In this document: positions 1 through 64,000 of the stretch, piece by piece
How the letters are laid out: every line of letters begins with the position of its first letter
Numbering within the stretch: the stretch's first letter is position 1
NCBI RefSeq assembly: GCF_014652875.1
Contig: NZ_BMZQ01000002.1
Location: forward strand, 620,001 to 684,000
Length of the DNA: 64,000 nt
Reading direction: 5' to 3'
Source of the DNA: Tianweitania populi
GTDB taxonomy: Bacteria > Pseudomonadota > Alphaproteobacteria > Rhizobiales > Rhizobiaceae
Translations under genes and position numbers: made by a program
The notes under the pieces: generated by a model
What the model was told of the DNA's origin: nothing
Database searches by the model: none
The model's input: the letters and a program-made list of their open reading frames with translations, nothing else

Positions 1-63
1 TTCAACCACATACCGCCCGATGAAGCCGCAGCCTCCCGTCACCAATACCTTCTGCACGTGCAC
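1..63 (-). CDS. NAD-dependent epimerase/dehydratase, N-terminal fragment cut by window edge
   Basis: Read leftwards from a GTG at 63 (or the GTG at 57), the minus strand encodes VHVQKVLVTGGCGFIGRYVV, which contains the GxxGxxG nucleotide-binding loop that opens extended short-chain dehydrogenases such as UDP-glucose 4-epimerases. An AAGGAG ribosome-binding site lies just upstream, 4 bases from the first GTG and 10 from the second, so the second may be the true start. Only about 20 residues are inside the window, so the substrate cannot be named. It is divergent from the UDP-glucose dehydrogenase gene, which fits a sugar-nucleotide pathway continuing to the left. Confidence 0.8.
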   Translation of the reverse strand, partial: MHVQKVLVTGGCGFIGRYVVE

Positions 64-383
64 GTCGCTCCTTCGTGGCCTGAGCTTCCACAACTAGGAA
101 GAAGGCAAATTGTTCATAGCTGCCGCGATGGCTCTGCAGCCCTCAGGAAAGTTCAACACGTTGATGAACAAAGCCCTCGTTCCCTAGTTTAGAGCATTCA
201 TAAGAGCTGGGAAGGTTGCGGTGCAAATCTGCTGGCAAGGCCGGCAGGAGCTTGTTGAAGCGGGAGACGGTAAGGGGCGCAGCCGGCTCGTTCAGCCAAA
301 TGGCAGCTATGAGTTGGACAAGTCTGGTTTGAAGTACAAGTTGCATCATAGGCGCTACAACCTTGGATGCTGAAGGACAGTGC
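64..383. promoter_or_regulatory. Divergent intergenic region between epimerase and UDP-glucose dehydrogenase
   Basis: This 320-base stretch has no convincing gene and is visibly richer in A/T than the flanking coding DNA. It must carry the promoters for the leftward epimerase gene and the rightward operon. A weak candidate near 330-355 (TTGAAG, then ATAGGC about 16 bases later) could serve the rightward operon, but neither box is close to consensus. No clear inverted repeat was seen. Confidence 0.4.
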
Positions 384-1775
384 ATGAGGCTTTCGATCAT
401 CGGCGCGGGCTATGTCGGACTGACAACAGGCGCCTGCTTGGCAGAACTTGGCCATCACGTGATCTGCATCGACATGAACGAAGAGCGGGTGGCGAGGCTG
501 CGGGACGGTGAGGTGCCGATCTACGAGCCTGATCTTCATGATTTGATGACATCCAATATCGGAGCCGGCCGTCTCTTCTTTAGCGCCGATACTGCGACAA
601 GCGTTGCCGATGCTGATGCCGTCTTCATCGCGGTCGGGACGCCGTCTCTTGTTGATGGCGATATCGACCTGTCCTTCGTTCAGGAAGCGGCGCGCGGCAT
701 TGCCAAGGTGATCAAGCCGAACTGCGTGGTAGTGGTGAAATCGACCGTTGTCGTCGGCACCTGCAAGGCGTTGCGCGAGATCATTGCGGAAGAACGCGGT
801 GCACTGGATTTCTCGATCGCTTCCAATCCCGAATTCTTACGCGAAGGCACGGCTGTCAGCGACTTCCTCGAGCCGGAGCGTGTGGTGTTCGGATCGGACG
901 ATCCGCGTGCCTGCGCGGTCTTGGAACAGATCTACAAGCCGCTGGCCGATCGCGGCGTAACCGTGATGCGCACCAGCAACGCCAATGCCGAGTTGATCAA
1001 GTACTCCGCCAACGCCTTTCTGGCCTTGAAGATCGGCTTCATCAACGATGTCGCCAACCTCTGCGAACAGGTCGGCGGGGATGTTTCGGCGGTGGCTGCG
1101 GGCATTGGGCTGGACAGCCGCATCGGGTCTGCCTTTCTGTCGGCTGGTCCGGGCTTTGGCGGTTCGTGCTTTCCCAAGGACACCCGCGCTTTCGCCGCCA
1201 CCGGCCGCAAGCACGACGCGCCGCAAGGGCTGATCGAAACGCTGATCGAGGGTAACGAGGCGCGCTCGCAGATGCTGGCGGAACGCGTGCTGGCGGAGCT
1301 TGGATCCGATGCTGATGGTGCGACGATTGCGGTGCTCGGCTTGGCGTTCAAGGCCAACACCGACGATACACGGGAATCGCCAAGCCTTGCCCTTATCCCC
1401 TGGCTGCAGAAAGCCGGCTGCCGCATCAAGGCGCATGACCCGAAGGCGATGATGGAAGCCGCCAAGCAGCTCGACGACATTTCCTTCTGCGAAGACGCTT
1501 ATGACGCCGCGAAGGATTCCGACGGCGTGATCGTGCTGACGGAATGGGACGAGTATCGCCGGCTCGATCTTGCCAGGCTTGCCGGCACTATGCGCGGCTC
1601 GCTATTGGCTGATTATCGCAATCTGTGGCTTCCGTCCGACATGACCGATCTCGATCTGACTTATCTCAGCATTGGCCGCCCCACCATCCACCATGCCAGC
1701 GGGACCGCGATGGTGGCGAAACCGGCGGCGCGTAAGGTCGAGCGCTCGATCGCGGCCGGTTCTTCCGCAGGCTGA
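384..1775 (+). CDS. ugd: UDP-glucose 6-dehydrogenase
   Basis: A cytosolic enzyme that oxidises UDP-glucose to UDP-glucuronate with two NAD+. The 463-residue protein has the N-terminal Rossmann loop GAGYVGL (residues 7-13), the central dimer region, and the catalytic-cysteine motif GFGGSCFPKDTRA with Cys262. The C-terminal UDP-binding domain contains GLAFKANTDDTRESPS. The ATG at 384 is chosen because GAAGGA sits six bases upstream and the protein then begins MRLSIIGAGYVG; an in-frame TTG at 363 would add seven unlikely residues. It heads an operon with the next two genes (5-base gap, then an overlap). The C-terminal ~20 residues are basic and low-complexity. The family also includes GDP-mannose dehydrogenase, but the genes around it favour UDP-glucose. 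Confidence 0.93.
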   Translation: MRLSIIGAGYVGLTTGACLAELGHHVICIDMNEERVARLRDGEVPIYEPDLHDLMTSNIGAGRLFFSADTATSVADADAVFIAVGTPSLVDGDIDLSFVQEAARGIAKVIKPNCVVVVKSTVVVGTCKALREIIAEERGALDFSIASNPEFLREGTAVSDFLEPERVVFGSDDPRACAVLEQIYKPLADRGVTVMRTSNANAELIKYSANAFLALKIGFINDVANLCEQVGGDVSAVAAGIGLDSRIGSAFLSAGPGFGGSCFPKDTRAFAATGRKHDAPQGLIETLIEGNEARSQMLAERVLAELGSDADGATIAVLGLAFKANTDDTRESPSLALIPWLQKAGCRIKAHDPKAMMEAAKQLDDISFCEDAYDAAKDSDGVIVLTEWDEYRRLDLARLAGTMRGSLLADYRNLWLPSDMTDLDLTYLSIGRPTIHHASGTAMVAKPAARKVERSIAAGSSAG

Positions 1776-1780
1776 GCAGC

Positions 1781-2776
1781 ATGTCCAAGAACGAACAAGC
1801 CGCAGCATCGCGCGGCACGATGAAGGCCGCTGTCGTGACCGGCGCCGGCCAGATGCAGGTGGATCAGGTCGCCATCCCCGAGCCGAAGGTCGGCGAGATC
1901 CTCATCCGGCTGGAGGGTACAGGCGTCTGCGCATCCAATCTCGGCCCTTGGAGCGGTCCGGACTGGATGCAGTTTCCGACCGAACCCGGCGGTCTCGGCC
2001 ATGAAGGCTGGGGCGTGGTCGAAGCGCTTGGCGCGGACGTCACTGGCTTTGCCGTCGGTGACCGCGTGGCCGCGCTGTCGCAGCACGCTTATGCCGCCTA
2101 CGACACGGTGCCGGCCGAGATGGCAGTTCATTTGCCGGATTCGCTTTCCGGACAACCATTCCCAGGCGAGCCGCTGGGCTGCGCCATGAACATCTTCCGC
2201 CGTGCTGAGATCGAGGCCGGGCAGACGGTGGCGATCATCGGCATCGGCTTTCTTGGCGCATTGCTGACGCAGCTGGCTTCCAAGGCCGGCGCGCGCGTCA
2301 TTGCCATCTCGCGCAGACCGTTCTCGCTGGAGTTCGCAAAAGCGATGGGGGCGGCCGAGGTAATTCCTATGGAGGATCATTGGGCGATCATCGAACAGGT
2401 GAAGCAGCTGACGGATGGCCGTTTCTGCGACCGCGCGATCGAGGCCGTCGGGAAGCAGTGGCCACTTGATTTAGCCGGCGAATTAACGATGGAGCGCGGC
2501 CGCTTGATTGTCGCAGGGTATCATCAGGATGGACCCCGTCAGGTCAACATGCAGATGTGGAACTGGCGCGGGCTGGACGTGATCAATGCGCATGAGCGCG
2601 ATCCCGCGATCTATATGCGCGGCATGCGCGAGGCGGTGGATGCGGTGGTCAGCGGCCGCCTCGATCCGACGCCGCTTTATACGCATACCTATCCCCTCGA
2701 AGAGCTCGGCACGGCGCTGAACGCGACACGCGACCGTCCGGAAGGCTTCCTCAAGGCACTGGTGGTGCCGCGATGA
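1781..2776 (+). CDS. Zinc-type medium-chain dehydrogenase (MDR superfamily)
   Basis: A 331-residue MDR oxidoreductase. The catalytic zinc site is visible: the cysteine in GVCASN near residue 47, GHEGWG, and the cysteine in PLGCAMN. The cofactor loop is GIGFLG. The four-cysteine structural-zinc loop of classical alcohol dehydrogenases is missing, as in some polyol and sugar dehydrogenases. In GVCASN an Asn replaces the usual Asp/Ser after the catalytic cysteine. An internal ATG (MKAAVVTG, residue 14) is a possible alternative start. The gene lies between ugd and a Gfo/Idh/MocA gene, so a sugar, cyclitol or glycoside substrate is likely. The exact substrate cannot be read from the sequence. Confidence 0.8.
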   Translation: MSKNEQAAASRGTMKAAVVTGAGQMQVDQVAIPEPKVGEILIRLEGTGVCASNLGPWSGPDWMQFPTEPGGLGHEGWGVVEALGADVTGFAVGDRVAALSQHAYAAYDTVPAEMAVHLPDSLSGQPFPGEPLGCAMNIFRRAEIEAGQTVAIIGIGFLGALLTQLASKAGARVIAISRRPFSLEFAKAMGAAEVIPMEDHWAIIEQVKQLTDGRFCDRAIEAVGKQWPLDLAGELTMERGRLIVAGYHQDGPRQVNMQMWNWRGLDVINAHERDPAIYMRGMREAVDAVVSGRLDPTPLYTHTYPLEELGTALNATRDRPEGFLKALVVPR

Positions 2777-3768
2777 ATGCTGCCAAGCAACGCGTCGGCT
2801 TCCTTGGCGTCGGCTGGATTGGCCGGCAACGGATGCAGGGGATCATTGATACGGGCGTCGTTGAGGTTGTGGCCCTCGCTGATCCTTCGCCGGAGATGAC
2901 GGACGAAGCCGCCAAGCTCGTGCCAGGAGCCGCCATCGGCGCTATGCTGGACGACGTGCTGGCGCAGGATCTCGACGGGCTGGTGATCGCCACGCCCAGC
3001 GCCTTGCATGCGGATCAATCCATTGCGGCGCTGAAGGCCGGCGTCGCCGTGTTCTGCCAGAAGCCGCTTGGGCGTTCAGCCCGCGAAGTGCAGGCGGTGA
3101 TCGATGCGGCGCGGGATGCCGATCGGCTGCTTGGCGTCGACTTCTCCTATCGCTTCACCGCCGGCGTTCAGGCGATCCGAGAACTGGTGCAAGGCGGCGA
3201 ACTCGGCGACATCCGCGCGATCGATCTCACCTTCCACAACGCCTACGGTCCGGGTAAGCCGTGGTTTTATGACCGCAGTCTCTCCGGTGGCGGCTGTTTG
3301 ATCGATCTCGGCGTGCACCTCATCGATCTGGCGCTTTGGGTGCTCGACTTTCCTGAGGTCAGCGACGTTAGCGGGCATCTTCTGTCCGACGGCAAGCTGC
3401 TCCATGCCAACCCGGAAGCCGTCGAGGATTACGCCGTGGCTTCGTTCCGCTTGGGCACCAGCACGATCGTGCGGATTGCCTGTTCGTGGCAATTGCAGGC
3501 GGGGCAGGAAGCGGTGATTTCGGCTGCGTTCTATGGTGCGCAAGGTGGGGCGGAACTGCGTAACGTCGACGGCTCGTTCTATGATTTCACGGCCAAACGC
3601 TTCCGCGGCACATCGAGCGAGACGCTGGTGTCGCCGCCTGACGAGTGGGGCGTACGAGCGGCTCAGGATTGGGCGGAGCGGCTTGCGCGCAGCAAAAGCT
3701 TCGACCACCAAGCCGAGCGGATCGTGGATGTGTCCAGGGTTCTCGACCGCATCTACGGCATCACATGA
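2773..3768 (+). CDS. Gfo/Idh/MocA-family oxidoreductase
   Basis: A 331-residue NAD(P)-dependent dehydrogenase of the family that includes inositol 2-dehydrogenase and glucose-fructose oxidoreductase. The N-terminal Rossmann loop is GVGWIG (residues 12-17). The family's EKP motif reads CQKPLG, so Gln replaces the usual Glu. The second domain carries GGGCLIDLGVHLIDLALW, which includes the conserved Asp and His of the active site. Its ATG overlaps the stop of the MDR gene (ATGA), implying translational coupling. Two dehydrogenases from different families made together, beside inositol-phosphate synthase, suggest successive or reversible oxidation at a ring carbon. This is inference, and no substrate is assigned. 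Confidence 0.85.
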   Translation: MNAAKQRVGFLGVGWIGRQRMQGIIDTGVVEVVALADPSPEMTDEAAKLVPGAAIGAMLDDVLAQDLDGLVIATPSALHADQSIAALKAGVAVFCQKPLGRSAREVQAVIDAARDADRLLGVDFSYRFTAGVQAIRELVQGGELGDIRAIDLTFHNAYGPGKPWFYDRSLSGGGCLIDLGVHLIDLALWVLDFPEVSDVSGHLLSDGKLLHANPEAVEDYAVASFRLGTSTIVRIACSWQLQAGQEAVISAAFYGAQGGAELRNVDGSFYDFTAKRFRGTSSETLVSPPDEWGVRAAQDWAERLARSKSFDHQAERIVDVSRVLDRIYGIT

Positions 3769-3772
3769 AAAA

Positions 3773-3794
3773 GGAGCGCGCTGCGCTCCCTTTT
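3773..3794. terminator. Bidirectional terminator between convergent operons
   Basis: A perfect 7-bp stem, GGAGCGC/GCGCTCC with a 3-base loop, is preceded by AAAAA and followed by CTTTTCTTT. It can therefore end both the rightward ugd operon and the leftward inositol-synthase operon. Confidence 0.85.
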
Positions 3795-3815
3795 CTTTGT
3801 AGCTCGCTGCCCGGA

Positions 3816-4751
3816 TCAAACCAGAGCGGGCATAGGGGCCGGTGTCGGCTCGCTGCGCTTGGAGGCGCCGGCGTAGCGGCGTGTCATGGCCGCGCAGAAT
3901 TCGGCGAACTCTTCCGGCACCTGCGGCGCGCTGGAATGATGCGGGGCGATGCCGCGATGTTCGGGCGTGAAGCAGTAGGTCACCGTCACGTCGAAATCGG
4001 CGAGCGCTTCCATCTGCTTGTCGAACCAGTCGAGCGCGTTGGGGCGGAAGCTGTCAGCCCAGGAAATACCGGTGCGCAGATAGGTCACGCCCAGACGCTT
4101 CATCCAGGCCACGGCGTCTTCCAGGCGGTGGTCATGATAATGGAACCACTGCACGACGCCCATGTCAGGCGTGAGCTCGGCAAAAGCTTCAGCGGCTGGC
4201 TTCGGTGTGCCGTCCTGGCGCAGAAGGCCCATGTAGAAGTGGCGGTAGTAGGAGGAGCCCTCCGCTTCGCGATGACGCGTGGTCGCTTCCCATTCGCGCG
4301 GCAGATCGTAGAGCGAATACCAGTGAATGCGCGGCGCCTGACCTTTAAGAAGCTCGGCCGTGCGCTTGATGCCCCAATGCTGCACTTCCTCGGCGCCAAA
4401 GGTCGAGATGCCGACCTCGCTGACCCAAACCGGCAAATGGGTCAGCGCCCGAATTTCCTGCACCTTCTGCGGCCATTCGCCGATCTGCCACAGGTTCCAG
4501 TCGAGCGGGAAACCGTGCACGGCAACCGCGTCGACATGGTCGAGCACGCCAAAATCCTTCATTCGGTTGATGAAGATCGGATCGATCGGCGAGATGCCGC
4601 CCAGCACGCGTGTCAGGCCCGGCGCTTCGGCGGCGATCGCCTGGCCTGCGAGCTTGGCCATGTCAGCAAATTTCGACCAATCCGGATCGACTTCGGGATC
4701 CCAATGCGACTTGTTGTTGGGTTCGTTCCAGATCATCGCCGCTTCGATCAC
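3816..4751 (-). CDS. Glycoside hydrolase, clan A type, apparently circularly permuted
   Basis: A 311-residue cytosolic protein (no signal peptide) resembling GH39/GH5-type beta-glycosidases. It begins with MIEAAMIWNEPNN, the strand-4 acid/base motif (Glu10), and has the strand-7 nucleophile motif VWVSEVG (Glu112). The segment that should come first in a TIM barrel is at the end: residues 196-294 read as strand 1 (GVVQWF), strand 2 (VTYLRTGISW), strand 3 (VTVTYCFTP) and helix 3 (EEFAEFCAAMTRRYA). In the canonical order these would run straight into the NEP strand. The last ~17 residues are a Pro/Ala-rich tail. The start overlaps the methyltransferase stop (ATGA), so no missing N-terminal half is hidden upstream. 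It is fourth in the inositol-synthase operon and may trim or transfer a glycoside. Substrate unknown. Confidence 0.75.
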   Translation of the reverse strand: MIEAAMIWNEPNNKSHWDPEVDPDWSKFADMAKLAGQAIAAEAPGLTRVLGGISPIDPIFINRMKDFGVLDHVDAVAVHGFPLDWNLWQIGEWPQKVQEIRALTHLPVWVSEVGISTFGAEEVQHWGIKRTAELLKGQAPRIHWYSLYDLPREWEATTRHREAEGSSYYRHFYMGLLRQDGTPKPAAEAFAELTPDMGVVQWFHYHDHRLEDAVAWMKRLGVTYLRTGISWADSFRPNALDWFDKQMEALADFDVTVTYCFTPEHRGIAPHHSSAPQVPEEFAEFCAAMTRRYAGASKRSEPTPAPMPALV

Positions 4752-5539
4752 GCGCGGTCTCCTTTTGCGGGGTACACCGCTTCTGCGCCATAAGGGCGAT
4801 CAGTCGTGCGGCAGATATAAACTTCCTGTTCCGGATGCGCCTCGATCCGAAAACCGGCGCTGCGCAGCATGGCTTCCATGCCGGCGCGGTTGGGCACCCA
4901 CCAGTTGGTGGGATCATCAGCATAGCGATGCTCGATAAAAGACATGTGCGGAAAAGCGGGATCGTCGAACAGCTTGGTGTTCTCGAAAGGATAGTTTTCC
5001 GCCACCTCGGCCACATCCTTGCTGCCGCGCTGCATGGATTGAAACACCAGCAGATCATCGGCAACATGCTCGCGGATCAGGTCGAGCGCGAGCAGTGGGT
5101 GGCGCAGATGATAGAGCACGCCCATGAACAGCACGACATCGAACTTTTCGCCGAGCTTGCCGACATCATAAACCGACAGCTGACGGAACTCGATATCGGC
5201 GCCCTCGACCTCGGCCACGAAGCGCGCCTGCGCCAGATAGGCGTCGTCGAAATCGACACCCAACACGCGCTCAGCGCCGCGGCGTTTCATTTCGAGCGAG
5301 TAGAAGCCGCCATTGCAGCCAATATCGAGCACCGTCTTGCCGGTCAGATCGGCCGGGATCGCATCGGCGAACTTGCGGAATTTCTGTCGGGGATAATTTC
5401 CCAGGAAATGATCGGGCGCCGTCAGTTGTCCCTGAAGATCGATATTGTGAAACCAAGGGCCGAGCTCTCTGATGCGGCCCTCTATTTCGCTGCTTGAAAG
5501 CGACAAACCCAATCTCCTTTTCGCGCCTGTTTCACTCAA
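4748..5539 (-). CDS. SAM-dependent methyltransferase, CmoB/DUF1698-like (TIGR04290 type)
   Basis: A 263-residue class I methyltransferase. An N-terminal helical segment with WFHNIDL and the GNYPRQKF region leads into motif I, VLDIGCNGGFYSLEMKRRGA, followed by GVDFDDAYL, FDVVLFMGVLYHLRHP and a C-terminal NWWVPN segment. This layout is shared with tRNA carboxymethyltransferase CmoB. The position in a sugar/inositol operon makes a small-molecule or glycan O-methyltransferase more likely than a tRNA enzyme. It resembles what I recall as the TIGR04290 family, but that match was not tested. It sits 39 bases after the phosphatase gene and overlaps the glycosidase by 4 bases. Confidence 0.8.
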   Translation of the reverse strand: MSETGAKRRLGLSLSSSEIEGRIRELGPWFHNIDLQGQLTAPDHFLGNYPRQKFRKFADAIPADLTGKTVLDIGCNGGFYSLEMKRRGAERVLGVDFDDAYLAQARFVAEVEGADIEFRQLSVYDVGKLGEKFDVVLFMGVLYHLRHPLLALDLIREHVADDLLVFQSMQRGSKDVAEVAENYPFENTKLFDDPAFPHMSFIEHRYADDPTNWWVPNRAGMEAMLRSAGFRIEAHPEQEVYICRTTDRPYGAEAVYPAKGDRA

Positions 5540-5578
5540 GAAAAGGCTAGGCGCTTCATTTTAGGTGGCAAGTTCGCC

Positions 5579-6178
5579 TCATGCGATCGTCTCGTTCAGC
5601 CATAGAAGCCTGGCACCCCAATCCCCCCATACGATCGGGGTGATGGAGGCTGGGCTGATATCAAAGCGATGGACATGGCCAAGCGGCAGATCCAGCACGT
5701 GGCAAACAACGGCTTTGATGATGTCGGCGTGGGTGACGAGCACCACCGCACCGTCTGCGCGGAGGGACGCCGCGTCAGACAAAGCCGCAACCGCCCGCGC
5801 TTGAACCTCGCTCATGCTTTCGCCGCCGGCCGTTCTCGCCGTTCCGCGCTGCTCGTTCCATTGAACCCAGGCAGGGTCGCAGTTGAGCGCGTCCCAGGTC
5901 TTGCCAGACCAGGCATCGCCAAAATCGATCTCGTCCAGCCGCTCGTCGGTCCTAACGGTCAAACCATAGGCCAACGCTACGGCTGAAGCCGTTTCCTGCG
6001 TGCGCTCGCGCGGGCTGGCGATCACCGCATCGAAGCGCTCGCGACCCATGCGCTGTCCCAGACGCTCTGCCTGCGCCCTGCCCTCCACGCCCAGCCGGAT
6101 ACCGGGGGTGCGACCGGCTAGAAAACTGCCGACATTGTCATGCGCGGCATGACGGACGAGGAAGATCGTCGTGGTCAC
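5579..6178 (-). CDS. Histidine phosphatase (phosphoglycerate mutase-like)
   Basis: A 199-residue protein with the catalytic FLVRHAAHD motif at residues 6-14 (RHG family variant RHA), the conserved [11 protein letters not shown] arginine block, and the second catalytic histidine in [13 protein letters not shown]. Its size and motifs fit the small actinobacterial-like phosphomutase/phosphatase group rather than true mutases. It overlaps the end of the inositol-1-phosphate synthase gene by 4 bases. An obvious hypothesis is that it dephosphorylates inositol phosphate to free inositol, taking the place of a classical inositol monophosphatase, of which none is seen here. That role is inferred from context only. 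Confidence 0.85.
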
Positions 6179-7293
6179 TGGGGCGAACCGGCTGCTGATC
6201 CAGCTCCGGCAGGCTCATTCTCACCGCCGATGAAGGCAAGCGTGCGCTCGCGTGCCTCGGCATCCGTGAACTGCTGCGGCGGCGACTTCATGAAGTAGCT
6301 GGACGGCCCCGTCAGCGTGCCGCCGATGCCGCGATCCATCGCGAGCTTGGCGCAACGCACGGCATCGATCACCACGCCGGCGGAATTGGGCGAATCCCAC
6401 ACTTCCAGCTTGAGCTCGGCATTGAGTGGAACGCCGCCGAAAGTGGTGCCTTCCAGACGGATATAGGCCCATTTACGATCGGTGAGCCATGGCACGTGGT
6501 CGCTGGGGCCGACGTGAACATTGCCGGGTTCGAGCGGCACGTCGATCTGGCTGGTGACGGCTTGGGTCTTGGAAATCTTCTTCGATTCCAGCCGCTCCCG
6601 CTCCAGCATGTTGAGGAAGTCGGTGTTGCCGCCGAAATTCAGCTGGTATGTGCGGTCCAGCCTCACGCCGCGCTCGCGGAACAGATTGGCCAGCATGCGG
6701 TGCACGATTGTGGCGCCCACCTGGCTCTTGATGTCGTCGCCGATGATCGGCACGCCCTTGTCGGCAAAACGCTGCTGCCAATCCGGCTGCGAGGCGATGA
6801 AGACGGGGATGCAGTTGACCAGCGCGACGCCGGCTTCCAGCGCCTGCTCGGCATAGAACTCGCTGGCCTTCTGCGAGCCGACCGGCAGATAGGACACCAG
6901 AACGTCGGCGCCGCTCTGGCGCAGGATTTCCGCCACGTCGACAACAGGTTCGGACGACTCTGTGACCGTGTCTTCGAGATAACGGCCGATCCCATCCATG
7001 GTCGGGCCACGCTGAACCGTTACGCCGGTTTTTTCGACGCCGGCAAACTTGAATGTGTTGTTGGGCTCCGCGAAAATCGCATCCGAAACGTCCCGGCCGA
7101 CCTTGGTGTCCGCGACATCAAAGGCGCAGCAAATCTCCACATCGCCGACATGGTATCCCCCGAGGTCGACATTCATCAGGCCAGGAACGGGTTCGTTGCC
7201 GCTCGCTTCACGATAATAGTTCAGACCCTGAACGAGAGAGGACGCACAATTGCCGACGCCGACGATTGCGACACGGACTTTTCTGGAACCCAT
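6175..7293 (-). CDS. ino1: myo-Inositol-1-phosphate synthase
   Basis: Converts glucose 6-phosphate to 1L-myo-inositol 1-phosphate in an NAD-dependent isomerisation. The 372-residue protein is the short, actinobacterial-type form. It has the N-terminal [16 protein letters not shown] nucleotide loop, [24 protein letters not shown], and [12 protein letters not shown] in the catalytic domain. I place the start at the ATG at 7293 ([12 protein letters not shown]) because this matches the family N-terminus; an in-frame ATG at 7323 would add ten residues and has no better ribosome-binding site. It leads the minus-strand operon with phosphatase, methyltransferase and glycosidase, and diverges from the phosphoribosyltransferase-kinase gene across ~125 bases. 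Confidence 0.93.
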
Positions 7294-7418
7294 ACAATTC
7301 CCGATCACCGGAGCTAAGTACATGGCTCAACATTGTAGGGCCCTGGATTGTTCCTTCCAGCCGCCCAGCAAATCGCACTGACATTGCCCGTCACGATGAG
7401 ACGGCAGAAGGCTTGACC

Positions 7419-9131
7419 ATGTGGGTTTATGGCGACGCGCAACGAGCCGGCAAAACGCATGATCTGGCAGCGCGGATCGCCGGGACGCTCGATCATCTGG
7501 GAGATTGCCCTCAAGGGATCGTGCGTCATGCCGAGATCGTCACGGCCTTCGTGGATGCGTCGGAACTCATCCAGGGTTTGATCGATGCTGCGTTCCACGA
7601 ACGCGGCTTCGATGCCGAAACGCCGGAGCAGGAGCGACTGACCGGGCTGCTGTTCGACCTCGCCAAGCTCGTGGAAAGCAGCTGGCGAACGGGCTTTGTT
7701 GAACAGGATGTGCCAGCCGCACTTGTCAGCGCGATGGCAGATTTCGCGCGTGATCAACCTGGTGAAGTCACCACGCGCAGTGCGGAAGGCTACAGCATCT
7801 ATGCGCTTTATCCGGAAACCTACCTGGAGGCGGCTCGTGCCTCTGGCCTGGGTGCCGACACGATCGTCATCGGTATCCGCAGCATAGGGCTCAGCCTGTC
7901 ATGCCTCGTGGCTGCGGCAATGAATGCGCAAGCGCCGATCAGCCTGCGACCGGTGGGTGATCCGTTTGCGCGTAGGATCGAGGCCGATCCGCAGCTTCTC
8001 CAAGCCGTGCTCGCTCGTGGAGAAGCGCCGATCGCGATCGTGGATGAAGGGCCGGGCCTGTCGGGCAGTTCGTTTTTCGCGGTGGCGGACTGGCTGGAAG
8101 GTGGCGGAGTTGAGCGCGATCGCCTCCACTTCTTTCCCAGTCACGGCGGCGAGCCGGGCGGACAAGCGTCTGCGGATCATCGCAAACGCTGGCGCGCCGC
8201 GTCGCGTCATACGGGCGATTTTGACGAGACCCTTCTGCACGAAGGCAGGCTTCAAGAATGGATCACCGACCTCCTCGGGCCGCTCGATTGCCCGTTGCAG
8301 GATCTTTCCTGGGGCAACTGGAAAGGGGAAGGCGATAGGTCACCGGTAGATGCGCGACTGGAGCGACGGAAGTGCCTGGCGCATACGTCTGACGGATCGT
8401 TCCTGCTAAAATTTGCTGGTCTGGGATCAGAAGGGCAGCGGAAGTTCGATGTGGCGGAAACGCTCTTCGCGGCTGGTTTCGCCGTTGAACCGATCGCAAC
8501 CCTGCACGGCATGATCGTCGAGCGATGGATCGACAGCGAGCCCCTCACCGACCGCTACGACCGCGCGGGCCTACTAGACACACTCGGACGCTACCTTGCC
8601 TTGCGCGCGACTTTGCCCGCGCATAACGAAGGGGCTTCTTTGACCCTGCTGGCGGACGTGGCTGCTTTCAATGCAGGCCAAGCTTTCGGTGAGGAGGCGG
8701 CCGAAAGTGTCCGACGTCTGACGAAAGATGCGGCCACCATGCAGCGGCTGGTTCATCCGGTCGATGCGGACAATCGTTTGCATCAATGGGAATGGCGGGT
8801 GACCGCTGATGGTCAGCTTATCAAGACGGATGCGCTTGACCACAGCAGTGCGCATGATCTTGTCGGATGTCAGGACATCGCCTGGGACCTTGCCGGCGCG
8901 ATCGTCGAACATCATCTGACGGTGGAGGAAAGCAGCTTTCTTGCCAGCCAGGTCGGCAGCCTGAGTAAACGGGAGATAGAATGCGACCTCGTCGATCTGC
9001 TTGTGCCCTGCTATCTCGGCTTTCAAACCGGCTTGTGGAGCATGGCACTCGATGCGGCGTCTGACGATCGAAAGCCCGCGCTTCGCCATCTGCTCGAGCG
9101 CTACAAGCTGCGCCTGCGGTCACTGAAGTAG
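7419..9131 (+). CDS. Phosphoribosyltransferase-like/kinase-like fusion protein
   Basis: A 570-residue protein with two recognisable parts. Residues ~120-240 look like a type I phosphoribosyltransferase: a hydrophobic strand (DTIVIGIRSIGLSLS) and the PRPP-loop motif IVDEGPGLSGSS at 207-218. Residues ~310-500 resemble an aminoglycoside-phosphotransferase/kinase fold, with an ATP lysine candidate at Lys331 (SFLLKFAG) and the late motif DIAWDLAGA (486-494). The usual HGD catalytic loop is not clear; KTDALDH (469-475) may play that part. The start at ATG 7419 has AGAAGG seven bases upstream; the open frame extends further left but that part is the antisense of ino1. It is divergent from ino1. Function unknown; the PRPP site suggests it makes or breaks a ribosyl linkage. 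Confidence 0.65.
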   Translation: MWVYGDAQRAGKTHDLAARIAGTLDHLGDCPQGIVRHAEIVTAFVDASELIQGLIDAAFHERGFDAETPEQERLTGLLFDLAKLVESSWRTGFVEQDVPAALVSAMADFARDQPGEVTTRSAEGYSIYALYPETYLEAARASGLGADTIVIGIRSIGLSLSCLVAAAMNAQAPISLRPVGDPFARRIEADPQLLQAVLARGEAPIAIVDEGPGLSGSSFFAVADWLEGGGVERDRLHFFPSHGGEPGGQASADHRKRWRAASRHTGDFDETLLHEGRLQEWITDLLGPLDCPLQDLSWGNWKGEGDRSPVDARLERRKCLAHTSDGSFLLKFAGLGSEGQRKFDVAETLFAAGFAVEPIATLHGMIVERWIDSEPLTDRYDRAGLLDTLGRYLALRATLPAHNEGASLTLLADVAAFNAGQAFGEEAAESVRRLTKDAATMQRLVHPVDADNRLHQWEWRVTADGQLIKTDALDHSSAHDLVGCQDIAWDLAGAIVEHHLTVEESSFLASQVGSLSKREIECDLVDLLVPCYLGFQTGLWSMALDAASDDRKPALRHLLERYKLRLRSLK

Positions 9132-9148
9132 CAGTGCGCAACAAAAAA

Positions 9149-9175
9149 GGCCGCCCAGCGGACGGCCTCTTTTTA
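9149..9175. terminator. Bidirectional terminator
   Basis: The hairpin GGCCGCCC-AGC-GGACGGCC (8-bp stem, one mismatch) has AAAAAA on its left and TCTTTTT on its right. It lies between the convergent kinase-fusion gene and the small secreted-protein gene and can serve both. Confidence 0.85.
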
Positions 9176-9189
9176 GTTCTGCCGGTCGA

Positions 9190-9519
9190 TCAGAATACCG
9201 GGCAACCGCGGTCGCGGCCGAAGGTGATGGTGCGGCGGTCGCCACGACGGTCAGTGCCTCGCACCTTGATGGTACGACGGCCGGCATCGACGACACGCGC
9301 CCGGCGCAGACCCATGCGGTCAGCCTTGTCGAGGGCACGGCCTTCCGTGCAGCCACGCTCATCGCGGCGATCATCGCGGCGGTGATCACGACGCTCGATG
9401 ACGCGCGGGCCGGACTGGCCGAGCTGGATACGCACATCCTGCGCCTGAGCGGGAACGGTGACCGTGAACAAGCCTGCGAACAAAGCGCCGGCCAAAGAAG
9501 CGGAGATAATCTTGCGCAT
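9190..9519 (-). CDS. Small secreted basic protein, uncharacterised
   Basis: A 109-residue protein with a clear Sec signal peptide (MRKIISASLAGALFAGLF, cleavage probably after AQA near residue 27). The mature part is very rich in Arg and Asp (HRRDDRRDERG) and ends in FGRDRGCPVF. Its two cysteines, in RGCTEG and RGCPVF, could form one disulphide. AAGGAAGAGACT precedes the ATG, a good ribosome-binding site. I do not recognise a named domain; similar short signal-bearing proteins ending in a Cys-Pro motif are common in Rhizobiales. It is monocistronic, between two terminator-like hairpins. Confidence 0.75.
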   Translation of the reverse strand: MRKIISASLAGALFAGLFTVTVPAQAQDVRIQLGQSGPRVIERRDHRRDDRRDERGCTEGRALDKADRMGLRRARVVDAGRRTIKVRGTDRRGDRRTITFGRDRGCPVF

Positions 9520-9632
9520 AGTCTCTTCCTTATTCGAGCGCCCGAAGCGCTGGATGGATCAACAACGCCGAACCGGGCGAAGTGTTCACAGGCATGTGAA
9601 AGATCGTGTCACGCTTGTTGTGGGGCTGAAAC

Positions 9633-9653
9633 AATGGCTTGAAACAAGCCGTT
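9633..9653 (-). terminator. Probable terminator of the MFS gene
   Basis: A 9-bp stem with one wobble pair (AATGGCTTG/CAAGCCGTT, 3-base loop) lies just past the MFS stop codon. The U-tract on the minus strand is short (GTTT), so it is a modest candidate. Confidence 0.45.
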
Positions 9654-9659
9654 CAACGA

Positions 9660-11357
9660 TCAGCCGAGATCCACGGGCGTCTTGGTCTGCAAACCGGGCT
9701 CGCGCGGATCGGTTGGCCGCACCACCATGCGATGGACCTTGGGCGGTTCGGTGCCGGCATGAAGCGCACGCACCGCATCATAGATGATCGCGTCGGCATG
9801 GGTGCGGCGCTGGTTGTGCCGGACGTAATCGTTCCAGGTAGGTACGTGGTAGGTCTCGATCCACTGCTCGGGATGCTGCGTGTCGCGCAACAGCTCCCAA
9901 TGCCTGCCGCCATCCCGGCGGATGATGCGGCGGCGCTCATGCATGAGGTTCAGGAACCGCTCCGTATAGGTTTCGGGGATGATGTGCTCGATCATGATCG
10001 CCATCGGTCCGCTGCGTCCCTGAAGATCCAGCGCGAGATTGGGCATTTTCCAGCGGTTAAGCGGCTCGAGATTGTCTCGGGAAAGATTGGGCAGGGGCAA
10101 GCGCAGACCGACGGCCGCTCCCACGAGCATCACCACCACTGCCGATACAAGCGCGAACGACATGCCCTGGCTCTCGGCCAGCAGGCCCCACGCCCAGCTG
10201 CCCAGCGCCATGCCGCCGAAGGTGGCCGTCTGGTAGAGCGCCAGCGCGCGGCCGAGCACCCAGCGCGGTGTCGCAAGCTGGACGGTGACGTTGAACATCG
10301 ACAGCGCCAGAACCCAACAGGCTCCGCCGATCAGCATGCCGAGCGCCACAAGCACTTCATTGCCGCCATAGGCGATCAAGGTTGCGCAGATCGCAAAGCC
10401 GATGAAGGAGCCGCGCGCAATGTTCTCGTTGGAGGTCATCTGCCGCACCTTGCCCCCGAGAAAAGCGCCGCCGACGGCACCGATGCCGTAGCAACCGAGC
10501 AGAAGGCCATAAAGCAGCGGACCGCCGCTGGGCAGATCGCGCGCCACGATCGGCAACAGCGCCAGCACGATGATCGCGGTGAAACCGAACAGAAAGCCGC
10601 GCAGCAGCACCTTCTCGATCTGCGGCGACATCGCGACATAGCGCAGGCCAGAAAACATCGCGCTGATCAGCGGCTCGCGCGGCAGGGTGCGCGGCGGGGT
10701 TTCCAGCTTCCAGCGTGAGATCACGAACAAAAGCGGCAGATAGCTGAACGCGTTCACCGCAAAAGCGGCCACCGCGCCGGCCGTAGCCACTATGATACCG
10801 CCGATCGCGGGGCCGACGCTGCGGGTAAGATTGAAGTTGACGCTGTTGAGCGCCACGGCATGCGGCAGGTCGCTGCGCGGCACCATTTCGCCCACGGAAG
10901 CCTGCCAGGACGGGTTGTTCAAAGCCGTGCCGCAGCCGATCAGAAAGGTGAAGCCGAGCAGCAGCCACGGCGTCATCCAGCCGAGATAGGTGAACAGCGC
11001 CAGAAACAGCGACACGACGAGCATAAAGGACTGCGCGGTCAGCATCACGCGGCGGCGATTGAAGTTGTCGGCCACCGCGCCTGAAGCCAGCGAAAAGATC
11101 ATCACCGGCAGCGTGGTGGACGCCTGAACCAGAGCAATCATGTCGGCCGACGGCGCAATCGAGGTCATCAGCCAGGCCGCGCCCACCGACTGGATCAGCC
11201 CGCCAAGATTGGAAGCAAGGCTTGCGATCCAGACCATGCGGAAGATCGGGGACCGGAACGGAGACAAAGGCGAGCTTGGCAGCACCACGGGTTTTGCGGT
11301 TTCAACCTGGGCGCTGGTCGACGGTTCGACGCTGCTGCCTGTTGCTCGATCAGTCAC
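9660..11357 (-). CDS. MFS exporter of the EntS/MFS_3 type with a C-terminal extra domain
   Basis: A 565-residue inner-membrane transporter. After a soluble N-terminus of ~35 residues, hydrophobic segments follow to about residue 420, in the usual twelve-helix layout, with the motif-A-like loop GAVADNFNRRRVM after helix 2. The last ~130 residues are soluble and begin GPMAIMIEHIIPE. They contain a conserved Tyr/Trp-rich segment (FLNLMHERRRIIRRDGG, then HWELLRD), a small ferredoxin-like domain I associate with the long members of the MFS_3 family. The start is a GTG at 11357 with GAGGAAG five bases upstream. Substrate unknown; relatives export siderophores or drugs. It lies 147 bases after the thiamine-diphosphate enzyme and could be co-transcribed with it. 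Confidence 0.85.
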   Translation of the reverse strand: MTDRATGSSVEPSTSAQVETAKPVVLPSSPLSPFRSPIFRMVWIASLASNLGGLIQSVGAAWLMTSIAPSADMIALVQASTTLPVMIFSLASGAVADNFNRRRVMLTAQSFMLVVSLFLALFTYLGWMTPWLLLGFTFLIGCGTALNNPSWQASVGEMVPRSDLPHAVALNSVNFNLTRSVGPAIGGIIVATAGAVAAFAVNAFSYLPLLFVISRWKLETPPRTLPREPLISAMFSGLRYVAMSPQIEKVLLRGFLFGFTAIIVLALLPIVARDLPSGGPLLYGLLLGCYGIGAVGGAFLGGKVRQMTSNENIARGSFIGFAICATLIAYGGNEVLVALGMLIGGACWVLALSMFNVTVQLATPRWVLGRALALYQTATFGGMALGSWAWGLLAESQGMSFALVSAVVVMLVGAAVGLRLPLPNLSRDNLEPLNRWKMPNLALDLQGRSGPMAIMIEHIIPETYTERFLNLMHERRRIIRRDGGRHWELLRDTQHPEQWIETYHVPTWNDYVRHNQRRTHADAIIYDAVRALHAGTEPPKVHRMVVRPTDPREPGLQTKTPVDLG

Positions 11358-11504
11358 ACTACTTCCTCATGCGCTCGGCGCACTTAAAACCGCATCCGTG
11401 CTTCGGGCTACCTGTCACCTTTTGCCGGGAAAGCAAGTTCTTCCACAAGAGGCAGCTCAGCTGAAAACAGCTGTGCCAGGTCCCTCGTCAACGAAGCAAA
11501 TTTC

Positions 11505-13289
11505 CTACTTTCTTGGCCAGAAAGAGGCCGTGAGTTCTCGTGCCGTCTGCAAAATCGTGCCGCGTGGCTCGGGATCGCCTTCCACGATCGCGCCCATGAA
11601 ATTGCGCGCCTGTTCGAAGGTGATGTGCGGCGGGATCGGTCCGACATTGGGATCGGTGACCATGTCGAGCACGAAGGGCTTATTGGACGCGAGCGCTTCT
11701 TCCCAGGCCGGTCCGACCTCTTCAGGCCGCTCGACGCGGCGGCCGCCCAGGCCGATCAGCTTGGCGACTTCGGCATAAGGCACGTCGGGCAAGGTCTGGC
11801 TCGGCTCCCACTTCGGATCACCCGACTGAACGCGCTCTTCCCACGAGACGTAAGCGAGATCGCGATTGTTGAGTGCCATGACGATCAGGCGCGGGTCAGA
11901 CCAGCGCTGCCAATATTTGGCGATCGTGATCAGCTCGGACATGCCGTTCATCTGCATCGCCCCGTCGCCCACGAGTGCGATCACCGGACGATCGGGATGA
12001 GCGAACTTGGCGGCGATTGCATAAGGCACTGCACAGCCCATCGTGGCCAGCATGCCGGACACCGACCCCATCATATCCTCGCGGAACTTCAGGTTGCGCG
12101 CATACCAGACGGAGGTCGTGCCGCTGTCGGCCACAACCACGCTGCGATCGGGCAGGCGTTCCGACAATTCGTGCACGACGCGCTGAGGATTGATGGGGTT
12201 GGCCTCGACCATGGCCGCTTCACGAGTTTGCGCCCAGGCTTCAGCCGTGGCGGCGCGGATCTTGTCTTGCCAGCTGCGATCCTGCTTGTGGTCGAGAAGC
12301 GGCAGCAGCGCTTCCAGCGTGGCGCGCGCATCGCTGAGGAGATTGACCTCCATCGGGTAGCGCAGGCCGAGCATGCCAGCCGAGATGTCGATCTGCACGC
12401 CGCGCGCCTGGCCCGGCTTGGGCAGGAACTCGGTATAAGGGAAGCCTGAGCCGACCATCAACAGCGTGTCGCATTCCTGCATCATCGTCCAGCTGGCCTT
12501 GGTGCCGAGCAGGCCGATCGATCCCGTGCAGAACGGAACGTCATCGGACAAAACGGCTTTGCCGAGCAGCGCCTTGGCCACGCCCGCGCCAAGCTTTTCG
12601 GCAACCGCCAGAACTTCTTCGCCAGCGCCAAGCGCGCCCGCGCCCACCAGCATGGCGACCTTGTTGCCGGCATTGAGGATGTCGGCGGCGCGACGCAGTT
12701 CCGCCTGATCCGGCACCACTGGCGAAAGGTCGATGCCGGGACCGGAATGGGTCATGCCGTGCGCCATCGCCGGCTGTTTCATGGGCTCCATCTGCAGATC
12801 GTTCGGCAGGATCACGCAAGTGACCTTCCGATCCGCCTTAGCGATGCGGTAAGCGCGGTCAATGAGATGCGGCACCTGTTCCGGCGTGAAGGCCGTCGCG
12901 ACAAAGGCGCTGGCGACATCCTTGAAGAGGGATTGCAGGTCCATGTCCTGCTGGTAGTGCGATGCAATCGCGCTGCGAGCCTGCTGCCCAACCAAGGCCA
13001 CGACAGGCTGGTGGTCGCCTTTGGCATCGTAAAGGCCGTTCAACAGATGGATCGCGCCAGGTCCAGAGGTCGCGATGCAGACGCCTACCTCTCCGGTGAA
13101 CTTCGCCGTTGCAGTTGCCATCAAGCCGGCCATTTCCTCGTGCCGCACTTGCACGAAGTCGATGGCACCTTCCGTTCGCGCCAGAGCGCCGATCAAGCCG
13201 CCGATGCCGTCGCCTGGGTAGCCGAAAACGCGCCGAACGCCCCATGACTGCAAGCGCTTCCAGATAAAATCGGCAACGGTTTCGGCCAT
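11505..13289 (-). CDS. Thiamine-diphosphate enzyme, pyruvate oxidase / acetolactate synthase-like
   Basis: A 594-residue three-domain ThDP enzyme. The N-terminal pyrimidine-binding domain has FGYPGDGIGGL and the catalytic Glu in VRHEEMAGLMA. The central FAD/nucleotide-type domain includes VAMLVGAGALGAGEEVL. The C-terminal domain has the pyrophosphate motif GDGAMQMNGMSELITIA, ending about 30 residues on with NNRDLAYVSWE. It is closer to pyruvate oxidase (PoxB) and related decarboxylases than to biosynthetic IlvB. There is no small-subunit gene nearby. AAAGGAG lies seven bases before the ATG. It is divergent from a stress-type dehydrogenase, with a general-stress promoter candidate on its own strand. 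Reaction specificity is not certain. Confidence 0.85.
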   Translation of the reverse strand: MAETVADFIWKRLQSWGVRRVFGYPGDGIGGLIGALARTEGAIDFVQVRHEEMAGLMATATAKFTGEVGVCIATSGPGAIHLLNGLYDAKGDHQPVVALVGQQARSAIASHYQQDMDLQSLFKDVASAFVATAFTPEQVPHLIDRAYRIAKADRKVTCVILPNDLQMEPMKQPAMAHGMTHSGPGIDLSPVVPDQAELRRAADILNAGNKVAMLVGAGALGAGEEVLAVAEKLGAGVAKALLGKAVLSDDVPFCTGSIGLLGTKASWTMMQECDTLLMVGSGFPYTEFLPKPGQARGVQIDISAGMLGLRYPMEVNLLSDARATLEALLPLLDHKQDRSWQDKIRAATAEAWAQTREAAMVEANPINPQRVVHELSERLPDRSVVVADSGTTSVWYARNLKFREDMMGSVSGMLATMGCAVPYAIAAKFAHPDRPVIALVGDGAMQMNGMSELITIAKYWQRWSDPRLIVMALNNRDLAYVSWEERVQSGDPKWEPSQTLPDVPYAEVAKLIGLGGRRVERPEEVGPAWEEALASNKPFVLDMVTDPNVGPIPPHITFEQARNFMGAIVEGDPEPRGTILQTARELTASFWPRK

Positions 13290-13351
13290 GGGAGCGCTCC
13301 TTTGATCGGGCGAGCTTGATTGTACAGCCAGCTTGGGCGGTGTTTGTGGCT

Positions 13352-13376
13352 AACCCAAAAGCTGCGCCGCTGTTCC
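13352..13376 (-). promoter_or_regulatory. Candidate EcfG general-stress promoter for the ThDP enzyme
   Basis: On the minus strand this reads GGAAC, 16 bases, GGTT, close to the alphaproteobacterial EcfG consensus GGAAC-N16-18-cGTT. It lies about 60-85 bases upstream of the ATG at 13289, a suitable distance. Confidence 0.5.
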
Positions 13377-13425
13377 ATCAGCAACGAGGCATGTTCAGGC
13401 GGTTCGGTAAAGTTTTGCGTGATCG

Positions 13426-13450
13426 GGAACAGGTGTCCGCGCTGAGGCTT
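13426..13450 (+). promoter_or_regulatory. Weaker EcfG-type promoter candidate for the Tat-SDR gene
   Basis: GGAAC at 13426 is followed after 16 bases by GCTT. The -35 is perfect but the -10 is a partial match. It is 36-60 bases upstream of the ATG at 13487. Its placement opposite the stronger minus-strand copy is the main reason to list it. Confidence 0.35.
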
Positions 13451-13486
13451 AGCCACCCGCCATCTCACACAAGATTGGAGACACTG

Positions 13487-14515
13487 ATGACATCCGACAA
13501 CGCCGATCGCTCCCGGCGTCTTCTTGTCGGCGGCATGTCCGCCGGCCTCGTCACGGCTTTCGCCAGCCGCGCAAGTGCCCAGGAAGGCGGCGCAGCTGCC
13601 AAGCCCGCAGCGGCAGCGGCTTCAACGCCGGCTGAAGCCTTGCAAGACCCCACGACGAAGTACCCCAAGCCGCCCTTCCCTGCACAAACGCAGGAGTGGC
13701 CAGGCCTTGCCAGCAAGATGGATCCGAAGCCGGATCATGGCGAGGAAAGCTACAAGGGTTCCGGACGGCTTGCCGGCCGCAAGGCGCTAATTACGGGTGG
13801 CGATTCCGGCATGGGCCGTGCCGCGGCAATTGCCTATGCCCGTGAGGGCGCTGATGTCGCCATCAACTACCTGCCGCAGGAAGAATCGGACGCCAAGGAA
13901 GTGGTCGCCCTGATCGAAGCGGAAGGCCGCAAGGCGGTCGCTATCCCGGGTGATCTGCGCGATCGCGACTTCTGCAACAAGCTGGTGGAAGATGCCGCGC
14001 GCGAACTCGGTGGCCTCGACATTCTCGTCAACAATGCCGGTCGCCAGCAGGCCAAGGAATCCTTGCTCGACATTTCCGACGAGTGGTTCGACTGGACCTT
14101 CAAGACCAATGTTTACGCCATGTTCTGGCTGACGAAGGCGGCTCTGCCGCATCTGAAGCCGGGCTCGTCCATCATCGTGACGACGTCGGTGCAGGCTTAT
14201 GATCCGAGCGAGAACCTCGTCGACTATGCAATGACAAAGGCCTGCGGCCAGAGCTTCACCAAGAGCATGGCCAAGCAGCTGGCGCCGAAGGGCATTCGCG
14301 TGAATGGTGTGGCGCCAGGTCCGGTGTGGACGCCGTTGCAGCCTAGCGGCGGGCAGTTGCCGGAAGACATTCCGCAATTTGGCGCCGACGCACCACTGGG
14401 GCGCGCCGGTCATCCGGCCGAGCTTGCAGGCATTTATGTGCTGCTTGCGTCGAACGAAAACAGCTTCGCGACCGGCCAGGTGTATGGTGCCGTGGGCGGA
14501 CATGGTGGTCCATAA
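13487..14515 (+). CDS. Tat-exported short-chain dehydrogenase (YdaD/YhxC-like general-stress type)
   Basis: A 342-residue classical SDR preceded by a twin-arginine signal (DRSRRLLVGGMSAGLV, residues 7-22, cleavage probably after SAQ near 34) and an Ala/Pro-rich linker. The next ~55 residues match the extension of Bacillus-type general-stress SDRs, with KPDHGEESYKGSGRLAGR before the Rossmann loop TGGDSGMGRAAA. The catalytic residues lie in TTSVQAY and YAMTK. The ATG at 13487 has TGGAG upstream; the longer open frame would bury the Tat signal. If the signal works, the enzyme acts in the periplasm and must be exported folded with its NAD(P). Substrate unknown. Confidence 0.85.
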   Translation: MTSDNADRSRRLLVGGMSAGLVTAFASRASAQEGGAAAKPAAAAASTPAEALQDPTTKYPKPPFPAQTQEWPGLASKMDPKPDHGEESYKGSGRLAGRKALITGGDSGMGRAAAIAYAREGADVAINYLPQEESDAKEVVALIEAEGRKAVAIPGDLRDRDFCNKLVEDAARELGGLDILVNNAGRQQAKESLLDISDEWFDWTFKTNVYAMFWLTKAALPHLKPGSSIIVTTSVQAYDPSENLVDYAMTKACGQSFTKSMAKQLAPKGIRVNGVAPGPVWTPLQPSGGQLPEDIPQFGADAPLGRAGHPAELAGIYVLLASNENSFATGQVYGAVGGHGGP

Positions 14516-14562
14516 CCGCTACTTGGCAGCACAAAACAGCTATATGGCAGCCCAAAACGAAG

Positions 14563-14589
14563 GGAGCGCCGAGCATCGGCGCTCCTTTT
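14563..14589. terminator. Strong intrinsic terminator
   Basis: A perfect 10-bp stem, GGAGCGCCGA/TCGGCGCTCC with a 3-base loop, is followed by TTTT. It ends the SDR transcript. An A-rich stretch on the left may let it also stop the convergent Mfd-like gene. Confidence 0.9.
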
Positions 14590-14633
14590 CAGCCATTTGG
14601 CGACGCGATAAACGCAGCCCTCGGTGACGAGCG

Positions 14634-17600
14634 TCACGCGGCAGAATCCAGCAGCGATTTCACGAGGTCCAATCGCCCGGAACCGGGCTCGGATGGCTTG
14701 GCAAGAATCAAGCGATCTGCGCGACGCGAGATGTCGTCCCCCTTCAGCAAGGATTTCCATCGCCCTTCGTTCGGCGTCTTGCGGAAACTGATTGCGGTGG
14801 CTTTCGGACCGGCATCGACGCGCGCGATGCCACGGTAGCGGGCGAGCAGTTTCAGCCGCGTCAGGTCGAGCAAAGTGGTGACGGCTTCCGGCGGTTCGCC
14901 GAAGCGGTCGGCGATCTCTTCGGCAAAGGCGTCGAGTTCGTCGGCGCGCGTGATGCGCTGGAGGCGGGCATAGAGGTTGAGGCGGATCGTGGCTTCCGGC
15001 ACATAGTCCTGCGGGATCGATCCCGCCATTTCCAGATTGATCTCCGGCTCGGTGCGATCGCCCGCCGCATCGCCGCGCGCGGCATCCACGGCTTGTGCGA
15101 GAAGACGCTGATACAAACTAACACCAATCAGCTTCATATGGCCGGCCTGTTCCTCGCCCATGAGATCACCAGCACCGCGCAGGTCTAGATCCCTGGCGCT
15201 GATGGCCAGGCCCGAGCCGAGGCGGTCGAAGGCAACCAGCGTCGAGAGACGGGAACGGGTGGCATCCGGAACTTGCTTGTCGGCTTCGGTGAGGAGATAG
15301 GTCACACCCTGAGTCCTGCCGCGACCGACGCGGCCGCGCAGCTGGTGGAGCTGGGCCAGGCCGAAGCGGTCGGCGCGCCAGACGATCATCGTGTTTGCGC
15401 GCGGTACGTCGAGACCGCTTTCGATGATGTTGGTGGATAGCAGAATGTCGCCATCACCGCCGGCAAAGCCGACCATGATCTCGTCCATGGCCTTAGCGTC
15501 CATCTTGCCGTGAGCCACGCGCAGATCGAGCTTGGGCACCAGGGTCTTGAGCAAGCCCTCGATCTCACCGAGATCCTCGATGCGGGGCGCGACGAAGAAG
15601 CTCTGGCCGCCGCGCCGCTTTTCGCGGATCAGCGCGGTCTTGAGCGAAGCCGCATCATAAGGCGCGAGGAAGGTTCGGATCGGACGGCGACGCGCCGGGG
15701 GGCTCGCCAGCACGCTGACATCCTGCACGCCGACCATCGCGGATTGCAGCGTGCGCGGAATGGGCGTCGCGCTCATGGTCAGCGTATGAAGGGCGGGTGC
15801 GAGAGAGCGCATCTGTTGCTTCAGCTTGGCACCGAAGCGATGTTCCTCATCGATCACCAGCAAGCCAAGATCTTTGAAGCCGACATCTTCCGCAACCACG
15901 GCCTGGGTGGCGACGACGATGCCGATCTCGCCTGATTTCAAGCCGTCCTTCACGGCGTCCATTTCCGCCCCGGCCGTAATACGGGAGAGATGGCCGACCT
16001 TGATGCCGCTTTCGGCAAAGCGGCGTTGAAACACCTCGAAATGCTGGCGCACCAGAACGGTGGTCGGCGCGATCATCGCGACCTGCTTGCCGGCGAGCGC
16101 CACGGCAGCTGCGGCGCGCAGGGCGATCTCCGTTTTGCCGAAACCGACATCGCCGCAGATCAGCCGGTTCATCACTTTGCCGGATTCCAGATCGTCCAGC
16201 ACCGCCTCGATCGCCGCCGCCTGATCCGGCGTTTCGGGATAAGGGAAGCGTGACGCAAACTTGGCGTAAGCCGCACGCGGCGGCTTGATCTCTTCGGCGT
16301 TTTCTTCGGCGCGCGCCTTGGCGGCCGCGATCAGGTCGGCTGCCGCCTTGTCGATTTCGAGGCTGACAACGGCGCGACGCTTCAGCCAGGCATCCGTGTT
16401 GAGACGGTCGAGCTTCACGACCTCGGCTTCCGCGCCATAGCGCCAGATGCGGCCAAACTCCTCGACCGGGGACAGAACCGATGCTTCGCCGTGATATTCC
16501 AGCCGAACCGCGTCGCACTCGGCGCCATTAACGGTCACGCTTTCCAGCGCGCGCAAGATGCCAACGCCGCGATCTTCGTGGATCACGACATCGCCGACGC
16601 GCAGTTCCGGTTCCGAAAGGAGATCCTCGGTGGTGGCTTCGCTGTCGCTCAGCCGCGCGCCGAACAGGTCCGGGGCCGCGATAACCGTGATGTTGTTGTT
16701 TTCATCGATGAAGCCTGCATGAAGGTCGAACGAGCCTGTCAGCACACTGCCTTCCGGCGCATCGAGTGCTTCCTGCCAGCTGTCGACGCTGGTCACCTTG
16801 CCTTCGATGTTGCGCACCAGAATGCGCGACAGCCGCTTCAACTCGGTGGCAACGCCGGTTACCAGCACGCGCTTGTTTGCCTCGACCTGCTCCTTGACGA
16901 AGCGGCCGAACGCCTTTTGCGGCTGGCTTTCCAGGGTGAAGCGCCGCACGGGTTCGACGGCGCCAACATCGATCACAACCGGCTTGCGACTCTTGAGCGT
17001 TTTCTTCCAGGTCTTGGCGTCGAGGTAATAGGTGTCGCCGCCCCGCGTCTTGCCTTCACCGAATTCGCGGCGAGCCTGACGCGCATCGTCGATCAGGTCG
17101 AGGGCGGTGACGGCACGCTCTTCGGCTTCTTCCGACAGGCTGACGGCAAAGTCTGGCAGACGGTCAAACAGCGTGCCCATTTCGCCGTAAAGGGCTGACA
17201 TGCGCGCTTCCATGCACTGGATGGACGCAGCATCGGCACTGTCTTCGTCGGCGGGGACTACCGCCTCACTGGCCGCGCCGATGGTAATGGTTTCGATCGA
17301 GTCGTCGGTGCGCTGCGTGGTCGGATCATAGGTGCGGATATCCTCGACTACCTCACCGTCGCCGAGGATGATGCGGACCGGAAAGGCGTCGGAGGCTGGG
17401 AAGATGTCGACGACATCGCCGAGCAATGCGGCTTCGCCCGCTTCATCGACGCGGTCGTCCAGGATGTAGCCGGTGCGGCTCAGGAAAGCGCCCAGCGCCT
17501 CGCGATCGAGCGTCTCGCCCGAGGTGATCGAGAAGCTGGCATCGAGCACGACTTCAGCTGGCGGCAGGCTTTGCAAGGTGGCTTCCGGCGAGGTCACCAC

Positions 17601-17951
17601 CAGCCGGCGCCTGCCCGGCTCCGCATCGATTGCAGCCAGCACCGCCATGCGCCGCCCCATGCAGTCGCGCTGCGGCGGGGTGCGATCATAGGGCAGACAA
17701 TCCCAGGGCGGCAGAACCAGCACCTCGATTGCGGGATCGAAGCAGCGCAGGGCCCGCGCGAGCTCGTCGGCATCGCGCTCGCTGCGCGCTATGTGAATGA
17801 GGCCGGGTGCATCGAGCTCGGCAAAAAAGGAAAGCAGGTGCGCCGCGACGGCAGCTGCCGGGGCATGGCGAACAACAAGATCGGTCGGCATCGGTAACGC
17901 GCCTGGAACAAGCTGCGGATCGGTGTCAGCCGCGGCTAAACGAGATGGCAT
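14634..17951 (-). CDS. Mfd-like transcription-repair coupling translocase (divergent copy)
   Basis: A 1105-residue superfamily 2 protein with the full Mfd order. UvrB-like N-terminal domains carry VLPPWDCLPYDRTPPQRD. A CarD-like RNA-polymerase interaction domain near residue ~460 has VGDVVIHEDRGVGIL. The RecG-like motor has Walker A GDVGFGKTE, box II DEEHRFG, SATPIPRTL and QLRGRVGRGRT. The TRCF C-terminal domain ends the protein. It is somewhat short (Mfd is usually ~1150-1170) and departs from the usual text in places: LSPVEEFGRIWRYG where Mfd has a VPVE-type segment, and IVVATQAVVAEDV where a GTH motif is usual. These changes, and the absence of the gene's common neighbours, make a paralogue beside a standard mfd elsewhere quite possible. 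GAGG lies 8 bases before the ATG. Confidence 0.85.
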   Translation of the reverse strand: MPSRLAAADTDPQLVPGALPMPTDLVVRHAPAAAVAAHLLSFFAELDAPGLIHIARSERDADELARALRCFDPAIEVLVLPPWDCLPYDRTPPQRDCMGRRMAVLAAIDAEPGRRRLVVTSPEATLQSLPPAEVVLDASFSITSGETLDREALGAFLSRTGYILDDRVDEAGEAALLGDVVDIFPASDAFPVRIILGDGEVVEDIRTYDPTTQRTDDSIETITIGAASEAVVPADEDSADAASIQCMEARMSALYGEMGTLFDRLPDFAVSLSEEAEERAVTALDLIDDARQARREFGEGKTRGGDTYYLDAKTWKKTLKSRKPVVIDVGAVEPVRRFTLESQPQKAFGRFVKEQVEANKRVLVTGVATELKRLSRILVRNIEGKVTSVDSWQEALDAPEGSVLTGSFDLHAGFIDENNNITVIAAPDLFGARLSDSEATTEDLLSEPELRVGDVVIHEDRGVGILRALESVTVNGAECDAVRLEYHGEASVLSPVEEFGRIWRYGAEAEVVKLDRLNTDAWLKRRAVVSLEIDKAAADLIAAAKARAEENAEEIKPPRAAYAKFASRFPYPETPDQAAAIEAVLDDLESGKVMNRLICGDVGFGKTEIALRAAAAVALAGKQVAMIAPTTVLVRQHFEVFQRRFAESGIKVGHLSRITAGAEMDAVKDGLKSGEIGIVVATQAVVAEDVGFKDLGLLVIDEEHRFGAKLKQQMRSLAPALHTLTMSATPIPRTLQSAMVGVQDVSVLASPPARRRPIRTFLAPYDAASLKTALIREKRRGGQSFFVAPRIEDLGEIEGLLKTLVPKLDLRVAHGKMDAKAMDEIMVGFAGGDGDILLSTNIIESGLDVPRANTMIVWRADRFGLAQLHQLRGRVGRGRTQGVTYLLTEADKQVPDATRSRLSTLVAFDRLGSGLAISARDLDLRGAGDLMGEEQAGHMKLIGVSLYQRLLAQAVDAARGDAAGDRTEPEINLEMAGSIPQDYVPEATIRLNLYARLQRITRADELDAFAEEIADRFGEPPEAVTTLLDLTRLKLLARYRGIARVDAGPKATAISFRKTPNEGRWKSLLKGDDISRRADRLILAKPSEPGSGRLDLVKSLLDSAA

Positions 17952-18233
17952 GGAAGATCCTCAAGAAAAGCAGCATCCAAACCCGGTCGCCTTTGAACCG
18001 TTCCGGGCCAGCCAATAGCGTCCTGACAAACCTTGTCCGGGATGAGCCTGTTCCCCTTGAAGGCCCATCCGTGCGGTGACGGTTTGCCGCGCCGGTGAAA
18101 TTTGGAAAATCTGACCGATTTCGGCGACTTTCGTCTAAGGACGTTCTCTTTGATGGAGGTTCCGCGAACCCGCGTTCCTCGACTTAAATGCTAGAAAACA
18201 AGTAGCTATACGCTCCAGATTTCGGACTACCTT

Positions 18234-19331
18234 GTGACCCTGAACCCCGCTTCCCATCCGCCTGCCTACCCCTCTGCCACGCCGCCCGCTTTGATCCAGC
18301 TGCGCGAGGTGGAAAAGACCTATGGCGGCCGTGCCGGCTCGAATGCTGTCACCGCACTGCATACGATCACCCTCGACGTGCCGAAAGGCGCGATCCTCGG
18401 CGTGATCGGACGGTCGGGCGCAGGTAAATCGACCTTGATCCGGCTGGTGAACGGGTTGGAACAGCCGACGCGTGGCCAGGTGATCGTGGACGGCGTCGAG
18501 ATGTCGGCGCTGGATGAGCGCGCTCTGCGCCATGAGCGCCGCGCGATCGGCATGATCTTCCAGCATTTCAACCTGCTGGCGCGCCGAACCGCCTTCGACA
18601 ATGTCGCCCTTCCGCTGGAGATCGCGGGCGCGAGCCGCGCCGAGATCAAGGCACGCGTCATGCCGCTGCTCGACCTCGTCGGTCTGGCCGACAAGGCGCG
18701 GCGTTATCCCGCCGAACTATCGGGCGGCCAGAAGCAGCGTGTCGGCATTGCGCGCGCTCTGGCGACCAACCCCAAGGTGCTGCTTTCGGATGAAGCAACC
18801 TCGGCGCTCGATCCTGAAACCACCGAACAGATCCTGACGCTGCTGCGCCGGGTCAATGCCGAGCTCGACCTGACGATCCTTCTGATCACGCATGAAATGT
18901 CGGTGATCAAGTCGGTGACGGACCGCGTCGCGGTGATCGATGGCGGGCGCATCGTGGAAGAAGGACCGACCTTCGACCTATTCACGCGGCCGCAGCATCC
19001 CACCACACGCTCCTTCGTGTCCTCCATCACCGGCAACGAGCTGCCCGCGCATCTGGCCAGCCGTTTGAGTGCCAAGCCACTGGCCGGAAGCCAGGTGCTG
19101 GTGCGCCTCACTTTCACCGGCGGCGATGCCAGCCAGCCCTTCCTGTCGGTGCTGACGCGCAAACTCGACATCGATCTCGGCATCATCCAGGGCAATGTCG
19201 ATTATATCGGCGGCCATCCGTTCGGCACGCTGGTGGTCAGCACGCCGGCCGATCAGAACTGCCTGCAGGCGCTGACGGATGCGTCGCGCGACCTCGGCCT
19301 TCATGTGGAGGTGCTCGGCTATGTGGCCTGA
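18234..19331 (+). CDS. metN: Methionine ABC transporter ATPase
   Basis: The ATP-binding subunit of the D/L-methionine importer, on the inner face of the membrane. The 365-residue protein has Walker [10 protein letters not shown] (59-67), the Q-loop region, signature [10 protein letters not shown], Walker [15 protein letters not shown] and the H-loop [13 protein letters not shown]-terminal NIL (ACT-like) domain from about residue 285 binds methionine and inhibits transport. The start is a GTG without a recognisable ribosome-binding site, and no better start exists before the ABC domain. The 280 bases upstream were checked for a SAM-II-type riboswitch without finding the conserved core. It overlaps metI by 11 bases. 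Confidence 0.93.
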
Positions 19332-19998
19332 CGTCTTTTCCCCGCAGATCCTGAATCTGCTGATCTCCTCCTTCGGCCAAACGCTGTGGATGGTGGGCGT
19401 GTCCGGTTTGATCGGCTCGCTGATCGGCATTCCGCTCGGCGTGTTTCTGGCAACCAGCCGGTCCGGCGAGTTGTTTGCCGCACCCTGGGTCAACAGCGTG
19501 CTCGGCTTGATCGTGAATGCTGCGCGCTCGACACCCTTCATCATCCTCGTGGTGGCCATCGTGCCGCTGACGCGCTTTCTCGCGGGCACCTCGATCGGCA
19601 CCAAGGCCGCGATCGTGCCGCTGACGATTGCCGCCGCGCCCTTTATCGCCCGCGTGATCGAGGGCGCCATTCGCGGTGTCGACCAAGGCCTGATCGAAGC
19701 CGCGCGGTCCATGGGCGCAACGCCGCTGCAGATCGTGCGCAAGGTTTTGCTGCCGGAAGCCCTGCCTGCGATCACGCTCGCCCTGACGCTGACCGTAGTC
19801 AGCTTAATCGGCTATTCGGCGATGGTGGGTGCGGTTGGCGGCGGCGGCCTCGGCGATCTCGGCATTCGTTTCGGTTACCAGCGCTTCATGCCCGACGTCA
19901 TGCTGACGGTGGTGCTGGTGCTGATCATCCTCGTGCAGGGCGTGCAAAGCCTTGGCGATTTTCTTGCGCGGCGCTTCGACAAGCGTTCGCGGTTCTAA
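19321..19998 (+). CDS. metI: Methionine ABC transporter permease
   Basis: A 225-residue inner-membrane permease with five to six hydrophobic segments. Its cytoplasmic coupling helix contains [13 protein letters not shown], the EAA motif that docks onto MetN. I place the start at the ATG at 19321 (MWPDVFSPQ), inside the end of metN, because the upstream part of the open frame is metN read in another frame. It is followed by metQ after 26 bases. Confidence 0.92.
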
Positions 19999-20024
19999 AC
20001 CCTCCCAACCAAGGATCCATCGAA

Positions 20025-20807
20025 ATGACGCTCAAAACCCTCATTGCCGGCCTGGCGCTTGGCCTCAGCCTGACCGCCGCTGCATCGGCCGAAACGATCA
20101 AGATCGGTGTGACGCCCGGACCGCATGCCCAGATTCTGGAAGCCGTGAAACCGCTTCTGGCGCCCAAGGGCATCGATCTCGAAATCATCGAGTTCTCGGA
20201 TTACATCGTGCCGAACGAAGCGCTGTCTTCGGGCGAGTTGAACGCCAACTCCTTCCAGCACCAGCCTTACCTGGACAATCAGGTGAAGGATCGCGGCTAC
20301 AAGATCGAGTCGGTTGCCACCACGGTGAACTTCCCGATCGGCGTGTATTCCAACAAGGTCAAGAAGATCGCCGACCTGCCCGATGGCGCTTCGGTTGCGA
20401 TCCCCAACGACCCGACCAATGGAGGCCGCGTTCTACTGCTTCTAGCCGATGACGGCGTCATCAAGCTCAAGGACGGCGTGGGCACCACCGCCAGCATCGC
20501 CGACATCACCGAGAACCCGAAGAACCTGAAGATCGTCGAAATCGACGCCGCCCAGCTGCCGCGCGCTCTGCCGGACGTCGATGCCGCCGGCATCAACACC
20601 AACTATGCCGAACAGGCCGGCCTCGACCCGGTGAAGGATCCGATCCTGCGCGAAAGCCCGAAGGGTCCTTATGTCAACGTGATTGCGGTTCGCAGCGAAG
20701 ACAAGGACAAGCCCTGGGTGAAGGAGCTGGTCGCCGCTTATCATTCGGCCGAGATCAAGGACTTTGTCGAGAAGACCTTCAAGGGCTCGGTTCTCGCCAG
20801 CTGGTAA
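20025..20807 (+). CDS. metQ: Methionine-binding protein (NlpA/MetQ family)
   Basis: A 260-residue periplasmic substrate-binding protein. The N-terminal signal LIAGLALGLSLTAAASA is cleaved near residue 23, after which the mature protein starts ETIKIGVTPGPHAQILE, the MetQ family opening. There is no lipobox cysteine, so it appears to be soluble rather than lipid-anchored. Characteristic blocks SFQHQPYLDNQ and IPNDPTNGGRVLLLL are present. It is the last gene of metNIQ, directly before a terminator hairpin. Confidence 0.93.
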   Translation: MTLKTLIAGLALGLSLTAAASAETIKIGVTPGPHAQILEAVKPLLAPKGIDLEIIEFSDYIVPNEALSSGELNANSFQHQPYLDNQVKDRGYKIESVATTVNFPIGVYSNKVKKIADLPDGASVAIPNDPTNGGRVLLLLADDGVIKLKDGVGTTASIADITENPKNLKIVEIDAAQLPRALPDVDAAGINTNYAEQAGLDPVKDPILRESPKGPYVNVIAVRSEDKDKPWVKELVAAYHSAEIKDFVEKTFKGSVLASW

Positions 20808-20832
20808 AACCAGCCTGCCTTTGAGTGCTTGG

Positions 20833-20867
20833 CAAGCTCATGCCTTCTCTTGGGATGCATGAGCTTG
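20833..20867. terminator. Hairpin terminator between metQ and eutC
   Basis: A perfect 11-bp stem (CAAGCTCATGC/GCATGAGCTTG) with a 13-base loop separates two convergent genes. The trailing TCCCTTCT is only a weak T-tract. Confidence 0.65.
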
Positions 20868-20873
20868 TCCCTT

Positions 20874-21683
20874 CTAGGTATCGGTGCCGTCGTCTCCCGT
20901 TACCATTTTCGATGGCTCTTCCGATGTAAGCCGGTTTTCGCCGAGCTTCACGCCGCTCAGCCTCGCATTGAAGATCCGGCCGGCCAGCGCAGCGATCGCT
21001 TCGGCCGCCCGGGGCAGCGGCATTCCGTGTTCGCGGATGTTGGAAATACAATTGCGGCTCGCGTCCGGCGTGCCGCAAACGGGCGCATAGGTCAGGTAGG
21101 CGCCGAGACTGTCGGCGGCGGACAGGCCCGGACGCTCTCCGATCAGCGTGATGGTGACGCGGGCACCCAGGGTTTCGCCGATCGCATCGCCGAGTGCCAC
21201 TCTGGCGCGGCGTGCCATCACGATCGGCGCCAGGGACAAGCCGGCCGACTGCAGCCTTTGGACAAGACTGGCTACAAGAGCCGCCGCGTTGAGGTTGATT
21301 GCCGTCGCCGACAGCCCATCCGCAATGATGATCACCACGTCAAAGCGCCCGCTTCGATCGGCTAGGGTCTGGCGGGAAGCAGGTGCAAGCAGGCGGCCTT
21401 TGTCGGGTCGGCGCACGTAATCGGCACGATCGACGGCCTGGCTCTCCACGGTGACGATCGGCAGGCCGAGCGGTTCGAGATGCGCCAACAGCGTGTCCTC
21501 GTCGACCTGCGACCAGACGGCGGCGCGTGCCCGCGCATGATCGAGTTGGAACCGTTGTTCATGCGCCGTCGGCGTGCTGGACCCGGCTCGCCCCAGCGCA
21601 ATGCGCGCCTGCGTCAGGTCAGCGAAATCGGCGAGCTCCGTTTGTGCAGGCTCGGAAGCGGGATGGGCGGTGAGTTTGCTCAT
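20874..21683 (-). CDS. eutC: Ethanolamine ammonia-lyase small subunit
   Basis: The 269-residue light chain of the adenosylcobalamin-dependent enzyme that splits ethanolamine into acetaldehyde and ammonia. The family blocks FADLTQARIALGRAGSSTPT, LAHLEPLG and VVIIADGLSATAINLNA are present, as is GERPGLSAADSLGAYLTYAP near the cofactor site. It overlaps the large-subunit gene by 4 bases (ATGA). No microcompartment shell genes, reactivase EutA or aldehyde dehydrogenase lie in the window. Confidence 0.93.
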   Translation of the reverse strand: MSKLTAHPASEPAQTELADFADLTQARIALGRAGSSTPTAHEQRFQLDHARARAAVWSQVDEDTLLAHLEPLGLPIVTVESQAVDRADYVRRPDKGRLLAPASRQTLADRSGRFDVVIIIADGLSATAINLNAAALVASLVQRLQSAGLSLAPIVMARRARVALGDAIGETLGARVTITLIGERPGLSAADSLGAYLTYAPVCGTPDASRNCISNIREHGMPLPRAAEAIAALAGRIFNARLSGVKLGENRLTSEEPSKMVTGDDGTDT

Positions 21684-23074
21684 GCGGCAGCATCCGCGCT
21701 GGTCCGCATCGCTTCGATCAGCGCGGGCGGCATGTGGTCTCTCAACCGGCCCGCTTCATCCGCGAGGCCGACGTCAACCATCCAGGCCTCGAATTCGGGT
21801 GCCGGCCGCAAGCCCAGCGTTTCGCGGGCGAAGATCCCGTCGTGATGTGACAGCGACTGGTAGTTCAGCATGATGTCATCGGCGCCCGGTACGGTGATGA
21901 CGAAGTTGACGCCGGCCGCGCAGAGCAGCGTCAACAGCGTATCCATGTCTTCCTGGTCGGCATCGCAATGGTTGGTGTAACAGACATCCACCCCCATCGG
22001 CAGGCCAAGCAGCTTGCCGCAGAAATGGTCCTCAAGCCCGGCGCGGATGATCTGCTTGCCGTTGAAGAGATATTCCGGGCCGATAAAACCGACGACGGTA
22101 TTGACCATAAAGGGATCAAAGGCGCGCGCGACAGCATAGGCGCGCGCTTCCATGGTCTGCTGATCGACACTGAAATGCCCGTCAGACGACAAGGCCGAGC
22201 CCTGCCCTGTCTCGAAATACATGACGTTGCGGCCAATCGTGCCGCGATTCAGCGACAAGGCCGCGTCCTGCGCTTCGCGCAGCATCTCCAGACTGACGCC
22301 AAAGCCGTCATTGGCCTTTTGCGAGCCGGCGACGGACTGGAAAACGAGATCCACGGGAGCGCGCTTTTCCATCGCCCGCAAGGCGACCGATACGTGACCA
22401 AGACAGCAGGTCTGGGTGGGGATGGACAGGCGCTGGCGCAGGTCATCGAGCAGCGTCACGATGCGCATGTAATCAGCAAGACCGTCGGTCGCGGGATTGA
22501 CGCCGATCACCGCATCGCCCGATCCCATCATCAGACCGTCAACGGCCGACAGGGCGATACCGAACGAATCGTCGGTGGGATGATTGGGCTGATTGCGCAA
22601 GGACAGTCGCCCCGGCAGGCCAAGCGTATTGCGAAAGCGGGTGACGACGCGCCGCTTGGCGGCCACCGCAATCAGGTCCTTGACCCGCATGATCTTGGAA
22701 ACGGCCGCGACCATCTCCGGCGTCAGCCCGTAAGTCACGGCTTCCAACTCGGTCTGACCAACCGACGATGACAGCAGCCATTCGCGGAATGCCCCGACGG
22801 TCAGGCTGGCGACAGGTGAAAAGGCGTCGGGGTCATGCTGCCTGGCGATCAGCTCCGACACATCGTCATGCTCGCCATCGATCAGCTGCTGTTCAAGGAA
22901 AGCGCGCAAAGGCAGATCGGCCAGCGCCATCTGAGCAGCGAGCCGTTCAATCGGTCCGTCTGCCGCGATGCCTGCAAGCTCATCACCCGAGCGCTGCGGC
23001 GTCGCCTTCGCCATCAGTTCGGCAAGCGTGCTGAACCTGTAAACCGTCTGGTCGATCACGGCACGATAGGACAT
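21680..23074 (-). CDS. eutB: Ethanolamine ammonia-lyase large subunit
   Basis: The 464-residue catalytic TIM-barrel chain. Recognisable blocks are DLIAVAAKRRVVTRFRNTLG, LPGRLSLRNQPNHPTDD, SVDQQTMEARAYAVARAFDP, VVGFIGPEYLFNGKQIIRAG and GVDVCYTNHCDADQEDMD. Full length for the family. The first gene of a two-gene operon whose promoter must lie in the 225 bases up to the tRNA gene. Without shell genes the enzyme presumably works free in the cytosol, using ethanolamine as a nitrogen and perhaps carbon source. Confidence 0.95.
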   Translation of the reverse strand: MSYRAVIDQTVYRFSTLAELMAKATPQRSGDELAGIAADGPIERLAAQMALADLPLRAFLEQQLIDGEHDDVSELIARQHDPDAFSPVASLTVGAFREWLLSSSVGQTELEAVTYGLTPEMVAAVSKIMRVKDLIAVAAKRRVVTRFRNTLGLPGRLSLRNQPNHPTDDSFGIALSAVDGLMMGSGDAVIGVNPATDGLADYMRIVTLLDDLRQRLSIPTQTCCLGHVSVALRAMEKRAPVDLVFQSVAGSQKANDGFGVSLEMLREAQDAALSLNRGTIGRNVMYFETGQGSALSSDGHFSVDQQTMEARAYAVARAFDPFMVNTVVGFIGPEYLFNGKQIIRAGLEDHFCGKLLGLPMGVDVCYTNHCDADQEDMDTLLTLLCAAGVNFVITVPGADDIMLNYQSLSHHDGIFARETLGLRPAPEFEAWMVDVGLADEAGRLRDHMPPALIEAMRTSADAAA

Positions 23075-23298
23075 GGAAAGCCCGCCACAGTCTGGTTGAC
23101 GCCGAACATCGCCGCCGCCGACGATGCGACAGGCTGCCTATACATCAACCCGCCGACGCGGTTCCATCAAGCTATCAGCGGCTTTCTCGGCGAAGAAATC
23201 GGATATCAACCGCAAGACATCGCCCTGCGCGCGCAAAATGCATCCAGGCGTGCGGAACCAAGGGAGCTGGTTTGGACAGGTGATCATCATGGAGGAAA

Positions 23299-23374
23299 TG
23301 GTGCCGCTTGCGTGACTCGAACACGCGACCCCCGCATTACGAATGCGATGCTCTACCAACTGAGCTAAAGCGGC
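23299..23374 (-). tRNA. tRNA-Thr (anticodon CGU)
   Basis: The minus strand folds as a full cloverleaf of 76 bases including an encoded CCA end. It has a 7-bp acceptor stem (GCCGCTT/AAGCGGC), a D-arm with AGCTCAGTTGGTAGAGC, an anticodon loop TTCGTAA that gives anticodon CGT for ACG codons, and a T-arm with GTTCGAGTC. No integration scar or direct repeat of its 3' end was seen nearby. Confidence 0.95.
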
Positions 23375-23561
23375 GTCGCCAAGCGGACGGAAGATGTCTC
23401 AAAGCGATCGTGCGCGGCTCATAGCTGGATTGGAGGCTGAGATCAAGCGAAAGCGTGCGAGGCTCTCGTTCACGCGATGTCGATGGGTGAGGCGGTGCGC
23501 GGCGAGGTGTTGCGTCCTATGTGACGGGTCAACGGCGCAGCTATCTGGTTTGGAGTTTTTC

Positions 23562-23966
23562 ATGGCAGGACGATCCTCTTTCGGCTTTCTCGGCCGGTTC
23601 GGGCGCTCGGCCGATCTGCGCGCCTTCGACGAGGGCTTGCGGCGCTGCGATGTGCATCCCGCGCAAGTGGTGGATGGCGTGAAGCTCGCGGCCGTTCGGC
23701 TGGTGCAAAAGCACGGAAAGGCCGACAGCCTGCCGGACCGGGCCTATGAGGATGCCGCAGCACTCGTCGCTTTCACCGTCTTAGGCGAAGGGCGGATGGC
23801 TGAATTGTTGGGGCAAGATCTGGCGGAAACGCTGGCCGCGCGTGTCGAGCGGGCGGCGGACTGTCCGGATGGGCTCGATGCCGAACTCATCCTGCTGGCG
23901 CTGCACACGGGACTGGTTGCGCCCCATGTGGCTGATGCGTTCGGCCTGTCGATCGACGAAGGCTGA
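23562..23966 (+). CDS. Conserved hypothetical protein
   Basis: A 134-residue, mostly helical soluble protein with no signal peptide or membrane segment. The first 15 residues are Gly/Phe/Arg-rich (MAGRSSFGFLGRFGR), then the composition is that of an ordinary Ala/Leu-rich helical bundle. The ATG at 23562 is preferred to one 168 bases upstream: the extra stretch is Cys/Arg-rich and does not look like protein, although the ribosome-binding site here (TGGAG at some distance) is not strong. I recognise no domain. It precedes the next membrane-protein gene by 115 bases on the same strand. Confidence 0.6.
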   Translation: MAGRSSFGFLGRFGRSADLRAFDEGLRRCDVHPAQVVDGVKLAAVRLVQKHGKADSLPDRAYEDAAALVAFTVLGEGRMAELLGQDLAETLAARVERAADCPDGLDAELILLALHTGLVAPHVADAFGLSIDEG

Positions 23967-24081
23967 CAGGTCCAGTCATCAGGCATTCGTGCGCGGGTTG
24001 CAGGATCGTGGCACAGCTGCGATTGAACCCGTTGCCGCTCTGCGTTAACGATTCGAACACGGCAAGGCTCAAGAGGACCCG

Positions 24082-25215
24082 GTGGACACACTCGAACGCG
24101 CCATTCGATCAGCGCTCGAAAAGGGCGATGCTGGGGATCGTGCATACCGAGAAAAGGTGTACCAATCCGCCTTCGCGGCGCTCGAACGCGCCTTGAACAA
24201 TCCCAACGTGTCGGAAGAAAGTGCATTGGCGCGCCGTTCCAGCCTGCAGCAAACCATCGCCCGCGTGGAAGGCGAGCATCTTGCCGTGTCCCGGCCAGTG
24301 CCGGTTCAACCTCAGGACGAACGGCGTGTCGCACCTGAGGCTCCGCGCGTCCAAGCGCGCAACGAAGCGCCGCGCGTTGCGGAACCCGACCTACGCGCCG
24401 AACCGCGCCATCCTCCGCAGGCTCGCCCTTATCCGACCGAGCGCCGTGAGCCGGTTCTCGGCGGCGAACACCGTGCGCCGGTGCTGGACGAGTACCGGAT
24501 TGACGCCGATCTCGATGAAACGGTGCGGGGCGAGCCGCGCAGCGTGCGGCGCAAGCGCCGGCCGTTTGCCATGCTGTTCGTGGCCATCACCGCTCTTGCC
24601 TTGATCGCGCTTGCCGCCTGGTGGGTGGTGGGCAGCGGCCTCCTTATTCCCGCGGAACAACGCGACGGTTCGGTGCCGAACCCCTCGCCGGTTCGCGAAG
24701 CCGAAGGGTTCAATCCCGCCGCCGGCACTGCGCCTGGCAACACGGGGGCGCCACGGCTTGGCGCCGAGGCCGCCGATCCCAACGCGATCGCGCTCTTTAC
24801 GCCGGGCGAACAGGACGACTTCACCACGCCCAGCGATGCGGTTGCCGAGTTAACGGGCGAAGGCGAGGCCCGCGCGCTGCGCATCCATTCCGGCCGCTCC
24901 GGTTCGGCCATCGCCTTCAACGTGCCGCAGGACGTGTTGAAGCAGTTGGCGGGGCGGCGCGCTTTGTTCGTGGTGGAAGCGCAGGCGGAAGACGGCGAGG
25001 CCACCCAGATTTCGATCAGTTGTTCCTTCGGAGAACTGGGCGATTGCGGCGGGCGGCGGCGCTTCGACCTGACCGGCGAGCGCGGCGACGTGATCTTCGA
25101 TGTCGATCTGCCGACGGTGGAGCCGGGATCCGATGGCACGATCGCCATCGTCAGCGATGTCTCCAACAACGGCAAGGCCGTGGACATCTATTCGATCCGC
25201 GTGTCTGGAAATTAA
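24082..25215 (+). CDS. Single-pass membrane protein with C-terminal beta-rich domain, uncharacterised
   Basis: A 377-residue protein with three parts. Residues 1-70 are helical and cytoplasmic (MDTLERAIRSALEKGD, then YREKVYQSAFAALERAL). Residues 70-155 are a charged Pro/Arg/Glu-rich linker. One transmembrane helix follows at about 158-182 (FAMLFVAITALALIALAAWW), preceded by RRKRR, so the rest should be periplasmic. The outer domain (~245-377) is beta-rich and resembles a jelly-roll ligand-binding fold, with conserved cysteines in ISCSFGELGDCGG. The start is a GTG with AGAGGA just upstream. No named family is recognised; architecture of this kind suggests an envelope sensor or scaffold. Confidence 0.7.
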   Translation: MDTLERAIRSALEKGDAGDRAYREKVYQSAFAALERALNNPNVSEESALARRSSLQQTIARVEGEHLAVSRPVPVQPQDERRVAPEAPRVQARNEAPRVAEPDLRAEPRHPPQARPYPTERREPVLGGEHRAPVLDEYRIDADLDETVRGEPRSVRRKRRPFAMLFVAITALALIALAAWWVVGSGLLIPAEQRDGSVPNPSPVREAEGFNPAAGTAPGNTGAPRLGAEAADPNAIALFTPGEQDDFTTPSDAVAELTGEGEARALRIHSGRSGSAIAFNVPQDVLKQLAGRRALFVVEAQAEDGEATQISISCSFGELGDCGGRRRFDLTGERGDVIFDVDLPTVEPGSDGTIAIVSDVSNNGKAVDIYSIRVSGN

Positions 25216-25221
25216 AAGCGG

Positions 25222-26820
25222 CTAAGCGTCCAGCATCGACTGCAGCGTTTCGATACGGTCAGCTTCTGCCGTCGGCTTGTCCCAGCGCAGGCGATTGATG
25301 CGGGGAAAGCGCATGGCGACGCCGGATTTGTGGCGGGTCGAGCGGTTGAGGCCTTCGAAGGCGACCTCGAACACCAGACCGGTGGTGCGGTCCGCGCGCA
25401 CGGAGCGCACCGGGCCGAAGCGGTCGATCGTGTTGTCGCGCACAAATTTGTCGATCTGCTTCAACTCCTCGTCGGTGAAGCCGAAATAGGCCTTGCCGAC
25501 CGGCACGAGCTCGGGCGCATCTTCCGGGCCGGACCAGACGCCGAACGTGTAATCGGAATAGAAGCTGGAGCGCTTGCCGTGGCCGCGCTGCGCATACATC
25601 AGAACGGCATCAACCGTGTAGGGATCGCGCTTCCACTTGAACCACGGACCTTTCGGTCGGCCGGGCACATAAGTTGAATCCCACCGCTTCACCATCACAC
25701 CCTCGATAATGGGATGCGGCGGATGCTTGCGCATCTCGTCGAGCTGCGCCCAGCTGTCGAAGGACACAAAGCGGGATACGTCGAAGCGGGCGGGATCGAG
25801 CGTGGAAACAAAGGCCTTGAGATGCTTGCGGCGCTCGACGAAGGTAAGGCCGCGCAGGTCCTCTTCGCCGCGCTGAAGAATGTCGTAGACCCGCACGAAG
25901 ACCGGAAATTCCGCCTGGACCTTGGGCGAAACGCTCTTGCGATTGAGCCGCTGTTGCAGATCGGAAAAGGTGGCGGTTCTGCCTTGCGGGTCGCCGACCA
26001 GCAATTCGCCGTCGATCACGCCATCGAAGGTGACGGCCTGCATCAGGTCGGGGAAGGAGCCGCTGATATCGTCGCCGGTGCGCGAATACATGCGATAGGT
26101 GCCGTTGTTGGCAACGACCTGAACGCGGATGCCGTCCCATTTCCATTCGGCCGCGTAATCCGACGGTTCAAGCTTGGTATGGTCGGTGTCGCCCATCGGC
26201 GTCGACAGCATGACCGGCCGGAACAAAGCCTGTGCCTGCGGCACCGGCTTGTCCGCCGTGCCTTCCAGCCAGGCAAACAAATCCGCGTAAGGCGCATGCA
26301 ACCCGTGCCACAGCTCCTCGATCTCGTTGACCGGCTTGCTCCCGAAATCCGCGAGCGCCTGTTTGGCAAGGCGGGCCGACACGCCGATGCGCAACGTGCC
26401 GGTGACGAGCTTGAGGATCGCAAAGCGCTCGGAAGCGGCGGAATGATCCAGCAGATCGGTCAGCACCTTACCCGCATCGGAGCGGCTGACGGCCATCAGC
26501 CGTGCCGCCACATCCGCCAGACGCAGTTCGGTGCCTGCGCCGTCGTCGCCGGTCGGCCAAACCAGGCTGATCGTTTCGGCGAGATCGCCGACATAATCAT
26601 AGGAATAGCCGAACAGAACAGGGTCCATACGCTCGCTCATCAGCGCCCGCAGCAGCGCCGGCTTCACGGCGGGAAAATCGAGGTCACCGATCAAGGCAGC
26701 AAGCGCCAGACCACGATCGGGATCGGGTGCGGCGCGGAAATAATCCACCATCAGCTGGAGCTTGCGGTTGCGCGACGGCGTAAGCACGAGACGGTCGAGG
26801 AGTTCGGCGAAGGCCCTCAT
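25222..26820 (-). CDS. ATP-dependent DNA ligase of the Lhr-associated repair cluster
   Basis: A 532-residue ligase that seals DNA nicks through a lysyl-AMP intermediate. The N-terminal ~200 residues form the helical DNA-binding domain. The nucleotidyl-transferase motif I is EWKWDGIRV with Lys227. Motif III is in VIDGELLVG and motifs IV/V in the IIEGVMVKRWDS and WFKWKRDPY segments. A C-terminal OB domain follows. This is the bacterial PP_1105/TIGR04120 type found with a helicase, a nuclease and a phosphoesterase, not the NHEJ LigD type: no polymerase or Ku gene is near. It overlaps the nuclease gene by 4 bases. Confidence 0.93.
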   Translation of the reverse strand: MRAFAELLDRLVLTPSRNRKLQLMVDYFRAAPDPDRGLALAALIGDLDFPAVKPALLRALMSERMDPVLFGYSYDYVGDLAETISLVWPTGDDGAGTELRLADVAARLMAVSRSDAGKVLTDLLDHSAASERFAILKLVTGTLRIGVSARLAKQALADFGSKPVNEIEELWHGLHAPYADLFAWLEGTADKPVPQAQALFRPVMLSTPMGDTDHTKLEPSDYAAEWKWDGIRVQVVANNGTYRMYSRTGDDISGSFPDLMQAVTFDGVIDGELLVGDPQGRTATFSDLQQRLNRKSVSPKVQAEFPVFVRVYDILQRGEEDLRGLTFVERRKHLKAFVSTLDPARFDVSRFVSFDSWAQLDEMRKHPPHPIIEGVMVKRWDSTYVPGRPKGPWFKWKRDPYTVDAVLMYAQRGHGKRSSFYSDYTFGVWSGPEDAPELVPVGKAYFGFTDEELKQIDKFVRDNTIDRFGPVRSVRADRTTGLVFEVAFEGLNRSTRHKSGVAMRFPRINRLRWDKPTAEADRIETLQSMLDA

Positions 26821-27827
26821 TCCGACTCGTCCTCATAGCCCACGAGATGCAGCGGCTGGGCGCGCAGCTGCTTGAGCTCGCAATACCGCACCAGCGCTTC
26901 CTCGCGGCCGTGCGTGACCCAGATCTCACCCGCGCCCACTTCGTCGATCGTGTCGCACAGCTCGTCCCAGTCGCAATGGTCGGAGATGATCAGCGGCAGT
27001 TCGACGCCGCGCTGGCGGGCGCGCTGGCGCACCTGCATCCAGCCGGATGCGAAGGCTGCAACCGGATCAGCGAAGCGACGCGCCCAGCGATCCGCGAAGG
27101 ACGACGGTGTGCCGACCACGATGGCGCCGGCGAAATCGGTCTTGGCGCCTTTTTCCAGCGTCGCAGGCTTCAGCTCGCCGAGATCGATGCCTTGCGTCTG
27201 GTAATAATCGCACAGCTTCTGCAGCGCGCCGTGGATAAAGATCGGCCGATCATAGCCGGCGTCGCGCAGTTCCTTGATGACGCGCTGCGCCTTGCCCAGC
27301 GCGTAAGCGCCGACCATGTGGGTACGGTCGGGGAATTGCGATACCGAACGCAGCAGCTTGGCTACTTCCGCCTTTGAATCCGGGTGGCGGAACACCGGCA
27401 AGCCGAAGGTCGCTTCGGTGATGAAGATATCGCAGGGCACCAGTTCGAACGCCTGGCAGCTCGGATCATGACGGCGCTTGTAGTCGCCCGATGCCACAAT
27501 GCGCAGTCCGCCACATTCCACCGCGATCTGTGCCGAGCCAAGAACATGGCCGGCCGGATGAAAGGTCACCGTGCAATCGCCGAAGCTGATCGGTTTACCC
27601 CATTCGGCCGCCTGACTGCTTTGTGCGAAAGTGGCGCCATAGCGGATCGCCATGATGTCGAGCGTTTGCTGCGTGGCGAGCACGGCCGTGTTGCCGGGGC
27701 GCGCATGATCGGCATGGCCATGCGTAATCAGCGCGCGCGCAACCGGGCGCACCGGATCGATGAAGAAATCGCCGGGCGGGCAGTAAAGGCCTTCGGGGCG
27801 GGGATGAAGCAGGTCTTGGCCGCGCAT
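26817..27827 (-). CDS. DNA ligase-associated nuclease, metallo-beta-lactamase fold
   Basis: A 336-residue protein of the beta-CASP/Artemis-SNM1-like group (TIGR04122). The metal-binding motif THGHADHARPG lies near residue 35. Later metal ligands are in FHPAGHVLGSAQI, VASGDYKRR and ITEATFGLP. In the described Pseudomonas putida cluster the equivalent protein is a manganese-dependent DNA nuclease. It is the first gene of the leftward operon and is co-translated with the ligase. Confidence 0.92.
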   Translation of the reverse strand: MRGQDLLHPRPEGLYCPPGDFFIDPVRPVARALITHGHADHARPGNTAVLATQQTLDIMAIRYGATFAQSSQAAEWGKPISFGDCTVTFHPAGHVLGSAQIAVECGGLRIVASGDYKRRHDPSCQAFELVPCDIFITEATFGLPVFRHPDSKAEVAKLLRSVSQFPDRTHMVGAYALGKAQRVIKELRDAGYDRPIFIHGALQKLCDYYQTQGIDLGELKPATLEKGAKTDFAGAIVVGTPSSFADRWARRFADPVAAFASGWMQVRQRARQRGVELPLIISDHCDWDELCDTIDEVGAGEIWVTHGREEALVRYCELKQLRAQPLHLVGYEDESE

Positions 27828-27943
27828 GGTCTTCTAGATAGGTGCGCGAGCCCAAGCGGGAAGTCTGCCTTGCGCAGGCTCTTGCCAAGGGCCGGTTCTG
27901 GCGTCATACGCGTCCACCTTCTCCCTTTTCAACGCGGTGGCCG

Positions 27944-28861
27944 ATGGCCTTTACGACCCTGTCTTCTGGACTGTCCTCCGGCGACTTTCTTGCCGACCGC
28001 CGCGCGGACTATGCCGAAATGCTGGCGGAAGGCAGTGACTGGACCGCCGCCGCGGAGCTGATGACAGGGGCTCTGGAGATCGCACCGAACTGGGCCGCCG
28101 GCTGGTTTCGCCTCGGTGAGCTGCGCGAGAAGGCAGACGACACGGCGGGCGCGGAACAAGCCTGGCGCGAGGCCCTGCGCTTGGAACCGACCGACCGCTT
28201 CGGCGCCACACTGAAGCTTGCTTTGCTGGGCGCCACTCCTATTCCCGAGACACCACCGGCCGACTTCGTGGAAGCCTTGTTCGACGATTATGCCGACCGT
28301 TTCGATCATGCGCTGGTCGACAAGCTCGGCTACCGCGTGCCCGAACTGCTGGAAGCTGCCCTCCACGCAACCGGTCGCACCCACTTCGACAAGGCGGTCG
28401 ACCTCGGCTGCGGCACAGGCCTGATGGGCGAAAGGCTGCGGCCGCTTTGCGGCGGTCTGGAAGGCATCGACCTTTCAGCCGAAATGCTGCGCAAGGCCGA
28501 CGCTCGCAGCGTGTATGACCGGCTGATCAAGGGCGACATCGCGGAACTGGACATCGCACCGAGCATCGACCTCGTCACGGCGGCCGACGTCTTCATGTAT
28601 GTTGGCACGCTGGAAGCCGTGTTCGCCAAAGTGGCCGCGATGCTGGAAACCAGCGGGCTATTCGCCTTTTCGGTGGAAGCGTCCGATGGCGACGATCTCG
28701 TGCTGCGCGAATCCCGCCGCTATGCGCATGGGCGGGCCTATGTGGAGCGGGAATTGGCGAGAGCGGGGTTTGTGCTGGTGTCGCTAACGGAGGACACGAT
28801 CAGGAGGGATCGCGGCGAGGCGATCAGGGGGCTGGTGGTGGTGGCGGCGAGACCGACTTGA
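27944..28861 (+). CDS. TPR-containing class I methyltransferase
   Basis: A 305-residue protein. Residues ~20-85 form about two tetratricopeptide-like helical pairs (DWTAAAELMTGALEIAPN and GWFRLGELREKADDTAGAEQ). They are followed by a SAM-methyltransferase domain with motif I VDLGCGTGLMGERLR and the acidic loop GIDLSAEMLRKA. Proteins with this fusion are often annotated as methyltransferases acting on proteins, but the substrate here is unknown. The start at ATG 27944 is chosen over the open-frame start at 27842 because the extra 34 residues lack domain character. It sits inside the DNA-repair cluster, divergent from the nuclease gene by ~116 bases. Confidence 0.8.
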   Translation: MAFTTLSSGLSSGDFLADRRADYAEMLAEGSDWTAAAELMTGALEIAPNWAAGWFRLGELREKADDTAGAEQAWREALRLEPTDRFGATLKLALLGATPIPETPPADFVEALFDDYADRFDHALVDKLGYRVPELLEAALHATGRTHFDKAVDLGCGTGLMGERLRPLCGGLEGIDLSAEMLRKADARSVYDRLIKGDIAELDIAPSIDLVTAADVFMYVGTLEAVFAKVAAMLETSGLFAFSVEASDGDDLVLRESRRYAHGRAYVERELARAGFVLVSLTEDTIRRDRGEAIRGLVVVAARPT

Positions 28862-28914
28862 AATATCCGATAGAACGCGTACCATATTTATGTACACAAT
28901 GATTTTGAGTGCTT

Positions 28915-29217
28915 ATGGAATTCGAATGGGATGAAAACAAGCGTGATGAGACATTGCAGTCTCGACGCGTTGACATCCTTTATGCTGCCGGCATCTTCGA
29001 AGGAGATGTGGTCACCAGCGTAGATCAGCGGTCCGATTATGGAGAGGTCCGACTGATTTCAGTAGGTATGATCGAGGACGAGTGTTTCGTTGTGCTTCAT
29101 ACGCAGCGTGGCCACGTCACCCGGCTGATCACTGCCTGGAAAGGAGGGCGAAATGCCCGAAGAAAATATCAAGCGTGCTACCCTGGCAGAACTCACCAGG
29201 ATGAGAAAGGCGGGTGA
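28915..29217 (+). CDS. brnT: BrnT-family ribonuclease toxin
   Basis: A 100-residue type II toxin of the RelE-like fold. It opens MEFEWDENKRDETLQSR, the BrnT signature, followed by a hydrophobic FEGDVV segment, and ends with the ARRKYQACYPG region. BrnT proteins cleave RNA and are neutralised by BrnA. The ATG at 28915 is preferred to a GTG two codons earlier. The ~50 bases upstream are A/T-rich, with GTAC repeats at 28879-28895 that may serve as the autoregulatory promoter/operator. Its 3' end overlaps brnA by 65 bases. Confidence 0.85.
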   Translation: MEFEWDENKRDETLQSRRVDILYAAGIFEGDVVTSVDQRSDYGEVRLISVGMIEDECFVVLHTQRGHVTRLITAWKGGRNARRKYQACYPGRTHQDEKGG

Positions 29218-29434
29218 ACTCTACTACTCGCCCGATGCGCCGGAAGGCGAAGACCTTGGCCCGGAATTTTGGGCAAACGCGAAAATCGTACAACCATCCT
29301 CCCGGTCTGTGCATCTGCGGCTTGATCAGGAGGTCTTCGACTTCTTTTACAAGCAGGCGGCCGGCAAGGGTCATTTGACCAAGATGCAGAATGTGCTGCG
29401 GGCCTATGTGGCTGCTCAAAAAGGTGCTCGGTAG
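29153..29434 (+). CDS. brnA: BrnA-family antitoxin
   Basis: A 93-residue partner of BrnT. The N-terminal part is charged and probably binds the toxin. The C-terminal SVHLRLDQEVFDFFY and GKGHLTKMQNVLRAYVAAQ block is the ribbon-helix-helix DNA-binding domain of BrnA, used for autorepression. GGAGGG lies directly before the ATG. Toxin-first order with a long overlap is the usual brnTA layout. Confidence 0.87.
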   Translation: MPEENIKRATLAELTRMRKAGELYYSPDAPEGEDLGPEFWANAKIVQPSSRSVHLRLDQEVFDFFYKQAAGKGHLTKMQNVLRAYVAAQKGAR

Positions 29435-29496
29435 CGCCGCTTGCCTTTGCCACCTGAGAGTTGGCGCAGTGCCTTTCACCGCCCTATCTTGATGGT

Positions 29497-32049
29497 GTGA
29501 CAAAGCTCATCCTCCCTCCTTCCCCCGACACCACCCTGCCCGCCCGGCTACCGGAACCGTTTCTACGATGGTTCGGCAAGAAGGGGTGGGCGCCGCGGCC
29601 GCATCAGGTGGATTTGCTGGGGCGGGCGCAGGCGGGAAAGTCGGTGCTGCTGATTGCGCCGACCGGTGCGGGCAAGACGCTGGCGGGGTTTTTGCCGAGC
29701 CTGACGGACCTGGCGGAACGGCCGAAGAAGAAGCCGGGTGAAGCGCATCGCGGCGTGCATACGCTGTATATCAGCCCGCTGAAGGCGCTCGCGGTGGACA
29801 TCGAGCGCAACCTGACCACGCCCGTCAATGAAATTGGCCTTAAGGTTACGCTGGAAACGCGAACGGGCGACACGCCGGCATCGAAGCGCCAGCGTCAAAA
29901 ACTATCGCCGCCCGATATTCTTCTCACCACCCCCGAACAGCTGGCCCTGCTGATCGCCAGCAACGAGCCTGAGCGCTTCTTTGCCGATCTTCGCTATGTC
30001 GTGCTCGATGAGTTGCATGCGCTCGTCACCTCCAAGCGCGGGCATCTTCTTGCGCTGGGTCTTGCGCGACTGCGCAGCTTTTGCCCTGATCTGCAGGTCA
30101 TCGGCCTGTCCGCAACGGTTGCCGAACCCGACGAGCTTCGCCGCTGGCTGGTGAGCCAGGCGGAACCCGGCGCTATGTCGGACCTCATCACGGTCGATGG
30201 CGGCGCCAAGCCTGACATTTCCATCCTGAAGTCGGAAGAGCGCGTGCCGTGGGCGGGCCATACGAGCCGCTACGCCATTCCGGAAATTTATCAGGCGGTC
30301 AAGGATCACAAGACGACGCTGTTATTCGTCAACACACGCTTCCAGGCCGAACTGCTGTTTTCGGAACTGTGGCGCGTCAACGAGGATACGCTGCCGATCG
30401 CGCTCCATCATGGCTCGCTGGATGTCGGCCAGCGCCGTCGCGTCGAAAAGGCGATGGAAGCGAATGCGCTGCGGGCGATCGTCGCGACCTCGACGCTCGA
30501 TCTCGGGATCGATTGGGGCGATGTCGATCTCGTCGTGCATGTCGGCGCGCCCAAGGGTGCCAGCCGATTGGCACAACGCATCGGCCGTTCCAATCACCGC
30601 ATGGATGAACCCTCCAAGGCGATCCTCATTCCCGCCAACCGGTTCGAAGTGCTGGAATGCGAGGCCGCGCTGGAAGCCAACTATCTCGGCGCGCAAGACA
30701 CGCCGCCGCTCCTCTCAGGTGCGATCGATGTGTTGGCGCAGCATGTGCTGGGAACGGCCTGCGGTTCACCCTTCCATCCCGACGCGCTTTATGCCGAGGT
30801 GCGCACGGCAGCACCTTATGCCGACCTCGACCGCACCACCTTCGATCGCATCATCGATTTCGTCGCCACAGGCGGTTATGCGCTGCGGGCCTATGAGCGC
30901 TATGCCAAGATCCGCAAGACCAAGGAGGGTCTCTGGCGCATCAGCCATCCGCGCTATGCGCAGCAATATCGCCTGAATGTCGGCACGATCGTCGAGGCGC
31001 CGTCGCTCAACATTCGCTATGTAGGCAAAGGTCGCGGCACAGCTTCGCGTGGCGGCATGACACTGGGCAAGATCGAGGAAAGCTTCCTTGAACAGCTCGA
31101 ATATCATGACACGTTCATGTTCGCCGGCAAGATTCTGCGCTTCGAAGGCATTCGCGACAATGAGTGCTTCGTGTCGAACGCGCCGGATTCAGAACCGAAA
31201 GTTCCTTACTGGGGCGGCTCGAAGTTTCCGCTGACCACCTATCTCGCCGAGGTTGTGCGCGGCATGCTGGCCGATCCGGAGCGCTGGAAGGCATTGCCAA
31301 GCCAAGTGGCTGACTGGCTGCGCATGCAGGCCGACAGGTCCGTCCTACCCAATCCCCACGATCTGCTGGTGGAAACATTTCCGCGCGGCAACCGCTTCTA
31401 CATGGTGGCCTATCCGTTCGAGGGCAGGCTCGCGCATCAGACGCTCGGCATGCTCTTGACCAAGCGACTGGAGCGCGCCCGTCTTCATCCCCTAGGCTTC
31501 GTGGCGACTGATTATTCGCTGGCAGTCTGGGGTATGGAAGACATGGGACATGCCTTCAAAACGGGAAAGCATCGTCTTTCGGACCTGTTCGACGAAGACA
31601 TGCTGGGCGACGATCTCGAAGAGTGGCTGAATTCCTCTTATCTCCTCAAGCGCACGTTCCGGAACTGTTCGGTGATTGCGGGGCTGATCGAAAAGCGCTT
31701 TCCAGGACAGGAAAAGACCGGAAAGCAGGTCACCGTCTCGGCCGACCTCATTTACGACGTCTTGCGCTCTCACGAGCCGGATCACATCCTCCTGCAGGCG
31801 ACCCGTCAGGATGCCGCAGCGGGACTGCTCGACATTCGCCGCTTGAGCGAAATGCTTGGGCGCATCCGGGGTCGAATCATGCATAAGGATCTTCAGCGGA
31901 TTTCGCCGCTGGCAGTGCCGATCATGATGGAGATCGGCAAAGAGCGCGTTCATGGCGATGTTCATGATGCTCTGCTCGCCGAAGCCGAAGACAGCCTCAT
32001 GGTTGAAGAGGCGATGGGACCGAATTGGACACAAACGCACGAGACATGA
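29497..32049 (+). CDS. lhr: Lhr-type DEXH helicase, DNA ligase-associated
   Basis: An ~850-residue superfamily 2 ATP-dependent 3'-5' DNA helicase of the Lhr-core type (TIGR04121). Motifs are Q-like PRPHQ, Walker A APTGAGKTLAGF, box II DELHALVTSKRG, SATV, and motif VI QRIGRSNHR. The winged helix and the Lhr-specific C-terminal domain follow. It lacks the long C-terminal extension of full-length Lhr. The start is uncertain: I favour the GTG at 29497, which gives 16 residues before LPEPFLRWF, but a TTG at 29461 is also open. The stop overlaps the phosphoesterase gene (ATGA). Confidence 0.93.
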   Translation: MTKLILPPSPDTTLPARLPEPFLRWFGKKGWAPRPHQVDLLGRAQAGKSVLLIAPTGAGKTLAGFLPSLTDLAERPKKKPGEAHRGVHTLYISPLKALAVDIERNLTTPVNEIGLKVTLETRTGDTPASKRQRQKLSPPDILLTTPEQLALLIASNEPERFFADLRYVVLDELHALVTSKRGHLLALGLARLRSFCPDLQVIGLSATVAEPDELRRWLVSQAEPGAMSDLITVDGGAKPDISILKSEERVPWAGHTSRYAIPEIYQAVKDHKTTLLFVNTRFQAELLFSELWRVNEDTLPIALHHGSLDVGQRRRVEKAMEANALRAIVATSTLDLGIDWGDVDLVVHVGAPKGASRLAQRIGRSNHRMDEPSKAILIPANRFEVLECEAALEANYLGAQDTPPLLSGAIDVLAQHVLGTACGSPFHPDALYAEVRTAAPYADLDRTTFDRIIDFVATGGYALRAYERYAKIRKTKEGLWRISHPRYAQQYRLNVGTIVEAPSLNIRYVGKGRGTASRGGMTLGKIEESFLEQLEYHDTFMFAGKILRFEGIRDNECFVSNAPDSEPKVPYWGGSKFPLTTYLAEVVRGMLADPERWKALPSQVADWLRMQADRSVLPNPHDLLVETFPRGNRFYMVAYPFEGRLAHQTLGMLLTKRLERARLHPLGFVATDYSLAVWGMEDMGHAFKTGKHRLSDLFDEDMLGDDLEEWLNSSYLLKRTFRNCSVIAGLIEKRFPGQEKTGKQVTVSADLIYDVLRSHEPDHILLQATRQDAAAGLLDIRRLSEMLGRIRGRIMHKDLQRISPLAVPIMMEIGKERVHGDVHDALLAEAEDSLMVEEAMGPNWTQTHET

Positions 32050-32741
32050 TGCCGCTTGGCATTAACGGACGCATTCGCATCGCCGGGCGAGAAGCGCTGT
32101 GCGACCGCTCGGGCGCGCTCTGGTTCGCCGATCATTCTCTCCTTGTCGTTTCCGACCTCCACCTTGAGAAGGGTTCAGCCTTTGCCCGGCGCGGCTCGTT
32201 CCTGCCGCCTTACGATACGGCCACAACCCTTCTGCGTCTCGCCGTCGCGATTGAGCAGTACCAGCCGAAAGTGGTGGTCAGCCTTGGCGACAGTTTCCAC
32301 GATGGCTGGGGCTCCGAGCGCATGCCGGATCCTTTCCGCGCTCAACTTGCCGATCTGCAGAAGGGTCGCGACTGGTACTGGATCACCGGCAATCACGATC
32401 CCGACGCGCCGAAGGGGGTTTGCGGCGAGAGTGTCACTGAGATTGCGCTGGCCGGCCTTATCTTCCGTCATGAACCAACGCTTGTCTCGATCGCGGGCGA
32501 GATCGCCGGCCATCTGCATCCCGGCGCGCGCATCGTACAGCGCGGCCGCTCCGTGCGCCGCCGCTGTTTTGCCGGTGATGGCCGTCGGCTGGTGATGCCC
32601 GCCTTTGGCGCCTTTACCGGCACGCTCAACGTGCTCGACCGCGCTTACCGCAACCTGTTCGACTGGTCGAGTTTTCGCGCTCACATGATGGGCGATGCGC
32701 GCATCTACACGATCGCGCCGACCAATCTGCATCCGGGTTGA
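32046..32741 (+). CDS. pdeM: DNA ligase-associated metallophosphoesterase
   Basis: A 231-residue calcineurin-like phosphoesterase (TIGR04123). The metal-binding motifs appear in order: SDLHLEKGS, VSLGDSFHD, ITGNHDPD, and GHLHPGA. It is the fourth member of the ligase/nuclease/helicase/phosphoesterase repair set and is translationally coupled to lhr. ATGATG at 32046 offers two adjacent starts. A dinuclear manganese centre and phosphodiesterase activity are expected from the family. Confidence 0.9.
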   Translation: MMPLGINGRIRIAGREALCDRSGALWFADHSLLVVSDLHLEKGSAFARRGSFLPPYDTATTLLRLAVAIEQYQPKVVVSLGDSFHDGWGSERMPDPFRAQLADLQKGRDWYWITGNHDPDAPKGVCGESVTEIALAGLIFRHEPTLVSIAGEIAGHLHPGARIVQRGRSVRRRCFAGDGRRLVMPAFGAFTGTLNVLDRAYRNLFDWSSFRAHMMGDARIYTIAPTNLHPG

Positions 32742-32787
32742 TCAGCCCACGGCTCGTCGCGATCTAGGCGCGTACCCGAACGGGTCC

Positions 32788-33600
32788 TCAGTCCCGATTG
32801 AAGATCATGCGGCCGAGCCAGCCGGTGATGATCGCGAGGGCGACGGCAAAGATGCCGTAAAACAGACTGTATTCGTGTGCTGCCTGGAAGATCGACTGTT
32901 CCACGCCCGACTTTTGGATCGCCAGCTGCGCCGAGGTTTCGCGGATAAACAACCCGTTCTTGAATAGAAAGGCGCGGGCGCGATGCGTGCCGATCGGCAC
33001 ATTGGGCGCGAGCTCCAGCGTGGCGCGGAACAGGTTGGGCGACAGGAACTGCACGCCGCCGATCAGCTCGGAGTAAAGCCCGGTCATCTGCTTGCGCTCA
33101 CGCAAGGCTGCGGTGAATTCCTCGATCGTCTGCGGATCGTCGTCGCGATCTTTCGGCTGCAGATACATATAGGCGCTGCCGAGCGAGAGCCGTCCATAGG
33201 TCGAGGGCTGCGCCATGTCCTGCAGCGCGCGCGTCGTCGACACTGAGTAGGAGATCGGCACGTTCACGAAGGTCTCGGACTGGGTGTTGATCCACATGCC
33301 GAGCACGCGATCCTTGCGGCGCACCACCACCGGCCGCGCAGGTCCTTCCAGCACGACAACCACATCATAGCGGTTCTGCCGCGCGATCTGCGGATCGACG
33401 TCGTTCAAGGCGCCGAAGATGGTAAGATCGGTACCGGAAAAATCCGTGGTGATGGTGATCCGGTCGGTCGACAGGCCGATCTGGATCGACTCGTTGTATT
33501 GCGGCGCGGCCTGTTCGGCTTCGGGTTGCGGCTCGCTCTGGGCGAGCGCCGGTCCGACCAGCGCCAGCAGGATCATGACGGGAAGGAACATGCGCTTCAT
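32788..33600 (-). CDS. TIGR02186-family membrane-anchored protein
   Basis: A 270-residue envelope protein. A signal peptide (FLPVMILLALVGPALA, cleaved near residue 20) is followed by a ~200-residue periplasmic beta-rich domain and one C-terminal transmembrane helix (LFYGIFAVALAIITGWLG) with a short RMIFNRD tail in the cytosol. The central segments ISTDRI-like (LSTDRITITTDFSG) and DVVVVLEGPARPVVVRRK are typical of this alphaproteobacteria-only family of unknown function. It lies directly after the TauE-family permease gene (3-base gap), and the pairing is recurrent in the group, so it probably helps that transporter. Confidence 0.82.
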   Translation of the reverse strand: MKRMFLPVMILLALVGPALAQSEPQPEAEQAAPQYNESIQIGLSTDRITITTDFSGTDLTIFGALNDVDPQIARQNRYDVVVVLEGPARPVVVRRKDRVLGMWINTQSETFVNVPISYSVSTTRALQDMAQPSTYGRLSLGSAYMYLQPKDRDDDPQTIEEFTAALRERKQMTGLYSELIGGVQFLSPNLFRATLELAPNVPIGTHRARAFLFKNGLFIRETSAQLAIQKSGVEQSIFQAAHEYSLFYGIFAVALAIITGWLGRMIFNRD

Positions 33601-33603
33601 CGC

Positions 33604-34524
33604 TCAGAACTCCCCGAGAGGCCCGAGCGAATACAGATTGTCCGGCTGGACGAAGAGGTCGAAGGCAAGCCGGAGTGCGACGGATACGACCATCAGCGCC
33701 AAGAGCAGCCGCAGCTGTTCGCCGCGCAGCTTCTGGCCGGCCTTTGCGCCATATTGCGCGCCGGCCACGCCGCCGATCATCAGCAGAAAGGCCAGCACGA
33801 CATCCACGGTCTGGTTGGTGGCGGCATGGACGATGGTGGTGAAGGCGGCGGTGAAGATGATCTGGAACAGCGAGGTGCCGACAACGACATTGGTCGGCAC
33901 TTTCAGAAGATAGATCAGCGCCGGCACCATGATAAATCCGCCCCCGACACCCATGATGGCCGCCAGAAAGCCGATGCCGGCGCCCAGCGCCAGAACTGGA
34001 ATGACGCTGACGAACAGCTTGGAGGTGCGAAACCGCATCTTCAGCGGCAGCTTGTGGATCCAGTGATGCTGGCCGGCCCGCTTGAGCGACACCGCGCCGC
34101 CGCGCGATTTGCGTAGCGTGTTGACGCTTTCCACCAGCATCAGGCCGCCGACCGCACCCAGGAACACGACGTAAAGCAGCGAAATGAACAGGTCCAACTG
34201 GCCAAGCGCGCGCAGCCAGGCAAACACGACGATGCCCAGGCTGGAGCCGGCGATACCGCCGAGCAGCAGCACGAAGCCGAGCTTGAAATCAAGCGTGCGG
34301 CGCTTGAAGTGCGCCAGCGCGCCCGACATTGAGGAGGCGATGACCTGATTGGCGCCGGTCGCCACCGCGATGGCCGGAGGGATATTGTAGAAGATCAACA
34401 GCGGCGTGATGAGAAAGCCGCCGCCCACGCCGAACAAACCGGAAAGAAAGCCGACGGCAGCGCCCATGATCAGGACAACGAGGCCGTTGACCGACATTTC
34501 GGCTATGGGGAGATAGATGTTCAC
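33604..34524 (-). CDS. TauE/SafE-family sulfite exporter-like permease
   Basis: A 306-residue inner-membrane protein with about eight transmembrane segments in two repeated halves. Each half carries the family glycine motif: GFLSGLFGVGGGFLITPLL near residue 25 and GFLAAIMGVGGGFIMVPALI near residue 208. Relatives export sulfite, sulfoacetate or other organosulfur anions; the substrate here is not known. It is followed by the TIGR02186 gene in the same operon. Confidence 0.87.
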   Translation of the reverse strand: MNIYLPIAEMSVNGLVVLIMGAAVGFLSGLFGVGGGFLITPLLIFYNIPPAIAVATGANQVIASSMSGALAHFKRRTLDFKLGFVLLLGGIAGSSLGIVVFAWLRALGQLDLFISLLYVVFLGAVGGLMLVESVNTLRKSRGGAVSLKRAGQHHWIHKLPLKMRFRTSKLFVSVIPVLALGAGIGFLAAIMGVGGGFIMVPALIYLLKVPTNVVVGTSLFQIIFTAAFTTIVHAATNQTVDVVLAFLLMIGGVAGAQYGAKAGQKLRGEQLRLLLALMVVSVALRLAFDLFVQPDNLYSLGPLGEF

Positions 34525-34552
34525 CCCGTCACACTCAGCTTCTCACCCGTTG

Positions 34553-34584
34553 AAATAAAAGCGGTCCCGGCAAAGCGGGACCGC
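34553..34584 (-). terminator. Terminator of the PodJ-like gene
   Basis: Read on the minus strand, a perfect 9-bp stem (GCGGTCCCG/CGGGACCGC, 6-base loop) is followed by TTTTATTT, a classic intrinsic terminator 85 bases after the stop codon. Confidence 0.9.
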
Positions 34585-34670
34585 AATTTCGTTCAACGCG
34601 AATATAGTGGATAAAGCAAGGCGAGATGTTCGTGTTGCGACGCGGTTAGCCACGCGGACGGCGAAGACGC

Positions 34671-37600
34671 TTACTTCTTCGCCAACAGCGCGCGCACCAG
34701 AGGCTCGTTGACCTCGCCGTCCGCCGTCAGTCCATTGGCTTTCTGGAAGGCGATGATCGCGGTCTTGGTCTTCCCGCCCATCAGCCCGTCCGGCTGGCCG
34801 GCATCGAAGCCGTTCTTGTTCAGAATGAGCTGAATGTTACGCACGGCCTGCTTCATGTCGATGCTGGCGGTGACGTCGTTGCTTTCCTGCCATTCCGGCG
34901 GAACGGTGACATCGTTGGCCGCGGGATCGGCCGGCTTGGCGCGCCACAATTCGGTGTCGGCGCGGGCGCGGGTGAGTTCCTCGGGCTTCATGGCCTTGGC
35001 GATTTCATCGCGCTTGGCTTCGGCATCCTTGTCGCCGGATTTGGCCACGAGGGCAAACCACTTGTAGGAAGCTTCAAGGTCCTGGGTCATGCCGACGCCC
35101 TTGGCGGCCAGAATGCCCAGATTGAACTGGCTGTCCTTGATGCCGCGCTCGGCCGCTTCCGTGAACCAGCGAACCGCCGCCTTATTGTCGGTCGTGCCAT
35201 CGGCGCCCATGGCATAAAGCACGGCCAGATTGTGCATGGCGCTGGCGTTGCCCTGCGCGGCACTTTTCTCGTAAAGCGCCTTGGCTTTGGTCAGGTCGCG
35301 TTCGACGCCGACGCCCTTTTCGTAGAAATTGCCGATGCGGTACTGGGCGGGCGCAAAGCCACGGTCTGCGGCGCGCACATACCAGTCGGCGGCCGACTTC
35401 ATGTCCGGTTCGCCGTTGCGGCCCTCCGCATAGCGGGTGCCGATTTCGAAGAATGCCTTGATGTCGCCGGCCTGGGCCGCTTCGCGCAGCGCGACCGGCC
35501 CTGCGTTGAGCGGCACGGAGCCGATTTCAAGTGCGGTAGAGGCTTGAATATTCCCTTCCACCGTCGGTCGAACGATGGCCGAGGCAACCGGGTCTTGTGG
35601 TTGGGCCGAGGCGACGACCGCAGGCTCGGCTTCCCATCCTTCGGACGCGGTTCTTTCGGGAGCGATCGGCTCGGGATCGGACGCTTCGCCTGTTCCCGGC
35701 TCTTGGGCCACGTCTGCTTCGAGTGGAGTTGTGGCCTGCGTCGGCTTGGATGCGGTGTCGGCAGGCGTCCGGCTTACGCTATTTGCAACACCGGGCAGCG
35801 CCTGTTCAGCAACAGGAGCGGGTTGTTCTGAAGCGGGCGTCGTCTGGCGGGCTGGTTCGGCCGTATCGGGTGCAGCCGGTGCGCTCGGCGCAGCCGCGAT
35901 CATCGGCGCAGAGGCTTCATTGCGTGCGGGCTCGTTGGAGGCGACGAACAGTGAGGGTTCGTCTGCCAGGAAGGCGCGCGTCAGCTGGAAGCCGCCTACG
36001 CCCACCACCATCGCGGCAGTGGCCATCAGCACGGTTTTGCGGCGCAGACCGAGGATGCGGCCGATCTTGCCGCGCCCGGAAGCGTCCTCGGCATTGCTGC
36101 CGGTCTTCTTGCCATTGGCTTCGGCGGCAGCGGCTTGTGCTGCGCGGCGTGCGGCGGCGATGAAGTCCGATTTCGCGGTTTCCGCTTCGTCCTTGGTGTC
36201 AGCCGGTCCGCGCTCGTCGCGCACCCGCTTCATGATGGTGTTGAGATCCGGCGCGCCGCTGCCGGGTTCGAGCGGCTGGTTGGCAATGCGTGGATCGAGC
36301 GGCTGGTCGAGCGACGGGAAATCCGGCTCTTCGACGACCGGCTTGGCCGGAACCGGCTGTTCGGTGATCTCCGGCTGCTTGTCCTTGCGGTTGCGCAAGG
36401 CGCGGGTGAAACCGCCGAGCTTCGAAGCACGGACCTGCGCGTCGTCGATTTCGCTCGCGGGATCGCCCGCCAAAGGCTTGTTCTGCGTGTCGCGCTGGCC
36501 GAACGGCACCTCGGCTATGGAAAGATCGTCGAGCGCGTAGGGATCGAACGCGTCATCCGCGGCGATCGAGGGCGCGTCCGCCACGATGGGCTTGGGCGCC
36601 GGTCGGGCCTGCTCGCCTTGCTCCATCATGCTCAAACGGTCGACGATCTTGATCAGCGTGTCATGGATCGCTTCGAACGTCTTGGAATTGCGCTCGTCGG
36701 ACTGGCGCGTCAGCACTTCAAGCGAACGCAACTCGCCCGACAGGCTGGCGACCGCCTGACTGTCGCCTTCGCGTTCGGCGAGTTCACGCACGGCGTCGGC
36801 AGCGGCATTGCGCGCGGCTTCAATCAGCGCATCATGCTGGCCGGCGATCGAGCGCTCGATCTGGTCGAAGCGCGGCGCGAAATTCTCGAGCTCAGGCAGA
36901 ACCCGTGGCGGATTGGACAAGCGCACGGAGAGTTCGGCAACCTGCGCTTCCAAACGGCCGATTACGGCTTCATCGACCGACGAGACCTGACGCGCGGACG
37001 TATCCAGCCGGGATGCGATGTCGCCCAAACGCAGTTCGAGTTCGCGGATCGTAGCGGCTTCCGGACCATAAGCGACGCGCTCGTCGAGGCGGGCCGCGAG
37101 TGCGGCGAAGCGCTCATCCATGACCGACAGGATTTCGCCGCGATCGCTGGGCTTTTCGGCCTGAACGTCGAGACGCTGGACGATGGTGTCGAGGCGCGTT
37201 TCCATGTCGCGCAGCAGCTTGTTGCCCTGCTCGGTGGAATCGGCCTGACGCCGGTCGAGCGCATCCGACAAAACGGCGAAGCGGTGTTCCAGCCCATCGA
37301 AGATGGTGGATACGTCTGGCGCTGCCGGTTCCTTTTCCAACCGCTCGGCGATCTGCCCAAGCTGCTGACCGAGACGCTCCACCGCCTTTTCCGGCAGGGC
37401 GGCACGGGCTGCGAGCTCATCGACACGGGTCGAAAGGGCCGCGATCTGGCCGAGCACCTCATGCGCCGGGCGCTCGTCGATCAATTCCTCGATCTGCGAG
37501 GCCAGTGAGGCCATGCGCGCTTCGATGCGCTGGAAGGGGGCCGGGTCGAAGCTCGAGTTGACGGGTGCGTGGCTGAGCGAAGCGGCGATGGCGCGCGAAA

Positions 37601-38552
37601 TCTCGTCGAGACGCTCGGCGATCATCTCGAAGGTTTGTTCGCTTTGCGCATCCTGCTTGCGGGCAAAATGATCCAGCGCGCCGGCCAGCGTGCGCACCTT
37701 GTCTTCCAGGGTGCGGATGGACAGCGATTCCGGCAGAACGTCGACCGCGGCTGCGATCTGCTCCAGGCGGTGCGTCAGGGCATCGATGGCGGCATCGTCA
37801 CGTGGCTGCGGCGACTGGGCTGCGACGCGCTCTTCGAAGCGCGACATGCGGTCATCAAAGGCGTCCCAGCGATTGCCGACGGCACGCAGCGTGTCTTCGC
37901 GGGCAAGCGCTCCAATCGAATTCTTGACCTGATCGAGTTCGAGGCGAAGCAGGGAAACATTCTTGTCGTCGCTGCGGTGAGACAGATCGGCGATCGCGCC
38001 GGATAGCCGCTCGACTTCGCCCAGCAGTGTTTCGCTGGAACCGCTGCCGCGCTGGGCTTCGGTGCCCAGGCGATGCACTTCGCTGCGCAGCGTGTCGAAT
38101 TCACGCGTGAGAGACGCGGCCATCTGCTGGCGCATGTCTTCGCGCAACGCCTGCAACTCGGCCGCGATCTGGCCCACGGCCGCGACATTGTCGCCTTCCC
38201 GTCGCGTGCGTTCGAGGTCGCGCGCAACGGATTGAAGGGCCGTGCGCGGCGCGGGGCGGTCGCTGCGCATTTCGCGGGAAAGGTTCGGGCGTGGCTCGAA
38301 GGATGATTCGGCGCGCTGCTCGGCGCGTACGGAGGTGTGCGACGGGGCTTGCAGATTCGGCCCGCGTTCGGCGTGGCTCACCGATCGTGCGAGTTCGGTT
38401 GCTTCGCGGCGGCGCAGATTGGCAAAGGGCGAAGGGCGCTCCAGCTGGGTTTCCAGCGCTTCCAGGGTGCGTGTCAGCTCGTCGAGCGACGAAGTTCCGC
38501 GGCGTTGCCGCCCGGAATTCAAAGTCTCGAGGTAAGATCGCCTGCTGGTCAT
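34671..38552 (-). CDS. podJ: PodJ-like polarity/localisation factor with Sel1 repeats and peptidoglycan-binding domain
   Basis: A 1293-residue protein. Residues 1-~700 are a mostly coiled-coil cytoplasmic region starting MTSRRSYLETLNSGRQRR, followed by a disordered acidic stretch. A transmembrane helix sits near 842-862 (TVLMATAAMVVGVGG), a Pro/Ala/Thr-rich periplasmic linker follows, about four Sel1 repeats lie at ~1020-1190 (GVGVERDLTKAKALYEKSAA type), and a peptidoglycan_binding_1 domain ends the protein from ~1230. This is the layout of PodJ, which organises the new cell pole in Caulobacter and Rhizobiales. The ATG at 38552 is preferred because the family starts MTSRRSY; the frame stays open to 38735. 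Only the overall domain order supports the name. Confidence 0.85.
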   Translation of the reverse strand: MTSRRSYLETLNSGRQRRGTSSLDELTRTLEALETQLERPSPFANLRRREATELARSVSHAERGPNLQAPSHTSVRAEQRAESSFEPRPNLSREMRSDRPAPRTALQSVARDLERTRREGDNVAAVGQIAAELQALREDMRQQMAASLTREFDTLRSEVHRLGTEAQRGSGSSETLLGEVERLSGAIADLSHRSDDKNVSLLRLELDQVKNSIGALAREDTLRAVGNRWDAFDDRMSRFEERVAAQSPQPRDDAAIDALTHRLEQIAAAVDVLPESLSIRTLEDKVRTLAGALDHFARKQDAQSEQTFEMIAERLDEISRAIAASLSHAPVNSSFDPAPFQRIEARMASLASQIEELIDERPAHEVLGQIAALSTRVDELAARAALPEKAVERLGQQLGQIAERLEKEPAAPDVSTIFDGLEHRFAVLSDALDRRQADSTEQGNKLLRDMETRLDTIVQRLDVQAEKPSDRGEILSVMDERFAALAARLDERVAYGPEAATIRELELRLGDIASRLDTSARQVSSVDEAVIGRLEAQVAELSVRLSNPPRVLPELENFAPRFDQIERSIAGQHDALIEAARNAAADAVRELAEREGDSQAVASLSGELRSLEVLTRQSDERNSKTFEAIHDTLIKIVDRLSMMEQGEQARPAPKPIVADAPSIAADDAFDPYALDDLSIAEVPFGQRDTQNKPLAGDPASEIDDAQVRASKLGGFTRALRNRKDKQPEITEQPVPAKPVVEEPDFPSLDQPLDPRIANQPLEPGSGAPDLNTIMKRVRDERGPADTKDEAETAKSDFIAAARRAAQAAAAEANGKKTGSNAEDASGRGKIGRILGLRRKTVLMATAAMVVGVGGFQLTRAFLADEPSLFVASNEPARNEASAPMIAAAPSAPAAPDTAEPARQTTPASEQPAPVAEQALPGVANSVSRTPADTASKPTQATTPLEADVAQEPGTGEASDPEPIAPERTASEGWEAEPAVVASAQPQDPVASAIVRPTVEGNIQASTALEIGSVPLNAGPVALREAAQAGDIKAFFEIGTRYAEGRNGEPDMKSAADWYVRAADRGFAPAQYRIGNFYEKGVGVERDLTKAKALYEKSAAQGNASAMHNLAVLYAMGADGTTDNKAAVRWFTEAAERGIKDSQFNLGILAAKGVGMTQDLEASYKWFALVAKSGDKDAEAKRDEIAKAMKPEELTRARADTELWRAKPADPAANDVTVPPEWQESNDVTASIDMKQAVRNIQLILNKNGFDAGQPDGLMGGKTKTAIIAFQKANGLTADGEVNEPLVRALLAKK

Positions 38553-38975
38553 CGAAACCGCCCGCCGCCGCTGAAACTGGTGTGCCACCGCGCATGGTAA
38601 ACACGAGGAGGATTGCCGGGACCTTGCGTGACCGCGTGGCTGGTGCGGAACTTTCGGTTCGATCCGGGCTTCAACAAGCACCCGGAAACACGCCGTGAAG
38701 AGATTCGGTACGAGCGGTTCACGAAACGCCGACATCCGTAAAGGTCTCAGGAGGTGGTAAAGAACGCGTTAACCATGTTGAATCGCTGATCTTTCCCGCC
38801 AAATGCATAGCAGCCCTGTTTTCATCTGCGTTGCATGTCCGTGGGGAAGGCCTATATAGGCGGGTATCAGGACCGCCCCCACATCGGCATCAGAAACACG
38901 CGTATCCAGCAGAAGCCTGTCGGAACGATGCCGCACGGTTTTGCCCGCGAACCCACAGCAAGAAGAACAAAAACA
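38553..38975. promoter_or_regulatory. Divergent intergenic region between podJ-like and merR-type genes
   Basis: A 423-base region without a gene I can support; both open frames running into it lose protein character. It holds the divergent promoters. At 38831-38858 TTGCAT, 16 bases, TATATA could be a housekeeping promoter for the MerR gene. The -10 sits inside the perfect palindrome GCCTATATAGGC (38850-38861), where a regulator could bind. On the podJ side TTAAC near 38763-38767 is only a partial CtrA-like site. Confidence 0.4.
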
Positions 38976-39449
38976 ATGGCTTATCATTTCAACCGCGCTC
39001 CCGCGGAGAAAGAGTCTCACATCGACATGTCGAGCCCTGACGAAGCGGCGAGCATGGAGGAAGACGCCCGCCGTATCGGCGATCTGGCCAAGGAATACGG
39101 CGTTTCCCTGCGCACGCTCCGCTTCTACGAAGACAAGGGACTGCTAACGCCCGAACGCGTCGGAAGCACGCGGCTTTATCATCGCCGCGATGTCAGCCGG
39201 CTGGAATTGATTCTGCTCGGCCGTAAGGTTGGTTTCTCCTTGCGCGAAGTGAAGCAACTGATGGATCTTTACGATCCGAATGGCACCAATATCCGCCAGT
39301 TCAAGGCCGTGGTGGATCGCTCCACCCGTCAGCTCGGCCGCTTGGAAAAGCAGCGCGCCGAACTTGATTCGGCCATCGAAGCCATCAGCGATCTGATTTC
39401 GACCACGAAGGACAAGCTGGCTTCGATCCCGACAGGCAAGCCGAACTGA
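38976..39449 (+). CDS. MerR-family regulator of acyl-CoA degradation (LiuR-like)
   Basis: A 157-residue MerR-type activator/repressor. The helix-turn-helix and wing lie at ~35-100: RIGDLAKEYGVSLRTLRFYEDKGLLTP, then STRLYHRRDVSRL. A dimerising coiled coil follows (VVDRSTRQLGRLEKQRAELDSAI). No cysteine sensor residues are present, so it does not look like a metal sensor. It directly precedes a beta-oxidation operon and a perfect palindrome of the type bound by LiuR-like MerR regulators, so it very likely controls that operon in response to an acyl-CoA. The start is uncertain; a downstream ATG (MSSPDEAAS) is an alternative. Confidence 0.85.
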   Translation: MAYHFNRAPAEKESHIDMSSPDEAASMEEDARRIGDLAKEYGVSLRTLRFYEDKGLLTPERVGSTRLYHRRDVSRLELILLGRKVGFSLREVKQLMDLYDPNGTNIRQFKAVVDRSTRQLGRLEKQRAELDSAIEAISDLISTTKDKLASIPTGKPN

Positions 39450-39467
39450 TCCACCCCGTGCACTTTG

Positions 39468-39495
39468 ACTTTGACGTTTACGCAAACGTCAAAGT
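39468..39495. promoter_or_regulatory. Perfect palindromic operator upstream of the beta-oxidation operon
   Basis: ACTTTGACGTTT and its exact reverse complement are separated by ACGC. The core TTGACGTTTACG-NN-AACGTCAA resembles LiuR-type sites reported upstream of branched-chain and fatty-acid degradation genes in alphaproteobacteria. It lies 98 bases before the first acyl-CoA dehydrogenase and just behind the MerR gene. Confidence 0.8.
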
Positions 39496-39592
39496 TTGAT
39501 AGTCGATCCTCCAAGCGCCGGTCCCCCGCCCGGCGTTTTCGTGTTGAATGCGCTGAAGCGCCCTCCGCTTCGCGCTTGACCTGGAGGACAGC

Positions 39593-41386
39593 ATGCCCGT
39601 TTTCCGCGCGCCCGTTGAAGATACCCGCTTCATCCTGAACGAGGTTCTCCGGCTCGATCGCTTTAGCAATCTGAATGGCTTCGCCGATGCCTCCCCCGAT
39701 GTGGTAGATGCGATCCTGGATGAAGGCGCCAAGCTTTCCGAAGGCGTACTCCAGCCGCTCAACCGCATCGGCGACACCGAAGGCTGCGCGCGTGCGGCCG
39801 ACGGTTCGGTAACCACGCCGAAGGGCTTCAAGCAGGGCTTCGACCAGTATCGCCAGGGCGGCTGGATGGGTTTGGCGGTGCCGGAAGAGTTCGGCGGCCA
39901 AGGTCTCCCCTACACGCTGCATACCGCCGTTGCCGAATATATGTCGGCCGCCAACATGGCGCTGATGATGTATCCCGGCCTGACGCAAGGGGCGATTGCG
40001 GCCATCGTCGCACATGGCTCGGACGAGCAGAAGCAGCTTTATCTGCCCAAGATGGTGGATGGCACCTGGACCGGCACGATGAACCTGACCGAACCGCATT
40101 GCGGCACGGATCTCGGCCTGTTGCGCACCAAGGCGGTTCCATCAGGCGATGGCACCTACAGGATTTCCGGCCAGAAGATCTTCATCTCGGCCGGCGAGCA
40201 CGACATGGCCGAAAACATCATCCATCTGGTGATCGCCCGCATCGAGGGCGCGCCGGAAGGCGTGAAGGGCATTTCGCTCTTCATCGTGCCGAAGTTCAAG
40301 CTCACCGCCGATGGCGGCGTGGGCGAGCGCAACACCGTGTCCTGCGGCTCGCTTGAAGAAAAGATGGGCATCCACGGCAATGCCACCTGCGTCATGAACT
40401 ATGACGAGGCGGAAGGCTTTCTGATCGGCGCCGAGAACGGTGGTCTGAAGGCCATGTTCGTGATGATGAACGAGGCGCGCCTGGGTGTCGCCTTGCAGGG
40501 TCTGGCCGTCGGCGAAGCGGCTTACCAGAACGCTGTGTCTTATGCCCGTGAGCGCATTCAGGGCCGTTCGCTGTCGGGTGCCAAGGCGCCGGACAGACAA
40601 GCCGACCCGATCATCGTTCATCCCGACATTCGCCGCACGCTGCTGACCATCCGCGCCTTTACCGAAGGCGGACGGGCGCTGCAGCTCTGGACCGCCCTGC
40701 AATCCGATCTCGCCGCGCGCGCGGGCGATGAGAAGGAGCGGCAGGCGGCCGATGACCTGCTCGGTTTGATGACGCCGGTGGTCAAGGGCGTGCTCACCGA
40801 CAAGGGTTTCGACCACGCTGTTGCCGCGCAGCAGGTGTTCGGCGGCCATGGCTATATCGAAGAACATGGCATGAGCCAGTTCGTGCGCGACGCCCGTATC
40901 GCCATGATCTATGAGGGCGCCAATGGCATCCAGGCGCTCGATCTCGTCGGCCGCAAGCTCGCGCTGAATAGCGGCCGCGCCGTGCAGGCCTTCTTCAAGG
41001 AGGTGGGCGCCTTCTGCGAGGACAACCGCGGCGACGAGGCCCTGGCGCCCTTCACTAAGGCGCTGAAGAAGGGCCTAAACGACCTTCAGGCGGCCACGAT
41101 GTGGCTGGTGCAGAACGCGATGCAGAAGCCTGATAATGCGGGTGCGGCGTCCACCGACTACATGCACCTCTTCGGCCTCGTTGCGATCGGCTATATGTGG
41201 GGCCAGATGGCCAAGGCCGCGCAAACCAAGATTGCCGATGGATCGGGCGACACGGCGTTCTATGAGACCAAGCTGGTTACCGCCCGCTTCTTCATGGAAC
41301 GCGCAATGCCGGAAACCGCAACACGCCTTGCGCGCATCTCGGCCGGCGCCGATACTCTGATGGCTTTGCCGGCGGAGGCGTTCTGA
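39593..41386 (+). CDS. Acyl-CoA dehydrogenase, long FadE/AcdH-like type
   Basis: A 597-residue FAD enzyme that introduces the alpha-beta double bond in acyl-CoA. It is longer than classic ~390-residue members, with an N-terminal extension and a C-terminal all-helical domain, as in the DmdC/aryl-acyl-CoA dehydrogenase group. The FAD-binding blocks TEPHCGTDLGL and ISGQKIFISAGEHDM are present. The base-carrying loop reads MIYEGANGIQALDL with the catalytic Glu in YEG. GGAGGACAGC precedes the ATG. First gene of the operon behind the palindrome. Confidence 0.92.
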   Translation: MPVFRAPVEDTRFILNEVLRLDRFSNLNGFADASPDVVDAILDEGAKLSEGVLQPLNRIGDTEGCARAADGSVTTPKGFKQGFDQYRQGGWMGLAVPEEFGGQGLPYTLHTAVAEYMSAANMALMMYPGLTQGAIAAIVAHGSDEQKQLYLPKMVDGTWTGTMNLTEPHCGTDLGLLRTKAVPSGDGTYRISGQKIFISAGEHDMAENIIHLVIARIEGAPEGVKGISLFIVPKFKLTADGGVGERNTVSCGSLEEKMGIHGNATCVMNYDEAEGFLIGAENGGLKAMFVMMNEARLGVALQGLAVGEAAYQNAVSYARERIQGRSLSGAKAPDRQADPIIVHPDIRRTLLTIRAFTEGGRALQLWTALQSDLAARAGDEKERQAADDLLGLMTPVVKGVLTDKGFDHAVAAQQVFGGHGYIEEHGMSQFVRDARIAMIYEGANGIQALDLVGRKLALNSGRAVQAFFKEVGAFCEDNRGDEALAPFTKALKKGLNDLQAATMWLVQNAMQKPDNAGAASTDYMHLFGLVAIGYMWGQMAKAAQTKIADGSGDTAFYETKLVTARFFMERAMPETATRLARISAGADTLMALPAEAF

Positions 41387-41474
41387 TCGCGCCATTGCCC
41401 GCGCAACCTAACACTTGATAGGCTGCACCGGGCGACCCCATATCCGCCGACGAGACTGAAGGAAGGAGGATCCG

Positions 41475-42647
41475 ATGTCGAACCCCGCTGCCATTCTCGG
41501 TTTACCCAAGCCGCAATGGGCGCGTGACGATGTCGAGATGCTTTATGACATGTCGGTGCGGTTCCTCGGCGAGGAAATCGCCCCGCACTACGATAGGTTC
41601 GAGAAAAACGAGATCGTCGACAAGGATGCGTGGCGCAAGGCGGGTGCTGCCGGTCTGCTCTGCGCCTCGATGCCGGAAGAGTACGGCGGCGCGGGCGGCA
41701 CTTACGCGCATGAAAGCGCGATTGCGGAAGCGATCGGCCATGTCGGCGTGGATGGCTTCGGCATCGCGCTGCATAACGCGATCGTCGCGCCTTACATCCT
41801 GCATTACGGCTCGGAAGAGCAGAAGCAGCGCTGGCTGCCAAGGATGGCGACCGGCGAGCTGATCGGCGCGATCGCCATGACCGAGCCCGGCGCCGGTTCC
41901 GATTTGCAGGGCGTGAAGACCACGGCGCAGAAGACCGGCAACCAGTATACGCTCAACGGCTCTAAGACCTTCATCACCAACGGCCAGAACGCCAATCTGA
42001 TTATCGTCGTCGCCAAGACCGACCCGTCGCAGGGCGCCAAGGGCACGTCGCTGATCGTGGTGGAAACGGACGAGGTCGAGAGCGGCTTTGAGCGCGGGCG
42101 CAACTTGGACAAGGTGGGCCTCAAGGCCAACGACACGTCGGAACTCTTCTTCAACGATGTGCGCGTGCCCACCTCAAACCTGCTTGGTGCCGACGAGGGC
42201 CAGGGCTTCATCCAGTTAATGCAGCAGCTCGGCCAGGAGCGGCTTCTGATCGGCGCGCAATCCATCGCCATGATCGAGCGCGCGCTCACCGTGACCATCG
42301 ACTACGTCAAGGAACGCAAGGCCTTCGGCAAGGCGATTCTCGACTTCCAGAACACCCAGTTCAAGCTGGCGGAACTCAAGACCGAAGCCACCGTCGGCCG
42401 CGTCTTCTATAATGACTGCGTGCAGCGCCATATCGACAGCGGGATCGACGCCACCACCGCCTCCATGGCGAAGTATTGGCTGAGCGACCTGCAATGCAAG
42501 ATCGTGGATGAATGCCTGCAGCTGCATGGCGGCTATGGCTACATGAACGAATATCCGATCGCGCGCATGTTCCGCGACGCGAGGGTGCAGCGCATTTATG
42601 GCGGCACCAATGAGATCATGAAGCTTTTGATTGCGCGGAGTCTGTGA
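41475..42647 (+). CDS. Acyl-CoA dehydrogenase, classic length
   Basis: A 390-residue flavoprotein. FAD/substrate blocks are IAMTEPGAGSDLQGVKTTA and NGSKTFITNGQNA, and the C-terminal segment is RIYGGTNEIMKLL. At the position of the catalytic Glu of medium/short-chain enzymes (YEGT) there is Gly. The base is therefore probably the Glu of the helix MIERALTVT, as in long-chain and isovaleryl-CoA dehydrogenases. A strong AAGGAGG site precedes the ATG. Substrate range is inferred only broadly as longer or branched acyl-CoA. Confidence 0.92.
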   Translation: MSNPAAILGLPKPQWARDDVEMLYDMSVRFLGEEIAPHYDRFEKNEIVDKDAWRKAGAAGLLCASMPEEYGGAGGTYAHESAIAEAIGHVGVDGFGIALHNAIVAPYILHYGSEEQKQRWLPRMATGELIGAIAMTEPGAGSDLQGVKTTAQKTGNQYTLNGSKTFITNGQNANLIIVVAKTDPSQGAKGTSLIVVETDEVESGFERGRNLDKVGLKANDTSELFFNDVRVPTSNLLGADEGQGFIQLMQQLGQERLLIGAQSIAMIERALTVTIDYVKERKAFGKAILDFQNTQFKLAELKTEATVGRVFYNDCVQRHIDSGIDATTASMAKYWLSDLQCKIVDECLQLHGGYGYMNEYPIARMFRDARVQRIYGGTNEIMKLLIARSL

Positions 42648-42649
42648 CC

Positions 42650-43105
42650 ATGTCGACCCACACAGCCACCATCCGCTGGCGCCAGGACGAGGACGATCAT
42701 TTCTCGCTGGGTCGCTATACGCGCGTGCATGAGATCAGCTTCGATGGCGGCACCACGATCCAGGCGTCGGGCGCGCCCGGCAATGTGCCGGCACAGTTCT
42801 CCAGCGAAAACTCGGTCGATCCCGAAGAACTCTTCGTCGCCTCCTTGTCGTCCTGCCACATGCTGTGGTTCCTCGATCTGGCGCGGCGCGCCGGCGTCGA
42901 AATCCTGTCTTATGAGGATCAGGCCGAGGGCGTAATGGAGAAGGACGCCGAGGGTCGCACATCCATCACAAGGGTGACGTTGCGCCCGCGCGTCGATGGC
43001 ACTGCCGCGCCCGAAAAGCTCGCCGAGTTGCACAAACAAGCGCATGACGCTTGTTTCATCGCCAATTCCGTCAAGACGGCCGTGACCGTCGAACCCGCTT
43101 CCTAA
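42650..43105 (+). CDS. OsmC-family peroxiredoxin-like protein
   Basis: A 151-residue OsmC/Ohr-superfamily protein with the two peroxidatic-type cysteines Cys69 (SSCHML) and Cys135 (HDACFIANS), and the Glu of the DPEELF motif. Members reduce organic hydroperoxides, which fits an operon in which acyl-CoA oxidation makes reactive oxygen and lipid peroxides. It begins two bases after the stop of the acyl-CoA dehydrogenase. Confidence 0.88.
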   Translation: MSTHTATIRWRQDEDDHFSLGRYTRVHEISFDGGTTIQASGAPGNVPAQFSSENSVDPEELFVASLSSCHMLWFLDLARRAGVEILSYEDQAEGVMEKDAEGRTSITRVTLRPRVDGTAAPEKLAELHKQAHDACFIANSVKTAVTVEPAS

Positions 43106-43119
43106 AGGAGACATCGATC

Positions 43120-44328
43120 ATGGCCGACGCCTATATCTATGACGCCGTTCGCACCCCGCGCGGGCGCGGCAAGAAAGACGGCTCGCTGCATGAAGTGCCG
43201 GCCGTGCGGCTCGGCGCGCGGATGCTGGAAGCCGTGCGTGACCGCAACGGACTGGACACCGCCCAGGTCGACGACATCATCTTCGGTTGCGTCGATCCCG
43301 TCGGCGAAGCCGGTTCGGTGATCCCGCGCTCGGCCGCTTTCGAAGCCGGCTACGACATCAAGGCGCCGGGCATGCAGATTTCGCGCTTCTGCGCATCGGG
43401 TCTCGACGCCATCAATCTGGGCGCGGCCAAGATCGCGCAGGGAGCCGATGACATCGTGATCGCCGGCGGCGTGGAATCCATGTCGCGCGTCGGCATGGGC
43501 ATGTCGGGCGGCGCCTGGTTCATGGATCCCTCCGTCGGCCTGCCCGCCTGGTTTATGCCGCAGGGCGTGTCCGCCGACCTGATCGCCACGCGCTACGGCT
43601 TTTCGCGCGACGATGTGGACGCTTATGCGGTGGAAAGCCAAAAGCGCGCGGCGAAGGCCTGGGAAGATGGCCGCTTCAAGAACTCCGTCATTCCGGTCAA
43701 GGACCAGAACGGCATGACCATCCTCGACCATGACGAGCATATGCGGCCGACCACCGACATGCAGTCACTGGCTTCGCTCAACCCGTCCTTCGTCATGCCC
43801 GGCGAAATGGGCGGCTTCGATGCGGTGGCCGTTCAGCGTTATCCGGAACTCGAGGGCATCAACCACGTCCACCATGCCGGCAATTCCTCCGGCATCGTGG
43901 ATGGCGCGGCCGCCGTGCTGCTCGGCTCCAAAAAGGCCGGCAAGGCGATGGGCGTGAAGCCCCGCGCCCGCATCCGTGCTTTCTCCAACATCGGTTCGGA
44001 GCCTGCGATGATGCTGACTGGCCCGGTCGACGTGACCGAAAAGCTGCTCAAGCGCGCCGGCATGAAGCTGTCGGACATCGACCTGTTCGAGCTCAACGAA
44101 GCCTTCGCTGCCGTGGTGCTCCGTTATATGCAGGCCTTCGACATCGACCACAAAGACATCAACGTAAATGGCGGCGCGATTGCCATGGGCCATCCGCTGG
44201 GTGCCACCGGCGCGATGATCTTGGGCACGTTGCTCGACGAAATGGAACGCCGCGACGTCAATGTCGGCCTCGTCACCCTGTGCATCGGCGCCGGCATGGG
44301 CACCGCCACCATCATCGAGCGCGTGTAA
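43120..44328 (+). CDS. fadA: Acetyl-CoA C-acyltransferase (thiolase)
   Basis: A 402-residue thiolase that cleaves 3-ketoacyl-CoA with CoA. The nucleophile Cys91 lies in [11 protein letters not shown], the active-site His in [11 protein letters not shown], and the second Cys in [15 protein letters not shown] is nine bases before the ATG. Beta subunit of the FadAB pair; fadB follows after the isochorismatase gene. Confidence 0.93.
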
Positions 44329-44334
44329 GCTCCG

Positions 44335-44913
44335 ATGTTGGCACCCAACAGCACGGCCCTTATCCTGGTCGATGTGCAACAAGCCTTCGTGCAGTGGGAA
44401 GCGCAGGGACTGCGCCGCAACAATCCGGATGCGGTTTCCAATATCGCGAAGCTGCTGACGGCTTTCCGCGCCCGGGGCATGCCGGTCTTCCACATCCGCC
44501 ACGCTTCTACGGAAGCAGACTCCGCGCTTCGGCCCGATCGTCCGGGCTTCGAGCCGATCGAGGTCGCGCGGGAGCATCCCGGCGAAGCCGTGATCGTCAA
44601 GCACGTCAACGCGTCCTTCATCGGCACCGATCTCGAAGAACAGTTGCGGGATGGCGGGATCAAGACTCTGGTTATCGCCGGCATCACGACCAACCATTGC
44701 GTGGAAACGACTACCCGCATGGGCGGCAATCTGGGCTTCGACGCACGGCTCGTGAGCGATGCCTATTACACATTCGACCGCATCGGCTTCGATGGCGCGC
44801 CCGAAAGCGCCGAGACGATCCATGCCATGACCCTCTCCAACCTCAGCGGCGAATTCGCCACAATCGAAACCACGGATACAGTGTTGGCCGCGCTGATCAG
44901 CGTAGCGGCGTGA
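44335..44913 (+). CDS. Isochorismatase-family cysteine hydrolase
   Basis: A 192-residue hydrolase with the family triad Asp13 (ILVDVQQAF), Lys89 ([10 protein letters not shown]) and Cys122 ([10 protein letters not shown]). The family includes nicotinamidases, biurea/ureidoacrylate hydrolases and many uncharacterised amidases. Its place between fadA and fadB, with 6- and 10-base gaps, means it is co-expressed with fatty-acid degradation, but no reaction in that pathway needs it. Substrate unknown. Confidence 0.87.
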
Positions 44914-44923
44914 GGAGCATCCG

Positions 44924-47146
44924 ATGACCTACACCAACTTCACCGTTGAAACCGATGCCGAGGGCCTGGCGCTCGTTACCTGGGACATGCCGGATCGCTC
45001 GATGAACGTCTTCACCGAAGACGCGCTGCGCGAGCTTGACGCCATCATTGATGACGTCACCAAAGATGAGGCAATCAAGGGCGCGGTGTTCACGTCGGGC
45101 AAGGAGACCTTCTCCGGCGGCGCCGACCTCACCATGCTCAAAGGCATGACGGCCGAGTTCGCGCGCCTTGAGGCTGAGGATAAGGACAAGGCGGTCGCCT
45201 TCCTGTACGACCGCGCCGGCGCGATGAGCCGCATCTTCCGCAAGTTGGAAACCTCCGGCAAGCCTTGGGTGTCTGCCATCAACGGCACCTGCATGGGCGG
45301 CGCGTTCGAGCTGTCCTTGGCGTGCCACGGCCGTGTTGCAGCCGACTCCGATGCTGTAAAAATGGCGCTGCCGGAAGTGAAGGTCGGCATCTTCCCCGGT
45401 GCCGGCGGCACCCAGCGCGTGCCGCGCCTTGCCAACACGCAGGACGCGTTGCAGATGCTGACTTCGGGCCAGACGCTGGCGCCGAAAAAGGCAAAGAGCA
45501 TGGGCCTGATTACGGAAATCGCCGCGCCCGATGCGCTGGTCGCCGTGGCCAAGAGCCTGATAAAGAACGGCCTCAAGCCGGTTCAGCTTTGGGACGAGAA
45601 GGGCTTCAAGTTGCCGGGCGGTCCGGTCTATTCCGCCGCCGGTGCGAACCTCTGGCCGCCGGCGATTGCGATTGCGCGGCGCGAAACTTCCGGCAACTAT
45701 CCGGCGGTGATGGCGATCCTCAAGAGCGTGTATGAGGGCCTGCTGGTGCCCTTCGACACGGCGCTGCGCATCGAGCTGCGCTACTTCGTTGAGATCATGC
45801 AGACCACCGAAGCGGCGATGATGATCCGCTCGCTTTTCGTGTCCTTGCAGGAGCTGAACAAGGGCGCGCGGCGGCCGGCCGGCCAGCCAGAAACCAAGTT
45901 CACCAAGATCGGCGTGCTCGGTGCCGGCTTCATGGGCGCGGGCATCGCCTATGTCACGGCCAAGGCCGGCATTCCCGTGGTGCTTGTCGACCGCGACATG
46001 GACGCCGCCAACAAGGGCAAGGCACATTCGGAAAGTCTGGTCGACGGCCAGATCAAGAAGGGTCGCGCCACGGCCGAGGACAAGGGCAAGCTCCTGTCCC
46101 TCATCACGCCAACCGCCGATTATGCCGACCTCAAGGGTTGCGACCTGATCGTCGAAGCCGTGTTCGAGGATTCGGAAATCAAGAAGGGCGTGACGACCCA
46201 GGCGGAAGCCGTGATCGCCAAGGACGCGATCTTTGCGTCCAACACATCGACCATACCGATCACCGGTCTTGCCAAGAACTCGAAGCGGCCGGCCAACTTC
46301 ATCGGCATCCACTTCTTCTCGCCGGTGGACAAGATGATGCTGGTGGAGATCATTCTCGGCAAGAAGACCGAGGACAAGGCAATTGCGGTGGCGATGGACT
46401 TCGTGCGCGCCATCAAGAAGACGCCGATCGTGGTCAACGACACACGCGGCTTCTACGTCAATCGCTGCGTGCTGCGTTACATGTCGGAAGCCTACAAGAT
46501 GCTGATCGAGGGCATCCCGGCGCCGATGATCGAAAACGCCGCCAAGCTCGCCGGCATGCCGGTTGGACCCTTGGCGCTGACCGACGAGACGGCGGTCGAC
46601 CTCGCGCAGAAGATCATGAAGCAGACGGTGCGCGATCTCGGCGAAAAGGCCGTCGATCCGGCCCAGCTCGACCTCATCAACACGATGGTCGACAAGCATG
46701 ATCGCAAGGGCCGCAAGAACGGCAAGGGCTTCTATGATTATCCCGCCAAGCCCGCGAAGAAGTCGCTCTGGCCGGGTCTCAAGGATCTTTACAAGCAGAA
46801 GAAGCCTGAGGACGTCGACATCGAGGAGGTCAAGCAGCGCCTCTTGGTGACGATCGCGCTTGAAGCCGCCCGCGTCATGGAAGAAGGCATCGTGGTGGAT
46901 CCGCGCGAAGCCGATGTCGGCTCCATCCTTGCTTTCGGCTTCGCGCCTTATACGGGCGGCGCTCTGTCTTATATCGACGGCATGGGCGTGAAGACCTTCG
47001 TGAAGCTCGCAAAAACCCTGCAGAAGAAATACGGCGCGGACTTCAAGGCGCCGAAGCTGTTGCAGGACATGGCCGACAAGGGCGAAACCTTCTACGAGCG
47101 GTTCGATCCCTACAACACCACGCCGCCGCAGAAGCAGGCGGCGTAA
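44924..47146 (+). CDS. fadB: Multifunctional enoyl-CoA hydratase / 3-hydroxyacyl-CoA dehydrogenase
   Basis: A 740-residue alpha subunit of the fatty-acid oxidation complex. Residues 1-~190 form the crotonase domain, with the oxyanion-hole segments SGKETFSGGADL and NGTCMGGAFELSL. The NAD-binding domain starts near 325 with GAGFMGAGIAYVTAKAG. HFFSPVDKMMLVEII and the following 3HCDH C-terminal domains complete it. A GAGGAG site precedes the ATG. Together with fadA it completes hydration, oxidation and thiolysis. Confidence 0.94.
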   Translation: MTYTNFTVETDAEGLALVTWDMPDRSMNVFTEDALRELDAIIDDVTKDEAIKGAVFTSGKETFSGGADLTMLKGMTAEFARLEAEDKDKAVAFLYDRAGAMSRIFRKLETSGKPWVSAINGTCMGGAFELSLACHGRVAADSDAVKMALPEVKVGIFPGAGGTQRVPRLANTQDALQMLTSGQTLAPKKAKSMGLITEIAAPDALVAVAKSLIKNGLKPVQLWDEKGFKLPGGPVYSAAGANLWPPAIAIARRETSGNYPAVMAILKSVYEGLLVPFDTALRIELRYFVEIMQTTEAAMMIRSLFVSLQELNKGARRPAGQPETKFTKIGVLGAGFMGAGIAYVTAKAGIPVVLVDRDMDAANKGKAHSESLVDGQIKKGRATAEDKGKLLSLITPTADYADLKGCDLIVEAVFEDSEIKKGVTTQAEAVIAKDAIFASNTSTIPITGLAKNSKRPANFIGIHFFSPVDKMMLVEIILGKKTEDKAIAVAMDFVRAIKKTPIVVNDTRGFYVNRCVLRYMSEAYKMLIEGIPAPMIENAAKLAGMPVGPLALTDETAVDLAQKIMKQTVRDLGEKAVDPAQLDLINTMVDKHDRKGRKNGKGFYDYPAKPAKKSLWPGLKDLYKQKKPEDVDIEEVKQRLLVTIALEAARVMEEGIVVDPREADVGSILAFGFAPYTGGALSYIDGMGVKTFVKLAKTLQKKYGADFKAPKLLQDMADKGETFYERFDPYNTTPPQKQAA

Positions 47147-47157
47147 GGGGCTGAGCG

Positions 47158-47703
47158 ATGTATGTCTGGGCGCGGCTAGCGCGGACGCTGGCCTCGTCCA
47201 ACAAACGGGGTCCTTACCGGATGGGCGGCGAAAGCCGCCTCCGTTTCCGCTGTCTGCCATCCGACATCGACTTCAACCTGCATCTCAACAATGCCCGCTA
47301 CATGATGCTGGCCGATGTCGGCCGCCTCGACATCTTCAATCGCAGCGGGTTGATCCAACTTGCCCGCGAGCGCGGCTGGGCGCCCATGCTCGGCAGCTTG
47401 CAGACCGTGTTCGTGCGCGAGATCAGGCTGTGGAAGCGCTTCGAACTTGTGTCCACTCTGGAAACCTGGGCCGACACGCAGATCATCGGACGCCATCGCT
47501 TCGTGATCGACGGCGATGTGACCGCCGCTATCGTGCTGACCACCGGTGGCATCTATGACGCAAGAGGCCGCGCTTTCGTGCCGATCCAGGATGCGGTCGC
47601 AGCGCTCGGCATCGACGCCACACCGCGTGAGCCGACGGAGGCTGAAGCGATCTTCATGGCCTCGCATACCGGTTTGCGGGCGATCGCCAAGTCGGGCGGC
47701 TGA
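47158..47703 (+). CDS. Hotdog-fold acyl-CoA thioesterase
   Basis: A 181-residue 4HBT/FadM-like protein. The catalytic-type motif DIDFNLHLNNARYMMLAD has the DxxxHxNN pattern of acyl-CoA thioesterases of this group. The last gene of the beta-oxidation operon, 11 bases after fadB; it probably releases CoA from intermediates that stall the cycle. Confidence 0.87.
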   Translation: MYVWARLARTLASSNKRGPYRMGGESRLRFRCLPSDIDFNLHLNNARYMMLADVGRLDIFNRSGLIQLARERGWAPMLGSLQTVFVREIRLWKRFELVSTLETWADTQIIGRHRFVIDGDVTAAIVLTTGGIYDARGRAFVPIQDAVAALGIDATPREPTEAEAIFMASHTGLRAIAKSGG

Positions 47704-47786
47704 GCGCGCAACGGACTGGACAAGCGCCGCCGACGCACTTACAACGAATCAGGACTTTTTTCCTCTTATCGGCAATGAGCAGAGCC

Positions 47787-48434
47787 ATGCTCTCGCATGA
47801 AAAAGTATGGGCGGCGATCGATGCGCTGGCGGCGCGCCATGCGCTGTCGGCGTCCGGCCTAGCGAAGAAGGCGGGACTCGATTCCACCGCCTTCAACAAG
47901 TCAAAACGGCAGTCCGTCGATGGCCGGCCGCGCTGGCCTTCCACCGAGTCGCTCGCCAAGATCATGGCCGCGACTGGGTCGTCTTTGGACGAGTTCATGG
48001 GGTTCATCACGAAGACGGCCGACGTAGCCGCGACAAAACATAAGCCGGCTAAAGGCGTTCCATTAGTCGGATTCGCACAAGCGGGCGCGGGCGGCTACTT
48101 CACGGATGCGGGCTTTCCCGTTGGCCAAGGCTGGGAAACGGTTGAGGCGCCTGCGATCGTGCCGGAAGGTGGCTATGCTCTGGAGGTGCAAGGCGATTCC
48201 ATGCTGCCGCTGTATCGCCACGGCGACCGGCTCATCGTCGATCCCAATGCAACGGCTCGCAAAGGGGACCGCGTGGTGGTGAAAACCACCGGCGGCGAGG
48301 TGACGGCCAAGATCCTGGTGCGCCGCACTCCCGACCTGGTGGAACTGCATTCGCTCAATCCCGAGCATCCTGACCGCACGATACCACTCAACGATGTCGA
48401 GTGGATTGCGCGTATCGTCTGGGCCAGCCAGTAG
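47787..48434 (+). CDS. HTH/S24-peptidase-type transcriptional regulator
   Basis: A 215-residue LexA/CI-like regulator. The N-terminal helix-turn-helix contains SASGLAKKAGLDSTAFNKSKR; the C-terminal S24 domain has the Ser in VQGDSMLPLYRHGDRLIV and the general-base Lys in GGEVTAKILVRR. The start at ATG 47787 (MLSHEKVW) matches my memory of relatives; an ATG four codons upstream is possible. There is no clear Ala-Gly cleavage site between the domains, so self-cleavage is not assured. No phage genes are near, so it reads as a host regulator. Targets unknown. Confidence 0.82.
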   Translation: MLSHEKVWAAIDALAARHALSASGLAKKAGLDSTAFNKSKRQSVDGRPRWPSTESLAKIMAATGSSLDEFMGFITKTADVAATKHKPAKGVPLVGFAQAGAGGYFTDAGFPVGQGWETVEAPAIVPEGGYALEVQGDSMLPLYRHGDRLIVDPNATARKGDRVVVKTTGGEVTAKILVRRTPDLVELHSLNPEHPDRTIPLNDVEWIARIVWASQ

Positions 48435-48437
48435 ATC

Positions 48438-49292
48438 ATGCAGCGGCGGCTCAGCACCACCGGTTTTACCGCACTTGTCGGCGGCGGGCTGATCTTGTTC
48501 TGCGCCGCGATCTTTGCGTCCGGCCTTCATATCAAGGCGCGTGAGGCATCGCCATCCGTGACCATGGAAGACGTGCCCTTCATGCCCGACCCGGCACTCG
48601 ACGATGACGATGCTGCCGCCATGTCGGAAGCTGCCGGCATCGAGAGCCCGCCGGATGATGGCGGCGCGGTGTTGCCGCTCGAGCCGGAAACCGTGCCTGA
48701 GCAGCCCTCGCAAGCGGCGTCCGCGCCGGCTGCTGCCAACAATCCCGTTCCCGATGGATGGAAGCCAAAGCTGCTTTATCGCCCGACCGCCAGTGCTGCC
48801 GGCCGCATCGAAGCGCAGGGCTACCAGATCGCGATCAGCGGCATAGAGCCGGTGGATCCCGGCGAAAGCTGCGGTGAAGGCGCTAATGCCTGGCCCTGCG
48901 GAACCGCCGCGCGCACCCAGTTTCGCCAGCTGCTGCGCGGCCGCGCGCTGACCTGCACCGTGCCTGATGCGGCACCCGCCGAGCCGGTTGAAACGGCCTG
49001 CAGCGTCGGCGGCGAGGATGTCGGCACCTGGCTGGTTGCGCAAGGCTGGGCGCGGGCCAGCGAAGGTGGCGCGCTGGCTGATGCGGGCGATCAAGCGCGT
49101 GATGCCGGTCGCGGTATCTATGGCAGCAAGCCGGTTCTGCCGGCGATCGAGGTCAACACGCCGTCCGGCCTCGAACTCGCCGTGCCGCCCTCTGCGCCCA
49201 GCATCATCGCGCCAGCGCCCCAGGCCCAAGCGCCAGCGATCACCGATGATCGCGGCGCGTTTCCGCCCGCCCCGAGTTTGCCGGTCCAGTAA
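48438..49292 (+). CDS. Membrane-anchored thermonuclease-like protein, probably catalytically inactive
   Basis: A 284-residue protein with one N-terminal transmembrane helix (GFTALVGGGLILFCAAIFASG), an acidic Pro/Ala-rich linker, a ~110-residue staphylococcal-nuclease-like (OB) domain at ~120-235, and a disordered Pro-rich tail. The fold shows in GYQIAISGIEPVD, GTAARTQFRQLLRGRALTC, and EDVGTWLVAQGWARA. The Arg and Glu that begin the catalytic site in active nucleases are not seen in the IAISGIEPVD segment. It begins 3 bases after the S24 regulator, so the two are co-transcribed. Its stop is only 8 bases from the end of lysS. Confidence 0.7.
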   Translation: MQRRLSTTGFTALVGGGLILFCAAIFASGLHIKAREASPSVTMEDVPFMPDPALDDDDAAAMSEAAGIESPPDDGGAVLPLEPETVPEQPSQAASAPAAANNPVPDGWKPKLLYRPTASAAGRIEAQGYQIAISGIEPVDPGESCGEGANAWPCGTAARTQFRQLLRGRALTCTVPDAAPAEPVETACSVGGEDVGTWLVAQGWARASEGGALADAGDQARDAGRGIYGSKPVLPAIEVNTPSGLELAVPPSAPSIIAPAPQAQAPAITDDRGAFPPAPSLPVQ

Positions 49293-49300
49293 GTCCTCGC

Positions 49301-50956
49301 TTACTTCAACTCGCCTGCGAGTGCCTTGGCGATCAGCGCGCGCGTTTCTTCGATGCCGTAAAGTGCAGCAAACGAGCCGAAGCGCGGGCCGCGTTCCTGG
49401 CCGATCAGCACCTGATAGATCATCGCAAAGAAGGCGACCGATACGCCCGGCCCGCCTTCCGGGCTCTTCTTGGCATGATCCTGATAGCGCTCGATGCGGC
49501 GCGCGACGTTGAGCGCGGCGTTCTGGATCGCCTCGCCATCTGAACCCGCCGGCAGTTGACCGAGTGTGTCGGAAAGCGCAGCCAGCGCCTCACGCTCGAC
49601 CTCGTCGGCAGCGCGGAAGGTTTTGGTCGGCTTCACGAAATCGTCGAAGTAGCGGATGGCGTAGCCGGTCAGCCGGTCGAGTTCCGGATGCGTCTCAGCT
49701 GTTACACCTGGCGCATAGCGCGAGATGAAGCCCCACAGCACATCCTTGTTCTGCGCGTTGGAAGCACTGACGAGATTGAGCAGCAGCGCAAACGGCACCG
49801 GCAGTTCAACCTCCGGCGGGCTGCCGCTGTGGATATGCCAGACGGGATTGTCGAGCTGCGCCTTGGCATCCTGCCGGCGATAGGCGGACAGATAGGTGTA
49901 ATACTCGTCCACCGCCTTCGGGATGACGTCGAAGTACAATCGCTTCGCCGTGCGCGGCTTCTGGAACATGTAGAGCGACAGGCTTTCGGTTGGCGCGTAA
50001 GCCAGCCACTCGTCGATGGTGATGCCGTTGCCCTTGGACTTCGAGATCTTCTCGCCGTTCTCATCAAGAAACAGCTCGTACACGAAATGCTCCGGCGGCC
50101 GCCCTCCCAGGATGGAGCAGATGCGGTCATAGATCACCTGGTTGGTCTGGTGATCCTTGCCGAACATTTCGAAATCGACGTCGAGAGCTGCCCAGCGCAT
50201 GCCAAAGTCCGGCTTCCATTGCAGCTTCACCCGTCCGCCGGTGATCGGCAGCGTGATTTCCTCGCCGTCCTCGTCGTCGAAGGTGATGGTGCCTTCTTTC
50301 GAGTCCACGTTCTTCATCGGCACGTAAAGCACGCGGCCGGACTTCGGCGAGATCGGCAGGAACGGGCTGTAGGTCGCCTGGCGCTCGGCACCGAGTGTCG
50401 GCAGCATCACCCTCATGATCTGGTCATAGCGCTCGGCAGCGAGGCGCAGCATCGCGTCGAAGCGGCCCTGCTTGTAGTATTCGGTCGCACTGGCGAAGGT
50501 GTAGTCGAAGCCGAAGGTGTCGAGGAAGCGCCGGAGCATCGCATTGTTGTGGTGCCCGAAGCTCTCGTAATCGCCGCCGAACGGGTTCGGCACCGAAGTC
50601 AACGGCTTGTGCAGATGCGGCTCGAGGAAGGCGCGATCCGGCACATTGTCCGGGATCTTGCGCATGCCGTCCATATCGTCGGAAAAGCACAGCAGCTTCG
50701 TTGCCACCTTGTTTTCGGTCAGCACATGAAAGGCGTGGCGCACCATCGTGGTGCGCGCGACTTCGCCGAACGTGCCGATATGCGGCAGACCGGACGGGCC
50801 GTAGCCCGTTTCAAACAGGATGGTTTGGGGGAGATCGCGCCCTTCATAGCGCTTGATGATCTTTTTCGCTTCCTCGAACGGCCAGGCTTTGCTCACGCCC
50901 GCGGCTTCCAGAACCTCGGGAGAAAGCTGCATGGACGTTGGCAAAGCGGAAGACAT
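49301..50956 (-). CDS. lysS: Lysyl-tRNA synthetase, class I
   Basis: A 551-residue class I enzyme that charges tRNA-Lys. The HIGH-type motif is [13 protein letters not shown] near residue 50 and the KMSKS-type motif is [10 protein letters not shown] near residue 303. The LysRS-I form is typical of archaea, alphaproteobacteria and spirochaetes, in contrast to the class II LysS of most bacteria. An alpha-helical cage-type anticodon-binding domain ends the protein. Monocistronic; the C-terminus converges on the nuclease-like gene. Confidence 0.95.
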
Positions 50957-51026
50957 GGTGTTGATCCCTGGGAAGTGAGCGGAATGGGCCGTTGAACGGG
51001 CGGAAACCGCGACGTCCTTCGCTTAA

Positions 51027-51065
51027 GCGGCCTAAGCGCCAGCGTCAATCCAAGGTTTAGGCCGC
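51027..51065. terminator. Weak hairpin between lysS and solute-binding-protein gene
   Basis: A perfect 9-bp stem (GCGGCCTAA/TTAGGCCGC) encloses a 21-base loop. There is no T-tract on either side, so it may be a transcript-end stabiliser for the leftward operon rather than an intrinsic terminator. Confidence 0.3.
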
Positions 51066-51084
51066 GGCTTTTCAGCCATCGCGT

Positions 51085-51927
51085 TCAGAAGAAGCTGACG
51101 GGGAAGTAGCGCAGATAAAGCTCGGCGAAGATGCCCTTGGTGCCGATCTCGTGCAGCGCATAATCCAACGCCTGCGTGAGTTCGGGACGGTCGACGGGCA
51201 CGCCGATCGCGAGGCCCTGTCCGAGATATTCGGGCGCCAGATAAGGACCACCAACAAAGGCGCAGCAATCGCCGGCCTCGCTTTCGGTGAGCCAGAAGCT
51301 CATGCGCATGCCGTCGCCGAAAGCGAGATCGATCATGCCGGTCTGCACCGCGGCGAGCATGGCGTCGAAATCGTCGAAGCTTTGTGCGGTGGCGTCGGGA
51401 AAATAATCGCGCAGCATACGCTCATGCGCGGAGTTGGCGATCACGCCAATGGTCTTGCCGGTGAGCGCGGCGCGCGTCGTTTCCGGCGCATCGCCTTGGC
51501 GCCCGACGAAGCGGGCCGGGAAGCTGAGGTAAGGCCGCGAGAACGCATACATCTCGCGGTTCTCACTATTAACCGCCAGACCCGACAACAGCGCCTCGCC
51601 CTCGCCATCAGCCAGCGCCTTCGCATGTTCGTTCCAGGGCAGCGCCTGGATCTGGCAGCGATCGGTGATGGCCAGTTGAGCGCAGATGGCGCGGGCGAGA
51701 TCGACATGGAAGCCGCTCAACCGTCCGGATGCATCGATAAAGGAAAAGGGCGGAAAGTCGGTGGTGGTGATGAAGCGCAGCCGCTTCAACTCGCCCAGAT
51801 CGGGCTTCACCAGCCGCTCGCGCGTGTCCCAGAAGCTGGGAATCACCGGATCGCCTTTTGCCGGTGCGGGCAAGAGCGGGAGAGCCGAAGCCACGAGCAG
51901 AAGGCAGGAAGCCAGATGGCGGCGCAT
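51085..51927 (-). CDS. Periplasmic amino-acid-type solute-binding protein (orphan)
   Basis: A 280-residue SBP_bac_3-type protein. The signal peptide (HLASCLLLVASALPLLPAPA) is followed by a two-lobed binding domain with TTTDFPPFSFIDASGRLSGF and VDLARAICAQL, and a late DLAFGDGMRMSFWL. The ATG at 51927 has GGAG seven bases upstream; the open frame extends 21 residues further but with Pro/Arg-rich non-signal sequence. It follows hutD by 59 bases on the same strand, and no ABC permease or ATPase gene is next to it. It could bind histidine, urocanate or another hut-related amino acid, but that is only context. Confidence 0.82.
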   Translation of the reverse strand: MRRHLASCLLLVASALPLLPAPAKGDPVIPSFWDTRERLVKPDLGELKRLRFITTTDFPPFSFIDASGRLSGFHVDLARAICAQLAITDRCQIQALPWNEHAKALADGEGEALLSGLAVNSENREMYAFSRPYLSFPARFVGRQGDAPETTRAALTGKTIGVIANSAHERMLRDYFPDATAQSFDDFDAMLAAVQTGMIDLAFGDGMRMSFWLTESEAGDCCAFVGGPYLAPEYLGQGLAIGVPVDRPELTQALDYALHEIGTKGIFAELYLRYFPVSFF

Positions 51928-51986
51928 GGGGAACTCCGGGCGGCGCGGCGAAGATGGCCGAGGGGTGCCCGCTCCCGCGCTGGCTG

Positions 51987-52577
51987 TCAATCGCGCGCTG
52001 AGTCTTGGTCGATCGGATCGAAAGCGAACACGAAGATCGAAGCCGACAGGCTGCCGCCGACATCGACCCGCACCCGGCTCGGCAGAAGCACGGCATCAAG
52101 TGCCTTCAGCTCGACCTTCTCGCCTCCTGTCACCAAGTCGATCTCACCCTCGTGGCAAAGCAGCATCGTCAGGTCGGCGTCGAGATCGCCGAGATCGTCA
52201 AGCGTGCCCCGGCGCACCGTATGGCGGAAGGCGCCGCGCCGGGTCATGACGTTGAGGTCGGTGATCGGCCCGTTGATCAGCCTGGCGCTCGTATGCGTGT
52301 CGGCCGGAAACGAGAACGGCTCACTGTCGCGGTCGAGGCGGACTTCCTTCAAACCGGACACGGCGAGCTCGATCCCCTCGCCCTGCAACACGCTCAACGT
52401 CCGGTCGATGTCGGGAAAAGTCGAGAATGGTCCGTCCTCCACGACATCGGCCATGGATACGCGCCACGCAAAGTCGTCGAGCCCTGCATTAGGAGGAAAG
52501 ACCGCGATTTCCGTGGTTTCTCCTTTGCCGTTCTTCCAGGGCATGCGGCGGTAATCGGCGGCGCGTAGGATTTTCAT
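51987..52577 (-). CDS. hutD: HutD-family protein
   Basis: A 196-residue cupin-like protein of the histidine-utilisation operon. It begins with the family block YRRMPWKNGKGETTEIAVFP, followed by FAWRVSMADVVEDGPFS, and has RRGAFRHTVRR later. It has no proven enzymatic role; in Pseudomonas HutD limits hut expression, perhaps by binding formylglutamate. Ten bases follow the hutU stop. Confidence 0.92.
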   Translation of the reverse strand: MKILRAADYRRMPWKNGKGETTEIAVFPPNAGLDDFAWRVSMADVVEDGPFSTFPDIDRTLSVLQGEGIELAVSGLKEVRLDRDSEPFSFPADTHTSARLINGPITDLNVMTRRGAFRHTVRRGTLDDLGDLDADLTMLLCHEGEIDLVTGGEKVELKALDAVLLPSRVRVDVGGSLSASIFVFAFDPIDQDSARD

Positions 52578-52587
52578 GGCACGGAAA

Positions 52588-54258
52588 CTAGCCGAGGATC
52601 CCCGGCAGGTTCAATCCATGCTCCCTGGCGCAGTCGATCGCCTCGTCATAGCCGGCATCGGCATGGCGCATCACGCCGGTGGCCGGATCGTTCCAAAGAA
52701 CGCGCTCCAGCCGGCGATCGGCGTCTTCCGTGCCGTCACACACGATCACCATGCCGGAATGCTGCGAAAAGCCCATGCCGACGCCGCCGCCGTGATGCAA
52801 GGACACCCAGGTCGCGCCCGAAGCGGTGTTCAGCAGCGCGTTCAACAGCGGCCAATCGGACACCGCATCTGAGCCGTCCTTCATGGCTTCCGTTTCGCGG
52901 TTGGGCGACGCAACCGAGCCGGAATCGAGGTGATCGCGGCCGATCACCACCGGCGCCTTCAGCTCGCCGTTGCGCACCATTTCGTTGAAGGCGAGGCCGA
53001 GGCGGTGGCGATCGCCCAAGCCCACCCAGCAGATGCGCGCGGGCAGACCCTGGAAGTGGATGCGCTCGCGCGCCATGTCCAGCCAGTTGTGGAGATGGTG
53101 GTTGCCGGGCGTCAGCTCCTTCACCTTGGCATCGGTCTTGTAGATGTCTTCCGGATCGCCCGAGAGTGCTGCCCAGCGGAACGGCCCTATGCCGCGGCAA
53201 AACAGCGGCCGGATGTAAGCCGGCACGAAGCCTGGGAAGTCGAAGGCATTCACGACACCTTCTTCCAGCGCCATCTGGCGGATGTTGTTGCCGTAATCGA
53301 CGGTCGGCACGCCCATCTTCCAGAATTCGAGCATGGCGCGCACATGGGTGGCCATCGATTCCTTGGCAGCATGTTCCACCGCTTTGGGGTCGCACTCGCG
53401 CTTGTTCTCCCATTCAGCCAGCGTCCAGCCCTTCGGCAGATAGCCGTTGATCGGGTCATGCGCCGAGGTCTGGTCGGTCACCGCATCGGGGCGCACGCCG
53501 CGGCGCACCAGTTCGGGGAAGATGTCGGCGGCATTGCCGAGCAGGCCGACGGATACGGCCTTCTTCGCCTTCACCGCTTCGTCGATGATCGCCAGCGCTT
53601 CGTCCAAATCCTGCGCCTGCCGGTCGAGATAACCGGTCTTCAAGCGCATTTCGATGCGGCTCGGCTGGCATTCCACGGCCAGACACGAAGCGCCGGCCAT
53701 GGTTGCGGCCAGCGGCTGCGCGCCACCCATGCCGCCGAGGCCGGCGGTCAGGATCCAGCGGCCGGACAGGTCGCCATTATAATGCTGGCGGCCCATCTCC
53801 ACGAAGGTCTCGTAGGTGCCCTGCACGATGCCCTGGCTGCCGATATAGATCCAGGACCCGGCGGTCATCTGGCCGTACATGGCCAAACCCTTCTTATCCA
53901 GCTCGTGGAAATGGTCCCAGGTCGCCCAATGCGGCACGAGGTTGGAGTTGGCGATCAGAACGCGCGGCGCATCCTTGTGCGTCTGGAACACGCCAACCGG
54001 CTTGCCGGACTGAACCAGCAGCGTCTGGTCATCTTCCAGCGTCTTCAGCGCCGCCACGATGCGATCAAAACTTTCCCAATCGCGCGCGGCACGGCCGATA
54101 CCGCCATAAACCACGAGCTCGCCCGGCTTCTCGGCAACGCCTGGATCGAGGTTGTTCATCAGCATGCGCAAGGGCGCTTCGGTGAGCCAGCTCTTGGCGG
54201 AAAGCTCAGTGCCGGTGGCGGCGCGGATGACGCGCTGGTTGTCGATACGGGTGGTCAT
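52588..54258 (-). CDS. hutU: Urocanate hydratase
   Basis: A 556-residue NAD-containing enzyme converting urocanate to imidazolonepropionate. The N-terminal block [20 protein letters not shown], the NAD loop [14 protein letters not shown] and the conserved Cys in [20 protein letters not shown] are present. Full length for the family. It overlaps hutG by 4 bases. Confidence 0.96.
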
Positions 54259-55079
54259 TTGGAAGCTCCGGTCTTGGCCCAGTCGAGCGCGGTTTGGAGG
54301 ATGGTTTTCAGGGTTTCGCGGATCGGCGCGGCGTAGTCGGGATCAAACGGCACCGGCCAGTTGTCCGGCGTGCCCTTGGCCTCAGGCTCGCGCAGATAGC
54401 CGCGATTGGACAGTTCCATCTGGAGGCCATGCACACCGTGGTCCGGCTGGCCGTGATGGCGGGTAATATAGCCGCCCTTGAAGCGGCCATTCACGACGTA
54501 GCTTTCGCCGGTATTCGCGAGGATCTCCGCGACTTTCGTTTCCAACTCGGGATCGGCGGCCTTGCCATCATTGGTGCCAAGGTTGAACACCGGCAGCGTG
54601 CCTTCGAACAAGCGCGGCAGAACCGAGCGGATCGAATGACAATCATAGATCACCACTCGATGGTTGTGCCGACCCAAGCGCTCCAGCTCGGACGCGAGTG
54701 CTGCGTGAAAGGGCGCATGATAGGTTTCGAGCCGCCGCGCGACTTCCGCCGCATCCGGTTCACGGCCGGGCTTGTAGAGCGGGTCGCCGTCGAAGGTTTC
54801 GCGCGGGCAAAGATCGGTCGTGGTCTGGCCGGGATAAAGCGAGACGCCGGACGGGGCGCGATTGACGTCGATCACCGAACGCGAAATCGCGGTGTGAACG
54901 ATCGTGGCGTCCAACTCCCTGGCGAAGTCGTAAAGCTGGTCGATCCACCAGTCGGTGTCGCGCTGCGCCAGCCAGGGCGAGACGAAATCATCATCCAAGC
55001 CGGCGAGGCTGGTCCCCGTATGCGGAAAGCTGACAAGAAGCGGCTCCTGGCCGCGGCGGATGGTGAGCCAGTCGCTCAT
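54255..55079 (-). CDS. hutG: N-formylglutamate deformylase
   Basis: A 274-residue hydrolase releasing formate and glutamate from N-formylglutamate, the last step of the HutF/HutG branch. Blocks [25 protein letters not shown] and [19 protein letters not shown] are those of the FGase family. It is distinct from formiminoglutamase, which shares the hutG name elsewhere. It overlaps both neighbours by 4 bases. Confidence 0.94.
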
Positions 55080-56611
55080 GCGCTTACTCCCGGCAAGGAC
55101 ACGGTTGCCGCTGCTTCCACCACCGCACCGGAGCGCACCAGCCTATTGGCGGCTTCCATGTCGGGATAGAAGTGGCGGTCGTCATCGAGGTGCGGCACCT
55201 GCGCGCGCAGCAGCGTGCGGACGGCTTCCAACGGGGTGCTGGAAGCGAGCGGCTGGTGGAAGTCGCAGCCCTGAGCGGCGGCCAGAAGCTCGATGCCGAT
55301 CACCGCCGTCGCATTCTCCACCATGCTTATCAGACGACGGGCGCCGTGGGCGGCCATCGACACGTGATCTTCCTGATTGGCGGAGGTCGGGATGGAATCG
55401 ACGCTGGCCGGATAGGCCTTCTGCTTGTTTTCCGAAACGAGTGCGGCCGCCGTCACCTGCGGGATCATGAAGCCGGAGTTGAGGCCGGGCTTCGGCGTCA
55501 AAAAGGCCGGCATGCCAGACAAAGCGGGATCGACCAACATGGCGATGCGGCGCTCGGCGATCGAGCCGATTTCGCAAACGGCCAGCGCAATCATATCGGC
55601 TGCGAACGCCACCGGCTCGGCGTGGAAGTTGCCGCCCGATAGCGCGGTGTCGTCTTCAACGAAGATCAGCGGATTGTCGGACACGCCGTTGGCTTCGGTT
55701 TCGAGCGTATCGGCGGCCTTGCGCAGCACGTCAAGGGCAGCGCCCATCACCTGTGGCTGGCAGCGCAGGCAATAGGGGTCCTGCACACGCTCGTCGCCAT
55801 GACGATGCGACTCGCGGATCGCACTGCCCTCCATCAGAGCGCGCAGGGCATCCGCCGTTTCGATCTGGCCGCGATGCTTGCGCAAGGCATGGATGCGGTG
55901 ATCGAAGGGCGCATCCGAGCCACGGGCCGCGTCGGTCGACAGCGCGCCGGTGACCAGCGCGGTCTGGAACAGCGTCTCGGCTTCAAACAGGCCAGCCAGC
56001 GCATAGGCCGTGGAAAATTGGGTGCCGTTGAGGAGCGCGAGCCCCTCCTTGGCGCCGAGTACCGCCGGCTTCAAACCAGCGGCTTCCAGCGCCTGCGTCG
56101 CGGGCAAGTGGTTCTCGCCCTGCCAGATCTCACCGACGCCGATCATCGCCGCCGTCATATGCGACAGCGGCGCCAGATCGCCGGACGCACCGACCGAGCC
56201 CTGCGCCGGCACGACAGGAACCACATTTCTCGCCAGCATGGCTTCGAGCAGTTCCAGCGTCTTCAGCTGCACGCCGGACGCGCCCTGCGCCAGGCTCGCC
56301 AGCTTCAGCGCCATCATCAGCCGCGTGACAGCCACCGGCATCGGCGCGCCGGTTCCGGCGGAATGGCTCAGCACGATGTTGCGCTGGAGCGTCGCCAGAT
56401 CGGCATCGGGGATGCGCACGGAAGCCAGCTTTCCGAAGCCGGTGTTGATGCCGTAGACAGGCTCTCCTTTGGCCAGAATGCGGGCGATCGCATCCGCGCT
56501 GGCCTGAACCTTCGGCTTGCAGGCCGGATCAAGCGCGACATCGGCGCCGCGCCAGATGGCGCGCCAGTCGGCCAGCGAGGCGGAGCCGGGAAGGATGGTG
56601 ATGCTAGGCAT
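55076..56611 (-). CDS. hutH: Histidine ammonia-lyase
   Basis: A 511-residue enzyme that removes ammonia from histidine to give urocanate. The MIO prosthetic group forms from Ala142-Ser143-Gly144 in [25 protein letters not shown] carries the conserved Tyr, and [10 protein letters not shown] is the later active-site block. The ATG at 56611 (MPSITILPG) is preferred; the longer open frame would start in the repeat-element flank. It follows hutI across a 255-base gap filled by an inverted-repeat element. Confidence 0.95.
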
Positions 56612-56645
56612 GATGGTGCTCCGGGAACAGCGCGGACGGGGCAAG

Positions 56646-56850
56646 CCCCCCACCCCTTACCCCTCCCCTCAAGGGGGAGGGGAATTCTGAGATGTGGACG
56701 CTTGATGAGAGGGCATTACGGGCCAGCACAACGGCACGCGCATCCCTTACAATGAAGAGGAACGCGTCGGCGCTAGGCGGGAATGCAGTAGAAGGGAGCG
56801 CAGCGCGGACGTCCCCCTCCCCCTTGAGGGGAGGGATAAAGGGTGGGGGT
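56646..56850. repeat. MITE-like element with ~36-bp terminal inverted repeats
   Basis: The left end (56646-56682) and right end (56813-56850) are inverted copies differing at about two positions over 31 core bases. Each end is itself a hairpin of CCCCTCCCC and GGGGAGGGG around TCAAG. The ~130-base interior has no gene I can support. Similar C-rich palindromes are widespread repeats in proteobacterial genomes. The element lies between hutI and hutH, where the rest of the operon has overlapping genes. Confidence 0.85.
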
Positions 56851-56866
56851 AACACCATTGCCACCA

Positions 56867-58087
56867 TCACCAGCCCCGCCAAACCCGCGCATGCAGCGGA
56901 TTGAACCCGATGCGATAAACCAGTTCGGCCGGACGCTCGATGTCCCAGATCGCCAAGTCCGCCCACTTGTCGGTTTCCAGCGTTCCCACCTCGTCCTGCA
57001 GCCCCAGCGCCTGGGCAGCATGGCGGGTGACGCCAGCAATGCATTCCTCGACGGTCATCGAAAACAAGGTCGCGCCCATGTTCATGGTGAGCAGCAGCGA
57101 GGTCAGCGGCGAGGTGCCGGGATTGGAGTCGGTCGCCAGCGCCATCGGCACGTTGAACCGGCGGAACAGATCGATCGGCGGCTTTTTCGTTTCGCGAATG
57201 AAGTAGAACGCGCCAGGCAGGATCGTGGCCACCGTGCCGCTCCGGCTCATCGCCTCCGCGCCAAGTGCACTCGTATGTTCGAGATGGTCGGCCGACAAAG
57301 CGCCGTAGCGTGCGGCGAGCGCCGCACCATCTAGATCGCTGAGCTGGTCGGCATGCAGTTTGACCGGCAGGCCGAGCGCCTTTGCAGCATCGAACACCCG
57401 GGCGATCTGCTCGGGCGAAAAGGCGATGCCCTCGCAAAAGCCATCCACCGCATCGGCCAGACCATCGCGCGCAATCGCCGGCAGCATTTCGGATGCGACT
57501 TTCTCGATATAAGCGTCTTTGTCGCCCCCTGCTTCCACCGGCAAGGCATGAGCGCCGAGGAAGGTCGTGCGCACCGAAACCTTGCGCTCGGATGCCAGCC
57601 GGCGCGCCGCGCGCAGCGACTTGGCCTCGCTCTCACCATCGAGCCCGTAGCCCGACTTCACCTCGATTGTCGTGACGCCTTCCGCCAGCAACGCATCCAG
57701 CCGCGGCAGCGTTTCCTTGACCAACTGATCCTCGGAGGCCGCCCGCACGCCGCGCACCGACGACACGATGCCGCCGCCGGCCTTGGCGACCTCTTCATAG
57801 CTCGCGCCGGCCAGCCGCATCTCGAACTCGTTTGCGCGGTTGCCGGCATAAACCAGATGGGTGTGGCAATCGATGAGGCCCGGCGTGATCCAGCGGCCTT
57901 CGCAGTCGATCACCTGCGCGTCGCCAAGCCCCGTTGGCAGATCAGCTTCCGTGCCGGCATGCACGATCCGGCCATCCACGGCCGCAACCGCGCCGCTTTC
58001 GATCTCGCCCAAGCCGCCGAGATCAAGTCGCAATGTCGCGAGCCGAGCGTTGCGCCAGATGGTCGGTCGAGCGGCAGATCCGGCCAT
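56867..58087 (-). CDS. hutI: Imidazolonepropionase
   Basis: A 406-residue amidohydrolase that opens imidazolonepropionate to formiminoglutamate. The metal-binding motif [14 protein letters not shown] is near residue 75, and later ligands lie in [18 protein letters not shown] and [13 protein letters not shown]. The ATG at 58087 has GGGGAAG seven bases upstream and is preferred to a GTG two codons earlier. First gene of the leftward hut operon, divergent from hutF across the HutC-type operator. Confidence 0.95.
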
Positions 58088-58113
58088 GATCACACTTCCC
58101 CGTCGGATGTTTG

Positions 58114-58129
58114 TTATGTATAGACATAA
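58114..58129. promoter_or_regulatory. Probable HutC operator
   Basis: The inverted repeat TTATGT-ATAG-ACATAA (6-bp perfect arms) contains TGTATAGACA, close to the TGTATATACA-type site known for HutC. It lies 26 bases upstream of hutI and 39 upstream of hutF, so one repressor dimer could control both directions. Confidence 0.75.
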
Positions 58130-58168
58130 TGAACAGACAGGCGCAGGCTTGGCAAGTGAGAAAACGAG

Positions 58169-59527
58169 ATGTCAGTGATGACCACGATCCATGCTAGCCA
58201 AGCGCTGCTTTCCACCGGCTGGACCGATGATGTCAGGCTGAGCCTCGAAGGTGGGCGCATCACCAAGCTGGAAACCGGCGTTGACCGCCAAGCCGGCGAC
58301 GAGCGCCACGCCATCCTCCTGCCGGCCATGCCAAACGTTCATAGCCACGCATTCCAGCGCGGCATGGCAGGTCTGGCCGAGGTGCGCGGGCCGGGCGCAG
58401 ACAGTTTCTGGTCTTGGCGCGAGGTCATGTACCGCTTCGCGCTGACTATGACGCCCGAGGATGTCGAGGCCGTCGCCGCCCAGCTTTACGTCGAGATGCT
58501 GGAATCGGGCTTCGGTCGCGTCGGCGAGTTTCATTATCTGCACCACCAGCCGGACGGGCAGCCTAATGCCGATATCGGCGAGCTTGCCGCACGCATCGCG
58601 TCGGCCGCGAGCGAGACCGGCATCGCACTGACGCTGCTGCCCGTCTTCTACGCCCATTCCGGTTTTGGCGGCGGAGCGCCCAACGAAGGCCAGCGGCGCT
58701 TTATTAACACCCGCGATCAGTTCGCCGCCCTGCTGGAACGCTGCGAAACGCTTACGGACGCCCTGCCGAACGGCGTCACCGGCCTCGCACCGCACAGCCT
58801 GCGCGCCGTGACACCGGACGAACTCGACTGGCTGGCCACCCTGCGTCCGGACAAGCCCATCCACATCCACATCGCCGAACAGGTGAAGGAGGTGGAGGAT
58901 TGTCTGGACTGGTCGAACCAGCGACCAGTGGAATGGCTGCTCGATCATCACGCCGTGGCCGACCGCTGGTGCCTGATCCACGCCACGCACATGACACCAG
59001 CCGAGACTCAAGCCTTTGCCAAGACCGGCGCGGTGGCTGGCCTGTGCCCGATCACCGAAGCTAATCTCGGCGACGGCATCTTCGAGGGCGTAGATTTTGC
59101 CGAAGCTGGCGGCGCGATTGCGATCGGCTCGGATTCCAACATCGAGATCGGCGTCGGGGCAGAGCTGCGGGCCATGGAATACGCACAGCGCCTGAAACAT
59201 CGCGGTCGCAACATGCTGGTCGAGCCCGGCAAGTCCAACGGTGCGGCGCTGTTCAACCGCTCGCTGGATGGCGGCGCGCAGGCACTCGGCGTCCAAGGCG
59301 GCCTCCAGGAAGGTGCTGCGGCCGATTTCGTCAGCCTGCAGGCCGATGATGTCGCGCTGGCCGGCCGCGATGGCGATGCCATCCTCGATGCCTGGATCTT
59401 CTCCGGTCGTCCGCTCGTGGATTGCGTCTGGGTCAACGGCACCAAGCAGGTCGAAGCCGGCCGCCATGCCAAGCGCGAGGCCATCGCCCAGCGCTTCACC
59501 CGCACCATCGAGCGGCTGCTGTCCTGA
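58169..59527 (+). CDS. hutF: Formiminoglutamate deiminase
   Basis: A 452-residue amidohydrolase that turns formiminoglutamate into N-formylglutamate and ammonia, feeding HutG. The metal motif [17 protein letters not shown] is near residue 60; [22 protein letters not shown] and [10 protein letters not shown] carry later ligands. Two starts are close together (58169 and 58178) and cannot be separated by ribosome-binding site. Its stop shares one base with the hutC start (TGATG). Confidence 0.93.
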
Positions 59528-60246
59528 TGGAAAACCGTGCCATCCCGCTTCATCGCCGGATCCGCGCGGCGATCGAAGACAAAATCCTGTCGGGCGGCTG
59601 GCCGCCCGGCACGCGCATTCCCGCCGAAACCGAACTCGCCGCGACCTATAACTGCGCCCGCATGACCGTGAACAAGGCGCTGACCGAACTCGCCGCCGAC
59701 GGGCTGATCGAGCGGCGCCGCAAATCCGGCAGCGTGGTAAAACGGCCCGTCCTGCAATCCGCCGTGCTGGAAATCCACGATATCAAGGCGGAAGTGGAAG
59801 CCGCGGGCTTCGCCTATCGCTACCGGGTGGAAAGGCAAAAGGTCCGCGAGGCCACCCGCGCCGACTGCGATCGGCTGCAACTGGATGCACCTGTGCCGGT
59901 TCTGGCCCTTACCTGCCTGCATCTGGCCGACAACCGCCCCTTCTGCTGGGAAGACCGCGTGATCAGCTTGTCCGCCGTGCCGCAGGCGCAGGACGCCAGC
60001 TTCGATCATCAATCGCCCGGCGCCTGGCTGATCGACGAAGTGCCCTGGAGTGCCGCCGAGCACCGCATCAGCGCGGTTGCCGCCGACGCCTCCCTTTCCG
60101 CCCTCGAACTCACCCCCAGCACCCCCTGCCTCGCCATCGAGCGCCGAACTTGGAACGCCGACAAGCCGGTTACCCATGTCCGCCTGATCTATCCCGGCGA
60201 CGCTCATGCACTGGTGGCGCGCTTTGCGCCTTCTAAAGCCGGCTAA
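59527..60246 (+). CDS. hutC: GntR/HutC-family repressor of the hut genes
   Basis: A 239-residue repressor. The N-terminal winged helix is PLHRRIRAAIEDKILSGG to RKSGSVVKR (residues ~6-72), with TYNCARMTVNKALTELAADG as recognition helix region. The UTRA ligand domain follows and should bind urocanate, the hut inducer. It is translated directly after hutF and its likely site lies between hutI and hutF. Confidence 0.92.
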   Translation: MENRAIPLHRRIRAAIEDKILSGGWPPGTRIPAETELAATYNCARMTVNKALTELAADGLIERRRKSGSVVKRPVLQSAVLEIHDIKAEVEAAGFAYRYRVERQKVREATRADCDRLQLDAPVPVLALTCLHLADNRPFCWEDRVISLSAVPQAQDASFDHQSPGAWLIDEVPWSAAEHRISAVAADASLSALELTPSTPCLAIERRTWNADKPVTHVRLIYPGDAHALVARFAPSKAG

Positions 60247-60317
60247 TGATCAGGTTCTTCTAGCCATCGCTGGGTGGCTCAGCTACCCTCGTGGAGCTTG
60301 TTGAGCGGGAGGCTTTC

Positions 60318-61007
60318 ATGAAGCGGTCGAGGGTTAATGCTATTCTGCGCGAGGGCGAAGCGTTTATTCGCTCGTTCAACTTTGCGATGCCGCCTTTCGC
60401 GTCGTGGTCGCCGCGTGAGCTTGTCGAGCGCTGGCCGGCTGGCATTGTCGATGCGCGGCTGGGATGGGACATCACCGATTATGGTCAGGGCCGGTTCGAC
60501 CAGATGGGCCTGTTTCTGTTTACCGTCCGCAACGGCCGCGCCGAGGATCTGACGCGCGGCACCGGCATGCTTTATGCCGAAAAGATCATGATTTCGCGCC
60601 GCGACCAGCTTTCCCCCATGCACCGCCATGTCGTGAAGGCCGAGGACATCATCAATCGCGGCGGCGGCAAGCTGGTGATCGAGCTGTTCGCGGGCGCGCC
60701 GGATGGCTCTATCGACCGCGAAGCCGACGTCACCGTGCCGACCGACGGCGTATTGCGCACCTTCAAGCCCGGCGGCAAGCTCGTGCTCGAACCCGGCGAA
60801 AGCGTCACGCTGATGCCCGGCGTCTGGCATGCCTTCTGGGGTGAAGGCGCGGATGTGCTGATCGGCGAAGTGTCGACGGTGAACGACGATCTCACCGACA
60901 ACATCTTTGCCGAACCGATCGGGCGCTTTTCCACGATCGAGGAAGACGAAGAGCCTTATCGCCTCCTGGTTTCCGATTACGATGCGGCACTTGGCAGCCC
61001 GGCCTAA
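60318..61007 (+). CDS. D-lyxose/D-mannose ketol-isomerase family cupin
   Basis: A 229-residue cupin of the D-lyxose isomerase (DUF1498) family. Metal ligands are visible in SPMHRHVVKAEDIINRGGG and IELF, with a later histidine in MPGVWHAFWG. GGGAGG sits five bases before the ATG at 60318. Family members interconvert D-lyxose and D-xylulose, or D-mannose and D-fructose; the physiological sugar here is not clear. It follows hutC by 71 bases and is not obviously part of that pathway. Confidence 0.82.
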   Translation: MKRSRVNAILREGEAFIRSFNFAMPPFASWSPRELVERWPAGIVDARLGWDITDYGQGRFDQMGLFLFTVRNGRAEDLTRGTGMLYAEKIMISRRDQLSPMHRHVVKAEDIINRGGGKLVIELFAGAPDGSIDREADVTVPTDGVLRTFKPGGKLVLEPGESVTLMPGVWHAFWGEGADVLIGEVSTVNDDLTDNIFAEPIGRFSTIEEDEEPYRLLVSDYDAALGSPA

Positions 61008-61104
61008 GACCATGGGCTAGGCTTGCCAGATCGCATCCGAACGCGATTTAGTAGTCTCGTAAACAACAAGCGGCCGACAGAGCCGCCGGGGAACGAGAGA
61101 CTGC

Positions 61105-64000
61105 ATGGCGATCAAGGCTGCGATCCACCACCTCACGCATTACCGCTACGACCGGCCGGTCACGCTGGGACCGCAGATCATAAGGCTGAGACCGGCGCCG
61201 CATTCGCGCACAAGGGTGATCTCGCATTCCCTGAAGGTTTCGCCGGACAACCACTTCGTCAACCTGCAACAGGACCCTTACGGCAACTGGCAGGCACGCT
61301 TCGTGTTTCCCGAGCCGGTGCGCGAGCTGAAGATCGAGGTTGCTGTCGTCGCCGACATGACGGTCTACAACCCGTTCGACTTCTTCGTGGAGCCGGAAGC
61401 CGAGAGCGTCCCCTTCACCTATCCCTCCGACATTGTGGAAGACCTGTCGATCTACCGCACGCCGGAGGCAGCAGGGCCGAAGCTGCAGGCGTTCCTTGAC
61501 ACGATCGAGCGCGAGGCGCCGTCCACCGTCAACTTCCTGGTCGATCTCAACACCCGCATTTCGCGCGAAATCGCTTATCTCATCCGCATGGAAGCCGGCG
61601 TGCAAACGCCGGAGGAAACGCTGGAAAAGGCATCCGGCTCCTGCCGCGATTCCTCCTGGCTTCTCGTCCAGGTGCTGCGCCATCTCGGTTTTGCAGCCCG
61701 CTTCGTGTCCGGCTATCTCGTTCAGTTGAAGCCGGATCTCGTGTCGCTGGATGGACCGGCGGGTACCGCGGTCGACTTCACCGACCTGCACGCCTGGTGT
61801 GAAGTTTACCTTCCTGGCGCCGGTTGGATCGGCTTCGACCCGACGTCCGGCCTGCTCACCGGCGAAAGCCACATTCCGCTCGCCGCCACGCCGCATTACC
61901 GCAACGCAGCACCCATCAGCGGTTTGGCGAGCTTTGCTGAAGTCGATTTCGCCTTCGACATGCGCGTTGACCGCGTGGCCGAACATGCGCGCATCACCAA
62001 GCCCTTCTCCGACGAAGCCTGGGCCGAACTCGACGCGCTCGGCCACGCCATCGACGCCGAATTGCAAGCGGAGGACGTGCGCCTTACCATGGGCGGCGAG
62101 CCGACCTTTGTGTCGATCGACGACTTCGAATCGGCGGAATGGAACACGGCTGCCGTCGGCCCCACCAAGCGCGACAAGGCCGACCAGCTGATCCGCCGTT
62201 TGCGCGAAAAGTTCGCGCCGGGCGGCTTCCTCCATTACGGCCAGGGCAAGTGGTATCCCGGCGAAACCCTGCCGCGTTGGACCTTTTCGCTTTACTGGCG
62301 CAAGGACGGCGAGGCCATCTGGACCGATCCCGACCTCATCGCCACCGAAACAGCCCAAACCAAGGCCGGCCCCCGCGAAGCGGAAGCGCTTACTGCCGCC
62401 ATCGCCGAACATCTCGATCTGCCGACTGACGCGGTCGCGCCCGCTTATGAAGACCCGGCAGAATGGGTTCTGCGCGAGGGCAACCTTCCTCGCAATGTCG
62501 ATCCCAATAATTCGGAACTCGCCGATGCCGAAGCGCGCAATCGCATGGCGCGCGTCTTCGAGCGCGGTTTGAACAAGCCGTCCGGCTACGTCCTGCCGGT
62601 GCAGCGCTGGAACGCGCAGGCATCCGGCCATCGCTGGCAGACGGAAAAATGGAAGACGCGGCGCGGCAAGCTGTTCCTGGTGCCGGGTGACTCACCGGTC
62701 GGCTATCGCCTGCCCTTGAGCGCGTTGGAACACATCCCGCCAGCGCGTTTCCCATTCATCGTGCCGACCGATCCCTCCATCGACCGCGTGCCCTTGCCGC
62801 CGCGCAGCGCCCTTTCTGCACCCGCTTCGCAGAACCAACAGGGCGATGACCGCAATCTGCCGGAAGCCTCGTTCGAGGCAGGCACCACGACACAGAACCA
62901 GATTGAGCAGACCGCCTCCACCATTGAAGGCGTCGTGCGTACGGCGATCTCGGTGGAACCGCGCGATGGCCGTCTTTGCGTCTTCATGCCGCCAGTGGAA
63001 GCGCTTGAGGATTATCTCGAACTGATCGCCGCGGCCGAGGAGGCCGCGAAGAAGGTCGGCCTGCCCGTTCATATCGAAGGCTACGCCCCGCCGCAGGACC
63101 CCCGTCTGGAAGTGATCCGGGTGGCGCCCGATCCGGGCGTCATCGAGGTCAACATCCATCCGGCCGCGAACTGGCAGGACTGCGTCGACACTACTACCAA
63201 GCTTTACGAGGAAGCGCGGCAGACACGGCTCGGCGCCGACAAGTTCATGATCGACGGCCGCCACACCGGCACCGGCGGCGGCAACCATGTCGTGGTGGGC
63301 GGCGCAACGCCGATGGACAGCCCGTTCCTACGCCGGCCCGATCTGCTGAAGAGCCTGGTGCTGTATTGGCAGCGCCACCCCGCTTTGTCGTACCTGTTTT
63401 CAGGCCTGTTCATTGGCCCGACCAGCCAGGCGCCGCGCGTCGATGAAGCCCGCCACGATGCGCTGTACGAACTGGAAACCGCACTCGCCCAAGTGCCGAA
63501 GCCCGGCGAAGGTCTGGCGCCCGCGCCCTGGCTGGTGGACCGTCTGTTCCGCAACCTGCTGGTGGATGTCACCGGCAACACGCATCGCTCCGAAATCTGC
63601 ATCGACAAGCTGTTTTCGCCCGATGGTCCGACCGGCCGGCTCGGCCTCGTTGAGTTCCGCGGCTTCGAGATGCCGCCCAGCCCCCGCATGAGCCTTGCCC
63701 AGCAATTGCTGGTGCGCGCCATCATTGCCCGTCTGTGGAAAGGGCCGCTCGACGGCAATTTCGTGCGCTGGGGCACCGCCCTGCATGACCGCTTCATGCT
63801 GCCGCATTATGTCTGGGCCGATTTCCGCGACGTGCTGGCCGATCTCACCCGCCATGGTTTTCCGGTCAAAGCCGAATGGTTCGAAGCCCTGCTCGAGTTC
63901 CGCTTCCCCTTCTGCGGCGAGGTGGAAACCGAAGGCCTGCGCCTCGAAATCCGGCAAGCGCTGGAGCCGTGGAACGTACTTGGAGAGACCGGCGCGATCG
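61105..64000 (+). CDS. Transglutaminase-like/DUF2126 protein, cut by right window edge
   Basis: An open frame of at least 965 codons with no stop before base 64000. Residues 1-~85 are the bacterial transglutaminase N-terminal domain ([17 protein letters not shown]). The papain-like core has Cys180 ([10 protein letters not shown]), His229 (DLHAWCEVY) and Asp245 (GFDPTSG). From about 320 a DUF2126 region starts [20 protein letters not shown] and contains [12 protein letters not shown]. The ATG at 61105 follows GAACGAGAG. The family is usually next to circularly permuted ATP-grasp and alpha-E genes in a proposed peptide-tagging system; those would lie to the right of this window. It is missing only its C-terminus. 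Confidence 0.9.

Follow-up and report, generated by a model that had tools for sequence, protein, structure and literature searches.

The window, the whole 64,000-nucleotide stretch of Tianweitania populi DNA that we analyzed, carries on its reverse strand a gene for a 311-amino acid glycoside hydrolase (GH), surrounded by the genes listed below. Counts of loci refer to the best 80 of at least 571 confirmed stretches from a scan of a species-genome collection (at least 286 of the 311 residues matched, 75–87% identity).

1781..2776, forward strand: zinc-binding dehydrogenase, orthologue of a cluster gene.
2773..3768, forward strand: Gfo/Idh/MocA oxidoreductase, orthologue of a cluster gene.
4751..3816, reverse strand: permuted GH gene, 311 amino acids, GTG start, protein opening MIEAAMIWNEPN.
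4748..5539, reverse strand: TIGR04290-family SAM methyltransferase (TIGR04290, 381.7 bits; cut-off 300), overlapping the GH start by 4 bases.
5579..6178, reverse strand: histidine phosphatase superfamily protein (PF00300, 158.1 bits), with a similar frame in 78 of 80 loci.
6175..7323, reverse strand: inositol-3-phosphate synthase, Ino1-like (PF01658, 121.6 bits; TIGR03450, 557.5 bits, below the cut-off of 638), with a similar frame in 73 of 80 loci.
7419..9131, forward strand: conserved cluster protein of about 570 amino acids, 43–47% identical to cluster proteins of Roseomonas, Azospirillum and S. meliloti.

The protein of about 570 amino acids matched nothing in Pfam at E 0.001 or in the PDB at E 0.1. 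The methyltransferase gene is the only TIGR04290 gene of the genome at E 1e-30. The main module of the cluster lies just left of the window at C2:612.4–620.1 kb, reaching its first bases, and the SDR2 gene there stands alone. A long antisense frame (3645–4793, forward strand) runs opposite the GH gene and has similar frames in 52 of the 80 loci; it is taken as the mirror of a conserved coding strand in GC-rich DNA, and not as a gene.

The 4-base overlap between the GH gene and the upstream methyltransferase gene, reported in an earlier note made from the sequence, was found again, reading GTGA (GTG start) and not ATGA as given there. A methyltransferase-like frame was present in 71 of 80 loci; 67 of these adjoin the GH gene, with an overlap of 1–8 bases in 62 of those pairs. 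The phosphatase of locus L131 is present in two pieces. In 79 of the 80 loci the GH start codon occupies the conserved β4 position, with L033 starting one codon upstream, and an in-frame stop directly precedes the conserved start in L026, L028 and L045. The conserved start codon and the stops preceding it indicate that no upstream domain supplies strands 1–3; the earlier note had named homologues with such a domain as what would speak against its reading, and the start was conserved across the 80 genome loci.

We gathered 142 matching frames, 120 permuted (113 distinct aligned rows) and 22 of ordinary order, the latter comprising 18 of fused type (two duplicates) and four distant ones. The six ordinary-order relatives found in the class sample described below are proteins of 676–685 amino acids that carry an NAD-dependent epimerase after the barrel (identified by Pfam in two of the six and in the Rhizobium etli protein). 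A Hidden Markov Model (HMM) profile built from these six matched the window protein in two pieces whose order is swapped. The segments, with the strands of the structure model described below, are as follows.

4188..4751, reverse strand: first segment, residues 1–188, β4 to β8; residues 6–188 match HMM positions 121–301 (108.9 bits); strands 2–8, 47–53, 75–80, 108–113 and 142–145.
4173..4187, reverse strand: residues 189–193, five-residue joint of the ancestral C- and N-termini, the gap between the two HMM matches.
3867..4172, reverse strand: second segment, residues 194–295, β1 to α3; residues 194–294 match HMM positions 12–114 (45.1 bits); strands 198–200, 224–230 and 254–260.

The product is a clan GH-A-like (β/α)8 glycosidase with its strands in the order β4–β8, then β1–β3. 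This is the order proposed in the earlier note, and the same swap occurs in all 120 permuted rows. The last ~100 residues, read there as strands and helices 1–3, include residues 194–294, which match the part of the ordinary-order relatives that precedes WNEPN and end in EEFAEFCAAMTRRYA. Aligning the protein with its halves swapped joined both pieces into one better match: across all 311 rotations, the best single HMM match rose from the native 108.9 bits to 147.5 bits at rotation 192. We repeated the scan on the 58 proteins of the A2 alignment, which includes 57 of the 80 fetched loci. Fifty of them gained 33.8–56.6 bits, peaking at rotations 186–195 (every third rotation), and five ordinary-order controls outside the HMM gained 0–1.5 bits with a peak at rotation 0–9. 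The other eight A2 rows gained only 0.9–7.6 bits; seven of these are 320–329 amino acids long and L024 has 315, and we think that a longer tail in the artificial joint splits their match. Neither the HMM, the structure model nor the rotation scan placed the strands of the window protein in the ordinary β1–β8 order, and for this reason it is filed as clan GH-A-like and permuted.

The best PDB sequence match to the window GH was PslG of Pseudomonas aeruginosa (5bx9/4zn2), in which both catalytic Glu residues align. PslG differs in having the ordinary strand order and belonging to a different cluster, and the native window protein fits it in swapped pieces only. As a native single query it matched at E 0.013, with residues 205–295 fitting PslG 30–130 (1.6 bits for this piece alone) and residues 3–189 fitting 132–324. 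A search made independently of the fused relatives, with the rotated query minus its last 16 residues, gave E 2.6e-7 in one stretch (14–289 on 32–322). The native-order A2 profile already matched PslG at E 5e-6, via positions 4–190 alone, and the fused relative L013 yielded neither PslG nor any other relevant match in the PDB. Pfam family PF11790 (Glyco_hydro_cc) scored 16.5 bits with the native and 19.3 bits with the rotated protein, both below the cut-off of 21, and an NCBIfam search with the window GH gave no match. No GH39 model appeared among the Pfam matches up to E 1 or the NCBIfam matches, where a permuted query handicaps such models, and no GH13 or GH70 family or structure appeared among the Pfam or PDB matches of the native and rotated queries. 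The best explanation is that, in a far relative of PslG, the chain ends moved from the α8/β1 joint to the α3/β4 joint.

We utilized AlphaFold2 with the A2 alignment to predict the structure of the protein (pLDDT 81.3, pTM 0.83). The model has eight strands alternating with helices in the order β4–β8, β1–β3, with Glu10 after the first strand (β4) and Glu112 in the fourth (β7 of the ordinary barrel). Model confidence falls below 50 at residues 11–15, 84–86 and 155–169, next to the expected active site, and in the C-terminal tail (297–307). VIA-align superposed residues 3–294 on a designed TIM barrel (Z 14.6, rmsd 3.6, 217 aligned) and ranked this barrel, GH20 enzymes and sugar epimerases above GH5 endoglucanases (Z 12.2–12.5). 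Foldseek returned weak generic matches (TMq 0.15–0.44 in 50 rows), with a GH5 cellulase second at rmsd 11.4. Both aligners register the first strand of the model with β1 of their targets; because they preserve chain order, they support a complete barrel and cannot show its circular register, and the lack of PslG or GH39 among the rows listed is not evidence against kinship. In its eight alternating strands and its alignment to complete TIM barrels over residues 3–294, the predicted fold appears to be the barrel that the earlier note had expected.

The unusual order could also reflect a truncated or rearranged gene, with halves left over from a broken glycosidase, or an error of assembly, and nothing other than the order itself would point that way. 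The same order, start and length (295–329 amino acids) recur in all 80 genome loci, from many species, as expected if the gene is not a truncated one plus a leftover; the permuted rows form a single clade, and the structure model is a confident single domain. Against these observations, truncation or misassembly is hardly credible.

Clan GH-A enzymes are defined by a (β/α)8 barrel in which β4 ends in Asn-Glu and β7 carries Glu. Once the permutation is undone, the window protein has this arrangement, N9-E10 following strand 2–8 and E112 lying in strand 108–113. The catalytic codons are the following.

4722..4724, reverse strand: Glu10, predicted acid/base, after the β4 strand; present in 120 of 120 permuted rows; counterpart of chain residue 139 of PslG 5bx9 in the alignment.
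4416..4418, reverse strand: Glu112, predicted nucleophile, in β7; present in 120 of 120 permuted rows; counterpart of chain residue 250 of PslG 5bx9 in the alignment.

Both motifs of the earlier note are in place, with E10 within WNEPN and E112 within VSEVG. None of the 120 permuted rows or the 13 intact fused rows departs from Asn-Glu-Pro and the nucleophile Glu, and in 45 alignment columns, on either side of the cut, at least 97% of the rows in both sets carry the same residue. PslG residues 139 and 250, counted along the chain of the 416-residue construct, probably correspond, given an offset of 26, to E165 and E276, which the available part of the source names as key residues (PMC9075953). 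The two glutamates would support retaining hydrolysis or transglycosylation, with Glu10 as acid/base and Glu112 as nucleophile. The enzyme is probably cytoplasmic, since a chain that starts within strand 4 has no space for a signal peptide. The old and new chain-end joints both lie on the barrel face opposite the active site, an arrangement that preserves the catalytic face.

A non-catalytic scaffold or binding protein would suit a gene that sits in a biosynthetic cluster, but the conservation of Asn-Glu-Pro and the nucleophile in all 120 rows argues against it, as do the fused copies that lack catalytic Glu, which are the longest branches of their own clade (L017, 1.6; L171, 1.03). We therefore consider such a role improbable. 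It is very likely that the protein is an active clan GH-A-type glycosidase in permuted form that belongs to this glycan pathway, its catalysis being predicted. The glycan would be built by epimerases, CgeB-like glycosyltransferases and a UDP-glucuronate decarboxylase (UXS) that form a conserved set, and the permuted GH is predicted to act on an intermediate or by-product. UXS in the cluster makes a xylose-containing substrate possible; plasmid records label homologues 'beta-xylosidase', 'hypothetical protein' or 'glycosyl hydrolase', and the first of these labels finds no support here.

The permuted GH is spread across many soil and plant-associated bacteria. In a class sample of 385 genomes, 14 matched: eight carry full-length homologues (that of the window and seven at 66–77%), and six carry distant relatives in which both halves matched in swapped order within one frame. 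The first piece of these relatives is 37–42% identical and the second 26–32% (31–32, 30, 31, 32 and 26%, with 30% in G162). Among 347 genomes of the window's order, 32 matched (27 permuted only, three fused only and two both), as did seven of 41 relatives (four permuted, three fused) and 17 of 398 genomes from the phylum (12 permuted, all of the window's class, two fused and three distant). Either form was matched in 147 plasmid records, mostly of Sinorhizobium and Rhizobium, and pSymB of S. meliloti 1021 carries the permuted form. The S. meliloti homologue is about 79% identical to the window protein. Viral contigs gave 34 pattern matches, of which none was confirmed.

We generated a quick GH tree from 27 permuted rows (thinned), 15 fused and four distant ones, after dropping L122 and L123 (duplicates) and L012 (97% like L011). 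The permuted rows split off by a branch with SH-aLRT 97 and the fused rows by one with 98; the outgroup branches are very long. L019 (G277), considered as a second fused copy, was rejected; it is a distant frame of 801 amino acids and served as outgroup only. The separate clade and the recurrent neighbors across loci bear out the suggestion of a distinct family tied to this cluster. Because PslG and the four distant rows have the ordinary order, the permuted order is most simply derived, and derived once. How it arose is a separate matter, which does not compete with replacement or an old paralogue, the readings discussed below. Fission of the gene into half-barrels that afterwards joined in reverse, in place of tandem duplication and trimming, would account for the near-exact cut, at which residue 294 falls on HMM position 114 and residue 6 on position 121. 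Intermediates of either route are absent from the 142 matching frames, which include no tandem double barrel and, in the permuted and fused families, no half-barrel frame (the distant L124 matches HMM positions 34–238 only); fission and fusion is thus a tentative proposal that we rate as rather unlikely.

The N-terminal domains of the GH–epimerase fusions of Rhizobium etli (pRetNXC12a) and Tistrella (pTM1) are homologous to the window GH and belong to an otherwise orthologous cluster, but they have the ordinary strand order and are fused to SDR2, whereas the window GH is permuted and unfused. Comparison of these plasmid clusters with the permuted ones of S. meliloti, Roseomonas, Paracoccus and Azospirillum showed that SDR1, three CgeB-like glycosyltransferases and the methyltransferase are common to both, and that SDR2, UXS, the dehydrogenase and the Gfo/Idh oxidoreductase mostly are too; some shared genes were not found in the Azospirillum and Tistrella stretches. 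Orthology was assigned here by BLAST identity, and trees were built for SDR2 and the GH only. The shared proteins are about 55–77% identical to those of R. etli (40–42% for the family-4 glycosyltransferase), and the two GH pieces 30–35% and 26–28%. Over 120 × 13 pairs of permuted and intact fused rows, barrel identity was 29–38%, with a median of 33%. Permuted clusters had an SDR2 without a barrel in all 39 of the 80 loci where SDR2 was found within the stretch, and barrel remnants were sought in the N-terminal extensions longer than 40 amino acids of these stand-alone frames, with none found (best E 1.2).

Individual clusters carry further genes. A TIGR04295 B12-binding radical SAM match occurs in clusters L133, L135, L193, L197–L200 and L205, with none in the cluster of the window. 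In the S. meliloti and Paracoccus clusters (L130, L134), a polysaccharide pyruvyl transferase and a coenzyme F420 hydrogenase-like gene lie near the permuted GH.

Four genomes contain both forms (G1025, G846, G348 and G205). In all four, the permuted gene lies apart from the fused cluster, together with Ino1, phosphatase and methyltransferase genes, with a different gene order around the permuted GH in G205 and a glycosyltransferase-like match within the group in G846. Searched genome-wide, TIGR04290 had exactly one copy in 16 of 17 genomes and none in G395. The lone copy sits beside the permuted GH and outside the fused cluster in the four genomes with both forms; in fused-only genomes it is found, where present, within the fused cluster. 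Correspondingly, the fused clusters of genomes with both forms gave no methyltransferase match at E 1e-5 (0 of 3 readable), against 11 of 12 fused-only stretches. S. meliloti departs from this layout: its permuted GH adjoins Ino1 and phosphatase, and its main module ends with the methyltransferase.

The fused barrels that coexist with a permuted one differ in their state: that of G348 (L017) has lost both catalytic Glu residues and that of G846 (L171) the acid/base, that of G1025 is intact, and that of G205 is cut by the contig end and keeps the nucleophile. In L171 and L017 the reading frame continues through the epimerase half despite the lost Glu, giving pseudo-enzymes beside a live-looking permuted copy. 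In the SDR2 tree, which excludes L133, the distribution of fused and stand-alone forms needs four changes, of which the starred branches force two. These data are most simply read as the permuted barrel having repeatedly displaced the fused one, and the permuted GH probably replaced the fused, ordinary-order GH in several lineages. The intact fused barrel of G1025, which coexists there with the permuted one, and the position of the methyltransferase in S. meliloti indicate that neither the gene company nor the replacement is uniform.

Alternatively, the protein could be a true permuted barrel that is an old paralogue acting on a different glycoside and tied to Ino1, phosphatase and methyltransferase, the fused barrel having been lost for other reasons. 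The separate clades of permuted and fused rows on long stems are consistent with this, as are the low whole-barrel identity (29–38% vs. 55–77% for most of the cluster), the intact fused copy that G1025 retains beside its permuted one, and the 12 fused-only stretches, none of which holds Ino1, the phosphatase or a permuted GH. It fits less well with the four changes between fused and stand-alone SDR2, and with the occurrence of all 39 stand-alone SDR2 genes near a permuted GH, in loci that were, though, chosen for the permuted GH. Catalytic loss in two of three readable coexisting fused barrels, compared with none among the 12 fused rows of fused-only genomes, and the single methyltransferase per genome, which accompanies the permuted GH in the four genomes with both forms, also argue against an old paralogue, which we consider possible and less probable than replacement. 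In its fullest form, the replacement reading holds that a permuted barrel of single origin, together with Ino1, phosphatase and methyltransferase, displaced the fused barrel and the resident methyltransferase in several alphaproteobacterial lineages, that the dead fused barrels are fossils of this, and that the permutation may have been selected for freeing the glycosidase from the epimerase; for this whole scenario we see about an even chance.

Circular permutation is rare among natural catalytic barrels. Among glycosidases the best-known case is GH70, which with GH13 belongs to a different clan from GH-A. In the available part of PMC4919382, GH70 glucansucrases have a naturally permuted (β/α)8 barrel that starts at α3–β4 and ends at β3, cut at nearly the same place as the window GH (α3/β4), and an Asp/Glu/Asp active site; the window GH has two predicted catalytic Glu residues. 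The permutation of the window family would be independent of GH70, and the similar cut a case of convergence. MalS (GH13_19) is permuted in its domain order, C-A-B-A-C, according to the accessible text of PMC10223318. PslG is encoded in a polysaccharide-synthesis cluster, where its hydrolytic activity matters (available part of PMC9075953), and it is the precedent for a glycosidase needed inside such a cluster. The literature searched, with CAZy and most subscription papers outside it, described no permuted clan GH-A enzyme, did not link circular permutation to PslG and did not mention TIGR04290.

What is new is that permuted and fused GH forms occupy otherwise orthologous glycan clusters. Profile searches in native order are nearly blind to such proteins, Pfam and NCBIfam giving no family above cut-off. 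Both strand orders survive in one pathway, and in four genomes together, where two fused copies are without catalytic residues. These clusters form an experiment of nature in which the rise and spread of a permuted fold, and any change in its activity or stability, can be studied.
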